Shown here piece by piece: positions 1 to 64,000 of a stretch of 64,000 nucleotides of DNA (its first letter is position 1; each line of letters begins with the position of its first letter). The stretch comes from Acidimicrobiia bacterium (GTDB taxonomy: Bacteria; Acidobacteriota; Vicinamibacteria; Vicinamibacterales; CAVVIG01): NCBI GenBank assembly GCA_016871175.1, contig VFZL01000006.1, positions 1 through 64,000 on the forward strand. The letters run 5' to 3'. Below the pieces are notes generated by a model. That model saw only the letters and a list, made by a program, of their open reading frames with translations. It was not told where the DNA came from and did not search any database. The translations under genes were made by a program, and so were the position numbers.

Positions 1-31
1 CCGGCTTCTCTCCCCCAGCGGCACCACATGG

Positions 32-1513
<1,482 letters not shown>

Positions 1514-1708
1514 GCCCGGAGAGTGCCGTACGTGGGAGCTCGAGCGCAAGGTTGTCCAACGCTGGCTCAGGCGGTGAACACGCATGGCGTCATTCAGGGC
1601 ACACAGGATAGAGCGAGAGTAGAGGGGTCGCGAAACTACCGCCAAACTCGGAGCGTCGTTCGCTGGCATGATTCCTGTATAAAGGATGAGTGTCCGTGGA
1701 TCGGACCT

Positions 1709-2116
1709 ATGATGTGGACTAACACTTGCGACTCATCTGCCAGGCTGTCCGAGGGCCGAATCGCCAGTCAGGCGGCTCAATCGACCCAGAAGGTCGTCAT
1801 TGTCAATGGTGGCGATGAGGTGGCCGGGTTCCTCGACACGATCATCGAGGCCGGCCCGTACGACGTCGTGTTCGTCGAATCGGCGGCGCATGCGTACTCG
1901 CAGGTGAAGAAGGTGGAGCCGAATCTCATCATCCTCTGTCTCGACTTGAACGGGGACGATGGTTTTCGGGTGTTGTCGATGCTCAAACTCGACCCGGACA
2001 CCTGCGAAATCCCCTTACTGACGTACGCGACGGGTGCCGACCACACACCGGTCAACCCGACCCAGAGCTCTGACGATCTGGTGTTCACGCCCTCACCCAC
2101 GCGGAGAATGAACTAG
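1709..2116 (+). CDS. CheY-like receiver protein, degenerate
   Basis: A 135-residue protein whose central part has the receiver-domain pattern: a beta strand VVIV, then a strand NLIILCLDL and the GFRVLSMLKLD helix that follows the phospho-acceptor loop. The acidic pair expected after the first strand is replaced by NGGD. The residue at the phospho-acceptor position is not clearly an Asp in register, and no conserved Lys is visible after the fourth strand. This points to a single-domain pseudo-receiver, perhaps a protein-interaction module rather than a phosphorylated switch. The start is taken at the first of two adjacent ATGs (1709, 1712). A PilZ gene follows 15 bases downstream on the same strand, so the two are probably co-transcribed. 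Confidence 0.6.
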   Translation: MMWTNTCDSSARLSEGRIASQAAQSTQKVVIVNGGDEVAGFLDTIIEAGPYDVVFVESAAHAYSQVKKVEPNLIILCLDLNGDDGFRVLSMLKLDPDTCEIPLLTYATGADHTPVNPTQSSDDLVFTPSPTRRMN

Positions 2117-2131
2117 GATGTCGCGTCACGC

Positions 2132-2506
2132 GTGATGAAACTGCCAGCCGACGGGTCGGAGCGTCGCGCCGAGGATCGTTTGACAGTTCTGGGTGAGTTG
2201 CGCCCAGAAATCATGGTGTTCCAACCCATCAGCATCCGGGAGATCAGCCGGAGGGGCGTTCAGGTTGAAACACGGGTACCGCTTCACGTCGATTCCTTAC
2301 ACGAGTTGCGCCTGACGCTTGGAGGTCAGACCGTCGTAGTCAAGGGCCGCGTGACTCATTGCGGCATCAGCCACGTCGACCAGGAGCAGGTTGTCTACGC
2401 GGCGTGGCTAGAGCTCGTCGAGCCCCCTTCACACGCCGATGCGGCTATTTCGGCGTACCTTTCGGACGTGCGGGACGAGCGTACGCCGTTGAAGCCGTCG
2501 GATTGA
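2132..2506 (+). CDS. PilZ-domain protein
   Basis: A 124-residue protein opening with GTG at 2132 or the adjacent ATG at 2135. The layout is that of a lone PilZ domain: an N-terminal ERRAEDR arginine patch, then IREISRRGVQVET (the D/NxSxxG-type motif, here EISRRG), then beta strands carrying LTLGGQTVVVKGRV. PilZ domains bind cyclic di-GMP or act as degenerate interaction modules. The RxxxR arginine part is present, but the second motif is only partly canonical, so binding is uncertain. It follows the receiver-like gene closely. Its 3' end overlaps the convergent cyclotransferase gene by 62 bases. Confidence 0.7.
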   Translation: MMKLPADGSERRAEDRLTVLGELRPEIMVFQPISIREISRRGVQVETRVPLHVDSLHELRLTLGGQTVVVKGRVTHCGISHVDQEQVVYAAWLELVEPPSHADAAISAYLSDVRDERTPLKPSD

Positions 2507-2930
2507 GCGTCAATTGGTCATCAGGCGGCCTGCCGATCCGGCCGAGATGCGCCAGATAGTCGCCTGACGGGATGCGCGGCGCGCGGCCAATCGGCGCGTT
2601 GTAGAAGTACACCCAGGCCTCCACGACACGACCGTCATCGAGCGTGACCGGCACTCGTTCGCGCGTGTAGAGGCTGGTCGCCGGCTCCTGCATTTTCGTT
2701 CCCTCGAACTCGTCGAGCGCTGCGAGCACGGCCTCGGGATCCCGCATCTCGTGCACTTCTCCGCGGACGCTACCATCCGTTGCCGGGACGGCGCCCGGGT
2801 ACAACCCCAGATCGAAGAGCGCCGCCGCGATCGACCCATGGCCCACGAACGCAAGCTGATCATCGACCTTGGAGCGACGATGGCGGTCGAACCCGCGCAT
2901 GAGGGTGCCGTAGAAGAAGATCAGATTCAT
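2445..2930 (-). CDS. gamma-glutamylcyclotransferase-family (AIG2-like) protein
   Basis: A protein of about 161 residues starting MNLIFFYGTLMRG. The YGTL signature is the substrate-binding loop of the gamma-glutamylcyclotransferase fold, and LDEFEG near residue 80 carries the Glu expected as general acid/base. Family members release 5-oxoproline from gamma-glutamyl peptides or amines; the substrate here is unknown. I start at 2930 rather than the upstream ATG at 2975 because the fold begins directly at MNLIFFYGTL. The C-terminal tail of about 20 residues overlaps the 3' end of the PilZ gene on the other strand. Confidence 0.75.
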   Translation of the reverse strand: MNLIFFYGTLMRGFDRHRRSKVDDQLAFVGHGSIAAALFDLGLYPGAVPATDGSVRGEVHEMRDPEAVLAALDEFEGTKMQEPATSLYTRERVPVTLDDGRVVEAWVYFYNAPIGRAPRIPSGDYLAHLGRIGRPPDDQLTLNPTASTAYARPARPKGTPK

Positions 2931-3067
2931 CAGGCCCGGCAGGATGCTACATCCAAACCGAGTCGAGGCGTACACGTCGGTTCGCTCGTGTCCAGGAGGC
3001 TGGGGTGAACCATCGCAGAGCCCGGATGAGTGGCCAGCCCGGTGAAACTCGAGGGTTCATCCCGGCC

Positions 3068-4102
3068 TTACAGGCCTCGTCGAGGACGAGCCACGCGAGG
3101 CAGCTGACTGAGCGATCCGGTCAGCGCGTCGAGCATCTGAGGGCTGAAGTCGATCGACAAAGTCACCGTCTGCCCCGTGCCGCCGAGCTGCACCGCCCGC
3201 AAGAGCGACCCCAGCGCCGGCTGAGAGCTGCCCCGCAACTTGGCGAGCGCGAAGAACCCACGTACGAGATCCCGTAAGGCGTTGGCGGCTTCCTCATCGC
3301 GTCCTTCGGCGGTCACCGAGGCTCGGATGCCGCTGTCCACCTGCCCGCTCGCCGCGAACCAGGTCATCGCCGGCAGCGGGCCGACCGCTCCCTTCTGGAA
3401 ATTGGCTCGGGCGGTCAACGCATCGAATCGGCCAACAGCCCAGAGGTTCGCGGGTTCCAATTCACGGACGCGCTTCATCAGCGCATCGTTGCCCCGCGCG
3501 CTGGCCCCCCCGTCCTGACGGTCGATAGCGGAGCGGACCAGGCTCGGACTCCCGGCGGCGATGAGCCCGGGCTCGATGAACGCGATGGCGAGCTCAGACC
3601 CACGGTCGCGCGATGTCGCATCGGTGGCGGCGTCGCGGTCAGGGGCGCCGAAGATGGAACGGCCCTTGTACCATTCGACGGAAGCGCCTTTCTCGCGAAG
3701 CGAGGCCTCGATGCGGACGGCGTCGAATCGCCCCCGCACGACGGCGAGAGCGGCATCCTGCCCGGTCTGACTCCCGTCGAGCGATTGGGCCACGGCGAAC
3801 ACGACGCGGTCGATGTCCGTCTCGATGTTGACGCCGGTCTCATCCTGGAATCGTCGCGCGCCGCCGTCCGTGAACGGCATGGTCGCTCGTAGCCGTTGGC
3901 GTAGCTCGGAGATCATCACGTGATGCACGTCCACGAACGCGATCATGTGCGCGTTGCCAGGCAGATAGCGAAGCTCGTCGGGGCCACCTGGGCCTGTGAA
4001 CGCACTGGTTGGGAAGCTGAGGTACGCCAGCAAGCCGGTGCCCACACCGACGCCGAGCACCAAAAGCGAAGCGACCACGAAGCGGCGTGTCCTGCGTGTC
4101 AT
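3068..4102 (-). CDS. membrane-anchored protein of unknown function
   Basis: A 344-residue protein with positively charged residues followed by one hydrophobic segment (about residues 9-30), so it is probably anchored in the cytoplasmic membrane with a large extracytoplasmic domain. The body contains DELRYLPGNAHMIAFVDV near residue 41 and a repeated alpha/beta pattern with many Arg/Asp pairs. This resembles loosely the DUF3352-like substrate-binding folds seen in Acidobacteria, but I do not recognise a family with certainty. No catalytic motif stands out. The gene lies downstream of the ABC export operon on the same strand, with 92 bases between, so it may be part of its tail. Confidence 0.55.
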   Translation of the reverse strand: MTRRTRRFVVASLLVLGVGVGTGLLAYLSFPTSAFTGPGGPDELRYLPGNAHMIAFVDVHHVMISELRQRLRATMPFTDGGARRFQDETGVNIETDIDRVVFAVAQSLDGSQTGQDAALAVVRGRFDAVRIEASLREKGASVEWYKGRSIFGAPDRDAATDATSRDRGSELAIAFIEPGLIAAGSPSLVRSAIDRQDGGASARGNDALMKRVRELEPANLWAVGRFDALTARANFQKGAVGPLPAMTWFAASGQVDSGIRASVTAEGRDEEAANALRDLVRGFFALAKLRGSSQPALGSLLRAVQLGGTGQTVTLSIDFSPQMLDALTGSLSQLPRVARPRRGL

Positions 4103-4194
4103 CAGACCCCCTTGAGACCGGCCAGGCGTCAGTCAGTCCTGCAGTCTAGACGGACCAAGACGTGCTGCTGTTCCCGCTGCGGCCATTGTAGGCG

Positions 4195-5013
4195 CTACTG
4201 TTCCAAAACGTACTCTCGGCGGGCGACCGTCCGACTGGCCACCCACAGCATGACAGCCGTGATGAGCGCGAGGGACCAGAGGCTCATCGCGACCGATGGC
4301 ACGTCGCGTACGACGCGGAGCAGGATGCTCGTCGCCGATTCACTCGGCATCGCGTGCGGGACGAGGGCCTGCAGGTAGTACCCCACGCTGAAACGCTTCA
4401 GATAGCCGGGAAAGATGAGGACGCCGGGCTCCCAGCCAAGCGCGAAGACGAGACCCGCGACCAAGGGCCGCTTGAACCGCGCGCCGACGAACGCGAACAC
4501 GGCGCCATAGCTGATCAGCCCGACGACGAGCATGCCGAGGTCAGCCAGGAGCGTCGGGAACGCGCCCCCGACACTGCCGTCGCGGATCGGCACGATGAGA
4601 AGGTACACCAGCGTGAGGCTCGGGAGGATCAGCAGCGACGTGCACGCAAGATAGGCGAGGTACTTGCCCATCAGCACCGACGCGCGAGGAATCGGTCTGA
4701 CGAAGAGGTAGGTCAACGTCTTGTCTTCCACTTCGTCCGCGATGATTGATGTCCCATAGAACACGCCGAGGATCGGCACGATGAACCGGATGTAGAGCAA
4801 CCACACGATGAGGCCGAACAGCACCGGACCACCCGGTCGCGGCGCGCCCGGTGGTCCGATATCCAAGATGACAGATGCCCGCACGGCCAGCGCGAGCACG
4901 ACCGGTCCTCCGACGAGCAAGCCCAGGAACACGGATCGCCTCGACCACAACATCTGGCCCATCGACACGTCGAACACGCGCAGCGCGGCCTGCCAGAAGG
5001 ATGGAGGCGTCAC
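4195..5013 (-). CDS. ABC-2 type transporter permease
   Basis: A 272-residue integral membrane protein with about six hydrophobic segments and the ABC-2/NosY-type layout. The segment DEVEDKTLTYLFVRPIPR, following the second membrane span, is the typical cytoplasmic coupling motif of this permease class. It starts with GTG at 5013, one base after the stop of the preceding ATPase gene, so translation is probably coupled. It is the last gene of an operon ATPase-permease-ATPase-permease (7850 to 4195). The exported substrate cannot be deduced. Confidence 0.85.
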   Translation of the reverse strand: MTPPSFWQAALRVFDVSMGQMLWSRRSVFLGLLVGGPVVLALAVRASVILDIGPPGAPRPGGPVLFGLIVWLLYIRFIVPILGVFYGTSIIADEVEDKTLTYLFVRPIPRASVLMGKYLAYLACTSLLILPSLTLVYLLIVPIRDGSVGGAFPTLLADLGMLVVGLISYGAVFAFVGARFKRPLVAGLVFALGWEPGVLIFPGYLKRFSVGYYLQALVPHAMPSESATSILLRVVRDVPSVAMSLWSLALITAVMLWVASRTVARREYVLEQ

Positions 5014-5014
5014 G

Positions 5015-5959
5015 TCACTTCACCAGATACTGAAAGACGGCCTGAAGGTTGTCGTCCGGCGACGTCACTTCGTGAATGTCGCCGTACTCCCCGGACGCGG
5101 CCATGGCGGTGAGCCAAGTGTAGAACGCATCCGGCCGAGCCGTCTGCACGACCACCCGGTCTCCCTCGAACCGTAGGCTGCTCACGTGATCGAGGCCGAG
5201 AAATGCCTGCGCGATCTCCCGTGTGCGCTGCGCCTTGACGGAGACCGTGTGCGGGTGTTCGTCGATGAGATCGCGAATGTGGTGAACATCCCCTTCGGCG
5301 AGAATGCGACCCTGATTGATGAGCAAGATGTTCGACGTCATCGCTTCGACCTCGTGCAACACGTGGCTGGACACGAGGACGCTTCGGCCTTGCCGTGCCC
5401 AGTCGCGAATGAGCCGAATGGTGCGCCGCCGCGCCAACGGGTCCATTCCCGACAACGGCTCATCGAGGATCAGCAGCTCGGGATCGTGTGCGACGGCCTG
5501 CGCGAGCTTCACTCGCTGTCGCATTCCCTTGCTGTAGGCCCCGATCCGCTTGTCGGCCGCATCGAGGAGATCGACGGCTTCGAGCGCCTTGCGGGCCTTC
5601 GCTTCCGCCGCTGGCTCCTCGAGGCCGTTCAAGCGAAGGAGCGAAGTCAACCACGTCAGGCCGGTCATCCGCTCGTAGAAGCTGTCCTGCTCGGGACAGA
5701 ATCCGACACGCGTGTAGAGCGCCGGATTGTCCCAGATCGGCTCGCCGAGGATGCGCAACTGTCCTTGGCTTGGTTTCAGCTGGCCGGTCACGAGCTTCAT
5801 GAATGTCGATTTGCCTGCGCCGTTCGGACCGAGCAGACCTGTGACGCCCGGCCGCACGGTCACCGACACGTCGTTGATCCCAATCACCTGCCCGTACCAC
5901 TTCGACAGGTGCTCTGCCGCGATCACCGCGCGCCCGGCGTCGACAGCCGTATCGGTCAT
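5015..5959 (-). CDS. ABC transporter ATP-binding protein
   Basis: A 314-residue ATPase with Walker A GPNGAGKST near residue 45, signature YSKGMRQR, Walker B LLILDEPLSGMDP and switch SSHVLHEVE. A C-terminal extension of about 85 residues after the nucleotide-binding domain is typical of ABC-2/NatA-type exporters. It starts at 5959 in an ATGA overlap with the stop of the preceding permease, and it ends one base before the next permease. Cognate membrane partners are the permeases on either side. Confidence 0.9.
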   Translation of the reverse strand: MTDTAVDAGRAVIAAEHLSKWYGQVIGINDVSVTVRPGVTGLLGPNGAGKSTFMKLVTGQLKPSQGQLRILGEPIWDNPALYTRVGFCPEQDSFYERMTGLTWLTSLLRLNGLEEPAAEAKARKALEAVDLLDAADKRIGAYSKGMRQRVKLAQAVAHDPELLILDEPLSGMDPLARRRTIRLIRDWARQGRSVLVSSHVLHEVEAMTSNILLINQGRILAEGDVHHIRDLIDEHPHTVSVKAQRTREIAQAFLGLDHVSSLRFEGDRVVVQTARPDAFYTWLTAMAASGEYGDIHEVTSPDDNLQAVFQYLVK

Positions 5960-6795
5960 GCCACAACCTCTACGCCGCGGACGCGACGGTTCAGCACTGC
6001 CACCGATACGGCGGCGATCGCGAGCAACGACACGAAACAGAGGAGCACCGACGACTCGTACGAGAGCGGTAGTCCAAAGATGGCATCGCCGACCTGCGTG
6101 AGGCTGTCGGTCACCGAGAGCCACGCCAGGCCTCGCTCTCCCATCACCGCTCGTAGGACAACCGTAATGGCCTGCGTGAAGAACAACAGCGCGGCATAGA
6201 GGATGCCCACGAACCGACTGCTCTTCGACAACGACGACAACGCCAGCATCGCTAGTGAGACGATCACCGCCTCGAACCCTGTCAGCACTGTGATGGCCGG
6301 CAGCACGCGCATGTTCTCGAGCACGAATGCCGAGCTGCCCGAGAACAGCACCTGCACTGCCACCAACAGCACCGCAGGCACCCAGGTCACGAACAGGACC
6401 AGGGCGAGCAGCGCCGCCAGTTTCCCCAGGATGTAGTCCATGCGCGTCAGGGGCCTTGACAAATAGATCTGGAGCGCGTTCACACGCCGATCGTTGGCGA
6501 TGAGCCCGGCGCCGGCGTAGACGGTCACGAAGAAGAGAAACGTCTCTTGCTGCCCGAGGAACTGCCGGAACGTCTCCGCCGTGGGCGCCAGAAACGGCAC
6601 CTGTGGCAGGTTCGCCGCTGCATAGAGCTGCACGGCTCTGACGATGAACGGCAGCCACGATACAATGACCAGGGCGACGAACGCACGGCGTCGAAGCATC
6701 GACTGGACGCCAGAACGCGCGATGGCCCGCCACGTTCGACTGTGGGGCAAACGGGTACCGGTGTAACGCCGGTAGCCCTGGTCGTGAATGGGCAT
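5956..6795 (-). CDS. ABC-2 type transporter permease
   Basis: A 279-residue membrane protein with six predicted spans. The cytoplasmic N-terminus IHDQGYRRYTGTR is a motif common in bacterial ABC-2 permeases of this kind. NDRRVNALQIYLSRPLTR, after the second span, is the coupling region. The start overlaps the stop of the upstream ATPase gene by one base (TGATG), and its own stop overlaps the next ATPase start (ATGA). The four genes therefore form a tightly coupled operon. Confidence 0.85.
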   Translation of the reverse strand: MPIHDQGYRRYTGTRLPHSRTWRAIARSGVQSMLRRRAFVALVIVSWLPFIVRAVQLYAAANLPQVPFLAPTAETFRQFLGQQETFLFFVTVYAGAGLIANDRRVNALQIYLSRPLTRMDYILGKLAALLALVLFVTWVPAVLLVAVQVLFSGSSAFVLENMRVLPAITVLTGFEAVIVSLAMLALSSLSKSSRFVGILYAALLFFTQAITVVLRAVMGERGLAWLSVTDSLTQVGDAIFGLPLSYESSVLLCFVSLLAIAAVSVAVLNRRVRGVEVVA

Positions 6796-7850
6796 CAGCG
6801 CGTTCCCTCGGTATCACCCACCGCGCGCGCGAAGACATCGTCGAGCGTGACGACGCTTGGCCGCAAATGGCGCACCTGCACGCCCGCCGAAGCGGCCACG
6901 GTGAACAGGTCCCGCGCGCCACCATGGCCAGGGACTAAGACACGAATGATCTCGTCGTCTCCCGGCTCTGCACGGTCGGATCTGCACCCCGGGGTCTCAG
7001 CACTCGGCTCCGGGTTCTCGCCCTCGTCAGTTGCCGGTCGATGAGGCAGCAATCCGGCGGCGGTGAGGCGCTCGCGAAACGCGTCCTGCCCGCGAGGCGC
7101 TTTCACACGGAGTTCGAACACCTGACCGCGTGGCTGCTTGAGCTCGGCCATGGGACCGTGCGTGACCACGCGTCCCTTGTACATGACGATGACGTGATCG
7201 CACGTCTGTTCGACGTCTGGCAGCAGGTGCGACGACAGGATGACGTTGACGCCCTTCCGGTGCGCCAGGTCGTATACCAGCGAGAGCATCTCGTCTCGAC
7301 CGCGCGGATCCATCCCGTTGGTGGGCTCGTCGAGGAAGACGAGGTCGGGATCGTGCACGAGTGCCTGCGCAAGCTTGAGCCGCTGCTTCATCCCGGTGGA
7401 ATATGTCTCGACCGCACGGTAACGAACATCGCCCAGTCCGACATAGAAAAGCATCTCGTGAGCCCGCTGCATCGCATCCGCGGCGGGCAGGCCTGCCAGC
7501 TCACCGCAGTACGCGACGCACGACACGGCGTTCATGCCCGGCATGTACGCGTCGCTTTCCGGCATGTAGCCCACGCGCGCCCGGATCTCGACTGGCGCGT
7601 GCGCCACGTCATGGCCCAGCACGCGCATGCGGCCGGACGTCGGCGTGATCAATCCCAGGAGGGAGCGGATCAGCGTGCTCTTCCCGGCGCCATTTGGACC
7701 CAAGAGGCCCACGGCTCCGGTAGGAAATACCGCGGACACCTCGCGCAGCACCGCCTGCTGACCGTACTGCACGGTCACCTGCTCGAGCGTGATCACGGCT
7801 TCCTTGCCGTCTGCGGACGGTGGCGACGCGGAGCCCGCCAGCTCAGACAT
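6795..7850 (-). CDS. ABC transporter ATP-binding protein
   Basis: A 351-residue ATPase and first gene of the exporter operon. It shows Walker A GPNGAGKST, signature YSTGMKQR, Walker B LVFLDEPTNGMDP and SSHLLPDVE. The C-terminal part (about residues 225-351) is long and contains a polar insertion rich in Glu and Pro before DEIIRVLVPGHGG, which looks like an accessory domain of NatA-type exporters. It may pair with the permease immediately downstream, leaving the second ATPase-permease pair as a parallel or heteromeric half. Confidence 0.88.
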   Translation of the reverse strand: MSELAGSASPPSADGKEAVITLEQVTVQYGQQAVLREVSAVFPTGAVGLLGPNGAGKSTLIRSLLGLITPTSGRMRVLGHDVAHAPVEIRARVGYMPESDAYMPGMNAVSCVAYCGELAGLPAADAMQRAHEMLFYVGLGDVRYRAVETYSTGMKQRLKLAQALVHDPDLVFLDEPTNGMDPRGRDEMLSLVYDLAHRKGVNVILSSHLLPDVEQTCDHVIVMYKGRVVTHGPMAELKQPRGQVFELRVKAPRGQDAFRERLTAAGLLPHRPATDEGENPEPSAETPGCRSDRAEPGDDEIIRVLVPGHGGARDLFTVAASAGVQVRHLRPSVVTLDDVFARAVGDTEGTR

Positions 7851-7907
7851 GACGTCAGAATAGACGCGCGGCCGGAATGATTCGTTCGAGTCCGGGTCGG
7901 GAGGGCA

Positions 7908-8477
7908 TCAGAGCGTGCCTCGCAATCCGAGCGCATCCGCCTCGACCCGCATGAAGCGGATGACATGACCGATGTGCTCGTCCAGCGACAACCCCAGCAG
8001 CGCCGCTCCGGCCCGCAGATCGTCACGGCTGACCGCGCGCGCAAACGCTTTGTCCTTCATGCGCTTGACGACCGAAACCGGTTCGAGATCCAGCACGCTC
8101 CGGCTTGGTCGAACCAGGGACGCCGCAGTGACGAATCCGGCCAACTCGTCACAGGCGAACAGCGTCTTCTCGAGCAGGCTGTCACGCGTCACGCCCGTGT
8201 AGTCCGCGTGCGAGAGAATGGCCCGAATCAGCCACTCGGGATAGCCGCGCTCCCGCAGAATCTCCGAGCCCTTGAATGGGTGATCCGCGAGACTGGGCCA
8301 TCGCTCGTAGTCGAAGTCGTGCAGCAAGGCGACGATGCCCCAGCCCGTCTCATCCTCCCCGAAGTGACGAGCATACCCGCGAACGGCCGCTTCGACGGCG
8401 AGCGCGTGCTTCAGCAGGCTGTCGCCCTTCGTGTACTCGGTCAGCAGGTTCCAGGCGGCCTCGCGCGTCAGCTCCAT
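7908..8477 (-). CDS. HD-domain hydrolase (HDIG family)
   Basis: A 189-residue protein starting MELTREAAWNLL. It carries the metal-binding His of the first helix (LKHALAVEA), the HD pair in VALLHDFDYERWP (about residue 52), HPFKGSEIL and a later Asp in FACDELAGF. This is the standard HDIG arrangement found in phosphohydrolases acting on nucleotides or phospho-metabolites. The substrate is unknown, and no GYP motif is present, so it is not a cyclic-di-GMP phosphodiesterase. The start at 8477 overlaps the end of the glutamate symporter gene by 10 bases, suggesting one transcript. Confidence 0.8.
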   Translation of the reverse strand: MELTREAAWNLLTEYTKGDSLLKHALAVEAAVRGYARHFGEDETGWGIVALLHDFDYERWPSLADHPFKGSEILRERGYPEWLIRAILSHADYTGVTRDSLLEKTLFACDELAGFVTAASLVRPSRSVLDLEPVSVVKRMKDKAFARAVSRDDLRAGAALLGLSLDEHIGHVIRFMRVEADALGLRGTL

Positions 8478-9718
8478 ATGTTCAAGCACGCGGTGATGAT
8501 GAGGGCGTTCACGAAGTCGATGAAGAAGGCGCCGACTATCGGCACGACAAGAAACGCGCGCGGCGCGGGACCGTACCGATCGACGAGCGCTTCCATGTTC
8601 GCCATGGCATTGGCGGTCGTCCCGAGCATGAATCCGCACAGCCCGCCACCCATGACGGCCGCGTCGTAGTCGCCGCCCATCAGGCGAAACGTGGGCCAGC
8701 ACACCAGCACGATGAGCCCCACCTGCGCCACGAGGATGATGACCATCGGCACGGCCAACCCGGCCAGCTCCCAGAGGCGCAACGTCATCAGTGCAAGGAC
8801 GAGGAACAGCGAGAGGGCGACGCTCCCCAGATCATCGAGCACGCGCTGCGATAAGCCAATCCACCCTGTCACGTCGTCCAGGTTGCGGATCGCGGCGGCA
8901 GTGAGCATCGCTCCAATGTACGCGGGGAGGGTCACGCCGGCCGCCGTCAGTCGCGCGCCGATCCACGAGCCAATCCACATCGCGACCAGGATGATCACGA
9001 GCGCCTTCAGGAGCGCGTACGACTCTTTGTCCTCACCCTGAGGTGCCGCCAATGGCGGTGGCTCGTCGATGTTCGCGCGCTCCAGGGATGCTTCGATGAG
9101 CTGCGTCGCCAGCTCAGGCGAGGATACTGGACTACGTCCACGCTGCGGCTGCTTCAGGCGATAGCGTTCGATGAGAAGCGTGCCCACCGGCCCGCCGATG
9201 AGGCCGCCGCTGACGATGCCCACCATCGCCGCAGCAACCGCGACCGTGGCGGCCCCAGGGACGCCTGCGGCCTCGAATGCGGGCGCGAACGCGAGGCCGG
9301 TCGCGGGACCGCCGGTCAAGGTCACCGATCCGTTCAAGACGCCAAAGAGCGGTGGCATGCCCAGCGGCGCGGCGAGCACCACACCGACTAGGTTCTGTAG
9401 CACGGCCACAGTCGTGGACAGCAGGAGGAACACGGCCACCTGCGGTCCGCCGACCTTGAGCAGCGAAAGGCTCGCGCCAAAACCAACCGTCGTAAAGAAG
9501 GCGATCATGAAGGGCACCTGGAGCCGCGTGTCGAACTGCAGCGGCTCCGCCCCTCTCGACCGGGCCACGGTCATCGCCCCTGCGACCAACAGGCCGCCGA
9601 TCACGGGCGCGGGCACGTTGTAGCGCGCCAGCCAGGGCAGGAGCCGTCGGACCCCATGGCCCACGAACAGCACGAGCCCCCCAAACGCCACGGTGTTGAC
9701 AAAGTCGATCCTGAGCAT
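8468..9718 (-). CDS. gltS: sodium/glutamate symporter GltS-like
   Basis: About 416 residues and roughly ten hydrophobic segments. The two inverted halves characteristic of GltS are visible, each with a re-entrant Gly/Ala-rich loop (GVLNGSVTLTGGPATGLAFA in the first half, MGGGLCGFMLGTTANAMANM in the second). A hydrophilic linker of about 45 residues lies between the halves. It would import glutamate with sodium. The start at 9718 (MLRIDFVNT) is preferred over 9757 because the upstream 13 residues are not part of the family. It is divergent from the APC permease gene. Confidence 0.8.
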   Translation of the reverse strand: MLRIDFVNTVAFGGLVLFVGHGVRRLLPWLARYNVPAPVIGGLLVAGAMTVARSRGAEPLQFDTRLQVPFMIAFFTTVGFGASLSLLKVGGPQVAVFLLLSTTVAVLQNLVGVVLAAPLGMPPLFGVLNGSVTLTGGPATGLAFAPAFEAAGVPGAATVAVAAAMVGIVSGGLIGGPVGTLLIERYRLKQPQRGRSPVSSPELATQLIEASLERANIDEPPPLAAPQGEDKESYALLKALVIILVAMWIGSWIGARLTAAGVTLPAYIGAMLTAAAIRNLDDVTGWIGLSQRVLDDLGSVALSLFLVLALMTLRLWELAGLAVPMVIILVAQVGLIVLVCWPTFRLMGGDYDAAVMGGGLCGFMLGTTANAMANMEALVDRYGPAPRAFLVVPIVGAFFIDFVNALIITACLNIWS

Positions 9719-9795
9719 CGCAGCACGGTGCCGTTCCCACGGTCGGGTTGCCGCCACCGTCGCGACCGGAGTAAGGTCAACCGTCAGGCATCTTA

Positions 9796-11310
9796 ATGCA
9801 GGACCTCGTGACCACCAACGCAGCCCGCCCCTCGACCGCCAGCGAGCTCGACACCGAGTTCACGCGTGGCCTCGGCCTCTACGACTCGACGATGGTCGTG
9901 GTGGGTTCGATGATCGGGTCTGGCATCTTCATCGTGTCGGCGGACATGGCGCGCACCATTGGCAGTCCCGGGTGGTTGCTGGTGGCCTGGCTGCTGACCG
10001 GCGCGCTGACGGTCGTGGGCGCGCTGTCATACGGTGAGCTGGCCGCCATGATGCCACGCGCCGGCGGACAGTACGTCTACTTGCGTGAGGCGTTCTCCCC
10101 AGTCTGGGGCTTCCTCTACGGCTGGACGCTCTTCCTGGTGATCCAGACTGGGACGATCGCCGCGGTGGCCGTCGGCTTCGCGCGGTATCTGGGCGTCCTC
10201 GTGCCGTGGATTAGCGAGACGCGCTACCTCGTCGCGCCGATCCATCTGAGCGAGGGCTACGCGGTGTCCCTATCCACGACACAACTGGTCGGCGTCCTGA
10301 TGATTGGTCTCCTGACGTGGACCAACAGCCGTGGCCTCGAATACGGGCGCGTCATCCAAAACGTCTTTACGACGACAAAAACCGGTGCGCTCATCGCCCT
10401 CATCGTCGTTGGACTCCTTTGCGGGAGCAATACTGCGGCTGTCGCCGACAACTTCGGTGCGTTGTGGTCAGTGCGGGGCGCCGCCGAGCTCACGCCTGGC
10501 TTGGCTCCCAACTCCACACTCGGCCTCATCGTGGCAGTGCTCGTGGCGCAGGCCGGATCGCTCTTCTCGGCTGACGCGTGGAACAACATCACGTTCACCG
10601 CGGGAGAGGTCAAGGAGCCGAGGCGAACGCTGCCCCTGGCCCTGGCGATTGGCACCGGCACGGTGATCGGCCTCTTCCTACTCGCCAACGTGGCGTACCT
10701 GGTCACGCTCCCGTTCGACGCGATCCAGGGGGCACCGGCCGACCGCGTCGCCACGGCTGCGCTCGAGGTTGTGTGGCCGACTACGGGGGCGATCGTGATG
10801 GCCGTGGCCATCGTGATCTCGACGTTCGGCTGCAACAACGGTCTGATCCTGGCGGGCGCACGTGCCTACTTCGCGATGGCCCGCGACAGGCTCTTCTTTC
10901 GCTCGGCCGGAGAACTGAACGCCCACAAGGTGCCCGCGTGGGGCTTGATGCTGCAGGGGGTCTGGGCCGCGGCGCTCGTCCTGCCGCGCACCTACAGCGC
11001 GCAGACGCAAGCGTACGGCAACTTGTACAGCAACTTGCTCGACTACGTCGTCTCGGCGGCCCTGATCTTCTACATCATGACGATCGCCGGTGTTTTTCGT
11101 CTCCGACGCACACGACCAGGCACAACACGGCCGTACCGCGCGTTCGGCTATCCCGTCGTGCCCGCGCTGTACATCGTCGGCGCCGCCGCGATTCTCCTCG
11201 CGCTCTTGACGTATCGGACCGCGACCACGTGGCCGGGCCTGGTCATCGCGCTTCTCGGCGTGCCGGTCTACTACGTGTGGCGGCTACGGGAGCGAGAGGG
11301 ACGGCGGTGA
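9796..11310 (+). CDS. APC-family amino acid permease
   Basis: A 504-residue transporter with about 12 membrane spans. The first span carries GSMIGSGIF, the unwound substrate-binding segment of LAT/AdiC-type APC proteins, followed by [19 protein letters not shown]. It would exchange or import amino acids; the sequence does not give the specificity. The stop overlaps the start of the YjbQ gene (TGATG), so the two are translated from one message. It is divergent from gltS across a short intergenic region that must hold both promoters. Confidence 0.88.
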
Positions 11311-11723
11311 TGACTGCCCACACCGGCTACCTGTTCTTCAATACGGCCAAACGGCAGGAATTCGTGCGGATCACCGACGAGGTCGCGCGCATTGTGGAGC
11401 AGAGCGGCATTCGGGAGGGCATGGTGCTCGTCTCGGCGATGCACATCACCGCCGGTGTCTATGTCAACGACTGGGAAGACGGGCTGATCCATGACTTTCA
11501 GGTCTGGCTGGAAAAGCTCGCGCCCGCGGGCCTGCCCTATCGCCACCATCAGACGGGCGAAGACAACGCCGACGCGCACTTGAAGCGCACGATCATGGGA
11601 CATCAAGTGATCCTCCCGATTACCGCCGGTCGGCTCGACCTCGGACCGTGGGAGCAAGTGTTCTACGCAGAGTTCGACGGTCAGCGGCGCAAGCGTGTCG
11701 TCGTGAAGGTCATGGGCGAATAG
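11310..11723 (+). CDS. YjbQ/UPF0047 family protein
   Basis: A 137-residue single-domain protein with the family hallmarks: [23 protein letters not shown] and the C-terminal [14 protein letters not shown]. YjbQ proteins form trimers and can carry out a secondary thiamin phosphate synthase activity in vitro; the physiological role is unsettled. The start overlaps the APC permease stop by one base. A Nudix gene follows after 11 bases. Confidence 0.9.
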
Positions 11724-11734
11724 CGGAGCGGACG

Positions 11735-12181
11735 ATGAACGACGACGCCCGCCGGCATCCGACACGTCCGATCGTGTGCGTGGGTGCGGTCGTGATCGAC
11801 GGCAATCGGGTCGTGCTGGTGCGGCGCGCGCAGCCGCCTCTCCAAGGCGAATGGAGCTTGCCGGGTGGTGTCGTGGAGGTGGGCGAGACGCTCGAAGAGG
11901 CTGTCGCGCGCGAAGTGCTCGAGGAGACGGGGCTCGTGGTGGCAGTGGGCACCGCCGTTGACGTGCTCGACCGGATCCATCGTGGCGACGACGACCGGGT
12001 CGAATATCACTACGTGGTCATCGACTACCTGTGTACGCTGCGCGCTGGCAGCCTCACCGCCAGTTCGGATGCTGCGGACGCGCGATGGGTGCACGAGACG
12101 GAGGTGGCCCTGTTTGGCCCGACCACGAAGGTCCGAGAAGTCGTCGCGAAGGCCTTTGCGCAGGCCTCGCGTGCGCGCTGA
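11735..12181 (+). CDS. Nudix hydrolase
   Basis: A 148-residue protein with a full Nudix box (Gx5Ex7REUxEExGU) at about residues 44-66, reading GGVVEVGETLEEAVAREVLE followed by ETGL. The residues before and after fit ADP-ribose or nucleoside-diphosphate-derivative pyrophosphatases, but the substrate is open. The start is the ATG at 11735, eleven bases after YjbQ. The gene is convergent with tsaD, with only eight bases between stops and no hairpin terminator. Confidence 0.88.
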   Translation: MNDDARRHPTRPIVCVGAVVIDGNRVVLVRRAQPPLQGEWSLPGGVVEVGETLEEAVAREVLEETGLVVAVGTAVDVLDRIHRGDDDRVEYHYVVIDYLCTLRAGSLTASSDAADARWVHETEVALFGPTTKVREVVAKAFAQASRAR

Positions 12182-12189
12182 GCCGTGTG

Positions 12190-13248
12190 TCAGAGCGTGA
12201 GCGCGGCGTCGGCGTTCAGATCGAGCGACGATCTGCCGCCGGCGCGAAATCGGCGCAGACCAACGGCGGCGATCATAGCGGCATTGTCGGTCGAGAGCGC
12301 CAGGCTCGGCACGAAAGTGGGTATCTCGCGCGCGTCGCCGTGAGCCTTCAGCTCGGCCCGCAAGCGACTGTTCGCCGAGACGCCGCCCGCGACACCGATG
12401 CTGCGCGAGCCGTAGCGCCGCGCCGCCGCAAACGTGCGATCGATGAGCGCGGTCACGACCTTCCGTTGAAACGTCGCACAGATGTCGCCGACTTCCTCAT
12501 CCGAGAACACCGTGACGCCGGCGTCCTGGCGGGCACGGACATGCCGAAGCACGGCCGTCTTCAAACCACTGAAGCTGAAGTCCAGATCGCCCTTCAGTGC
12601 GGGCGCATTCCGATCCGCATGCGTCAGGCGGGTCGTTGGTAGCTCGATCGCCCGATCGTTGCGACCCCGGGCGAGCCGGTCGATGACCGGTCCCCCCGGA
12701 TAGCCGAGGCCCAGCAGCTTGGCGACCTTGTCGTAGGCCTCCCCGGCCGCATCGTCGCGCGTACGACTGAGGAATTCGTAGACGCCAGGCTGCGGCACTT
12801 GATACAGGCTCGTGTGCCCACCCGATACCACGAGCACCACGGCCGGCAACGGCAACTCGCCGTTCTGAAGCACGAGCGATTCGATGTGGCCGGCCAGGTG
12901 ATGGACGCCAACGAGCGGTAGACCGGCCGCCACCGCGGCTGACTTCGCGAACGATACGCCTACGAGCAGCGACCCCACGAGTCCAGGTCCCTGCGTCACG
13001 GCGATCGCGCCGAGGTCGCGCCAGCCGACCCCAGCGTCGGCCAGGGCCTTGTCCACGACGCCGCAGATGTCCCGAATATGCTGTCGTGACGCGAGCTCGG
13101 GCACCACGCCGCCCCACTCGCGATGGATCGCCGCCTGTGACGCGACGACATTCGAGCGGACAACCCACGGTTTGGCCGTGTCGCCCGTCTCCGCTACCAC
13201 GGCGGCAGACGTTTCATCGCACGACGTTTCGATGCCCAGCATCAACAA
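12190..13248 (-). CDS. tsaD: tRNA N6-adenosine threonylcarbamoyltransferase TsaD
   Basis: A 352-residue ASKHA-fold enzyme. It shows the N-terminal GIETSCDETSAAVV, the metal ligands HHLAGH and the ATP/substrate loop VVSGGHTSL. TsaD transfers threonylcarbamoyl from TsaB/TsaE-supported threonylcarbamoyl-AMP onto A37 of ANN-decoding tRNAs. It is the last gene of the minus-strand salvage block, four bases after mtnA. A tsaE gene is also in the window (39053-39511). Confidence 0.95.
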   Translation of the reverse strand: MLMLGIETSCDETSAAVVAETGDTAKPWVVRSNVVASQAAIHREWGGVVPELASRQHIRDICGVVDKALADAGVGWRDLGAIAVTQGPGLVGSLLVGVSFAKSAAVAAGLPLVGVHHLAGHIESLVLQNGELPLPAVVLVVSGGHTSLYQVPQPGVYEFLSRTRDDAAGEAYDKVAKLLGLGYPGGPVIDRLARGRNDRAIELPTTRLTHADRNAPALKGDLDFSFSGLKTAVLRHVRARQDAGVTVFSDEEVGDICATFQRKVVTALIDRTFAAARRYGSRSIGVAGGVSANSRLRAELKAHGDAREIPTFVPSLALSTDNAAMIAAVGLRRFRAGGRSSLDLNADAALTL

Positions 13249-13252
13249 GACA

Positions 13253-14305
13253 CTAGACCTCCGCGAGCTCGAATGCGGCCTTCAGTGATTCGAGGTACGG
13301 CGCGCGAAATACTCCGCGCTCGGTGATAATGCCGGCGATGAGATGGTTGGGTGTCACGTCGAACGCGGGGTTGCGCACTTGCGCCCCTGCGGGTGTCAGG
13401 CGCGTGCCAGCCAGGTGCGTGACTTCCTTCGGGCTGCGCTCTTCGATGGGAATCTTGCTGCCGTCGGGCGTCCGGAGGTCGATCGTCGACAACGGGGCCG
13501 CGACATAGAACGGAATCTGATGTTCCCGGGCCAGGACCGCCACGGTGTAGGTCCCGATCTTGTTGGCCGTGTCCCCATTGGCGGCAATGCGGTCCGCGCC
13601 GACCACGACGAGATCGATGAGGCCCTGGCGCATCAGGGCACCCGCCATGTTGTCGGTGATCACCGTCGTCTCGATGCCGTCGCGGAGCAGCTCCCAGGCG
13701 GTCAGCCGCGCGCCCTGCAGGAACGGTCGCGTTTCATCCGCGAGCACGGTCACCTGTTTCCCCGCCTCGACGGCGCCACGGATGACACCCAACGCGGTCC
13801 CGTAGCCAGCCGTCGCGAGCGCGCCGGCGTTGCAGTGCGTGAGGATCCGGGCCTCGCGCGGGACGACACAAGCGCCAAAGGCGCCCAGGGCGCGACAACT
13901 GGCGACATCCTCATCGTGAATCCGCGCGGCCTCGAGGTCCAACCGGTCCTTCAGCTGGTCGACCGACTCGCCCACCTCGACGCCGGCCGCAAAAGACCGC
14001 TTCATGCGATCGATGGCCCAGAACAGATTGACGGCCGTTGGCCGGGTCGACGCCATCAGCTCGCACAGCTTGTAGAACTCCGCCGCCAGCTTCTGTGTCC
14101 CCGTGGCCTTGCTGCCGCGTATACCGATCGCAAGTCCCATGGCGGCGGCGACACCGATCGCCGGCGCGCCTCGAATCACCATGGTCTTGATCGCGCGCGC
14201 AACCTCGGCGGCGGTCGAACAGCGGACGTAGACCTCCTTGGTCGGCAGCTTGCGCTGGTCAACCATTACGACGACGTGGCTCTCGCGCGCGATCGTGGGA
14301 AGCAT
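13253..14305 (-). CDS. mtnA: S-methyl-5-thioribose-1-phosphate isomerase
   Basis: A 350-residue enzyme of the eIF2B-alpha-like fold. Signatures include [31 protein letters not shown] (active-site Cys) and [18 protein letters not shown] (active-site Asp). It converts methylthioribose-1-phosphate to methylthioribulose-1-phosphate in methionine salvage. No other mtn gene is in the window. It is followed by tsaD after four bases and preceded by cdd with a 65-base gap. Confidence 0.93.
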
Positions 14306-14370
14306 CGGTCACAAAACCTGGAAATCGAAGGTTCGAGATTGAAGATTCGTTCGCACACCTGCCTACCGGC

Positions 14371-14838
14371 TTACCTGCTCACCGACCTCCTGAGGGGCCG
14401 CCGACTCGACTTCTTTCGCGATTGTACCGGCGTCAGCAGCCGAGCGTCGAATGGCAGCGGGAGCAGATCAGCGAGCTGATGCGACCCCACCTCGCGCGTC
14501 AGGTTCGCAAGCACGACCTCGATGTTGCCGCCGAACTCCCAGAGGATCTGCCGGCAGGCGCCGCAAGGCGGCGTGGGCGCGTCTGTGTCCGCCACGACGG
14601 CGACTGTCCTGAAATGGCGGTGGCCCTCGGACAACGCCTTGAACATCGCGACACGCTCGGCGCACACGGTCAAGCCGTAGGTGGCGTTTTCGACATTGCA
14701 GCCGGTAATCAACACCCCTTCGACCGTCTCCAGGGCGGCGCCCACCCTGAACCCGGAGAACGGGGCCACGGCGTGGGCACGCGCGGCACGCGCGGCCGCG
14801 ACCAGCCTGGCGTGCGTCGAGTGTCTAGAGCCGCGCAA
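14371..14838 (-). CDS. cdd: cytidine deaminase
   Basis: A protein of about 155 residues with the zinc sites TVCAERVAMF and PPCGACRQILWEFG. FSGFRVGAALET and GCNVENATYG form the nucleoside-binding region of homotetrameric cytidine deaminases. It converts (deoxy)cytidine to (deoxy)uridine, feeding the pyrimidine phosphorylase upstream. I choose a TTG start at 14838 because a GGAGG sequence lies six bases before it. The start also overlaps the punA stop by 14 bases; the first in-frame ATG (14904) would lie 80 bases inside punA. The last 15 residues are a basic tail absent from usual members. Confidence 0.82.
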   Translation of the reverse strand: MRGSRHSTHARLVAAARAARAHAVAPFSGFRVGAALETVEGVLITGCNVENATYGLTVCAERVAMFKALSEGHRHFRTVAVVADTDAPTPPCGACRQILWEFGGNIEVVLANLTREVGSHQLADLLPLPFDARLLTPVQSRKKSSRRPLRRSVSR

Positions 14839-15649
14839 TGATGGCCTCCAGGAGCCCGATGAACTCAGTCCGTACCCTTCGTGTCGTCTCCATGACCTCA
14901 TCATGCCGCAGCGGCTGCGGCAAGACGCCGGCCGCCATGTTGGAGATGCAGGAGATGCCGAGCACCTCCATCCCCATGTGTTGCGCGACGATCGCTTCGG
15001 CGGCCGTTGACATCCCCACCGCTTCGGCGCCGATCGCGCGCAGGTACCGGATTTCAGCCGGCGTTTCGTAGCTGGGTCCCAAGAGCGCAGCGTATACGCC
15101 GTGGCGCAGCTCCAGGCGCTGCGCCCTGGCCGACTCGTCTGCGATCGCCCGCAGGCGCTTGGAGTACACCTCCGTCATGTCCGGAAAGCGGACGCCGAAG
15201 CGCTCGTCGTTCTCGCCGACCAGCGGGTTGTTGCCTGTCAGATTGAGGTGATCGTCGATCACCATGAGCGCGCCCTCGGCGAACGTGGTGTTGATGCCGC
15301 CGGCTGCATTGGTCAGGATGAGCGTGCGCACGCCAAGCAGGCCCATCACGCGGACCGCAAAGGTGACCGCTTTCAGATCATGCCCCTCGTAGGCGTGGCA
15401 TCGCCCCGCCAGCGCGGCGACCCGCTTCGGGCCCATCGAACCGATGACGAGGCGACCCGCGTGCCCGACCACTCGCGACTCGGGCCAGTGCGGCAGGCTC
15501 TGATAGGGCAGCGAGACTGAGGCGCCGAGCGTGCCGGCGAAGTCACCGAGGCCCGAGCCCAGAACCACCGCCACCTCGGGAAGCGCGCCACTCTTCGTCC
15601 GGACCGCGTCCGCGGCCTGCCTGACCCTGTCGTAGTCGACGTTCATCAA
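14825..15649 (-). CDS. punA: purine-nucleoside phosphorylase (trimeric class)
   Basis: A 274-residue enzyme of the trimeric PNP/MTAP family. It has the phosphate loop LGSGLGDFAG, GHAGRL, the active-site stretch HAYEGHD, NAAGG and GMSTAAEAIVA. The base-recognition residue in CISNMAAG is Asn, the residue associated with 6-oxopurines. The Asp typical of methylthioadenosine phosphorylases is absent, so inosine and guanosine nucleosides are the likely substrates. The gene follows nupC by 10 bases. Confidence 0.9.
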   Translation of the reverse strand: MMNVDYDRVRQAADAVRTKSGALPEVAVVLGSGLGDFAGTLGASVSLPYQSLPHWPESRVVGHAGRLVIGSMGPKRVAALAGRCHAYEGHDLKAVTFAVRVMGLLGVRTLILTNAAGGINTTFAEGALMVIDDHLNLTGNNPLVGENDERFGVRFPDMTEVYSKRLRAIADESARAQRLELRHGVYAALLGPSYETPAEIRYLRAIGAEAVGMSTAAEAIVAQHMGMEVLGISCISNMAAGVLPQPLRHDEVMETTRRVRTEFIGLLEAIIARL

Positions 15650-15659
15650 GTCTGCTCGT

Positions 15660-16919
15660 CTACAGCAGGAAGCCGGCGATCGTCGCGGTCATGAAGTTGG
15701 CCAGCGTGCCGGCGAACATGGCCCGCAACCCGAGCCTGGCGAGGTCCTGCCGTCGATTCGGCGCCAGGCCGCCGATGCCGCCGATCTGCATCCCAATCGA
15801 ACTGAAGTTGGCGAAGCCGCACAGCGCAAACGTTGCAATCGTGAACGACTGTGGATCCAGGGTTGCCTTCATCGGGCCAAGCTTTGAGTACGCGACGAAC
15901 TCGTTCAGAGCCATCCGCGTGCCGAGCAGGTTGCCGATGGTGGGGGCATCGTGCCACGGCACGCCCATCGCCCACGCGACCGGAGCGAACAGCCAGCCAA
16001 AGATTCGCTCGAGGCTGAGATATCCACCGCTAGGCGACGGGACGTAGCCCAGGAGTGCATTGACCAGCGCGATGAGCGCGAGAAAGGAGATGAGCATCGC
16101 CCCCACGTTCAGCGCCAGGTGCAACCCCTCGGCAGTTCCCCGCCCAGCCGCGTCGATGACGTTGACGTCCGTTCGTTCGACCTTCAGCGTAACCGATCCC
16201 ATCGTCGCCGGCTGCTCAGTCTCGGGCACGAGGAGCTTCGCCATCATGATCGTGCCGGGCGCGGTCATGATGACCGCGGTCAGGAGATGCCGCGCCTCGA
16301 TGCCAAACGCGATATACGCGGCCATGATGCCACCAGAGATGTGCGCCATGCCAGAGGTCATCACGGTCATCAACTCCGATTGCGTCATCTGCGGGAGGAA
16401 CGGACGGATGGTCAGCGGCGCCTCGGTCTGGCCCATGAAGATGCTCGCGGCGACATTCAGGGACTCGGCCCCACTCGCGCGCATGACCCGGTGCATCACC
16501 ATCGCGAACGCACGGACCACGAGCTGCATGATGCCGAAGTAATAGAGAATCGCGAACAGCGCCGCGATGAAGATGATCGTAGGCAGCACCTGAAAGGCGA
16601 AGATGACCGCGTACTGCGCGCCTTCGGTCCCCAGGGCGCCGGTCATCACGCGGCCCCACACGCCAGCGTCACCCAGCGGGCCGAACACGAATGCCGCGCC
16701 CACGTTCGCGAACCCGAGGAGGCGAGTGATGTATCCGCCCATCGTCTCGAACACGGTCTGGCCGATCGATGTCTTGAGGACGAGGAAGGCAAAGACGATC
16801 TGCAGGCCGAGCCCCCACGCGACCGTTGTCCAGTTGATCGCACGGCGATTCGTGGAACACGCATACCCGATGCCGAGAATGACGATCGCTCCGACAAGCG
16901 GCTGCAACGGCCCTAGCAT
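15660..16919 (-). CDS. nupC: concentrative nucleoside transporter (NupC family)
   Basis: A 419-residue polytopic protein of the CNT family. Hallmarks seen are GQTEAPLTIRPFLPQM, SGGIMAAYIAFGIE, GTRMALNEFVAYS and the C-terminal FALCGFANFSSIGMQIGG. These lie in the re-entrant loops that form the nucleoside site. It imports nucleosides with a cation and sits between deoA and punA, giving the block its uptake step. Confidence 0.92.
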   Translation of the reverse strand: MLGPLQPLVGAIVILGIGYACSTNRRAINWTTVAWGLGLQIVFAFLVLKTSIGQTVFETMGGYITRLLGFANVGAAFVFGPLGDAGVWGRVMTGALGTEGAQYAVIFAFQVLPTIIFIAALFAILYYFGIMQLVVRAFAMVMHRVMRASGAESLNVAASIFMGQTEAPLTIRPFLPQMTQSELMTVMTSGMAHISGGIMAAYIAFGIEARHLLTAVIMTAPGTIMMAKLLVPETEQPATMGSVTLKVERTDVNVIDAAGRGTAEGLHLALNVGAMLISFLALIALVNALLGYVPSPSGGYLSLERIFGWLFAPVAWAMGVPWHDAPTIGNLLGTRMALNEFVAYSKLGPMKATLDPQSFTIATFALCGFANFSSIGMQIGGIGGLAPNRRQDLARLGLRAMFAGTLANFMTATIAGFLL

Positions 16920-16961
16920 CGACCGTCCTCGGAGGCCCAGACCCCGTGCCAGCTGGTCACG

Positions 16962-18263
16962 TTACACCTCATCGAGCACCAGCCGTGTGGGCGGCGGCGC
17001 GACGTCGTCGATCACCACGGCGGACCCCAGTCGCGCGAGAGCGGCATCCCGCCGGTCGGCGCTGCGGTAATGCAGCTCGAGGACGCCATCACCGACACGC
17101 ACGGGCGTGCCAGGCTTGGACAACACGACAATCCCAACCGCGGGATCGACCGCATCGTCGACGCGATCACGACCGGCTCCGAGGGCGACCGAGGCCAGGC
17201 CGACGAGCTCTGCGTCCACTGCCTGCACGAATCCTTCGCGCTCCGAACGGATGACGTGACGGTGTGGGGCTGCCGGCAGGCGCGTCAGATCGTCGACGAC
17301 ACGGGCGTCGCCACCCTGCTGCTCGATGATGCGGCGGAACCGCTCCAGTCCAGCGCCGCTGGCAATGGCATGCGCCACTTGCCGGCTCGCGTCGGCACGG
17401 TCGCTGGCCACGCCACCGAGCAGCAGCATCCGGATCGTCAACTCCGTGGAGACCTCGACCAGGTCTGACGGCCCACCGCCTCGAAGGACCTCGATACACT
17501 CGGCGACCTCCATCGCATTGCCCACGGTACGGCCAAGGGGAGCATCCATCGCCGTGATGATCGCCTGCGTCCGCACTCCCGACGCCTGACCGATGCTCAC
17601 GAGCGATGCGGCCAGCCGGCGTGAGGCCTCGGGCGTCTTCATGAATGCCCCGCGGCCGGTCTTCACATCGAGGACCAATGCATCGATGCCTTCCGCGATC
17701 TTCTTGCTCATGATCGACGCGCTGATGAGGGGGATGCTCTCGACCGTCCCCGTCACGTCGCGCAGCGCGTAGAGCTTCTTGTCCGCGGGGGAGATCTGCG
17801 CGGTCTGGCCGATCATGGCCACACCGGTTCGGCGCAGCGCCGCTTTCATCTCATCGATCGACAGATTGACCCGAAAGCCAGGAATGGCCTCGAGCTTGTC
17901 CAGCGTGCCACCGGTGTGGCCCAAGCCGCGCCCGGACATCATCGGCACCGGAACCCCGCAAGCAGCCGCCAATGGCGCAAGCACCAGCGAGGCCTTGTCG
18001 CCAACCCCGCCGGTGCTGTGCTTGTCCACCTTGATGCCGGGGAGGTCGCTCAGGTCCACGCGGGCGCCGGAGTCCACCATCGCATCGGTCAGCCACGCCG
18101 TTTCCTCCGCAGTCATGCCGCGGAATAACACGGTCATCAGCCAGGCCGATATCTGGTAGTCCGGGATGGCGGACCTCGTCACGCCGTCGACCATGAAGCC
18201 AATTTCTTCGCGAGACAGCGCTCCGCCGTCCCGTTTCTTCACGATCACGTCGATGGCGCGCAT
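16962..18263 (-). CDS. deoA: thymidine/pyrimidine-nucleoside phosphorylase
   Basis: A 433-residue enzyme starting MRAIDVIVKKRDGG at 18263. It contains the phosphate/substrate signature KVDKHSTGGVGDK, then MMSGRGLGHTGGTLDKLE, both diagnostic for the family, plus the ISADKK-type site (SPADKKLYALRD). It splits thymidine, deoxyuridine or uridine to base and (deoxy)ribose-1-phosphate. It is likely the first gene of the salvage block, with its promoter in the 116 bases shared with the divergent HEAT gene. DeoA and Pdp cannot be separated with certainty from sequence reading alone. Confidence 0.92.
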   Translation of the reverse strand: MRAIDVIVKKRDGGALSREEIGFMVDGVTRSAIPDYQISAWLMTVLFRGMTAEETAWLTDAMVDSGARVDLSDLPGIKVDKHSTGGVGDKASLVLAPLAAACGVPVPMMSGRGLGHTGGTLDKLEAIPGFRVNLSIDEMKAALRRTGVAMIGQTAQISPADKKLYALRDVTGTVESIPLISASIMSKKIAEGIDALVLDVKTGRGAFMKTPEASRRLAASLVSIGQASGVRTQAIITAMDAPLGRTVGNAMEVAECIEVLRGGGPSDLVEVSTELTIRMLLLGGVASDRADASRQVAHAIASGAGLERFRRIIEQQGGDARVVDDLTRLPAAPHRHVIRSEREGFVQAVDAELVGLASVALGAGRDRVDDAVDPAVGIVVLSKPGTPVRVGDGVLELHYRSADRRDAALARLGSAVVIDDVAPPPTRLVLDEV

Positions 18264-18379
18264 GAATGCCGGAGTATAGCGGATCGTCGACAAAAGCCGG
18301 CGTCCGTGTGGGTTGTCGGTCTGGCCGGCGCGCGTGGATCGACCGATATACCTATCAGTGAAGCTCTCGCTCCACTGAT

Positions 18380-20615
18380 ATGCTCGCCGAGGGAGCGGCG
18401 CGGCTCTGCGCCGAAGAGACCGCACGACTGATCGAATTTGCACGGGCCTGCAAGGCGGCCGCGCGCGGTGCTCCTCTACCCCGACGGACACCCCGCCATC
18501 GGCGCCACGCTCGGGCGCATCGTGCACTTGACGTCTGCCGCCGCGCTGCCGGCGCCGATGCGGCTGACCGTGGTCGGCGACAGTGTGAGGCTGCACGACA
18601 AAGCGCCCGCTCGATCGAACGCCGCCCTTGGAGAACTCGCCCTCCTGCTTCACGGCCATCTCGTGGGCGAGCTGACGGTGCGGCCGGGCGGTGATCTGGC
18701 CGCCTGGCGCTCCTTCCTGCTGCTCCTTGGGCGCGCACCCGAGGACGTCCGAGCTGAGGGCGGGATCGCTCGGCTCTGGGCCACGCAGACCGGCCGACAC
18801 GTGGACATCCGCGAGATCGACTACGCCGAAGTACTGCGCGAACGCCCCGGACCTTCGACAGCTGGGTGGGCGGACGTCATCGCGCACTGCCTGCAAGGCG
18901 AAGGGGACACTCTCTCCGACGCCCCTCGCGCCTTGCTGCTCGATGCGGGGTCGAGTGTCGAAAAGCTGGCGGCGCTCATCGCCGCGGTGGAAGAGGAAGC
19001 CACGGCAGCCCAGGGTGCCGCCTCTGGACATCGCAGTGCGGCGCTCGTCCGGCTTCTCGATCGCATTGTCGCGACGGTGTCCGAGGCGACGCCAGACGGC
19101 GTCGAACCCGTATTGGACAACCTCGCCAAGGTGCTGGGACAACTGTCTCCGGCGCTCATGGCCGACCTGCTGACCGACGTCGGCACAATCACGGAGACGC
19201 CCGACCTGGTCTACACCATCGTGAACCACATGTCGGAATCGACGATCAGCGAATTCGTCGCCCGCCACGCCATCGAGCCCGGCACGCCGGTTGAGCGCCT
19301 CGCAACGGCGTTTCAGTCACTCGTTCCCGAAGACCGCCGCGAGCGACTCCTCTCGCTCGCTCGAGACGAGGCGGCGAAACGGCACGAGGCAGACACGTCG
19401 TTCGACGCGAAGTGGGAGAACGTGGGCGAGAAGCTCATGCTGTCGTACAGCGACGAGGCATACGTCTCCGAGCAGTACGGACGCGAGCTCTCCTCGGCGA
19501 AGAGGACGGCCTTGGCCGTCGAGCATTTGAGCGACGACCCGCCCGAGCGTTTGGCCGCATGGCTTGGCAGCGTGGCCGCCAGCGAACTACGGCGTCTCGA
19601 CGTCGAACCCGTCCACGACCTCCTTCGTCTCGAACGCGATCCAGAGCAATGGGCGGCCTTGATGCGGCCCGTCGTCTCCTTGATTGAAGATCTCCTCCTT
19701 GTCGGCGACTTCGGCCCAGCGGAGGGGCTCGTTCAACGGCTGGTCCAGCAACGGCAGGGCCCCGACAACCACACCGACCCGTATCGGCAAGCCGCGATCG
19801 GCGCGATCGAGGGGCTCGCCACAGGTGCGCTGCTGCACAACGTGTCGAGCCACTTACCGACCATCGATGACGAAGCGTTCGAGCGAGTCAGGACGATGTT
19901 CCTGTGGCTGGGCGACACGGTCGTGCGACCGCTGGACGAAGCGCTGGCCGAAGAGAACATCCCGCATGCGCGGGAACGGCTGGCGGCTGTGCTCATCGCC
20001 TTCGGGCCGCGAGGGCGGTCCGAGGTCGAGCGCCTCAAATCGTCTCCAAACGCGGCCGTCCGACGTACCGCGATCCAGTTCCTGCGTGCATTCGGCGGGA
20101 ACGACGCGCTACCGGAACTGTCCCAGCTCCTGCACGACGGCGAATCACAGGTCCAGCGCGAAGCCGTGCGGGCCATTCTCGCGATCGGGACCGATCGAGC
20201 GTACCGCGTCCTCTCGGACGCGCTCATCGCCGGCACCTCGGCGCAGCGAGATGCGATCGTCACGTCGATGACGGGCGCACGCGACGAGCGGGCCGTATCA
20301 GTGTTCGCATACGTGCTGGATCACGTGGATCACAAGGGCCCTCAAGCGGACTTGTACCTGCGCGCGATGCAGGCCTTGGGCACGCTACGCCACAACGATG
20401 GCGTCGACGCGCGCGCGCTTCGGAGAGGCGAGTGGTGGGCTCCTCGACGCACCACCGCGTTTCGCGCGGCCGCGGCAGCCGCATTGGCACGCATCGGAAC
20501 GCGCGAAGCTGCACAGGCGCTCGAGGACGCCATGTTGAACGGCCCCCGTGGGGTCCGGAACGCGGCCCGCTTGCACCTGGCCGCGATGGCGACACCACGG
20601 CGGGAGGTGGCCTAG
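18380..20615 (+). CDS. HEAT-repeat protein, apparent frameshift near 5' end
   Basis: About 740 residues with C-terminal HEAT-like repeats (LPELSQLLHDGESQVQREAV, then similar helical pairs to the end). The middle is largely helical, and the N-terminus resembles proteins whose first lines read RACKAAARxVLLYPDGHP. The stretch MLAEGAARLCAEETARLIEF from 18380 is in one frame, and VLLYPDGHPAIGATLGRI from about 18468 is in the next. The join needs one extra base removed in the GC-rich run near 18460-18472. An ATG inside the second frame (18438) could give a shorter product. Function is unknown. The HD-GYP gene starts three bases after the stop, and its N-terminus (SGQLYAGSHPIVAQNV) looks like the same type of region, so the pair probably works together. 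Confidence 0.7.
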
Positions 20616-20617
20616 TC

Positions 20618-21979
20618 ATGGCACACCCACGTCACCAGGCGGCCGAGGAGATGCTCCGGCGTTTTGCGGCGGCCGTCAGGTCGGGTCAACTCTACGCCGG
20701 TTCGCATCCGATCGTCGCGCAGAACGTGCGCGCGCTCGCCCAGAGCGTCGACCACTACCTGCGCGCGGAGCCAGCGCTCGTCATCGGCATCATCGAAAAC
20801 GAGGTAATCGTCGGTGACCTGCTCGTGGCTCGAGGTGATGGACTCCAAGGGTTCTTACGTCGGCTGAAACAGGCGGGCATCGAGCGCATCGCCGTCGACA
20901 GAGGCGTGACAGCCGAAGAGCTCACGACGCTTGTCGCCACCTTGAGCGGACTCGATGGACAGACCGCCAGCGAGAGCGCGTTCGCGGGGTTGCCGCACGT
21001 CCGCGTGGGCCGCGTCACAGTTGGGCCGACCCACGACGGTCCCACTGAATCGGCTGACATGGCCACCTTCCGCCGCATGTACGCCGACGCGGTCGGGAGC
21101 GCGAATCAGCTCTGGCAGGGTGCCCACACCGAACGACAGGTCGACGCGACGGTGGCCCGCACACTGGTGAACGGCCTGGCCCAGGCCGTGTCCCAGAACC
21201 GCACCGCGCTGCTCGCCCTCACCACGCTCAAGGACTACGACAACTACACGTTCACCCACATGGTGAACGTCTCGATTCTCACGATGGGGCAAGCGCGGGG
21301 CCTGGGGATTGACGGTCCGCTCCTGCGCGAGTTCGGTCTCGCCGCGCTGATGCACGACATCGGCAAAGTTCGCACGCCGCTCGAGATCCTGAACAAGCCC
21401 GACAAGCCCACCGACGACGAGTTCACGATCATGAAGCGGCACACCGTGGACGGCGCGGCCATCCTCCGCGCGACACCTGACATGCCCGCGCTCGCGCCCA
21501 TCGTGGCTTTCGAGCACCATCGTCGTCTCGACAACTCGGGATACCCTGACATCGATCGCCTGACCCTGAACCTGGCGACGATGCTGTGTAGCTTGGCGGA
21601 CGTGTACGACGCCATGCGCTCGCAGCGCGCGTATCAGAATGCGTTCCCGAGCGACCGCATTCTGGCGGTGATGAAGCGCAGCGAGGGTAAACAGTTCGAT
21701 CAGCACCTCGTGCGACGGTTCGTGCAGCTGATCGGCATCTCTCCGGTTGGCACCCTGGTGAAGGTCGACACAGGCGAACTCGCGGTGGTTCGTCAGATTC
21801 ATGCACCGGACCCACATCGACCGCAGGTCCGGATCATCTCCGACAAAACGGGCACCATGCTGGAACGGACGTGCGACGTCAACCTCTGGGAAATCACGCC
21901 AGGGACCGAGCGACCGAGCGCCGTGGCCGCGCCGGTCGATCCGGAACCGCTCGGCATCGACCCGATGGCCCTGATGTAG
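20618..21979 (+). CDS. HD-GYP domain protein with N-terminal regulatory region
   Basis: A 453-residue protein. The N-terminal half (1-160) is of unknown fold. The C-terminal half is an HD-GYP domain with THMVNVSILTM, LMHDIGKVRTPLEILNKP (HD pair near residue 246) and a following HxxxGxxIL-like segment. The GYP motif reads HHRRLDNSGYP near residue 300, where canonical active enzymes have HHExxDGxGYP, so Glu is replaced by Arg and Gly by Ser/Asn. HD-GYP enzymes cleave cyclic di-GMP, but these changes make activity uncertain. It is transcribed directly behind the HEAT gene. Confidence 0.85.
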   Translation: MAHPRHQAAEEMLRRFAAAVRSGQLYAGSHPIVAQNVRALAQSVDHYLRAEPALVIGIIENEVIVGDLLVARGDGLQGFLRRLKQAGIERIAVDRGVTAEELTTLVATLSGLDGQTASESAFAGLPHVRVGRVTVGPTHDGPTESADMATFRRMYADAVGSANQLWQGAHTERQVDATVARTLVNGLAQAVSQNRTALLALTTLKDYDNYTFTHMVNVSILTMGQARGLGIDGPLLREFGLAALMHDIGKVRTPLEILNKPDKPTDDEFTIMKRHTVDGAAILRATPDMPALAPIVAFEHHRRLDNSGYPDIDRLTLNLATMLCSLADVYDAMRSQRAYQNAFPSDRILAVMKRSEGKQFDQHLVRRFVQLIGISPVGTLVKVDTGELAVVRQIHAPDPHRPQVRIISDKTGTMLERTCDVNLWEITPGTERPSAVAAPVDPEPLGIDPMALM

Positions 21980-22018
21980 ACTGGGTGGACCTCCTGCATG
22001 GCAAGATTGCCACCATCC

Positions 22019-23803
22019 ATGTCCACGCCTTGCCTGGTACGCCGCCTCGGGATCGTCGCGCTGGTTGCTTCTCTCTGGACCAGCCCGTCATGCGGCTCCC
22101 GGACCACGGCGGTCTCCGCCCAGCGCGACGGGAGAGTTGCAGGCGCGACAGATGCGGACGCGCCGCGGTTGATCGTCCTGCTCGTGGTTGACCAGATGCG
22201 AGCGGACTACGTTGACCGCTTCAGGGGTGACTGGACGGGCGGACTCCAACGGTTACTCACCCAAGGCGCGCACTTCTCGAACGCGGCCTATCCCTACCTT
22301 GGCACCCACACCTGCGCGGGGCACGCTACGGTCGCGACCGGTGCATTGCCATCGGTCCACGGCATCTTTCAGAACACCTGGTACGACCGCGAATCGGGCG
22401 AAAACATCCCGTGTACCCGCGACGTCGGCGCCAAAGCGGTGGTCTACAGCGGTACCGGTCGTGAGCACGGGCCGGTTCGGTTGCGAGTGCCCACGCTGGC
22501 CGACGAACTGCGGGCACAGCGGTCGTCAAAGGTCGTGTCGCTCTCGCTGAAGCCGCGCAGCGCGATCATGCTCGCTGGCCACGGCGGGGACGCGGTGACG
22601 TGGCTCACCGACGCCGGCGATGGCTGGCAAACCGGCAACATGTATTCGGCGGGCCCGGTTCCGGTGGTCCGCTCGTACCTCGAGGCGCATCCACTGGCCG
22701 CCGACTACGGAACGGTCTGGGACCGTCAGTTGGCACCGTCGCGATACCCGGAGGCCGACGACGCCATCGGGGAGAACCCGCCGGCTGGATGGGACAGGAC
22801 GTTCCCGCATCCGCTCGTCGGTAAGGGTAACGCGCCGGATGCACAGTACCGTGACCTGTGGCAACACAGTCCGTGGGCGGACGCGTATCTCGGTCGGTTT
22901 GCAGGGGCTCTGGTAAAGGCTCTGGCATTGGGGGGGACCCCGGGCCAGACGGACGTCCTCGGGGTGAGCTTTTCGTCGCCGGACCTGGTCATACATCGGT
23001 TCGGCCCGCACAGCCAGGAAGCGCGCGACCACTACGCGCGTCTCGACCTGAGCATCGGACGGTTGCTCGCAGATCTGGATATACACGTCGGGCGCGACCG
23101 GTACGTCGTAGCGCTCACCTCGGATCATGGGGTCGCGGACATCCCAGAACAGGCGAAACAGCAGGGCGAGGACGCCGGGCGAGTGTCGGCGACCGACATC
23201 CGTGCGCTCATCGAGCAGACGCTCATCGACGTGGTGGGGCCAGGCCGCTATGTGGCGCGGATCAACTCCACCGACGTCTACTTCCACCCCGGTGTGTACG
23301 ACACACTTCGAGCGCATCCGCGCGCGCTCGAGGCGGTGGCGCGTGCGGTCGGCGCGCAGCCAGGCATCGCGCGGGTGTTGCGGAGCGATGAAGTTGCAGG
23401 CCAGGCGACGTCGAAGGACCCGCTCGTGCGTGCGGCAGCGCTCAGCCATGTGCCCAGCGCGAGCGGCGACCTGCTCGTCCTCACCAAGCCTGGTTGGATC
23501 TACAGCGCCACCGGGACGACGCACGGGAGCGCGAATCCACTCGATCAGCGTGTGCCGATCTTCCTGATGGGCGCGGGAATCAAGCCGGGCGTTTACACCG
23601 ACGCCGCCACACCTGCAGACATCGCGCCGACACTGGCGTCGCTTGCGGGGGTCGCACTGCCGAAGGCGCAGGGTCAGCCACTACGCGCCGCGCTCCTCAC
23701 GCGGACACCCGCATCGCGGGCGTCCACGACGTCGTCCACCTCCTCGACACCCGCGACGGAACCCTCGTCACCGCAGCTCGGCGGATCCCGAGCAAGGCCG
23801 TGA
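22019..23803 (+). CDS. alkaline phosphatase superfamily lipoprotein (PafA-like)
   Basis: About 594 residues. The N-terminus carries basic residues, a hydrophobic stretch and a lipobox-like TSPSC, so it is probably a lipoprotein. The mature part has LLVVDQMRADYVDRF (metal Asp), THTCAGHATVATGALPSVHG (Thr nucleophile region) and TSDHGVAD (metal Asp/His), which is the phosphodiesterase/PafA branch. It would hydrolyse phosphate mono- or diesters in the periplasm. The start at 22019 is chosen for the signal sequence; 21998 is an alternative. Its stop overlaps the GTG of the alkyltransferase-like gene. Confidence 0.85.
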   Translation: MSTPCLVRRLGIVALVASLWTSPSCGSRTTAVSAQRDGRVAGATDADAPRLIVLLVVDQMRADYVDRFRGDWTGGLQRLLTQGAHFSNAAYPYLGTHTCAGHATVATGALPSVHGIFQNTWYDRESGENIPCTRDVGAKAVVYSGTGREHGPVRLRVPTLADELRAQRSSKVVSLSLKPRSAIMLAGHGGDAVTWLTDAGDGWQTGNMYSAGPVPVVRSYLEAHPLAADYGTVWDRQLAPSRYPEADDAIGENPPAGWDRTFPHPLVGKGNAPDAQYRDLWQHSPWADAYLGRFAGALVKALALGGTPGQTDVLGVSFSSPDLVIHRFGPHSQEARDHYARLDLSIGRLLADLDIHVGRDRYVVALTSDHGVADIPEQAKQQGEDAGRVSATDIRALIEQTLIDVVGPGRYVARINSTDVYFHPGVYDTLRAHPRALEAVARAVGAQPGIARVLRSDEVAGQATSKDPLVRAAALSHVPSASGDLLVLTKPGWIYSATGTTHGSANPLDQRVPIFLMGAGIKPGVYTDAATPADIAPTLASLAGVALPKAQGQPLRAALLTRTPASRASTTSSTSSTPATEPSSPQLGGSRARP

Positions 23804-24099
23804 AGTCGGACTTCACCACGCGCGTCCTGAGCGTCGTCCGTCGCATTCCCTCGGGTCGCGTCGCATCGTATGGTCAGGTGGCGGAACTGACTGGTCGACC
23901 AGGTGCGGCGCGCGCCGTCGGCAACATCATGAGACGGGCCTCGGTTCCCGGCCTTCCCTACCACCGGGTTGTCGCCGCCGGTGGCCGGCTCGGCGGCTAC
24001 GGCGGCCTCGAGCTCCTGAAGCGACAGCGTCTCAGCGCGGAGGGGATCGAGTTCTCAGGGGCACGCATTCGGCACTTCGAGCGCATCAGAATTCGGTGA
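23800..24099 (+). CDS. alkyltransferase-like protein (ATL)
   Basis: A 99-residue protein corresponding to the DNA-binding half of O6-alkylguanine-DNA alkyltransferases. It shows the helix-turn-helix SYGQVAELTGRPGAARAVGN with the Arg finger. The active-site loop reads PYHRVV where repair-competent MGMT has PCHRV and most ATLs have PWHRV. Without the Cys it cannot accept an alkyl group; ATLs bind alkylated guanine and channel it to nucleotide excision repair. It starts with GTG overlapping the phosphatase stop (GTGA), a coupling that looks like packing rather than a functional link. Confidence 0.88.
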   Translation: MKSDFTTRVLSVVRRIPSGRVASYGQVAELTGRPGAARAVGNIMRRASVPGLPYHRVVAAGGRLGGYGGLELLKRQRLSAEGIEFSGARIRHFERIRIR

Positions 24100-24254
24100 C
24101 TCATCCATTGGTTCGGCCCACGATTTGCGTAGCCTCCTCTTGGCCGCCTCTCCGGTGGATCTCAGATCAACGGCTCCGGCCGCGGCCGACGAGGAAACCG
24201 CGCGTGCCTGTCTTTTCAGACCGTCGCTATGACAAAACGTCCGGATTCTGTACG

Positions 24255-24944
24255 TTACTGCTTGTCGGCGGAAGTTCCGATGAGCTGCAGGATGCGGCTC
24301 ACGTACTCGCGCGTCTCGGAGTAAGGGGGAATGCCCTGGAACCGATCGACCGCCGCTTCGCCTGCGTTGTAGGCGGCCAGCGCCAAGGCCAACGAGTAGC
24401 GGTCGAGGAGCGAGCGGAGGTGGCGTGTCCCCGCGTCGATGTTGGCTGCCGGGTCGTACGGACGGCGGATCGCGTAACGTCGTGCCGTCTCCGGCATCAA
24501 CTGCATCAGCCCCATCGCCCCGGCTTTCGAGCGCGCCTTCTGCTAGTACCCCGACTCGACGTGGATCACGGCCTGAACGAGGCGAGCCTCCACGCCGTGC
24601 GCCGCGGAGGCCCGTCGAATCAGGTCTCCAAAGGGCACTTGACCGACCGGGAGACGGTCGCGGGCGTCCGCCCCGCGCACGATCGGTGCACTGGCCGGTT
24701 CAGCCTCCACAACCTCGGCCGTCTCTGGGTAAGGCACCTCGTCCGGAAGAACTTCGGCGATCAGAGCGCGTGGGCATTCGATTTCGCCCCCAGACCGGAG
24801 CGTCAGGACGGCCGTGTCACCCGAGAACTGCAACGATCGAACTGACACAGTTCGACCCGAACTGAGATAGACGATCTCCGCACGGGCTACTGGCGCCCCA
24901 AGGAGCCACCCAGCTGAGGTGATTGCGAGGACGCCTCGTCTCAT
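24255..24944 (-). pseudogene. lytic transglycosylase (SLT family) with in-frame amber codon
   Basis: The frame encodes a secreted SLT-type lytic transglycosylase of 229 codons. It has a signal peptide ending VARA, a short beta domain (IVYLSSGRTVSV), then VEARLVQAVIHVESGY with the catalytic Glu near residue 131. A TAG at codon 134 (24543-24545) follows, and the frame continues [20 protein letters not shown] and [12 protein letters not shown]. Family members have a coding residue at the TAG position (often Asn/Asp or Gln; CAG to TAG would be one transition). Termination there removes most of the catalytic fold. Its start overlaps the stop of the upstream lipoprotein gene (ATGA). Confidence 0.85.
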
Positions 24945-25828
24945 CGGACGTCGATGTAGGCGTGAAACACCCGTACGCCCAGCTCTCGCCTGTCTGTGCT
25001 CGCCGGGCTCGCCGTCCAGGGCACAAAGGTCGGATCGACCACGAACTGGATCTCGGCCAAATCGCCCTCGCCCATTCGTGCCATCGGCAGGGTAATTCGT
25101 TTCAGGACTTGCTGATCGGGCGGCAGGGTGAACTGCTCAATCGTCTGTCCACCGAGGTTTACCCGCACCTGCTGTGGACCGTGGAGATCCTTGCCTGGGC
25201 TATCGAGGTCCAAGTAAAGCGTGGCGTCCTTCTTCGGATGCTTGAAGGCAAGTGTGGCCTCTCTTTTGGTCCACTGCCACTCCACGCCCGAATCTTGGTA
25301 CGAGACCTCAGCGGCGTGCCACCCGTCCTTGTAGACAGTGAACAGGTTCTCGGTCTGCGAGAGCAGATTCAGGCTCCCCACCTTGTAAGCGTGCTGGCCC
25401 ATCTCTTGGCCCGTCAACGGCAGGCGCTGCTCATTCGGATCGGTCGAGTACAGCCCCATGTAAATGCCTGCCTGAGTGACATCTGAGTACACCGGCACGA
25501 ACACGGTCCGCGTGTACTCAACGGTCTGGCCCGGCTTCCACTGCGACGTCGGCGTCGGTGGATCGTGATCGTCGGTCCATATCGGTTTTCCCTGGCTGTT
25601 CGCAATGTGGACCATGACGCGATAGTCCTTGTCGAACGTCGCGCCCTCGGCCACCACGAATTTGTACGTGATCTCGACCGGGCTGCCCGGGGCTGCGCGG
25701 TCGTGATTGAGCTGGACGCTCGGCGTGGCCACGGCCGGCACCGGGCTCTCCGAAGGGCCGCAGGCCGACGCCAAGGCGACGGCCAAACCGATGAGTACGG
25801 GACGAGACGCACGGTCAAACGCGATCAT
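24941..25828 (-). CDS. lipoprotein of unknown function
   Basis: About 295 residues starting [14 protein letters not shown] with a lipobox LASAC near residue 23, so the mature protein should be lipid-anchored. The body is beta-rich and contains repeated sandwich-like motifs ([37 protein letters not shown]), suggesting two Ig-like or galactose-binding-like domains. I do not recognise a named family. It precedes the transglycosylase gene with an ATGA overlap, so a role in the cell envelope is likely. The start at 25828 is chosen for the signal sequence; the ATG at 25879 is upstream. Confidence 0.65.
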
Positions 25829-25922
25829 ATTCAGTGGCTTCGACTGTACCGGATCGGCGGGAACGGCGCAATCGGCCACGCACGTGTGTGCTAGAGTGCT
25901 GGCGACGGCGGAGGGCGCCCGG

Positions 25923-26195
25923 ATGTCTCAGGACGCGTTGGGGTTGGTCGAAACCAAAGGACTCATCGGCTCGGTCGAGGCCGCCGACGCCATGGTCAAG
26001 ACGGCAAACGTCACGCTTCTCGCCAAGGAGTACATCGGTGCCGGCTACGTCACGGTGATGGTACGCGGCGACGTGGGCGCCGTGAAAGCGGCCACCGACG
26101 CGGGAGCCGCCGCCGCGCGACGAGTCGGCGAGCTTGTGTCGGTCCACGTCATTCCGCGACCACACGCCGACGTGGAGCGCATCCTGCCGAAATGA
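25923..26195 (+). CDS. bacterial microcompartment shell protein (BMC-H, PduA/EutM type)
   Basis: A 90-residue single BMC domain. It opens [20 protein letters not shown] with a conserved Lys-containing VETKG edge, then [19 protein letters not shown] and a helix ending [15 protein letters not shown], all diagnostic of hexameric shell tiles. Such hexamers build the facets of microcompartments that sequester aldehydes. It overlaps the following aldehyde dehydrogenase by ATGA, so expression is coupled. No pentameric vertex protein or other shell gene lies in this window. Confidence 0.93.
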
Positions 26196-27949
26196 GCGCT
26201 GCGCCCGAGCCCACGTCGAGCGACCACGACCTCGCCTCCATCGCCGAAGCCCGCGCGCTCACCCGTCGCGCGCGCGCCGCCTGGTCCCAACTGGCCGAGC
26301 TCTCTCAGGAGCGGATCGACGCCATCGTGGACGCCGTCGCCGAGGCCGCAACCGCGCACGCGGACGCATTTGCCCGACATGCGGTTGACGAAACCGGATA
26401 TGGCGTCTTCGAGGACAAGGTTCAGAAGAACCTGTTCGCCTCGCAGAGAATCTACGCCTTCATTCGTCCCTTGAAGACGGTGGGCGTCGTCGCACGTCAC
26501 CCCGATCGAGGTCTCATCGAGATTGCGGAGCCGTTCGGCGTGGTCGCGGCCATCGTCCCATCCACCAACCCCACGTCCACAACGATTTACAAGGTGCTCG
26601 TCGCCCTCAAGGCGAGATGCACCATCGTTTTGAGCCCACACCCGGCGGCGGTCGGTTGCATCACCCATGTGGCCGAGGTGCTCGACGATGCCGCGCGACG
26701 GGCCGGAGCGCCACCCGACTCGATCGCATGGATGAAGACCGTCACGCTGGAGGGCACGCAGGAGCTCATGAAGCACAGGGACGTCGCGGTGATTCTGGCG
26801 ACAGGAGGCATGGGCCTGGTCCGCGCGGCCTATAGCGCGGGGAAGCCCGCCTACGGCGTCGGTCCTGGGAATGCGCCCGCGTTTATCGAGCGGACAGCGC
26901 ACGTGAAGAAAGCCGTGCGGGACGTCATCACCGGCAAGACGTTCGACAACGGCGTCTTGTGTTCGTCCGAGAATTCGGTGGTCGTCGATCAGCCGATCGC
27001 CGACGCGGTGCGGGCAGAGTTCCAGGCCCAGGCTGGCTACTTCCTCTCGAATGCCGAGGTGGAGGCGGTCGGCCGGATGTTGGTCACGCCACAGCGTTTG
27101 CCCAATCCGAAGTTGGTTGGCAAGTCGGCGCAAACCATCGCGCAGGCGTGCGGCATCTCGGTCCCCGACAACACACGCGTCCTGATTGCGCCGCTCGATG
27201 GGGTGGGCCGTGACTACCCACTTTCCATAGAGAAGCTCTGCCCGGTTCTCTCGTACTACGTCGTTCGAGACTGGCAAGAGGGGTGCGAGCGGTGCCAGCA
27301 GATCCTGCGGTACGGGGGGATGGGCCACACCATGGCCATCCACTCGCAGAATGAGCAAGTCATCCTGGAGTTCGGCTTGAAGAAGCCGGCGTTCCGAGTT
27401 GTTGTCAATTCGCCCGCGACGTTTGGATCGATCGGCCTGACCACCGGCCTGGACCCCGCGATGACACTCGGCTGCGGGGGGTATGGCGGCAACATCACGT
27501 CAGACAACATCTCGCCGCGACACTTGTTGAACATCAAGCGCGTGGCGTACGAGGTCACCTCTGTCGCGAACCGCTTCGAGAAGGGGCCTGCCCCCATCCT
27601 CCGGGAGCCTGCCCTGAAGGCGGACGGAATCGATGCCGAAACGCTGACTGCGCGGATCGATAGCTTCCTGGCGGCCCGAGGCTACCGCGGAACGGCCGCC
27701 AGTGGCTCGAGCACGTCAGATTCATCTGGCGGAAGGATGCCGGACGGGGGTTACGCCAGCCCGACCTCGCCGGGCGAGGATTCAACGGCGAAGTCGGCTC
27801 CACTCGATTTCGTGTGTGAGGAGGATGTGCGCGTGGCGGTGCGGACCGGTCGGACACTCGTGTTGAGTGACAGAGCCATCGTGACACCGGCCGCGCGAGA
27901 GCTGGGCGAGACGCATCGCGTGTTCGAGCAGGCGCCTTTGCGGGGCTAA
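26192..27949 (+). CDS. CoA-acylating aldehyde dehydrogenase with C-terminal extension domain
   Basis: A 585-residue protein. Residues about 1-490 form an acylating aldehyde dehydrogenase of the EutE/PduP/SauS group: [43 protein letters not shown] and the catalytic Cys in [12 protein letters not shown]. It would convert an aldehyde plus CoA to acyl-CoA with NAD(P) reduction. Residues 500-537 are a Ser/Gly/Pro linker. Residues 538-585 form a small domain with [12 protein letters not shown] and IVTPAAREL, a motif pattern that recurs in other microcompartment proteins (for example EutT/PduO-type segments with TPAARD). This tail, about 95 residues beyond usual length, is a candidate encapsulation element. 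The substrate (acetaldehyde, propionaldehyde, lactaldehyde or sulfoacetaldehyde) is not decided. Confidence 0.9.
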
Positions 27950-28267
27950 TCGTCGCCGTCAGCGGTCGTCAGCGGTCGTCGGCCGTGCACGGTGCTTCCC
28001 GTAAACAGACACTTATTGCTGAGTCCGTTGGACTTGTCGTTGACCATGCCTGAGGCGGGTGATACGATTCCTCAGCCATAAACTGCGAAGAGTCACTTCT
28101 TCGCCCCAGCGGGGGCCCAGCCCTCCGCGCCCCGTGTAGTACGTGCTCGTACACGTCTTCGCTCGTCGGGCAGGCGCCGTCGGGTGATGGGTTAATTCCG
28201 GAGCTCCCCTGCAGGGGGGCAACTTACGGCGGGCGAGATCGCCGTCTCGCACGTCGCGGAGCGCCCG
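27950..28267. other. 318-base non-coding interval with inverted repeats
   Basis: No gene is recognised here. Just after the dehydrogenase stop lies a 10-base tandem repeat GTCAGCGGTC (27958-27980, about 2.3 copies). Closer to the transglycosylase start are several hairpins: CGTGTA/TACACG at about 28133-28155, a CCCCTGCAGGGG palindrome at about 28207-28218, and GCGAGA/TCTCGC at 28233-28250. The interval probably holds the promoter and leader of the MltD-like gene. A structured leader RNA is possible, but I could not match it to a known riboswitch class. Confidence 0.4.
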
Positions 28268-30007
28268 ATGGTTCGACGGTTCGCGTGCGTGCGAGCACGG
28301 CTCGCTGTTTTCGTTGTCATTTCCAGCGTTGGCTTGGGTGCCTGTGGGGCCGCCTCCCGGCGCAGAGCGCCGGTGACGGTGCCTCAGCACGACGCGCCCG
28401 GCGCCTCCATTCACTCAGCCGTTCCGGCGCTGGCGCCGGTGACGGTGCCTGTCGCCGACCCGGTTCTGGAGCTCATCACAGAATCTGAGCAGAATTTCAG
28501 CGCCGGACAGGCGGAACTGGCGATGGGCCGCCTGGACGCGGCTCGTCGCGCGTTCGACAAATCCCTCCATGTCTTGATGGAGTCGCCCTACGGCGGCCGC
28601 ACCGAACCCCGCATTCGCGAGCACTTCGACCGACTAGTCGACCGCATTAGCGCCAACGAGATTCGCGCGCTGGCCGAAGGAGACGGTTTCACGGAGACGC
28701 AGACCGAGCCGGCATCCATTGACAGTCTGCTCGCGGAGTCAGCCAGCCTGCCAACGCCCGCCACCGTCGAGACCGCGTCGATCGCGAGGATCGACGCGGT
28801 CGAGTTCGATATCCCGATCCCGCTGAATCGGCGCGTGTTGGCGTTCATCGACCTGTTTCAGGGCCGGCTGCACGAGTTCATCGAGGAGGGCATGCGCCGC
28901 GGCACGCGCTACCTGCCGATGATCCAGAACGTGTTCCGAGCTGAAGGCCTGCCGCTCGACCTGGCGTACATCCCGCTTGTCGAGAGCGCCTTCAAGCCCA
29001 CCGCATTATCGCGGGCGAAGGCCCGGGGAGTTTGGCAGTTCATGCGCGGGACCGGCGCCGAAAACGGTCTGCGTCAGGATTGGTACATCGACGAACGCTC
29101 CGATCCGGAGAAAGCCACGGTGGCGGCGGCGAAGTACCTGTCGACCCTCGCGCGGATGTTCCGCGGAGACTGGCACCTGGCCCTGGCGTCCTACAACGGC
29201 GGTCCCGGCCGCGTTCAGCGCGCGCTGCGGAGATCCAGGAAGGCGGACTTCTGGTCGCTTGCCGCCTCTCCGCGGTTTCTGCCCCGAGAGACGCGTGACT
29301 ACGTACCAATGATTCTCGCCGCCATCGTCATCGCCCGGAACCCCGCTCAGTACGGCTTCTCGTTCGAGCCCTTGGCTCCAACCGAGTACCAGACGGTCAC
29401 GCTGAATAAGCCGCTCGACCTCCGCCGTGTGGCAGAGTGGACCGACACTCCGGTGGCCGACATCCAGGCGTTGAACCCGGAGCTGCGTCGCTGGACGACG
29501 CCCGTCGGTGTCGCCCGGTACGACCTCAAGGTGCCCCGCGGCTCGGCCGAGATCGTTCAAGCTCGCTTGGCCGACACGAGCGACGGCGATCTCGCGTCGC
29601 TGAAGTGGTACACCGTCCGCCCGGGAGAGACGCTGCTCAGCATCGCCCGGAAGCTGCGCGTGCGGAAGGCCGACCTCGCCGAAGCGAACTACCTGAAGGT
29701 CGCGTCGAAGGTCACTGCCGGCCAACAACTCATGGTGCCCCATGAGACCACCGTGCTGATGGCTGCGCGGACGGACCTGCCGGTGCCCGTGGCCGACGCG
29801 CGACCGATCGCCACCGATGCCGTGATTTCCACGCCGAGCGTCGACACGGTGAGAGTCATCTACCGGGTCAAGGAAGGCGACACGCTGACATCGATCGCGC
29901 GGCTCTTCAGCACCACCGCTAATGCCTTGCGGACCTGGAACCGCTTGCCGAGCAACCGCATCGCGGCCGGCGAGCGGCTCACGATCTTCGCGGCTCGGGC
30001 GAACTAG
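28268..30007 (+). CDS. MltD-like membrane-bound lytic transglycosylase with two LysM domains
   Basis: A 579-residue protein. The N-terminal signal ends in a lipobox GLGAC near residue 26. A low-complexity region and helical segment precede the SLT domain, whose catalytic Glu lies in PLVESAFKPTALSRAKARG near residue 238, followed by GVWQFM and ASYNGGPGRV. Two LysM repeats follow (about residues 446-492 and 527-577), each with the YTVRPGETL or YRVKEGDTL opening. It cleaves the glycan of peptidoglycan, forming 1,6-anhydromuropeptides, while LysM binds the wall. The start is ATG 28268. Confidence 0.9.
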   Translation: MVRRFACVRARLAVFVVISSVGLGACGAASRRRAPVTVPQHDAPGASIHSAVPALAPVTVPVADPVLELITESEQNFSAGQAELAMGRLDAARRAFDKSLHVLMESPYGGRTEPRIREHFDRLVDRISANEIRALAEGDGFTETQTEPASIDSLLAESASLPTPATVETASIARIDAVEFDIPIPLNRRVLAFIDLFQGRLHEFIEEGMRRGTRYLPMIQNVFRAEGLPLDLAYIPLVESAFKPTALSRAKARGVWQFMRGTGAENGLRQDWYIDERSDPEKATVAAAKYLSTLARMFRGDWHLALASYNGGPGRVQRALRRSRKADFWSLAASPRFLPRETRDYVPMILAAIVIARNPAQYGFSFEPLAPTEYQTVTLNKPLDLRRVAEWTDTPVADIQALNPELRRWTTPVGVARYDLKVPRGSAEIVQARLADTSDGDLASLKWYTVRPGETLLSIARKLRVRKADLAEANYLKVASKVTAGQQLMVPHETTVLMAARTDLPVPVADARPIATDAVISTPSVDTVRVIYRVKEGDTLTSIARLFSTTANALRTWNRLPSNRIAAGERLTIFAARAN

Positions 30008-30155
30008 CCAAGATCGGGTTCCACCTCGAGCCGCAGAAAACGCCCGCTCCAACACTGCGGCGATAGGCAGATTCTGCCATCGCGTCGGCTGAGGTCTAGA
30101 ATCCCTCCGAAATCGGCGCGGGTCTCGCGCCCCGCCGCTTGCACAGCCCAGTGCC

Positions 30156-31670
30156 GTGCTCGCAAGCCTGCGCACTGCGGCGGTTTCCGGTGTCGAGGCG
30201 TGCCCCGTTCACGTCGAGGTGGATGTTTCATTCGGTCTGCCTATCTTTGCGATGGTCGGGCTGCCAGACGCGAGTGTGCGTGAGAGCCGCGACCGCGTTC
30301 GGAGCGCCATTCGAAACTCGGGATTCGAGTTCCCGCCGCATCGCATTACGGTCAATCTGGCCCCGGCGGACGTACGCAAGGTCGGGTCGGCCTTCGACCT
30401 CCCGATTGCGCTTGGCGTGCTGGCGGCTAGCGGTGCCGTCGACCGGCAGGTGATTCCGGATTTCATGGTCCTCGGTGAGCTCTCGCTCGACGGACGCATT
30501 CAAGCCGCACGCGGCGTGTTGCCGATCGCGGCGCGCGCCCGGCGCGAGGGCCTTCGGGGCGTCGTCCTGCCCGTCGCCAATGCGCCGGAGGCGGCGCTGG
30601 TCGCGGGCATCCAGGTTCTACCCGTGTCGGATTTGGCCGACGCGGTCGTCGCGCTTAACAACCCGGACGTTCCACGCCCCCTTCCTCCTCCGCTTCCGGC
30701 GCGTCACGCGGATGCCGCCGATCTCGCCGATGTACGCGGTCAACTGCTGGCGCGGCGCGCGTTGGAGATCGCGGCGGCGGGGGGCCACAACCTCCTCCTT
30801 GTCGGACCGCCCGGCGCAGGGAAGACGATGATGGCGAGTCGCCTGCCGGGTATTCTTCCGCCACTGAAATTCGACGAAGCGCTCGAGGTCACGGCTATCC
30901 ACTCCGTCGCGGGACTGCTCCCTCCGGGGGCCGGCCTGGTGCGTGCCCGTCCATTTCGATCGCCGCACCACACGGTCTCGACCGCCGCGCTGATCGGTGG
31001 CGGATCCCAGCCGCGCCCGGGCGAAATCAGTCTCGCGCATAAGGGCGTGTTGTTCCTCGACGAGCTCCCGGAGTTTCAGCGGCACGCGCTCGATGCCCTC
31101 CGACAACCGCTCGAGGAGCATCAGGTCACGGTCGCCCGAGCTAATCGCGCCGTCACCTTCCCCGCGTGGTTCGTGCTGGCGGCAGCCATGAATCCGTGTC
31201 CCTGCGGTCACGCCGGCGACAGCCAACGCGAATGCCGGTGCACGCCGCAGCAGGTCGCCCGCTACAACGGTCGGATCTCTGGACCGCTCCGCGACCGAAT
31301 CGATTTGATCGTCGAAGTCCCCGCGGCGGGACCGGATGCCTGGGACGGACCATTCGGGGAGGCATCCAGCGAGGTTCGTGCGCGTGTGTTGGCCGCTCAC
31401 GCTTTCAGGTCCATGCGCCAGCTCGAGGTCTCGGGAGCTACCTCATCAAGCCTGAACGCCGTGGCTCCCGGCGAGCGGTTCGAGGAGCGTGCGAACCAGC
31501 TCCTTGCGCAGGCCGCCCGCCATCTAGGCCTGTCGGCGCGTGGGTTCGCTCGGGCGGGTCGGGTCGCCCGCACCATCGCCGATCTGTCCGGCGCGGAACG
31601 TGTGGGGCCCGACCACGTGGCCGAGGGTCTGCAGTTCCGAGCCGAACCTTGGAGCGTGCCACGGAGCTGA
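30156..31670 (+). CDS. YifB/ComM-family Mg-chelatase-like AAA+ ATPase
   Basis: A 504-residue protein. The N-terminal domain opens AAVSGVEACPVHVEVDVSFG and contains FAMVGLPDASVRESRDRV and LAPADVRKVGSAFDLP, matching the ribosomal-S5/Lon-like N-terminal fold. The AAA+ core has Walker A VGPPGAGKTMMA and Walker B LFLDELPEF. A Cys cluster, CPCGHAGDSQRECRC, may bind zinc. ComM is a hexameric helicase that aids branch migration during natural transformation. It uses GTG at 30156. With ComEA elsewhere in the window this hints at competence, though both families are widespread. Confidence 0.92.
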   Translation: MLASLRTAAVSGVEACPVHVEVDVSFGLPIFAMVGLPDASVRESRDRVRSAIRNSGFEFPPHRITVNLAPADVRKVGSAFDLPIALGVLAASGAVDRQVIPDFMVLGELSLDGRIQAARGVLPIAARARREGLRGVVLPVANAPEAALVAGIQVLPVSDLADAVVALNNPDVPRPLPPPLPARHADAADLADVRGQLLARRALEIAAAGGHNLLLVGPPGAGKTMMASRLPGILPPLKFDEALEVTAIHSVAGLLPPGAGLVRARPFRSPHHTVSTAALIGGGSQPRPGEISLAHKGVLFLDELPEFQRHALDALRQPLEEHQVTVARANRAVTFPAWFVLAAAMNPCPCGHAGDSQRECRCTPQQVARYNGRISGPLRDRIDLIVEVPAAGPDAWDGPFGEASSEVRARVLAAHAFRSMRQLEVSGATSSSLNAVAPGERFEERANQLLAQAARHLGLSARGFARAGRVARTIADLSGAERVGPDHVAEGLQFRAEPWSVPRS

Positions 31671-31776
31671 TCCGCAGGAGCCACACGATGGGGAGCCCCG
31701 CGAAAATTTCCGCCGCAATACCGCCGCTCTTGGCTGTCTCGACGCTAGATCAGGCGCAAGACAGCCTCATCCAGAC

Positions 31777-31791
31777 TGGCACGATTGTCGC
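31777..31791 (+). promoter_or_regulatory. possible sigma-54 type promoter before usp
   Basis: The segment TGGCACGATTGTCGC has GG and GC separated by ten bases, the spacing of -24/-12 elements, and lies about 25-39 bases before the usp ATG. The -12 part is only partly consensus (TCGC instead of TTGC). Two Fis/NtrC-type regulators in the window make a sigma-54 system plausible. Confidence 0.25.
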
Positions 31792-31815
31792 CATTGGGAT
31801 GCCGGGGAGGGTGCA

Positions 31816-32307
31816 ATGGTGACCTGGAACAGGATCTTGGTGCCAACGGATTTCAGCGAGACGTCCGCAGAGGCCCTGCGCTACGGCGTCGAGCTAGCTC
31901 GCGAACGCCACGCCGGCTTGATTCTGCTGCACGTCGGTGACGCCGCCTCGCAGATCGCCACCGAATTCCCGCTGGGGTTGGATGCAAGCCTCATCGACGC
32001 CGAACGGGAGCGCATTCTCAAGATTCTGACACCCGCGGAACAAATCGCGGTCCGCCCCGAATTCGTGATGTGCAGCGGTTCACCCGCTGAAGAGATCGTG
32101 CGCTGCGCGGTCGACCGAGAGGTCGACCTGATTGTGATGGGCACCCACGGGCGCGGAGGCGTCAGCCACCTACTCCTGGGGAGCGTGGCAGAAAAGGTGA
32201 TTCGCACCGCACCTTGCGCCGTGCTAGTCCTCCGACACGCCAAAACAACAGAGGGTTCGGCAGTCGCGTTCGAGTCGTCGCCAATGGCCACGACGCTTCT
32301 CGTGTGA
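31816..32307 (+). CDS. universal stress protein (UspA family)
   Basis: A 163-residue protein with the Usp fold. The N-terminal strand is RILVPTDFSETSAEAL. The ATP-binding signature GTHGRGGVSHLLLGSVAEKV (G2xG9xG(S/T)) lies near residues 107-126, which places it in the ATP-binding class. The start at 31816 is set by the domain beginning. The role under stress is family knowledge; no partner is evident. Confidence 0.9.
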   Translation: MVTWNRILVPTDFSETSAEALRYGVELARERHAGLILLHVGDAASQIATEFPLGLDASLIDAERERILKILTPAEQIAVRPEFVMCSGSPAEEIVRCAVDREVDLIVMGTHGRGGVSHLLLGSVAEKVIRTAPCAVLVLRHAKTTEGSAVAFESSPMATTLLV

Positions 32308-32359
32308 GCGCCGACCCTCCAACCGACTGCCGACGTTTCATTGCTTGCAGGAGACAGCG

Positions 32360-33123
32360 ATGTTTGACCTAGTCTTGGGGAAGGTCGAGCGACCTTATAG
32401 GCGCAGCTCCCGAGGCGCCACCATCGCGTCCGTGATTGGCCACATCGTCGTCGTCACCCTCGTCCTGGTGCTCCCGTTGATGTGGGCCACCCAAACGCTA
32501 CCGGAGACGCCGGTCATCATGGCGTTCGTGGCACACACCGCCGCCCCGCCTCCACCCCACCGCCGCCGCCACCGCCGCCCGTGCCACGTGCTGCGGCCGC
32601 TCAGGTGGCGAAGGTGCCCTCGTCTACGAATCCGAACGCGGCGCCAATCGAGGCTCCGGACGAGATCAAACCAGAGCCAGCCGTGGAGGCGGCGGGCCCT
32701 GGAGTACTCGGAGGCGTTGAAGGCGGCATCGAGGGTGGCGTACTCGGAGGCCTCGTCGGTGGACTGCCTGGAGCGGCGCTTCCGCCTCCGCCGCCACCCC
32801 CGACAAGCAATCAGCCGGTCCGCATCGGGGGCCAGGTGTCGGCCCCAGCGCTCGTGCATCGCGTCGAACCGGAGTACCCAGCGATCGCGGTGGCCGCGCA
32901 CATCGAGGGGATGGTGATCCTCGATGCCACGGTGGATTCCGACGGGCGGGTCACGGACGTACGAATATTGCGCTCTCGCGGGTTCCTCGATAAGGTCGCC
33001 ATCGAAGCGGTGAAGCAGTGGCGTTACCAACCCCTGACGCTCAACGGCCAGCCGACGCCGTTTATCCTGACGGTGACGCTCAACTTCGCCCTGAAGCGGG
33101 ACAGGCCCCTGGCCGTGGGATAG
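32360..33123 (+). pseudogene. TonB-family energy transducer, frameshifted in proline tract
   Basis: The start at 32360 (AGGAG six to eight bases before) encodes a cytoplasmic N-terminus and a single membrane anchor (IASVIGHIVVVTLVLVLPLM, about residues 26-45). A proline-rich stretch follows. Around 32550-32570 the frame breaks: upstream reads APPPPH then Arg-rich nonsense, while the next frame reads PPPPPPPPVPRAAAAQV. Replacing one missing C gives a continuous 254-residue protein. The rest has a Gly-repeat segment (GVLGGVEGGIEGG) and a TonB C-terminal domain with VEPEYPAIAVAAHIEGMVIL and AVKQWRYQPLTLNG. TonB transmits proton-motive energy to outer-membrane receptors. As read, the membrane anchor and the C-terminal domain are separated. 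Confidence 0.85.
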
Positions 33124-33326
33124 CCAGTCCTCGCCCGCCGGACTTCGCCAACGCCTACCACGCTGGGGAGAACCCTTCGCTTTCGTCTAGTCTTCGCCTT
33201 CTGTGTTTGTCGTTCTCCTTCCGATAATCCCTGTGATAGAGTCTCGTTAACTCACAGCCCAATCGTCCACCGCGGGTTCTTGGCCACGGGTGCGGGCGCA
33301 CCCAAGGCGTTCGGCCGCTTGCATTG

Positions 33327-34256
33327 ATGCTCAAACGACGCTACACGGTCCTCATCGCCGACCGTTCGACCGGGGTCGTGCGACGAGTAACCATAAGTCT
33401 GCGGACCGCGGTGGGCGTGGCGAGTACCGCCCTGATCATGCCAATTCTGGTTGGTATTGGTGCGAAGATCAGTGCGGAGCGCGAACTCGACGTGCTCAGG
33501 ACGAGCAACACTGCCCTCCAGTTGGAAAACGGGAACTTCCGAACGGCCACTGGCGAGCTCACCACCCAAATCCAGTCGCTCGAGACCGTGCTCGAGGACC
33601 TCGGCGGACGATCCGCGCTGGACCCGGCGCAGGCGAAGGCGATTGAGAAGCTTCCCGCAGTGGTCAAAGCTCGGGCGGCCGGTGGCACGGCAGCGGCAAA
33701 CGGGGCGCTCTCGCAGGTCATTTCGACGTCGCTCATCCCAGGCGATGACACGTTCGGCGCGTTGCGAACGCTGCTCCAGGGCCTCGAGACCCGTCTGCGA
33801 AGCGTCACACAGGTTCTGGAGCGACAGGAAAGGCTGGCCGCCGCGACCCCCTCGATCTGGCCGACGACCGGGTGGTTGAGCGGGATGTTCGGCGGGCGGA
33901 GGGATCCGTTTACCGGGACATCCGATTTCCACCAGGGGCTGGACATCTCAGCCGAGAAGGGTCACCCGGTCCACGCGACGGCCGACGGCGCCGTCCGGTC
34001 AGCGGCTTACACCGGGGATTACGGCAACCTTGTCGTCCTCCAGCACGACTTCGGCCTGAGTACGAGATACGGGCATCTCAGCAAGTTCAACGTCAAGCCG
34101 GGTGCCTCCGTCAAACGCGGTGACGTGATCGGATTCGTCGGCTCGACCGGTCGTTCCACGGGCTCTCACCTGCACTATGAGGTGTGGGCCAGCGACAAGC
34201 TGGTCAACCCACTTCAACTCCTCACGAAGCAACCGCCCCGCAACAAGAATCCCTGA
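33327..34256 (+). CDS. M23 family (LytM) metallopeptidase, membrane-anchored
   Basis: A 309-residue protein. One transmembrane segment lies near residues 28-48, followed by a coiled-coil-like region (about 50-95) and a C-terminal LytM domain with zinc ligands FHQGLDIS (His, Asp) and HLHYEVW (His). YGHLSKFNVKPGASVKRGD and GSTGRSTGSHLHYE complete the signature. The four metal ligands are present, so it is likely an active endopeptidase or an amidase activator. The start is ATG 33327, preceded by TTG. secA begins 144 bases downstream on the same strand. Confidence 0.9.
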   Translation: MLKRRYTVLIADRSTGVVRRVTISLRTAVGVASTALIMPILVGIGAKISAERELDVLRTSNTALQLENGNFRTATGELTTQIQSLETVLEDLGGRSALDPAQAKAIEKLPAVVKARAAGGTAAANGALSQVISTSLIPGDDTFGALRTLLQGLETRLRSVTQVLERQERLAAATPSIWPTTGWLSGMFGGRRDPFTGTSDFHQGLDISAEKGHPVHATADGAVRSAAYTGDYGNLVVLQHDFGLSTRYGHLSKFNVKPGASVKRGDVIGFVGSTGRSTGSHLHYEVWASDKLVNPLQLLTKQPPRNKNP

Positions 34257-34399
34257 CGCGGTTCGCTCGGTCCGGGTCGTGAGTGTTCTGCGCCCGCCGG
34301 CCGACGCTCTACACCGTGGCAGGACGCCGGATCGATCAATTGATCGGTCCGTACGCGTCCGTTACAATTCTTCGATACCTCGGCCAGATTTGCGTGGTA

Positions 34400-37300
34400 A
34401 TGCTGCAGACACTCCTCGCTAAAGTCATCGGGACGCAGAACGAACGCGACCTGAAGCGCCTGCGCCCCATCGTCGCCGACGTCAACGCGCTGGAAGCACA
34501 GATTCAGGTGCTGACCGACGAGCAACTGCGTGCCAAGACGGCTGAGTTCAAGCAGCGGGTCGCGGCTGGCGAGACGGTCGACGATCTGCTTGTCGAGGCA
34601 TTTGCCGTCGTTCGAGAAGCCGGCCATCGCGTGCTCAACATGCGGCACTTCGACGTCCAGCTGGTGGGCGGCGCCGTGCTCCACCAGGGCAAGATCGCCG
34701 AGATGAAGACCGGTGAGGGCAAGACGCTGGTCGCCACCCTCCCGGCGTATCTCAACGCGCTCGAAGGCAAGGGTGTGCACGTCGTCACCGTGAACGACTA
34801 CCTCGCCCGGCGCGATTCCGAGTGGATGGGCCGCATCTACCGCTTCCTCGGCATGACTGTCGGCGTGATTCAGCACGAGCTGAACGATCAGGAACGGCAG
34901 CGGGCGTACTCGTGCGATATCACGTACGGGACCAACAACGAGTTTGGATTCGACTACCTCCGCGACAACATGAAGTTCGAGCTCGCGCACTACGTGCAGC
35001 GCGGGCATCACTACGCCATCGTCGACGAGGTCGACAGCATTCTCATCGACGAGGCGCGGACACCGCTCATCATCTCAGGTCCCGCGGAGGAATCTACGGA
35101 CTTGTACTACGAGGTCGATCGCATCATCCCACGCTTGAAGCCGGGAGCCGTGGTTCGAGGCGATACGAAGGCCGAGCAACGCGAGGAGATCGAGGCGACC
35201 GGCGACTACATCGTCGACGAGAAGCACAAGACGGTAACGCTCACCGAGAGCGGCATGGCCAAAGCCGAACAGATGCTGATCCATCGCCTGAACGGCGGCC
35301 ACATCTACGACCTCGAGAACGCTCACATCAAGCACCACGTCGACCAAGCGCTCCGCGCGCACGCCATCTTCAAGCTCGACGTCGACTACATGGTGAAGGA
35401 CGGCGAGGTCGTCATCGTGGACGAGTTCACCGGCCGCCTCATGCCGGGTCGACGCTGGAGCGATGGCTTGCATCAGGCCGTCGAAGCCAAGGAAAGAGTC
35501 AAGATCGAGCGCGAGAACCAGACGCTTGCCACGGTGACCTTCCAGAACTACTTCCGCAAGTACAAGAAGCTCGCCGGCATGACCGGTACCGCCGACACCG
35601 AGGCGGAAGAGTTCGGCAAGATCTACAAGCTCGATGTCGTCGTCATCCCGACCAACCGCAAGCTGACGCGCATCGAGTACTCCGACCTCGTGTACCGCAC
35701 CGAGCACGAGAAGTGGGACGCCATCGTCACGGAGATCATTCAGGAGCACGAGAAGGGACGGCCCGTGCTCGTCGGCACCGTCTCAATCGAGAAGTCCGAG
35801 CGCCTCTCAACCCTCTTGGACCGCGGGGGCTTGAAGCGGGGCACGACCACGGGCGGCGGGTCGGGCAAGCACGTCGTACTAAACGCCAAGTATCACGCCC
35901 AAGAAGCGGAGTTCGTGGCGCAAGCGGGACGCAAAGGCGCGGTGACGATCGCCACGAACATGGCCGGCCGCGGCACGGACATCCTGCTCGGCGGGAATCC
36001 GGAGTTCATGGCTCGCCAGCAGACACTGGCCGAGCAGATCGCCGAGCGCCTGCCAAAGGGCCAGGAGCGCTTTGTCGACGACGAACAGTTCGTCTACTTC
36101 TACCACCTCGATGGGTTCTACCGCGTCGCCCAGGCGGCGTACGAGCGGATCTTCCAGCACTTCAGGGCCCTCACCGACGTAGAGCACGCCGAGGTCGTCT
36201 CGCTGGGCGGACTGCACATCGTCGGCACAGAGCGGCACGAGGCTCGGCGCATCGACAATCAGCTGCGCGGCCGCGCGGGCCGCCAGGGCGATCCGGGATC
36301 GTCGCGTTTCTACCTCTCGCTCCAAGACGATCTGATGCGCATCTTCGGTTCGGATCGCATCTCCGGTCTGATGCAGCGCCTCGGGATGGAAGAAGGCGTG
36401 CCCATCGAGCACGGGATGGTCACGCGGGCCATCGAACGCGCGCAGAGGCAAGTGGAAGCCCAGAACTTCTCCGTCCGCAAGCATTTGCTCGAGTATGACG
36501 ACGTCATGAACAAGCAGCGCGAGAACGTCTACGCACTGCGTCGCCAGATCCTCGAGGGGACGATCAAGTTCGAGGGCGAAGACGACGAGCCCGCGGAAAC
36601 GGTCGACACGCGCGGCTATCTGCTGTCACTGGCTGAAGATGCACTCGACGAGATCGTCGAGACGTCTGCGCCGAAGCAGGCCGACGCCGAGGACTGGGAT
36701 CTCGATGGCCTGAACCTCGAGATCGAGCGCGTCTTCAGCATCGACACGCACGATCTGGACTTTGCCGATCAGTCGTCGGACGAGATTGGTGATCTCCTCT
36801 GGCAGCGGATCAAGGGGGGGTACAGCGAGAAGGAAACGCTGGTTGGCCCAGACATCCTCCGTCGGGTCGAGCGCGACGTCATGCTGCAGATGGTGGACGG
36901 CCAGTGGAAGGACCATCTCTACAGCCTCGATCACCTCAAGGAAGGCATTGGCCTGCGCGGGTACGCGCAGCGGGATCCGCTGGTCGAGTACAAAAAAGAG
37001 AGCTTCGAGCTCTTCACGGCCATGAAAAGCCGTGTCGATCAGGAGATCGTTCGGCTCCTGTGGGGCCTGCGTCCGATGGTGGTCGAGCCGCCCGAGAGCC
37101 GAGCAAGTTCCGCCGAGCCGTCACGTACGGCCGCGGCGGCACGTCCAGTCGCGGCGTCTCGTGCGGCCGGGCCTCCGCGCCGCCGCGCGTCGCTCACCTT
37201 CAACAACCCGTCCGAGGCCGTGCCGGCATTCGCGGTACCTCGCTCCGCAACGGCGACGGCGCCGGGTCTGGGGGATGCGCCGCGCCAGCCCGCCCGCGTC

Positions 37301-37420
37301 GGCGGAGACGACGCGCCGATCAAGACGGTCAGGCGGGACGAGCCGAAGGTCGGGCGCAACGATCCGTGCCCGTGTGGAAGCGGCAAGAAGTACAAGAAAT
37401 GCCATGGAGCCTCGGCGTGA
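34400..37420 (+). CDS. secA: protein translocase subunit SecA
   Basis: A 1006-residue ATPase motor. It has the Walker A region [10 protein letters not shown]-type ([17 protein letters not shown]), [19 protein letters not shown] as the DEAD-box region, the preprotein cross-linking domain and helicase motif GRGTDI. The C-terminal SEC-C zinc motif [20 protein letters not shown] is intact. SecA drives preproteins through SecYEG. Between about residues 930 and 985 is a Pro/Ala/Arg-rich low-complexity linker before the zinc tail. I chose 34400 ([19 protein letters not shown]) over the upstream ATG at 34283 because the family starts there. Confidence 0.97.
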
Positions 37421-37455
37421 TCGGCGCCGCGTTCTCCCCCGCTCGCTCCGTCTCC

Positions 37456-37480
37456 AAAGGCCGACATCTGTCGGCCTTTT
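37456..37480 (+). terminator. Rho-independent terminator after secA
   Basis: The hairpin AAAGGCCGACATCTGTCGGCC followed by TTTT has a ten-base perfect stem with a four-base loop and a short U tract, 36 bases after the secA stop. It separates secA from guaB. It is the clearest terminator in the window. Confidence 0.9.
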
Positions 37481-37544
37481 GTGCATTGACCGTCGGGCCT
37501 CCGCCCCACCCACCACCCGATCAGGATCCAACGAGACGAGTGCC

Positions 37545-39068
37545 ATGAACCCGAAGATTGAGACGCAGCCCACCGCCTCCATTGCCGCGGAGCTCGCCAC
37601 AGCCCTCACGTTCGACGACGTGTTGCTGGTGCCGCAACACTCGACGGTCCTGCCGTACCAGGTCGATGTGAGCACGCGACTGACACGCCGGATTCGTTTG
37701 AACGTGCCGCTCGTCAGCGCGGCCATGGACACAGTCACCGAGTCACGCCTGGCCATCGCGATGGCCCAACACGGCGGGCTCGGCATAATCCACAAGAACC
37801 TGCCGATCGAGGAGCAGGCGTCCGAGGTCGATCGCGTCAAGCGTTCCGAGAGCGGCATGATCGTCGATCCCATCACGCTCTCTCCCACCCACCGGATTTA
37901 CGAAGCGCTCGAGTTGATGAAGAAGTACCGCATCTCGGGCGTCCCAATCACCGAGGATGGCAGCAAAGAAGGGCGCCTGGTCGGCATCCTGACGAATCGT
38001 GACCTTCGTTTCGAAACCAACGTGAACCGAGCGATCTCCGAGGTGATGACGCACGAGGAGCTCATCACGGTCCCGGTGGGCACGACGCTCGAGGGCGCAC
38101 GGGAGATCCTGCACCAGCACAAGGTCGAGAAACTCCTCGTCGTCGACCACAACTTCCGCCTCAAGGGCCTGATCACCGTCAAGGACATTCAAAAGGCCGT
38201 CAAGTATCCGAACGCGTCGAAGGACACTCTGGGTCGGCTCCGGTGCGGCGCCGCGATCGGCATTGCGAAGGACACGCTCGAACGCGCGGCGGCCCTGACC
38301 GCCGCGGGCGTTGACGTGCTCGTGATCGACACCGCCCACGGGCACTCGCAGAACGTCCTGGAGATGGTGGCGATGATTCGCGGCCGCTTCCCCGACATCA
38401 ACTTCGTCGCGGGCAACGTGGCCACCGCCGAGGGCACCGTGGCACTCATCGAGCGCGGCGTGGATGCGGTGAAGGTCGGGATCGGCGCCGGGTCGATTTG
38501 CACGACGCGCGTGGTCGCCGGAATCGGCGTGCCCATGATCACGGCCGTCCAGGAATGCGCGCGCGCCGCCGCCGAATACGACATCCCCATCATCGCCGAC
38601 GGAGGCATCCGCTTCTCCGGCGACATCACCAAGGCGCTCGCCGTCGGCGCAAGCGTGACGATGATCGGCAACCTCTTCGCCGGCACGGACGAAAGCCCTG
38701 GCGAGCTCATCCTCTATCAGGGTCGTAGCTTCAAGGAATATCGAGGGATGGGCTCCATCGGCGCCATGCGGCTCGGTAGCCGCGATCGCTACTTTCAGGA
38801 CGCGTTCGATCTCGACGACCCGGGCGGGCAAGAGAAGCTGGTCCCCGAAGGCATCGAAGGGCGCGTCGCCCACAAGGGCAGCGTCGCTGCGATGGTGCAC
38901 CAGCTCGTTGGCGGATTACGCGCCGGCATGGGCTATTGCGGATGCGGATCCATTCCCGAGCTGCAGCGCAAGAGCCGCCTGGTCCGGATCACCGCCGCCG
39001 GCTTCCGCGAGAGCCACGTGCACGATGTGGCCATTACGAAGGAAGCGCCGAACTACCGATCGGAGTAG
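37545..39068 (+). CDS. guaB: IMP dehydrogenase
   Basis: A 507-residue enzyme. The N-terminal catalytic part ([16 protein letters not shown]) is followed by two CBS domains (about residues 105-225, [20 protein letters not shown] and [20 protein letters not shown]). The catalytic loop then has [15 protein letters not shown] with the active Cys, and [14 protein letters not shown]. It converts IMP to XMP, the committing step to guanine nucleotides. The start is ATG at 37545. It is convergent with tsaE, overlapping by 16 bases. Confidence 0.97.
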
Positions 39069-39511
39069 TTGTGTGCGATGAATCCGAGCGCGCTCTCGTC
39101 ACTGATCGAGATCGCCCTTTGATCACCCTCGCAATGAGCGATGTGCACAGTGATGGCGTGCTCGAACGGACGCGGCAGCCGGTCCGGCCATTCGATCGCG
39201 GTGATGACGTCGCCTAGGGTCATCTCGTCGAGGCCCAGGTCGTCGACCTCGATCGGTTTGAGCCGATAGAGGTCGACGTGCCGCAGGAGCAGCCGCCCGC
39301 CGCGATACTCCTGCATCAGTGTGAACGTGGGGCTGCTGACCTCACAGGGATCCACACCGAGTCCTTCGGCCATGCCGCGGACGAATGCGGTCTTCCCTGC
39401 GCCGAGGTCGCCCGACAGCAGCACGATCGTGCCCCGCTCCAGCGCGCCGGCCACTTGGCGACCGACGTCGACCGTCTCGGTTTCCGATGTGGTGTGAACC
39501 GTGCGACTCAC
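39053..39511 (-). CDS. tsaE: tRNA threonylcarbamoyladenosine biosynthesis ATPase TsaE
   Basis: A 152-residue protein with P-loop [14 protein letters not shown], then [11 protein letters not shown] and [19 protein letters not shown], diagnostic of TsaE. It supports ATP-dependent t6A formation with TsaB and TsaD. It opens with GTG at 39511 in a four-base GTGA overlap with the nnr stop, so the two genes are coupled; the nnr-tsaE pairing recurs in many bacteria. Confidence 0.93.
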
Positions 39512-41079
39512 GTCTGGTTCGACGCCTTCCGCCTCGACATCAGATCCAGATACGCATCGCTCACGTACTGAGCGACATCGCCGGCGATCAACGGGGCGTC
39601 GCCGAGCTCCGCTTCCGCCAGGTCGCCGGCGAGCCCATGAAGATACACGGCCAGCTTGCAGGCCGCCTCCGCATCGAGCAGCTGGGCCAGCCAGGCGGCC
39701 ACCATCCCGCACAGGACATCGCCCGTACCGCCGGTAGCCATCCCAGGATTGCCGGTTGGGTTGATGAAGACCGCCCCACTGGGCGTGGCAATGAGCGTCC
39801 GATGCCCTTTGAGGATCACGTAGAGATGGTGGGTCGTCGCGAAATCGCGTGCGATGGCCAGTCGATTGGCTTGTACATCGTGCGTCGACACGCCAGCGAG
39901 ACGCGCCATCTCGCCCGGATGCGGCGTGATGATGACGTCCCTTCCCTCGCGACCTACGAGTGTCGTCGCGTTGCCAGCGAACGCGTTGAGACCATCGGCA
40001 TCGATGACCAACGGCATGATGGCACGGTCCACGAGCCGGATGACGAAGGCGCGCGTGTCTGCCCCCTGGCCGATCCCAGGTCCTAGCGCCACGACGTCGC
40101 GCGCCCTGTCCAACACACGATCGACCGCAACCGCCGAGAGGCCGTCGGCGTCCTCGGGAATGCCGATGGTCATGTACTCCGGCGCCATCGAGGCTACGAT
40201 AGGCTGGCACGTCTCGCTCGTCGCGACCGTCACGAGCCCGGCACCGGAGCGCAGCGCCCCGATCGCGGCCAGGTGCGCGGCGCCAGTCGTGCCGGTCGAA
40301 CCGCCGATGACGAGGACGTGCCCAAAGTCGCCCTTGTGGCTGTCTGCCGTGCGCGGCACCACGAGGCCCCGCATCGCGTCGGGTGTCAACAGCTCTACCC
40401 GCGGACCGTCCAGCTCGTCGATGACGCCGTCCGGGATCCCGATGTCGGCGATGACGACGTCGCCGGCACGCGTCTCCGCGGGAGGCAACACCAGCGGCAG
40501 CTTCGGCGCTCCGAGCGTAACGGTCATCGACGCGTCGATGCAGGGCCCGATTGGATCGTGTGAGTCAGCCGACAGCCCGGACGGAAGGTCCACGGCCACG
40601 ACCGGGGTGCGCGAGGCGTTGATATCCGCGATGATGGTTTCGAGGAGTCCGCTCACAGGTGAGGACAGTCCCGTTCCCAGGATCGCGTCGATGATGAGCG
40701 CGGCGTCCTCGATCTCAGAGAAGTGCAGCTCCCATGCCTGACTGTCGCCGATCTCGACCACAGTGATACCGAGGCGGCCGAGGATCTCGAGATTGACGCG
40801 TGCGTCACCGCGCACGTCAGAGACACGACCGAGGAGGAACACCGACAAGTCGACGCCGCGCTGGAGCAGCGTGCGTGCAATGACAAAGCCATCGCCGCCG
40901 TTGTTGCCACGGCCGCACAGGATGGCGACATGACCGCCGAGTAGCTCGGCGTGGGTCGCCTCGATCGCCGCCACGACCTGCCGACCCGCGTTCTCCATGA
41001 GCACGAGTGAAGAAATGCCAATGTCCTCGATCGTGCGGCGATCCGCTTCGCGCATCTGCCGCGCGTCCAGAATGCGCAT
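39508..41079 (-). CDS. nnr: bifunctional NAD(P)HX epimerase/dehydratase
   Basis: A 523-residue two-domain enzyme. The N-terminal YjeF epimerase domain (about 1-215) has AILCGRGNNGGDGFVIARTL and AVDLPSGLSADS. The C-terminal ribokinase-like ADP-dependent dehydratase domain (about 230-510) has HVLVIGGSTGTTGAAHLAA and NPTGNPGMATGGTGDVLCG. It repairs hydrated NADH and NADPH. Both domains look complete. Confidence 0.95.
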   Translation of the reverse strand: MRILDARQMREADRRTIEDIGISSLVLMENAGRQVVAAIEATHAELLGGHVAILCGRGNNGGDGFVIARTLLQRGVDLSVFLLGRVSDVRGDARVNLEILGRLGITVVEIGDSQAWELHFSEIEDAALIIDAILGTGLSSPVSGLLETIIADINASRTPVVAVDLPSGLSADSHDPIGPCIDASMTVTLGAPKLPLVLPPAETRAGDVVIADIGIPDGVIDELDGPRVELLTPDAMRGLVVPRTADSHKGDFGHVLVIGGSTGTTGAAHLAAIGALRSGAGLVTVATSETCQPIVASMAPEYMTIGIPEDADGLSAVAVDRVLDRARDVVALGPGIGQGADTRAFVIRLVDRAIMPLVIDADGLNAFAGNATTLVGREGRDVIITPHPGEMARLAGVSTHDVQANRLAIARDFATTHHLYVILKGHRTLIATPSGAVFINPTGNPGMATGGTGDVLCGMVAAWLAQLLDAEAACKLAVYLHGLAGDLAEAELGDAPLIAGDVAQYVSDAYLDLMSRRKASNQT

Positions 41080-41117
41080 GTTGCAGGCAGAATAGCATAG
41101 GCAGTACGCTCGTCCTC

Positions 41118-42029
41118 ATGGTCGTTTCTGCCGCCAACGCCGCTGTCAACGTCAACGGGCAGTTGTTCGACCGCGAGCACGCGGTCATCTCGGTTTTCGA
41201 TCACGGGTTCCTGTACGGCGAGGGCGTCTACGAGACGTTACGCACGTACAACGGCCGCCCATTCCTGTTCGACAGACACATGCACCGGCTTCGCACGTCG
41301 GCGCGGATGATCGCGCTTCCCATCCCGCTGACAGACGCGGAGTTCTCGACACGCTGTGCGGACACGCAGCGGGCCGCCGGCCTCACCGGCGGTGAGGACC
41401 GCGAAGCCTACATCCGCATCCTCGTCACGAGAGGGATCGGCGCGCTCTCCTACGACCCCGCCGTAACCCCTCATCCGTCTGTCGTCGTCATCGTCAAGCC
41501 GCATGTGCAGTTGCCCGAGTCGGTCTATCGCTCAGGCGTGTCCGCGGCCATCGTGTCGATCGTGCGCAATCACCCGGAGACCGTGAATCCGCGCATCAAG
41601 TCGAACAATCTGCTGAACTGCGCCCTGGCCGCACAGGAGGCTGTGCGCCGTGACGCTTTCGAAGGCATCATGCGCAACCATCGAGGGGAGCTCGCCGAGT
41701 GCTCGACCTCGAACCTCTTCATCGTCAAGAACGGTCAGGTTCTCACACCGCCGCTCGAGGCCGGCCTCCTCCCGGGTCTCACGCGCGGGCTTCTCTTCGA
41801 GATCGGTGCCGCGCGAGGGATTTCAGTGCGAGAAGCAACCCTGCTCGACGCGGATCTCTTCGGTGCCGACGAGGCGTTCCTGACCAGTACCACTCGGGAG
41901 ATCGTCCCAATCGTCCGCGTCGACGATCGTCCGATCGCCTCGGGCGCGCCCGGGCCCGTCGCCCTCGCCCTGCTCGAGGCGTTCCGCGAACAGGTGCATA
42001 GCGGCCCGCGTGCTGCGAATCAGCTCTGA
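41118..42029 (+). CDS. PLP-dependent class IV aminotransferase / aminodeoxychorismate lyase-like
   Basis: A 303-residue fold-type IV PLP enzyme. It has VFDHGFLYGEGVYETLRTYN at the substrate end, the PLP Lys in VNPRIKSNNLLNCALAAQEA (about residue 160), the Glu-containing ECSTSNLFIV and GLLPGLTRG. This fold covers branched-chain aminotransferases (IlvE), D-amino acid aminotransferases and 4-amino-4-deoxychorismate lyase (PabC). The sequence read here does not decide between them. It is divergent from nnr across 38 bases. Confidence 0.9.
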   Translation: MVVSAANAAVNVNGQLFDREHAVISVFDHGFLYGEGVYETLRTYNGRPFLFDRHMHRLRTSARMIALPIPLTDAEFSTRCADTQRAAGLTGGEDREAYIRILVTRGIGALSYDPAVTPHPSVVVIVKPHVQLPESVYRSGVSAAIVSIVRNHPETVNPRIKSNNLLNCALAAQEAVRRDAFEGIMRNHRGELAECSTSNLFIVKNGQVLTPPLEAGLLPGLTRGLLFEIGAARGISVREATLLDADLFGADEAFLTSTTREIVPIVRVDDRPIASGAPGPVALALLEAFREQVHSGPRAANQL

Positions 42030-42176
42030 GCTCGCGGACCGCTCGGCAGGCGATCCCAGGACATACGGATGCCGATCAACCGCGCGCCTGCGCCGGCACC
42101 GTGGGCTTCAACGGCCTGGTCGTGGTCGAGGCGCGCGGATCCGCGGCGCACCACGCAGGTACCGCGTCGTCTGACG

Positions 42177-42638
42177 TCACCAGCCAGGCCAGAGCGCAGC
42201 GAGGAGTTCGACCAGCGCGGCCGGATCAGAGGACGCGGCGGTCGCCGTCTTCTTCACGAAGATCTCGAACACGGCGCCAGGAGCGTTTCCGATGTTGCGG
42301 AACCCGTGACGTGTGCCGCGTTTCATGAAGAATGCCTGCCCTGGCTTGGCCGTCACCGGGGCGTCGTTGCCCATCGTGAACTCGAACGTCCCTTCGACCG
42401 GCGTCCACACGTGATACTCGACATCGTCGTGCGCGTGGACGCTGCGCCTCGCGCCCGGCTGCAGGTCGATGCGCGACACACGGATCTCGTCGCGATCGAT
42501 CAAGCGTGTGGGCCGCACACCCGGGTCGGCTTCCGGCTGGGGACCAAGGCGGGCCGAGGACTGCCCCCTGGCGTTCGTGGTCAACACGACGGCTAGCAGG
42601 CAGGCTGTGAGCGCGAGATGGCGGGTGAGCACGCGCAT
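42177..42638 (-). CDS. secreted cupin-domain protein
   Basis: A 153-residue protein with a signal peptide (hydrophobic segment about residues 8-22, cleavage near NARG). The cupin core has VHAHDDVEYHVWTPVEGTFE (metal-binding His pair and Glu) and KPGQAFFMKRGTRHGFRNIG (second His). Cupins of this size are metal-dependent or ligand-binding; the role is not identifiable. The start is ATG 42638. It sits behind gcvP, on the same strand, with 39 bases between. Confidence 0.8.
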   Translation of the reverse strand: MRVLTRHLALTACLLAVVLTTNARGQSSARLGPQPEADPGVRPTRLIDRDEIRVSRIDLQPGARRSVHAHDDVEYHVWTPVEGTFEFTMGNDAPVTAKPGQAFFMKRGTRHGFRNIGNAPGAVFEIFVKKTATAASSDPAALVELLAALWPGW

Positions 42639-42677
42639 GGAAGTCTTCCCAGAGGTCCGTGTGCCCGCGAAGGCAGG

Positions 42678-45557
42678 CTAGGCAGTTGTGTCCGCGAACA
42701 CCTCGACTGGCGGGCACGCGCACATCAGGTTACGGTCACCGTACGGATTATCGATCCGTCCAACGCTCGGCCAGAACTTGTGCGTCCGAAGATACGGGAG
42801 CGGAAATGCGGCTTCCTCTCGAGAGTAGGCATGCGGCCAATCACTGCCCGCGACTGCCGCCGCCGTATGCGGCGCATGCTTCAAGACGTTGTCCTTCGGG
42901 TCCGCCTTGCCTTCGATGACGTCCTGTATCTCCCGCCGGATCTTGATCATCGCGTCGCAGAAGCGGTCGAGCTCTTCTTTGGGCTCGCTCTCTGTCGGCT
43001 CCACCATGAGCGTGCCGGCCACGGGGAAAGACACCGTCGGTGCGTGGAAGCCGAAGTCCATGAGCCGCTTCGCGACATCGGTTTCGTCGATGCCGCTGGC
43101 TTGCTTCAGCGAGCGGAGGTCGAAAATCAGCTCGTGCGCGACGCGGCCGTTCGCGCGGGCATAGAGCACTGGGAAGTGCGGCTCCAACCGCGCCTTCATG
43201 TAGTTGGCGCTCAGGATCGCGACCTTCGTCGCCTCTGTCATGCCCGCGCCACCAAGCATCCGGATATAGCCGTACGAGATCAACAGGATGCTCGAGCTTC
43301 CCCAGGGTGCGGCCGATACGGCGTTGATCCCCTGTGCGCCACCCGTCGGCACCAGCGGGTGCTTCGGCAGAAACGGCGCGAGATGGGCCGCCACGCCGAT
43401 CGGTCCCATCCCCGGGCCACCGCCGCCATGGGGGATCGCAAACGTCTTGTGAAGGTTCAGATGGCAGACGTCCGCCCCAATGATCGACGGGCTCGTCAGG
43501 CCGACCTGCGCATTCATGTTCGCCCCGTCCATGTACACCTGGCCGCCATGTCGATGGACGATCGCGCAGATGTCCTGGATGCTCTCCTCGAAGACCCCGT
43601 GCGTCGACGGGTACGTGACCATGAGGGCTGCCACTTGCCGTGCATGCTCCTGGGTCTTGGCCGCCAGGTCCTCGACGTCGATGCTGCCGTCTCTCGTGCT
43701 GGCCACGACGACCACCCGCATCCCGGCCATGACCGCGCTGGCCGGATTCGTGCCGTGCGCGGACGCGGGAATCAGCACCACATTGCGATGTGAGTCCCCC
43801 CGAGACCGGTGATACGCCCGGATCACCATGAGTCCGGCGTACTCACCTTGCGCACCGGAGTTCGGCTGCAGCGACACCGCCGCGAACCCGGTGATCTCGC
43901 GAAGTGCCGCCTCGAGCTCGCGAAAGATCTGCTGGTATCCCTCCGTCTGATCGATCGGCGCGAAGGGATGCGGCTTCGAGAACTCGGGCCAGGTAAGCGG
44001 CAGCATCTCTGACGCCGCGTTCAGTTTCATCGTGCAGGAACCGAGGGGGATCATCGACCTGTCGAGGCCAATGTCCTTTCGATCGAGGCTCCTGATGTAT
44101 CGCATCATCTCCGACTCGGAGTGATGTGTGTTGAACACCGGATGCGTGAGAAATGGGCTTGTCCGCGCCAGAGACGCTGAATACGCAGGCTCCAACCGCT
44201 CAGCGCTCTTGTCGAACTGCGCCGACGACAGACCCCGAGCCGCCGCGAACGTCCGGACGATGTTCTCGACGTCGTGTAGGTTCGTGGTCTCGTCCACTGC
44301 GATGTTGACGCTGCCATCCGCACGGTAGCGGAAGTTCTGGCGCGCCGCGACAGCGCTGGCCTTCAACCGCTCTCTATCGACACCCTCGAGCTTGATGGTG
44401 TCGAAATACTCCGGATTGACCTGGCGGACGCCGAGGCGACCGAGCTCGCGGGCCAGCAGCTTCGTCGTCGCATGGACGCGCCTGGCAATGTTCGTTAGCC
44501 CCCGCGGACCGTGGTACACGGCATAGAACCCGGCCATGTTCGCGAGCAAGGCCTGCGCGGTGCAGATGTTCGATGTGGCCTTCTCTCGCCGGATGTGCTG
44601 CTCACGCGTCTGCAGCGACATGCGGTAGGCGGGATGCCCGTGGGCGTCCACTGATACGCCGATGATGCGGCCGGGAGCCTGACGCACGTGCTTCTCAAGC
44701 GTGGCGAAGAACGCGGCGTGCGGACCGCCGTATCCCATCGGCACGCCGAACCGCTGCGAGTTGCCCAGCACGACGTCGGCGCCCCACTCCCCTGGCGGTG
44801 TCAGGAGTGTCAAGCTAAGAAGATCGGTGGCGACGGCCACCAACAGGCCAGCCGCTCGCGCCCGTACGATGAACGGCCCGAAGTCGTGGACAACTCCGCC
44901 CTCATCGGGTGTCTGGACGATGGCGCCGAACATGCGCTCGGTGAGCGGCGTCGTGTGGACGTCCGCCACGACCACCTCGATGCCGAGCGGCTCGGCCCTC
45001 GACCTGATCACGTCGATGGTCTGAGGAAAACAGGAGTTCGCCACAAGAAACTGCATCACATCGGCATGATCTCGCTGCGGATGTACGCGGTGGAGCATCG
45101 TCATGGCCTCACCGCCGGCCGTGGCCTCGTCCAAGAGCGACGCGGTGGCGACCTCCATCCCGGTCAGATCCCGCACCATGGTCTGGAAGTTCAAGAGCGC
45201 CTCGAGGCGCCCTTGCGCGATCTCCGCTTGATACGGCGTGTAGGGCGTATACCAGGACGGGTTCTCCAATACGTTCCGCAGGATGACGCTCGGCGTGACG
45301 CAGTCGTAGTACCCCAGGCCGATGTACGACCGGAACGCTTGGTTCTTCCCGGCCACGTCACGAAGATCTCGGAGGTACTCGTGCTCGGGCATGCTGGTCG
45401 GCAGGTTCAACGTCCGGCCCAGGCGAATGCGACTCGGGATGGCCTCAGCGATTAGCGCGTCCAGGGACCCCGCGCCGGTAGCCGCGAGCATCTCTTTCGC
45501 ATCGTTCGGATCGGGGCCAATGTGCCGGGATTGAAATGGTTCAGCGTCGAACATCAT
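42678..45557 (-). CDS. gcvP: glycine dehydrogenase (P protein)
   Basis: A 959-residue single-chain P protein. The C-terminal half holds the PLP Lys in [18 protein letters not shown] and preceding VCHLN. The N-terminal half carries the structural repeat (FIGLGYYD-like [26 protein letters not shown]). It decarboxylates glycine and loads the aminomethyl group on the H protein. It is the third gene of gcvT-gcvH-gcvP; gcvP begins one base after the gcvH stop. Either of two adjacent ATGs (45557, 45554) may start it. Confidence 0.97.
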
Positions 45558-45558
45558 G

Positions 45559-45933
45559 CTATTTCGTGAGGGCCTCGTACGCCGCTGCGTCGAGGAGTGT
45601 GCCTACCTCAATCGGATCCGACAGCTTGATGACGACCATCCAACTCGCGTGCGGGTCGGAGTTCACGAGCTCGGGCTTCTGCTTGAGCGCCGCGTTGACT
45701 TCAGCGACGACACCGGACACCGGCGCGAAGAGCTCCGAGACCGCTTTCACCGACTCGATCGTGCCGAACGACTGGCCCACCTTCACGGTCCTTCCAACCT
45801 CCGGAAGCTCCATGAACACGACGTCGCCAAGCTGCTGTTGTGCGTAGTCGGTAATCCCCACCTTCCCACGATCGCCTGCGAGATCGATCCACTCGTGGTC
45901 TTTGGTGTACTTGTATCCCGCCGGATAGGGCAT
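45559..45933 (-). CDS. gcvH: glycine cleavage system H protein
   Basis: A 124-residue lipoyl carrier. The lipoylation Lys is in [18 protein letters not shown], and the N-terminal [20 protein letters not shown] is typical. It shuttles the aminomethyl group between P and T proteins. It lies 15 bases after gcvT. Confidence 0.97.
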
Positions 45934-45948
45934 CGTCCTCTCCCGAAG

Positions 45949-47064
45949 TTACATCGAGCGCTTGTAGAATGGCAACGGCACGACGCGTGCGCGCTCGCGT
46001 CGGCCGCGGATGTCGACGTGGATCTCGGTGCCTGAGGCCGCCGCGGCGACCGACACGTACGCAAGCCCGACGGCCTTCTTCAAGTACGGCGTCTGGGTCC
46101 CGCTGGTGACCCGGCCAATCTTCGTATCGCCGCTGTAGACGTCGTATCCGGACCGGGCGATGCCGGCGTCGATCGTCTCGAATCCAACCAGCCTCCGAGA
46201 GACACCTGCCGCCTTTTGCGCGCGGAGTGCGTCAGCACCCAGAAAGTCGGTCTTCTTCCACCCGACGATCCAGCCCAGATCCGCCTCGAGCACGGTCGTC
46301 GTCTCGTCGATGTCGCTCCCGTGTAGCCGCATGCCAGCCTCGAGCCGCAACGTGTCGCGCGCACCCAGGCCGCACGGCACGACACCGACCGACCGGCCGG
46401 CGTCGAGCAGGGCGAGCCAGACGCGATCCGCTGACTGAGGCGGCACGAAGATCTCGAAGCCGTCCTCGCCCGTGTAGCCCGTCCGCGAGACGGTCGCCCG
46501 CACGTGCGCCACCTCGCCGTGTGCGAACCAGTAGTACTTCATCGACGCCAGGTCGATGGCGGTGAGCGGCTGCAGGATACCGAGAGCCGCAGGACCTTGC
46601 AGCGCGAGCAGCGCGTACCGTCCGCTGGCGTCGACCGCTACGGCATCACCAGCCGGTCGGATGTTCTCGGCGATGTGCGCGTAGTCTCGATCGATGTGCG
46701 ACGCATTGACGACGAGGAGGAAGTGGTTCGGCGCGAGGCGATAGACGAGCAGATCGTCAACGAAGGTGCCCGCGGAAGTGAGCAAGCCGGAGTATTGCGC
46801 TTGGCCGACCTTCAGCTTTGCGGCGTCGTTGCACGAGATCCGCTGCACCGCTTCGAGCGCCTGGTCACCAGCGATTTCGATCTGACCCATATGGCTCACG
46901 TCGAACAGTCCCGCTCTTTCGCGCACGGCCATGTGTTCGGCCGTGATGCCGGTGTACTCGACGGGCATCTCCCAGCCGCCGAAGGGCACCATGCGCCCCC
47001 CTGAAGCGCAATGCCGCGCGTGCAACGGCGTCTTCTTCAGCGGGAGATCCGTGGGCTGGGTCAT
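45949..47064 (-). CDS. gcvT: glycine cleavage system T protein (aminomethyltransferase)
   Basis: A 371-residue tetrahydrofolate-dependent aminomethyltransferase. Features include [47 protein letters not shown] and [19 protein letters not shown]. The start at 47064 ([18 protein letters not shown]) is favoured by family length; the ATG at 47103 adds 13 unlike residues. It is the first gene of the operon. The 91 bases between it and the divergent hydrolase gene are too short for a tandem glycine riboswitch, and none was seen. Confidence 0.95.
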
Positions 47065-47155
47065 GAAGCGGGCTTCGACAGTGTGTGTGTGGGAGATAAT
47101 CAACGGTACTATGCGTCTTTCCCCGGGTCAAGAATCCGGGCTACACTCAGGCGCT

Positions 47156-48076
47156 ATGTCTCGTGCGCGCGTTCGTCACGTCGTGGCGCTCGCCGTGGTG
47201 GTCGCGGTGGAGGGGTCCCGCGCGGCCCACGCTCAACCGACGCGTGCGATGGATCTTCAGCCAGTCACAAAGCAGGTGGCCGCAAACGGGCTCTCGTTCC
47301 CGGTCGCCGATGTGGGCACGGGCCCTCCCGTGCTTCTGCTGCACGGCTTCCCGGATGACCGTCATCTGTGGCGCTATCAGGCTCGCGCGCTCGTGGACGC
47401 CGGGTATCGGGTGATCGCGCCGGACTTACGCGGTTTTGGCGACGCGCCGCGGCCCCAGGATCCGAAAGAGTATGGCATTCCCATCGCGGTCCGCGATGTC
47501 ATCGGCATCCTCGACACGCTGGGCGTCCAGCAGGTACAGCTGGTCGCGCACGATTGGGGGGCAGCGGTCGGATGGCGGTTGGCCGCTGATCACCCGCAGC
47601 GGGTTTCGCGCTACGTCGCCATGTCGGTCGGCGCACCAGGGGCGGGTACGACGATCGAACAGCGTGAGAAGTCGTGGTACATGCTCTTCTTTCGGCAGAC
47701 CGGGATCGCCGAGCAGCAGCTCATGGCGAACAACTGGGAGTTGTTTCGTGAATGGGGGCGCAACCCCATTGACGTCGATCGATGGATCGCGAACCTGTCA
47801 CGCCCAGGCGCCCTGACCGCGGCGTTGAACTGGTACCGCGCAACCGGCGGAGGTCCGCCGACCTCGGCCGCCGGACCGGCGCCCCAGGTCCAGTGCCCCG
47901 TGCTCGGCATCTGGAGCGACGGGGACGCTTACCTGACGGAGTACCCGCTGCGATCGAGCGGCGAGCGCATCAAAGGACCGTTTCAGTACATCAAAGTCAC
48001 CGGGGCCTCGCACTGGCTCATGGTGGATAGACCGGCGGAGATCAACGAGAAGCTGCTGGCCTTTCTGGTGAAGTAG
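47156..48076 (+). CDS. secreted alpha/beta hydrolase, epoxide-hydrolase-like
   Basis: A 306-residue protein with a signal peptide ending AAHA-Q (about residue 26). Its alpha/beta fold shows [16 protein letters not shown] (oxyanion loop), [13 protein letters not shown] and the nucleophile elbow [11 protein letters not shown] with Asp as nucleophile. These are typical of epoxide hydrolases and haloalkane dehalogenases. A C-terminal catalytic His occurs in [13 protein letters not shown], and an acidic residue in WSDGDAYL. The substrate is unknown; a periplasmic location is unusual for this family. The start is ATG 47156. Confidence 0.85.
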
Positions 48077-48101
48077 GGCTGCGGTCCCAAGCCACACTGC
48101 C

Positions 48102-49532
48102 TCAACCTGCGAGCTTGTGAGGCCCGCCTGCTGCCGCCACGCTAGTCGCTGCGTCAACGGCTTCCGCTGGTTCACCCGGCGCGCGATATTGCAGGTACGC
48201 GCCGAGCGTGTGATAGCTGATATCGAGCACACGGCAGGCCTCCCGCTTGTTGCCATGGCAACGCCCGAGGATCAACCGCGCATATCGGGCACCCCAGGCA
48301 CGCATGGTGTCGCTCCGTCGGAGCGATGGCCCGAGGACCTCGGCGTAGTGGCCCCGAACGGCGGCCGGCAGGTCGTGCAGCTCGATCACATCGGATTCCG
48401 CAAGGGCGACCGCTCGCTCGATCAACCGTTGTAGCTCACGGACGTTCCCCGGCCAGTCATACGCGAGGAGTGCTTCAGACGCCGCAGGCGACAACCGGAG
48501 GGCGTGCTCGGCACGGTGGCGCTCGAGAAAATACCGCGCGAGCTCCAGAATGTCGGCTCGACGTTCCCGTAACGGCGGCACGTGGACTTCGACCCCGGCG
48601 AGGCGATAGAACAGATCGGGCCGAAACAACTGTCGATCGACCAGACCGCTGAGGCCCCGATTCGTCGCGGCGACGATTCTCACGTCTACACGGTGTGCGC
48701 CATGCCCCCCGACGCGCTCCTGGATCGCGCGCAGCAGCTTCGCCTGTGCGGCACAGGACAAGTCGGAGATCTCGTCGAGAAACAGCGTGCCCCCATCCGC
48801 GTGTTCGAACTTCCCGCGACGCCCCCGAACGCCCGTGGCGGTGCGATCCTCGATGCCGAAGAGCTCCGCCTCCACCAGCGTCTCGACGATGGCGGCGCAG
48901 TTGACCGCCACGAAGGGACCGCCGCGGCGGGGGCTGAGATCGTGGATCTGACGCGCCACGAGCTCCTTCCCCACGCCGCTCTCCCCTTCGATGAGCACGG
49001 TGAAGGGCGTGTTCGCGACGCGCTCGACGCGGGAGCGGAGGTCCGCCATCGCCGCCGTGGACCCGATGAGCGGGGCCGCGCCGTCGCGTTCTGGTCGCGT
49101 GCCCTGTGAGGCGCGCGCGAGCTGCATCTGACTTCGGTCGAGCTCCACGACGAGACTCGCGACCTGCGCAGCGATTCGCAGCGTTTGCAACTCCCAATCA
49201 CCGACGGTGGCACCCTCGGAAAACGCGCACTGAAGCACAGCTCGGCTCTGTGTCTCTCGAACCGGAACCTCGACGCAGACGAGCTTCTCCCGCAAGCTCT
49301 CACGTGGGGCGGGTAGCGCCGCCCGCCGGAGATACACGGTGCGGGCACGGAGCACTCGCTGCAGCGACTCCTCCAACGCCGCACGAAGGGAAGCCACACC
49401 ACCACGCGCGACAGCGCGTCCGAGCGCGCTCGCGATCGCCTCGAAGCCGTCGCGAGGGTCGGCCCGTCGCGGCTGCAGGGCTCCGCGAGTGACTTCAGTC
49501 TGAACCCGAGTGGCAGATGATCGCATTGACAC
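48102..49532 (-). CDS. Fis-type AAA+ transcription regulator lacking the GAFTGA loop
   Basis: About 476 residues. An N-terminal GAF-like region (about 15-145) precedes an AAA+ domain with Walker A EGESGVGKELVARQIHD and Walker B GGTLFLDEISDLS. The C-terminal Fis helix-turn-helix reads NKREACRVLDISYHTLGAYL. Where sigma-54 activators have GAFTGA, this protein reads IEDRTATGVRGRRGKFE, so the loop that contacts sigma-54 is altered. It may therefore regulate without sigma-54, as TyrR does. I favour a GTG start at 49532 because GGAGG lies five bases before it; ATG 49526 and TTG 49556 are alternatives. It is convergent with the hydrolase gene. Confidence 0.8.
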   Translation of the reverse strand: MSMRSSATRVQTEVTRGALQPRRADPRDGFEAIASALGRAVARGGVASLRAALEESLQRVLRARTVYLRRAALPAPRESLREKLVCVEVPVRETQSRAVLQCAFSEGATVGDWELQTLRIAAQVASLVVELDRSQMQLARASQGTRPERDGAAPLIGSTAAMADLRSRVERVANTPFTVLIEGESGVGKELVARQIHDLSPRRGGPFVAVNCAAIVETLVEAELFGIEDRTATGVRGRRGKFEHADGGTLFLDEISDLSCAAQAKLLRAIQERVGGHGAHRVDVRIVAATNRGLSGLVDRQLFRPDLFYRLAGVEVHVPPLRERRADILELARYFLERHRAEHALRLSPAASEALLAYDWPGNVRELQRLIERAVALAESDVIELHDLPAAVRGHYAEVLGPSLRRSDTMRAWGARYARLILGRCHGNKREACRVLDISYHTLGAYLQYRAPGEPAEAVDAATSVAAAGGPHKLAG

Positions 49533-49737
49533 ACCGTCCTCCGACAGTTCGCACAACCAAGGACAGTGCCAGCGCTGCTCAACGAGCCGTATTGAAGGAA
49601 ACGTGGCGGTTCTTGCGACGTCAGCTGGCGTGAAACGAAGAGTCGAGGGCAGAGGCTACCCGGGACGCGTGGGGGCTACACCCGGGTCTGAGGCCCGCGG
49701 CCACCCGACCGGGGGCTACGGGAGGCCTCGCCCCCGT

Positions 49738-50709
49738 CTACTTCGTGACGGTCACCGTCAACTCCTCATCACCCAGCAGCCCACCATCGTCTGCGCGGGC
49801 GCGGAGGACGTACAAGCCGGGCGTATCGAACGTGGCGGTCGCGGTGTACTTGCCACCCTCTGGTATCGGCGGTGCAATACAAATCGGCGCCCACGGGGAG
49901 TTGGCACCCGCACGCGTGTCTTCCCGCACCTTGACCTGAATCGGGTCGAACGTAGCCTTGCCGGGTCCGCGATACACGAACTACGACAAGTGAAGACCCA
50001 GCCACTTGCCTACCGTCAGGCGAATCGGCGGCATGTAGTTCCGTCGCACCAGCATCGCTGGATTAGGCGGCGGACCACCCTGCCCGATGACCATTCCCTT
50101 GGGAATGCCACCATCGGTGACGACGGCCGCAAGCGCCACGGGTTCACCGACCTTCGCCGTTCGGGTCTTCGCCCCCTCGATCTGGGCGACCGGCGGCTTG
50201 TTGGACCGCATGGTGGGGTTGCTGGCTCCGGCGCCGAGCGCACCGGTCTCAGACGCGATCACCACGGAGTCCATGAAATAGTCCTGGCGCAGCGTGGCAT
50301 AGGCCTTCTCGGTCACGCCGTGTGTCTTGAGCGTCCACACGAGCTCTTTGTTGCTGAAATCTTTGGGCACCTTGACCTTGAACACGAAGCGGTTTCGGCG
50401 TGGCAGGAACCTGGTTGGCTGCCCGAGGTCGGCTCCAATCAGGTTGAAGCTGTTGTCCGGACCCACCGGCACGTCGATCTCTTCCTCCCAGTTGTTGTTC
50501 ATGTAGCCGAATACAAAGCTCGACGACCCATCCGGATTCGTCTCCCAACCCTCGAAGGCTGGCGACACGGGCTGACCACGGGAGTAGCTGAGCGACTGTG
50601 CGCTGTTCGTACGCTCCAGCACGAACAGCGCGGCTGCCGTCGGGGCCGCCGCTCCAACAAGACGCCACTGCGAGCGACCACGGGTGGACAGAGAACTCAT
50701 GTGCCTCAT
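49738..50709 (-). pseudogene. conserved secreted protein gene with in-frame amber codon
   Basis: The frame runs 324 codons from 50709 (MRHMSSLSTRGR) through a hydrophobic segment suggestive of a signal peptide. It includes a beta-rich body (FGYMNNNWEEEIDVPVGPDN, FVFKVKVPKDFSNKELVWTL). At codon 243 (49981-49983) a TAG interrupts LHLS-stop-FVYRGPGKATFDP; the expected residue is probably Trp (TGG to TAG is one base). The remaining 80 codons carry DTRAGANSPWAP, and the frame is otherwise intact. I do not recognise a characterised function. It lies 11 bases after the cytochrome/monooxygenase-like gene as the second gene of an operon, and both are interrupted. Confidence 0.8.
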
Positions 50710-50720
50710 GCGCTCCCTGA

Positions 50721-52127
50721 TTAGTCGTTCCCTTGGTGGTTCGTGGTCGCCACCGGGGGTGGCGGGTCGACCAGGCAGAGCGGACACCCGATCACGTGGT
50801 CATTCTTGGTCAGCTTCAGCCGTTCGCGGCGCTTGGCCATCTCGGCCTGGAATTCCGCATCGCTCAACGCCACGCCCTGACCGAGATCGATGAACATGGC
50901 GGCCACCGAGCGGTTACCCGAGCCTTGCCAGTTCCTCGGATCAGGCACGTTCTTGTTCGCAGGCGAGTTGTCCATGAAGCCGATGACGTGGAGGATCGTC
51001 TCCTTCGGCAGCAGCGGCGCCGAATCATCGGTGTACTCGTAGGCGCGCACCCAGTTGTGGTCATAGCCCGAGCACGTCAACGTCTGGATGTTGTAGCCCC
51101 AGATCGCCTCGAGACACATGCGCGCGCCAGGGGCCTGTAGATGCGGCTCAAACGAGGTGATCTTCGTGTGCTCCTGCAGCACGGTGTACGCATGCAGCTA
51201 CTGGTTCGCTTCCATCGGACGGATCGAGATGTCGACGCCTTTGCCCAGGCCCCGTGACGCGGACGGACGCAACGTTGGCTTGTAGTCCTTGGGGTGGAGC
51301 TTGAAGCCGATCTCGAGGTGGCCCTTGGTGTCGCGGCCGTTCGAGTGCAAATGCACCGAGTCGGTCACGATGTTGGAGCCGGTACGAAGCAGGCGCCCCG
51401 CCCGCGGATCGAAGGTGTCTGCATTTCGGCCCACCTCGTGCACGGGCCACGGCGTGTTGACCCCTTCACCGCCGCCCTTGTCAGTGGACCAAATCATGTG
51501 GTGGAAGACGTACCGGCCGCCCACGGTGGCTCGCCCAGAACCTCCGCTCGGCACGTCGTTGAACCCCTTGATCTCCAACGCCGCGACATAGCGGTCCTCC
51601 GTCAGCCCGACCGGCGGCGGCGGAATCTCGCCCCACCAGTCCGGCGCAGCCGCCTTCACCGTGATTTCGGGCAGCTTCACAATGGGGTCAGGCGTACCGA
51701 TGATCCACTTCTTGTCGTCCGCAAACTCCCGGGCGGGTGGCAGGTCAGCCTTGTCGCCCAGCGGAGCGCCGCTATCAGCCCATTGGGCGATGAGTGCGAT
51801 CTCCAGCTCACTCAGCGACGGGTCGTTCTTGTACTGTTGGATCCCGATGTTGTGCTCTACGTACCACGGTGGCATTACGCCAGCCTTCGGTCCGATGCCC
51901 GTTCGTGCCTTGATCGAACGAGCCCAAGGACGTACCTGCTCATACGTGGTGAGCGGCATCGGGCCGGCTCCGTCTGGGCGATGTCAGTTCTGGCAGCTTC
52001 GCTGGAGGATCGGTGCGATGTGCTTGGCTTAGGTTACCGTCTCCGGCAACGCCTGCGCGAATCCGGAAGACGGGATACACAGCACAGCCACCGCGAACCC
52101 GATCGTCGCGACTGAACCGATTCTCAT
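50721..52127 (-). pseudogene. c-type cytochrome / copper-monooxygenase-like protein gene with three in-frame stops
   Basis: A 469-codon frame begins at 52127 with an AAGGAG ribosome site at 52135-52140 and a signal peptide (MRIGSVATIGFAVAV, ending GFAQA). It is broken by TAA at 52029-52031 (codon 33), TGA at 51984-51986 (codon 48) and TAG at 51198-51200 (codon 310), without any frameshift. The first part reads HIAPILQRSCQN-stop-HRP, a CxxCH heme motif whose second Cys codon is TGA. The rest resembles the Acidobacterial family with PMPLTTYEQVRPWARSIK, MPPWYVE and a C-terminal copper type II ascorbate-dependent monooxygenase-like domain. It is the first gene of the two-gene operon. An IS630 remnant lies just upstream. 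Confidence 0.85.
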
Positions 52128-52199
52128 GCGGATGCTCCTTCGATCCTGCGATCCTGGTGCTCAGTGATCAGCACCCCAGACCGGGGTGTCTGCACCAAG

Positions 52200-52643
52200 C
52201 GCACCCCGCCCCGTAGCTCAACGTTACGTCCTGCGGTTCAGCCAGGTCACCGACGAAGGCCCACCATCGGTGGGACGACCGTCTGGCGCTGGCTCGCCGC
52301 CGATGCCGTCCGGCGCTGGCGCCATCGCAGGTGGTTGTTCCCGTGCGATCCGGCGTTCGCCGCCCAAGCGAGGCCCATCCTCGATCTGTATGCCGGGGTC
52401 TGGCAGGGCGAGCCGCTGACGGCGGAGGACTGCGTCCAGATTGAGATCTACTTCTCCGTGGTACAACGCAAGGTCCTGACGCCGGGCGATTTCGCCGACC
52501 TCACCACCCTTGAAGAGGCGCTGCTCGGATTCCAGCACCGGTACGAAACGGCCGCACACCCATTCGAGTGGACCTTCACGCGCCAGGACCTGACCGCGCT
52601 CCTCGCCCGACTGGCGCTCGCCGGGCAACGGCCGGCCGCCTGA
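52200..52643 (+). mobile_element. internally deleted IS630-family transposase remnant
   Basis: From about 52255 the frame reads TTVWRWLAADAVRRWRHRRW and LDLYAGVWQGEPLTAEDCVQ, the early-middle part of IS630-type transposases. It then jumps directly to RKVLTPGDFADLTTLEEALL and HRYETAAHPFEWTFTRQDL, which is the C-terminal end. The DDE catalytic core between is missing. The N-terminus upstream of 52255 is also lost or scrambled. It is therefore a dead fragment; no terminal inverted repeats were identified. It sits between the broken operon and the dienelactone hydrolase gene. Confidence 0.75.
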
Positions 52644-52736
52644 ACGGCTGAATACGTCATCGCAATTGCGCAACGTGGACTAAGGGTAGGAGACGACTCC
52701 TGGCGGTGAAAAGTTCGCTGAGTTATCCTTTCGCGC

Positions 52737-53429
52737 ATGGCAGAGACCGTGCAGTTTCGCAGCAACGGCCACCCGGTGTCGGGCTACCTCGTCGTCCCCG
52801 ACGCGGGTAAGGGCCCGGGAGTGCTGGTCATCCAGGAGTGGTGGGGACTCGATCCGAGCTTGAAGGAGACCACGAACAAGCTAGGCGCAGCTGGATTCGT
52901 CGCCTTGGCACCCGACCTGTACCACGGAGCGCTCGCACAACACAACGAGATGGACAAGGCCGCGCACCTGATGCAGAGCCTGCCTGCGGACCGGGCTGGC
53001 CGGGACATGAGCGCCGCAGTCGACTACCTCACGACCCATCCGGCCGTCACGAGCGCCAGCATCGGCGTCATCGGCTTCTGCATGGGCGGCATGCTGTCGT
53101 TCCTCATCTCGGCGAACCGACCGGATCGGGTGAAGGCGGTCGTGCCGTTCTATGGCTTCCCGCAGGGCGACACGGAACCCGACTGGACCAGGATCACCGC
53201 TCGCGTGCAAGGTCACATGGCTGAACACGATGACTTCTTCCGGCCCGACGCGGCGCGGGCTCTGGAAGCCAAGCTGCGTGGCCTCGGGAAGGACGTGACC
53301 CTCACCGTTCATCCCGGCACCGGTCACGCGTTTATGGGACCCCACAACGCGTTGGGTACCCTCGACCCTCAGCTCGCAGCTCGCATTTGGCCGCAAGTCT
53401 TCGCGTTCCTCCGCGAGTCACTCGCGTAG
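52737..53429 (+). CDS. dienelactone hydrolase family protein
   Basis: A 230-residue alpha/beta hydrolase. It has VIQEWWGLDPSLKETTNKL (oxyanion), the nucleophile elbow GVIGFCMGGMLSF with Cys, a catalytic Asp in EHDDFF and His in GTGHAFMG. This is the Cys-Asp-His triad of dienelactone hydrolases, which open carboxymethylenebutenolide or related esters. No aromatic-degradation genes are near, so the substrate is unclear. The start is ATG 52737. Confidence 0.92.
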   Translation: MAETVQFRSNGHPVSGYLVVPDAGKGPGVLVIQEWWGLDPSLKETTNKLGAAGFVALAPDLYHGALAQHNEMDKAAHLMQSLPADRAGRDMSAAVDYLTTHPAVTSASIGVIGFCMGGMLSFLISANRPDRVKAVVPFYGFPQGDTEPDWTRITARVQGHMAEHDDFFRPDAARALEAKLRGLGKDVTLTVHPGTGHAFMGPHNALGTLDPQLAARIWPQVFAFLRESLA

Positions 53430-53476
53430 GACCGTCCGTTATGAATCCGCGCCGGGCTGCCAGCCTCCGGACCGAG

Positions 53477-53788
53477 TCAGCCCTCGCCATCGAGCCCCAG
53501 CGCCCGATCGAACTGCACGGCGCACCGATAGACGATGAGCCCAGCGCTGAGGCGGGAGACGGCGTTTCGGAGCACCTTGGCGCGGACCGTGACAACGCTC
53601 GTCGGGCCCGCCAACTGGACGTGCACAAATCGCCCCGGCACCAGGCGGCGCTCGGTCTCGAGCGCCGCCCCACTCCGAGACAAGTCGATGAGCGTCGCCT
53701 GAATCCCAGGACGCACGCGGATGGCTACGACACCACGCGCTCCCGCCGAGGGGTCTCTGGGATGCTGCCGTCGCTCACCGCCTCTCAT
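53477..53788 (-). CDS. PilZ-domain protein
   Basis: A 103-residue protein starting MRGGERRQHPRDP (Arg motif RRxxR-like). ATLIDLSRSGAALETERRLVPG fits the second PilZ motif (D/NxSxxG), followed by beta strands. Both cyclic-di-GMP-binding motifs appear fairly intact, better than in the PilZ protein near 2.3 kb. It begins in an ATGA overlap with the pilin gene stop, giving the operon comEA-pilin-pilZ, and it may link cyclic-di-GMP to pilus function. Confidence 0.75.
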   Translation of the reverse strand: MRGGERRQHPRDPSAGARGVVAIRVRPGIQATLIDLSRSGAALETERRLVPGRFVHVQLAGPTSVVTVRAKVLRNAVSRLSAGLIVYRCAVQFDRALGLDGEG

Positions 53789-54429
53789 GGCGACGCCACC
53801 CAGAGGCGCTGACTCGACGCGTACCGCAGGACTTGGGTTTTGCCAGTATCACCATAGATTCGAACCACATACTGCTGACCGCCGGCCCCCCGGATGTAGA
53901 GACTTCCCGGCGAGGCGGTACCGTTGGGCGTAAACGACACCAGCCTTTCCGTCCCGACGCGAATCGGATCGTCACTGTGGGTCATAGCCCCGTCTGGTGA
54001 CAGCAGTCCGGGCCACAGCCCGAACCGTGCGCCGCCAAACTCCTCGAGGCCATCTCGACCTCCAATTTGGGGATCGGTGCCCTCTTCGATGTCGCGTGTC
54101 GACAGGCCGTTGCGATTGGCGTCGACGTGCATGGCAAACCGAAACCGATCGTCGTCCATGACGAATCGGACACCCACATTGGCGCCACGCGACACCGCGA
54201 GCACGCGCGCCTTTTGAAGCGTCGCTGCCACGTGCCGCGCAGCGCCAAGTGTGCGGTAACGCGCGGCCGCGCCCAACAGATGTGGCACCGCAACCGCGCC
54301 CACCGTCGCCACGACGCCGACAATGAACAGAAGCTCAAGGAGCGAGAACCCGGAGCTTCGTCTCGTGAGATCGCGGACGCACAGGCTGGCGCACGGCCCC
54401 GGCGGCCAGGCGCTACAGCCCGTCCTCAC
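53785..54429 (-). CDS. GspH/FimT-type prepilin
   Basis: A 214-residue protein with a prepilin peptidase site G-FSLLELLFIVGVVATVGAVAV near residues 26-46, typical of type II secretion minor pseudopilins and type IV prepilins. The following region (MDDDRFRFAMHVDANRNG, TERLVSFTPNGTAS) fits GspH/FimT. The start is GTG 54429, supported by a GTGA overlap with the comEA stop. The first 25 residues are an unusually long leader; a later start is possible. Confidence 0.85.
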   Translation of the reverse strand: MRTGCSAWPPGPCASLCVRDLTRRSSGFSLLELLFIVGVVATVGAVAVPHLLGAAARYRTLGAARHVAATLQKARVLAVSRGANVGVRFVMDDDRFRFAMHVDANRNGLSTRDIEEGTDPQIGGRDGLEEFGGARFGLWPGLLSPDGAMTHSDDPIRVGTERLVSFTPNGTASPGSLYIRGAGGQQYVVRIYGDTGKTQVLRYASSQRLWVASP

Positions 54430-54761
54430 GGCTGCGTCCGCTCGGCGTCGCCCTTCGGCGTCACAGAGACCATCGCCCGCAGCTTGAGGAAACTCTTCTC
54501 GCCGACGCCCTGCACGTTCATCAGTTCTTCAACCTTCTTGAAGGGACCGTTCTTCTGTCGGTACTCGATGATGCGCGCCGCCGTCGACGCGCCAATGCCG
54601 GGCAGGGCCTCCAGGTCTCTCGCGGTCGCCGTGTTCAAGTTGACGACAACGGCCGGTCTGCCTCCCGGCTTGGGGGGAGTTTGCGCGTGAAGCTTCGGTA
54701 CACCGAGCGTCGGAGTCATCAGCGCGGCGAGGATGAGCAGCGAGAAGAACATACGATCCAT
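54426..54761 (-). CDS. ComEA-like helix-hairpin-helix DNA-binding protein
   Basis: A 111-residue secreted protein with a signal peptide (to about residue 27, LHAQ). The helix-hairpin-helix domain contains VNLNTATARDLEALPGIGAS and FKKVEELMNVQGVGEKSFLK, the classic ComEA tandem. ComEA pulls incoming DNA into the periplasm during transformation. It is transcribed with the pilin and PilZ genes. Confidence 0.9.
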   Translation of the reverse strand: MDRMFFSLLILAALMTPTLGVPKLHAQTPPKPGGRPAVVVNLNTATARDLEALPGIGASTAARIIEYRQKNGPFKKVEELMNVQGVGEKSFLKLRAMVSVTPKGDAERTQP

Positions 54762-55021
54762 GTCTCTCTCCTTTTGTTTGTCGGCGATTCGACGGAAGCG
54801 ACGACTCGGCCCCGCGCAACGTCCGCGCAGCGGTGGGAGGTCTGCCTCGTCGGAGTCTGATGTCGCGGGTCCGAGTCAGCGAGAAACAGCGCAAGAGGAG
54901 GGCCGGACAGTGCCGAGCGGAGAGGAGCTCAGAAATCGTTGAGTCGCGAGCAGTTGCGTTCAGGACGGGCTCAGCGACCGCAATCCGACCGCGCGATCGC
55001 GCTGTGAGTTGACGCCGCGTG

Positions 55022-55972
55022 TTACCGAGGCGCGGACGTCGTCGCTTCGCTCCGACACCAGGCGAGCGTTTCGCGCAGTCCGCTTTCGAGATCCACGATC
55101 GGCTCGTAGCCGAGCACAGCTCTGGCCTTCCTAATGTCAGCCTGTGAGTCCCGCACGTCGCCAGCTCGCGCCGGACCGTAGGTCGCCTTGATATCAGTCC
55201 CCACGATGCGGTTCATGGTCCGGAGTAACTCGTTGAGCGAGATGCGTCCGCCAGTTGCCACGTTGATCACCTCGCCACTGGCCGATGGCGCCTCACACGC
55301 GCGCAGGACGCCGTCGACGACGTTGGCGACGTAGGTAAAGTCACGGGTCTGTTCGCCGTCGCCGTAGATGATCGGCGGCCGCGCTTCGAGCAGAGCCGTG
55401 GAGAACAGCGAAATGACGCCCGAGTACGGCGAGCCGGGATCCTGGCGAGGCCCAAACACGTTGAAGTAGCGAATGGTGACGGTCTCCAAACCGTAGAGCC
55501 TCGTGAACAGATGGCAGTACTGCTCGGCTACCAGTTTCTGAAGCGCGTACGGAGAGAGCGGATTGGTGGGCATGTCCTCGCGCTTGGGCAGCGTTGGCGT
55601 GTCGCCATACGCCGATGACGAGCCGGCATACACCAATCGCTTGACGCGCGCGTCGCGCGCCGCCACCAGAACGTTCAGCGAAGCGTCGATGTTGGCCCGA
55701 TTCGAAGCGATCGGATCGTGTACAGACCGCGGCACCGAGGGAATCGCGGCCTGATGCAGCACGTAGTCCATGCCGTCCACGGCTCGCTCGGCCACGCCCG
55801 CCTGCGCGAGATCGCCCTCGATGAACTCCACCTGCGGAATGTGCGCCAGATTCCGCCGTTTGCCCGTGATGAGGCTGTCGACGACGCGCACTCGATGGCC
55901 CCGCCTGACGAGCTCGCTGGCGAGGTGGGAGCCGATGAAGCCGGCGCCGCCGGTCACGAGATATGAAGCCAT
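55022..55972 (-). CDS. NAD-dependent epimerase/dehydratase (nucleotide-sugar)
   Basis: A 316-residue extended SDR. It has the Rossmann motif GGAGFIGSHL, the catalytic YxxxK in LSPYALQKLVAEQY and SSSAYG. The pattern GDLAQAG and VFGPRQDPGSPYSGVISLF fits UDP-glucose/GlcNAc 4-epimerases (WbpP/GalE-like). It is the second gene behind the amidohydrolase, with 28 bases between. The exact sugar is not decided. Confidence 0.88.
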   Translation of the reverse strand: MASYLVTGGAGFIGSHLASELVRRGHRVRVVDSLITGKRRNLAHIPQVEFIEGDLAQAGVAERAVDGMDYVLHQAAIPSVPRSVHDPIASNRANIDASLNVLVAARDARVKRLVYAGSSSAYGDTPTLPKREDMPTNPLSPYALQKLVAEQYCHLFTRLYGLETVTIRYFNVFGPRQDPGSPYSGVISLFSTALLEARPPIIYGDGEQTRDFTYVANVVDGVLRACEAPSASGEVINVATGGRISLNELLRTMNRIVGTDIKATYGPARAGDVRDSQADIRKARAVLGYEPIVDLESGLRETLAWCRSEATTSAPR

Positions 55973-56000
55973 CCATTCGTCTCCTCAGTCGTTTCCGAGC

Positions 56001-57173
56001 CTAGTTCGGAAAACCGGCCCGCGGAAGGCCGGGCATGAGGTCAATGGCGTTGTCGTAATAGAGCTTCCTCAGCACGCCGTCCGGCAACGCCAGCCCGTAA
56101 AGCTTCCAGAATGCGTGGTAGTCCCGGTAGTAGTCGAAGTACTCATCGGCGGTCTCGAACGTCCGCCAGTAGTACGGGTACTCGTCTGGCTGAAAGGCAT
56201 CCTTGCCAAAGAGGACGCGGTCCTGGTACTTCACGAAGAAGTCATGCGCCGCACGCGGCTGCCGACCGAGGTCATACAGAATCGCGCCCACTTCGCCGTA
56301 CAGGTTCGGCCACTTGTCGAACATCGCCGCCAGGCGACTCAAGTCGTTGGCGTGCCACCCCAGGTGGGCTAGGATGAATCGTGTCTGTGGGTGCCTGGCA
56401 ATGAGGCGGTCGCGCTCGGCCATGAGTTCCTCGAAGGAGGGGAACTTCGACCGATCCTGGTACCGGCGGCCCGGATACAGTGCGAGCTCGAGCCAGCGCT
56501 CGTTGGTGAAATCGAGCGGCGCAAAGAACTCGGCGGGGTCGGCGACGTGGATGAGCACCGGAATCCGCAGTCGCGCCGCGGTCTCCCAGACGATGTCGAG
56601 TTCAGGATCATCGAGCCGCAACCGCGTGCCGTCGCTCTTGCGGGCCGAGAGACCAAAGTCCTTCATGATCTCCCCCAACCCGAGCGCGCCGGCCTTGATG
56701 TCTGCCTCGAGCTGCTGCGCAAGGCGCACCCCGCCACCGGGCGCCAAGCCTCGCACATCGATTTGCGTAAACATCACGATGCGATTCTGGTGACGACTCG
56801 CCTTGATGGCGTCCAGGGCCTGGCGCAGACGGTCCCCAGAGGTCCCGTTCGCGTTGACCATCACTTGGACACCCACCGGATCCATCGCCTCGACGACCTG
56901 ATCCACGACGTCGGGTCCGGAGAGCGAAGGGGGATGCCCATGCAGGTCGACCACGGGGTACTTCGCTCGCGGCACCGGGTGCTGTGGCACCAGCAGCGTC
57001 GACCTCGGCTTGTACTGGCGAATCGTCGGCTGTGGGAGGTCGGGCTCCCGTCCCTCGGCCGGCCGTGGACGAATCCGCGTCGGCGTCTGGGGCTGAGCCA
57101 CAACGGTGATGAACGACGTCAATGCGACGACGACCGCGAGCGCGAAGGGCTGAGCGTTGCGCATGAAGGTCAT
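56001..57173 (-). CDS. secreted amidohydrolase (Amidohydro_2 family)
   Basis: About 390 residues starting MTFMRNAQPFALAVV with a signal peptide ending near VVAQ. The mature enzyme carries VVDLHGHPPS (HxH metal site), VLIHVAD, FILAHLGWHANDLS and GKDAFQPDEYPYYWRTF, matching amidohydrolase-2 enzymes. The reaction may be decarboxylation or hydrolysis of an aromatic or lactone substrate. I reject the ATG at 57251 because it lies inside rnpB. Being secreted is uncommon in this family. Confidence 0.8.
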   Translation of the reverse strand: MTFMRNAQPFALAVVVALTSFITVVAQPQTPTRIRPRPAEGREPDLPQPTIRQYKPRSTLLVPQHPVPRAKYPVVDLHGHPPSLSGPDVVDQVVEAMDPVGVQVMVNANGTSGDRLRQALDAIKASRHQNRIVMFTQIDVRGLAPGGGVRLAQQLEADIKAGALGLGEIMKDFGLSARKSDGTRLRLDDPELDIVWETAARLRIPVLIHVADPAEFFAPLDFTNERWLELALYPGRRYQDRSKFPSFEELMAERDRLIARHPQTRFILAHLGWHANDLSRLAAMFDKWPNLYGEVGAILYDLGRQPRAAHDFFVKYQDRVLFGKDAFQPDEYPYYWRTFETADEYFDYYRDYHAFWKLYGLALPDGVLRKLYYDNAIDLMPGLPRAGFPN

Positions 57174-57198
57174 GGCCCGAGGTGTGCCCAGGACAAGG

Positions 57199-57736
57199 GT
57201 CGCAGCGAGCCGATAAGCCGAATTCTGTCTCCCTCGACTCGCCCTGAACAAAGCCTCTCAGCCCATCCAGAGTCCGCTCGGGATGACGATCATTCCTCTA
57301 GCCTCGCCATCGCTGGCGAGATCAAGCAACCGACCCGGAAGCTTCGGACGGGCCGTCCTCGAACGCTTCCCTATTTGGTCTTGCTCCGTGCGGGGTTTTG
57401 CCTGCCACCGACCTTGCGGTCAGCGCGGTGCGCTCTTACCGCACCTTTTCACCCTTACCCACCTCCGCCCTCGGCCCATCGCACATCGGGCTCCGACAAG
57501 CAAGGCCACATCCGCAGTCGACTGCCGAAACGCAGCCGGTCCCGACGGGCCTGCCCATCGAAGCTCTCCACGCGAAGCGCCGAGAGCGGAGGTGGGCGGT
57601 ATCTTTTCTGTGCCACTTTCCTTCAGGTTGCCCTGACCGGGCGTTACCCGGCGCACTGCCCTGCGGAGTTCGGACTTTCCTCCCCTCAACTCGGCGCTTC
57701 GCCAAGCCGAGCGGCGATCGCCTGGCTCACTGCGAC
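57199..57736 (-). ncRNA. rnpB: RNase P RNA (type A), with extended P12
   Basis: On the minus strand the conserved cores are in order: GAGGAAAGTCCGAACTCC (57664-57682 region), GGGTAACGCCCG, an ACAGAAA stretch, GGTGAAAAGGTGCGGTAAG, AGACCAAATAG (57371-57381) and the 3' ACAGAATTCGGCTTA (57214-57228). P1 pairs GTCGCAGTGAGCC (57724-57736) with GGCTCGCTGCGAC (57199-57211), with one G-U pair, which sets both ends. At 538 bases it is longer than usual. The excess lies in a long P12 helix with arms at 57586-57596 and 57458-57468. It is the catalytic RNA that matures tRNA 5' ends. Confidence 0.93.
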
Positions 57737-57742
57737 ATCTCT

Positions 57743-57748
57743 ATTCTA
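57743..57748 (-). promoter_or_regulatory. -10 element of rnpB promoter
   Basis: TAGAAT on the minus strand ends seven bases before the predicted 5' end of the RNA, matching a sigma-70 -10 box at one mismatch. The matching -35 is weak. Confidence 0.5.
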
Positions 57749-57764
57749 GGGCACATGGGCCGCT

Positions 57765-59168
57765 CTAACCGTCGGTCTCCTGCGAAATCTGATACTGCTC
57801 GAGCTTCTTGTACAGGTTGCTGCGTGGCGTATCGATGACTTCCGCGGTCTTCGAGATGTTCCAGCCGTTCTCGCGCAGCTTCGCGACCAGAAACGAACGC
57901 TCCGAGGTGTCCTTGAACTCCCGCAGCGTTCCAGCTTTCAGTCCGTCGGCTTCGGTCGGTGTGCCAGGCCGAGACGGCGTGCTTCCGCCAGCGGAGGCCG
58001 ATGGCGCACGGACGGCCGTCGGCAGGTCCGCGACGTCGATGGTGTCGCCGGGTGTCATGATGATGAGTCGCTCGACGGCATTGCGCAGCTCGCGGATGTT
58101 GCCCTTCCACCGATATCGCTGCAGCGCCTCCATCGCCGCCGTGCTCACGCGCCGGGGCCGTGCGTTGTTCTCGCGACAGAAGTAGTCGATGTAGTGACGC
58201 ACCAGCGCGGGGATATCCTCCGGGCGCTCGCGCAGCGGCGGCACGTAAATCGGGATGACCGCCAGCCGAAAGTAGAGATCTTCGCGGAAATGCCCCTTCT
58301 CGATCTCTCCCTCCAGGTTCTTGTTCGTCGCGGCGATCACCCGTACGTCGACCTTGATCGTCCGAGCCGACCCGAGCCGTTCGACCTCACCCTCTTGCAG
58401 CACACGGAGCACCTTCGCCTGCGTCTTCGAGCTCATATCGCCGACTTCGTCAAAAAAGATCGTCCCGCGATCGGCCTGCTCGAACTTCCCAAGCTGCTTT
58501 TCGGTGGCGCCGGTGAACGAGCCCTTCTCGTGGCCGAACAGCTCCGACTCGATCAGATCTTCCGGAATCGCCGCGCAGTTCACCTGAACAAACCGTTCGC
58601 GGCTCCGAAGGCTGTTGCGGTGGATGGTGCGTGCCACGAGCTCCTTCCCCACACCGCTCTCGCCCTGGATGAGAACCGTGGCTGTGGTCGGCGCCGCGCG
58701 ACCGACAGCGGCCATCACGTGCTTGAGCGCGCTGCTGTCGCCAATCATCTGGTGCCGAACCTCGACCGCTTTCTTCAACGATCGGTTCTCATCGCGCAGT
58801 CGGCGCTGATCGAGCGCATTTCGCAAGATCACCAGCACCTTGTCGCTCGCAAACGGCTTCTCGATGAAGTCGAACGCGCCCTTCTTCGTCGCCTCGACCG
58901 CGGTGCTGATCGTGCCGTGTCCCGAGACGACCACCACCGGCAGCCCGTCGTTCATCACCTTGAGGCGCTCGAGCACCTCGATGCCGTCCATCCCGGGCAT
59001 CTTGACGTCGAGCAGCACCAGGTCGGGCGATTCGCGTTCGGCCAGCGTCAGGCCCTCATGGCCCGTGGCGGCGCCGAGGACCTCGTAGCCCTCGTACTCC
59101 AGCGTCATGCGGAGCGAGTCGCGAATCGCGGCTTCGTCGTCGATGATCAGAATGCGCGCTCTAGACAT
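57765..59168 (-). CDS. NtrC-type sigma-54-dependent response regulator
   Basis: A 467-residue regulator. The receiver (1-120) has IIDDEAAIRDSL, the phospho-acceptor LVLLDVKMPGMDG and Lys in FIEKPF. The AAA+ domain has Walker A GESGVGKELVARTIHRN, an intact GSFTGA loop in GHEKGSFTGATEKQ and Walker B GTIFFDEVGDMS. The C-terminal Fis helix-turn-helix is NISKTAEVIDTPRSNLYKKL. It activates sigma-54 promoters on phosphorylation. No histidine kinase is adjacent. rnpB begins 28 bases beyond its stop. Confidence 0.95.
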   Translation of the reverse strand: MSRARILIIDDEAAIRDSLRMTLEYEGYEVLGAATGHEGLTLAERESPDLVLLDVKMPGMDGIEVLERLKVMNDGLPVVVVSGHGTISTAVEATKKGAFDFIEKPFASDKVLVILRNALDQRRLRDENRSLKKAVEVRHQMIGDSSALKHVMAAVGRAAPTTATVLIQGESGVGKELVARTIHRNSLRSRERFVQVNCAAIPEDLIESELFGHEKGSFTGATEKQLGKFEQADRGTIFFDEVGDMSSKTQAKVLRVLQEGEVERLGSARTIKVDVRVIAATNKNLEGEIEKGHFREDLYFRLAVIPIYVPPLRERPEDIPALVRHYIDYFCRENNARPRRVSTAAMEALQRYRWKGNIRELRNAVERLIIMTPGDTIDVADLPTAVRAPSASAGGSTPSRPGTPTEADGLKAGTLREFKDTSERSFLVAKLRENGWNISKTAEVIDTPRSNLYKKLEQYQISQETDG

Positions 59169-59216
59169 GTCGAGGGTACGCCGGGCGTCGATCGCCGCGA
59201 CAGGACGCCGAGAGGT

Positions 59217-60736
59217 TCATCGCTCTTCGATACGGACCGTCTTGAGCTGGCGCTGCTCGGTGTCCGGTGCGTACATGAAGAGGGCCACCACGTCGCCAGG
59301 CCGTACACCGCGGGCCACACGCCTGAACGCATCGACCGAATCCACCGACTGCCGGTTGATCTCGAGCAGCACGGTGCCGCGCTCAACGCCCGCCTCGAAC
59401 GCGGTGCTCAACGGCTCCACCCTGAGGATCAGCACGCCGCGCGTGGGCTTCGGCAGCTCCAGTCGCTGCGCCGTGGATGCGTCGATGTCTCGGACCGCCA
59501 ATCCGAGCAGCGGCTCCACCTCGTTGCTCTGGCGCGCCGGCCGCGAGGTCGAAGGCGCTGGACTCCCGACGCGCGCGTCCGATCGCAGCGGCCGCTCGGC
59601 CAATTTCACCGTGACCGACATGTGCTGACCGTCGCGGAGCACGCGAATCGACACGGGCGTGCCGGGAGACCGCGACGCGATTTCATGAATCAGATCGTCT
59701 TCGTTGACGATAGGACGTCCTTCGAACGACGTGATGACGTCGTAGGGCCGCAGGCCGGCACGCTCGGCGGGGGAGCCTTCGCTGATATTCTGCACCAGCG
59801 CCCCCTTATCGACCACCAGATTCAGTGACTTCATGACATCCACGTCCACGTCGCGAAGCGCGACACCGATGTAGCCGCGGGCCACCCTCCCGGTATCCCG
59901 GAGTTGCGGCAGAATCGCCACCGCGCCGTTGATCGGTACGGCGAACCCGATATTGCTCGCACGGGAGCTGATGGCCGAGTTGATGCCGATCACCTCACCT
60001 CGCGAGTTGAGCAGCGGGCCACCGCTGTTGCCGAAGTTGATCGCCGCGTCCGTCTGGATGTAGTTGTCCAGGCTGGCGTCGAAGAGCTTTCGACCGAGGA
60101 AACTGACCACACCGACGGTGACCGAGTGTTCGTATTCGAGTGGGTTCCCGATCGCACACACCCATTCGCCCATCCGCAGTGACGACGAGTCGCCGAGCGG
60201 CGCGACCGGCAGGCTCCGTTCGCCGTCGACCTTGATGAGCGCGACGTCGGTGTCGGGATCGGTCCCGATCACGCGAGCCCGCAGCGTACGCCCGTCGGAG
60301 AGCTTCACCGTGATCCGCTCGGCCCCTTCGATGACGTGATGGTTCGTGAGAATGCTGCCGTCTGGATCGATGATGAACCCGCTCCCGGCGCCACGACGGG
60401 GTGCCTCACGATCCGGTCGCGGGCCCAGGTCGAAGTCGAACGGCTCAGCGCCGTCTGCTCGGCGGCGGCGCCGCGCTCCGACGTCTTCCACGCGCGTGGT
60501 AGCGTCGATTCCTACAACGGCCGGGTTGACCCGGTCCACGATGTCGGCAAAGTTGGCGAGCGGGGTGGCGGCGGCTGGGTGGTCGCTTGCACGCTTCAGA
60601 GCCGCGATCGGCGAACGCGCCGGAGTCTCACCAGCGACGACACGGGGCTGGTCCAACCCGCCGGCAACGATCACTCCGACGAGGAACGAGACGAGCGCCG
60701 CGAGAGACACGGTCACCCACGTGAGCCGCGAAGACA

Positions 60737-60737
<1 letters not shown>
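59217..60737 (-). CDS. HtrA/DegP-type periplasmic serine protease
   Basis: A 506-residue trypsin-like protease with an N-terminal membrane anchor or signal (VSLAALVSFLVGVIVAGG). The catalytic triad is His in LTNHHVIEG, Asp in DTDVALIKV and Ser in FGNSGGPLLNS. Two PDZ domains follow (about residues 280-375 and 405-500, GLRPYDVITSFEGRP and AFEAGVERGTVLLEIN). It degrades or refolds damaged envelope proteins. It starts at ATG 60737 in a TGATG overlap with the ligA stop. An Asn/Asp/Arg-rich loop lies near residue 90. Confidence 0.95.
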
Positions 60738-63804
<3,067 letters not shown>

Positions 63805-63905
63805 GACACCGACTACCTCATCTGACCATAACTCGTGAAGAGTGTCAAACGAGCAACACGACGTAATCCTCGCGGATACAGGGAGTTATCGATCGTATCG
63901 CCGTC

Positions 63906-64000
63906 ATGAGTCGACAGCCTGCCACAGACGCACACCAACGGCGGCGACTCGTGGGCCAGCCGACACCGAAATCCGCAGTAGACGGCTTGGGTCGCCAGAG
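63906..64000 (+). CDS. possible partial gene running off the window
   Basis: An open frame from ATG 63906 (MSRQPATDAHQRRRLVG) continues to the window edge. It lies divergent from the polyprenyl synthase gene. Thirty codons are too few to identify the product, and no clear ribosome site precedes it. Confidence 0.2.
   Translation, partial: MSRQPATDAHQRRRLVGQPTPKSAVDGLGRQ

Follow-up and report, generated by a model that had tools for sequence, protein, structure and literature searches.

In Salmonella, Kuo and Ochman (2010, PMC2916853) counted 346 pseudogenes with a single disabling hit, and in 131 of these the hit was a premature stop. In mutation accumulation with Myxococcus xanthus, a high-GC soil bacterium, 428 substitutions were recorded together with 39 indels; simple tandem repeats accounted for 27 of these, and 12 fell elsewhere (PMC11069108). 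Allo-tRNAs with an ochre anticodon occur in nature (PMC7609411). The locus compared here with these systems is a two-gene operon, A and B, in a 64,000-nucleotide stretch of DNA (the window) from a soil bacterium of the Acidobacteriota; the operon carries four in-frame stops, and a literature search for the A/B protein family in Acidobacteria found nothing. Its pattern is one of ordinary gene decay and not a new way of reading stops, and with a probability of roughly 0.93 the operon is a recently decayed, ordinary pseudogene pair.

The broken operon and its intact relatives

The features of the locus are collected in Table 1, in which G001 (Acidobacteria sp. RBC058 MAG) is the sole same-genus genome compared. 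Gene A occupies a single frame of 468 codons, and B has an alternative ATG at 50700. Relative to intact homologues, no frameshift is found in A and B across ~790 codons: A aligns with its intact same-genus orthologue free of gaps, and B differs from its own by a one-codon indel in a variable stretch and by a variable N-terminus. Because the frame is otherwise collinear with ~80 homologues, the four stops are not a product of chance. The original prediction, that the cytochrome/monooxygenase-like gene holds TAA, TGA and TAG and its partner TAG with no frameshift, is thus confirmed codon by codon, and the signal peptide and the AAGGAG ribosome site, which it described as kept, are both present.

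Table 1. Location of the operon, its stop codons and its surroundings in the window
Feature	Position	Strand	Remarks
Pseudogene A: exported c-type cytochrome (CXXCH) fused to a predicted DBH/PHM-fold copper-monooxygenase-like domain	52127-50721	-	in-frame TAA, TGA, TAG
TAA in A, codon 33	52031-52029	-	F or Y in homologues
TGA in A, codon 48	51986-51984	-	second Cys of the CXXCH heme motif; C in 36/36 homologues
TAG in A, codon 310	51200-51198	-	Q in the sister and 18 others
Natural TAA terminator of A	50723-50721	-	
Pseudogene B: exported partner protein, predicted Ig-like beta sandwich	50709-49738	-	in-frame TAG on invariant Trp
TAG in B, codon 243	49983-49981	-	W in 33/33 ungapped homologues
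Natural TAG terminator of B	49740-49738	-	
AAGGAG ribosome-binding site of A	52140-52135	-	same GAAGGAG before the A gene in G001
IS630-family transposase remnant, N-terminal piece joined to C-terminal piece	~52266-52589	+	internal deletion of ~115 codons; divergent from operon
Open frame holding the IS630 pieces	52164-52643	+	
Dienelactone-hydrolase gene	52737-53429	+	between operon and next syntenic block
Stretch downstream of the operon, in collinear order with G001:C105, holding a sigma-54-type regulator, an epoxide-hydrolase-like gene, gcvTHP, IMPDH and secA	36359-49477	.	synteny

Neither A nor B reaches the cut-off of any Pfam model; the N-terminal segment of A gives a weak match to Cytochrome_CBB3 in 35/35 members, and in the member shown this match stays under the curated cut-off. 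The predicted model of the intact G001 A (pLDDT 78) matches human dopamine beta-hydroxylase (4zel) with a Foldseek E of 4e-9, as well as many PHM entries, at modest TM-scores (0.32-0.59, by target), and by this fold match A is predicted to descend from a DBH/PHM-like copper type II monooxygenase. No variation is seen among the 35 aligned proteins of the A family at five histidines (H209, H210, H259, H329 and H331) or at a candidate Met, and the HH pair at 209/210, H259 and H329-x-H331 follow the order of the copper ligands of PHM, with similar spacing. By this order and spacing these residues are candidate copper ligands, and H331 is a putative CuM ligand. The model of B (pLDDT 83) shows Ig-like beta sandwiches, and its Foldseek matches are Ig-like domain proteins with low TM-scores.

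The related loci, 79 in all, come from records under the labels Acidobacteria, Gemmatimonadetes and Gammaproteobacteria. B comes immediately after A in ~75 of them, and these A-B loci are free of internal stops save for L107, which has one close to the C-terminal end. In G001 both genes are uninterrupted at the syntenic place (G001:C105:403-2790), with protein identities of 85% for A and ~81% for B, and the two genomes are collinear over ~15 kb comprising the operon, the sigma-54-type regulator, glycine cleavage genes, IMPDH and secA. The comparison with close relatives that had been proposed as a check therefore returns intact copies. None of the neighbouring genes examined in the syntenic block contains an internal stop.

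The window genome (4.4 Mb) yields 36 tblastn matches to A and 20 to B, many of these paralogues being intact; the best paralogue of A is 67% identical, and among the 36 A matches the window copy alone has internal stops. An apparent second broken copy, L117, was rejected, its interruption being a run of N (assembly gap). The cytochrome c/copper-monooxygenase-like proteins and their Ig-like partners thus form a large paralogous family in one 4.4 Mb genome. In a related genome, three A matches of the locus L043 (G011:C140) fall within 11 kb and B copies lie nearby, suggestive of tandem operon duplication.

Reading of the stop codons

Selenocysteine machinery is present in the window genome: the genes for SelA and SelB lie side by side at L163 741-4312 (G000:C29, G000 being the window genome), and the gene for a tRNA-Sec with the anticodon UCA at L123 1501-1595 (G000:C15); SelA is also present in the sister G001. 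Since this machinery coexists with a TGA placed on a heme cysteine, the TGA deserved a test for selenocysteine (Sec). It could be imagined that full-length A and B are made by read-through of several stops, Sec replacing the heme-ligating cysteine (CXXU-H) and the other stops being suppressed, and the Sec machinery together with the redox position of the TGA speaks for such a reading. However, no SECIS-like hairpin follows the TGA of A, where the fold is no better than that of shuffled sequences (z -0.16), and the frame is not open apart from the TGA: translation would already terminate at the preceding TAA of codon 33, and a TAG lies downstream. No tRNA with a UUA or CUA anticodon was found among 39 tRNA loci, in an assembly that is 96.8% complete and in which some ordinary tRNAs are missing. 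All homologues have Cys, not Sec, at the position, and further essential-looking residues are lost as well. Selenocysteine or suppressor reading was rejected on the hairpin, the upstream TAA and the 39 tRNA loci, and multi-stop read-through has hardly any probability left, the smallest of the readings considered. The suggestion that the operon reflects an unusual tolerance of stops is not supported either, given the lack of suppressor tRNA and SECIS-like hairpin in these searches, the use of three different stop codons, and the loss of a putative copper ligand and of Trp residues.

Constraint, age and the lack of indels

The damage extends beyond the stops. At columns invariant in ~25 close homologues, the window copy carries six missense changes (E188G, N296K, H331Q and N410A in A; D200G and W262R in B) versus none in the G001 copy (binomial p 0.03), and when the two stops that fall on such columns are also counted, the contrast becomes 8 vs 0 (p 0.008). 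H331Q hits a His shared without exception by the 35 aligned A proteins. Window-specific changes with unanimous outgroups number 15 vs 7 in the sister (p 0.13; small numbers), and changes with BLOSUM62 <= -2 number 5 vs 0 (p 0.06; small numbers). As judged from these alignments, constraint was lost at otherwise invariant residues of the window copy.

These residues bear on two other explanations. One is that base errors in the consensus or assembly, or a mixture of strains, produced the stops in the contig, which would fit a genome that is a draft of 85 contigs. Yet the defects are concentrated in A and B with intact neighbours in the syntenic block, an excess of radical missense changes comes with the stops, contamination is given as 0.44%, and a strain mixture would still require one strain carrying the stops. 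The intact neighbouring genes and the radical missense excess make base error or a mixed-strain consensus unlikely, at a few chances in a hundred. According to the other explanation, truncated products keep a function, either B up to codon 242, with its signal and most of the protein, or fragments of A made by re-initiation, for which a 253-aa open stretch beginning with ATG is available. Such an A fragment would be devoid of the signal and the heme motif and would stop short of the copper-binding HxH, and in B the truncation would remove conserved residues along with part of the C-terminal region. The radical changes W262R and W277C follow the B stop. Retained function in truncated products is accordingly rated about half as probable as an artefact.

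For the preferred reading, a recently decayed operon, the age of the decay is approached through selection on the whole branch. A codon model gives an omega of 0.049 on the window branch and 0.073 on the sister branch (LRT, 2dlnL 0.56). Because the window omega does not exceed that of the sister, most of the window branch is considered to have passed under purifying selection, and the decay to be young compared with the split of the two species. In the comparison with the sole same-genus genome, synonymous sites are saturated, so that omega gives no date and the age is poorly bounded. The proposal of recent inactivation agrees with this unraised bulk omega, with the few radical changes at invariant sites and with the intact syntenic sister copy. 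The stops and invariant-site missense changes together fit ~45 neutral substitutions (CI ~20-80); four stops are slightly many for that number (P(>=4) ~0.03-0.11), and this excess is not strong evidence for another explanation.

The lack of indels had been seen as at odds with ordinary decay. The Myxococcus xanthus counts correspond to ~0.03-0.09 indels per substitution in a high-GC soil bacterium, from which ~1-4 indels are expected in the operon, and the probability of no indel for 45 substitutions ranges from 0.02 (all indels) to 0.28 (non-repeat indels). No homopolymer of six or more occurs in the operon (longest <=5). With this low ratio and no homopolymer above 5, the lack of indels is unremarkable, and the Myxococcus xanthus rates and the single-stop pseudogenes of Salmonella imply that substitution-only decay needs no special explanation; the premise that it is odd falls away. 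A narrowly worded literature search on the indel ratio returned no match.

A proposed upstream rearrangement and comparison with known systems

An IS630 remnant adjoins the operon upstream, as originally described. Its deletion is in-frame and one open frame is kept, and the remnant is a single copy in the genome. Similarity to G001 ends 14 bases ahead of the start codon of A, with nothing shared upstream of the ribosome site; the dienelactone-hydrolase gene has no close counterpart in G001, and synteny resumes at ~53613 with another G001 contig, G001:C8. Since G001 has an assembly gap at this break, promoter loss is a plausible inference and not a demonstration: a mobile-element rearrangement may have removed the operon promoter and begun the decay. 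In the proposed course of events, an IS630-associated rearrangement at the 5' edge would have silenced the operon and started its decay, the A-B unit having perhaps been dispensable because of paralogues in the same genome. On the preferred reading the operon lost its function and several tens of unselected point substitutions then accumulated, of which four made stops and several more destroyed invariant residues.

The event itself matters little: a single lineage has lost one of the many copies of an exported copper-enzyme operon. The locus is of use as a clean example of early decay in a high-GC genome, in which stops and radical missense changes precede any indel, and as a caution that substitution-only stops alone do not suggest recoding, even in a Sec-decoding genome.

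Two comparisons place the locus among known systems. Like the young pseudogenes of Salmonella (PMC2916853), the window operon represents a lineage-specific inactivation by premature stops with an intact positional orthologue; unlike most of them, which have a single disabling change, it shows several changes in two adjacent genes. With the operon family of c-type cytochrome/DBH-PHM-like copper monooxygenases and Ig-like partners in Acidobacteriota, Gemmatimonadota and Gammaproteobacteria, the window copy shares gene order, length, signal, heme-motif context and most conserved residues, and it differs from that family in the loss of heme Cys48 and of the putative copper ligand His331, and in its four stops.
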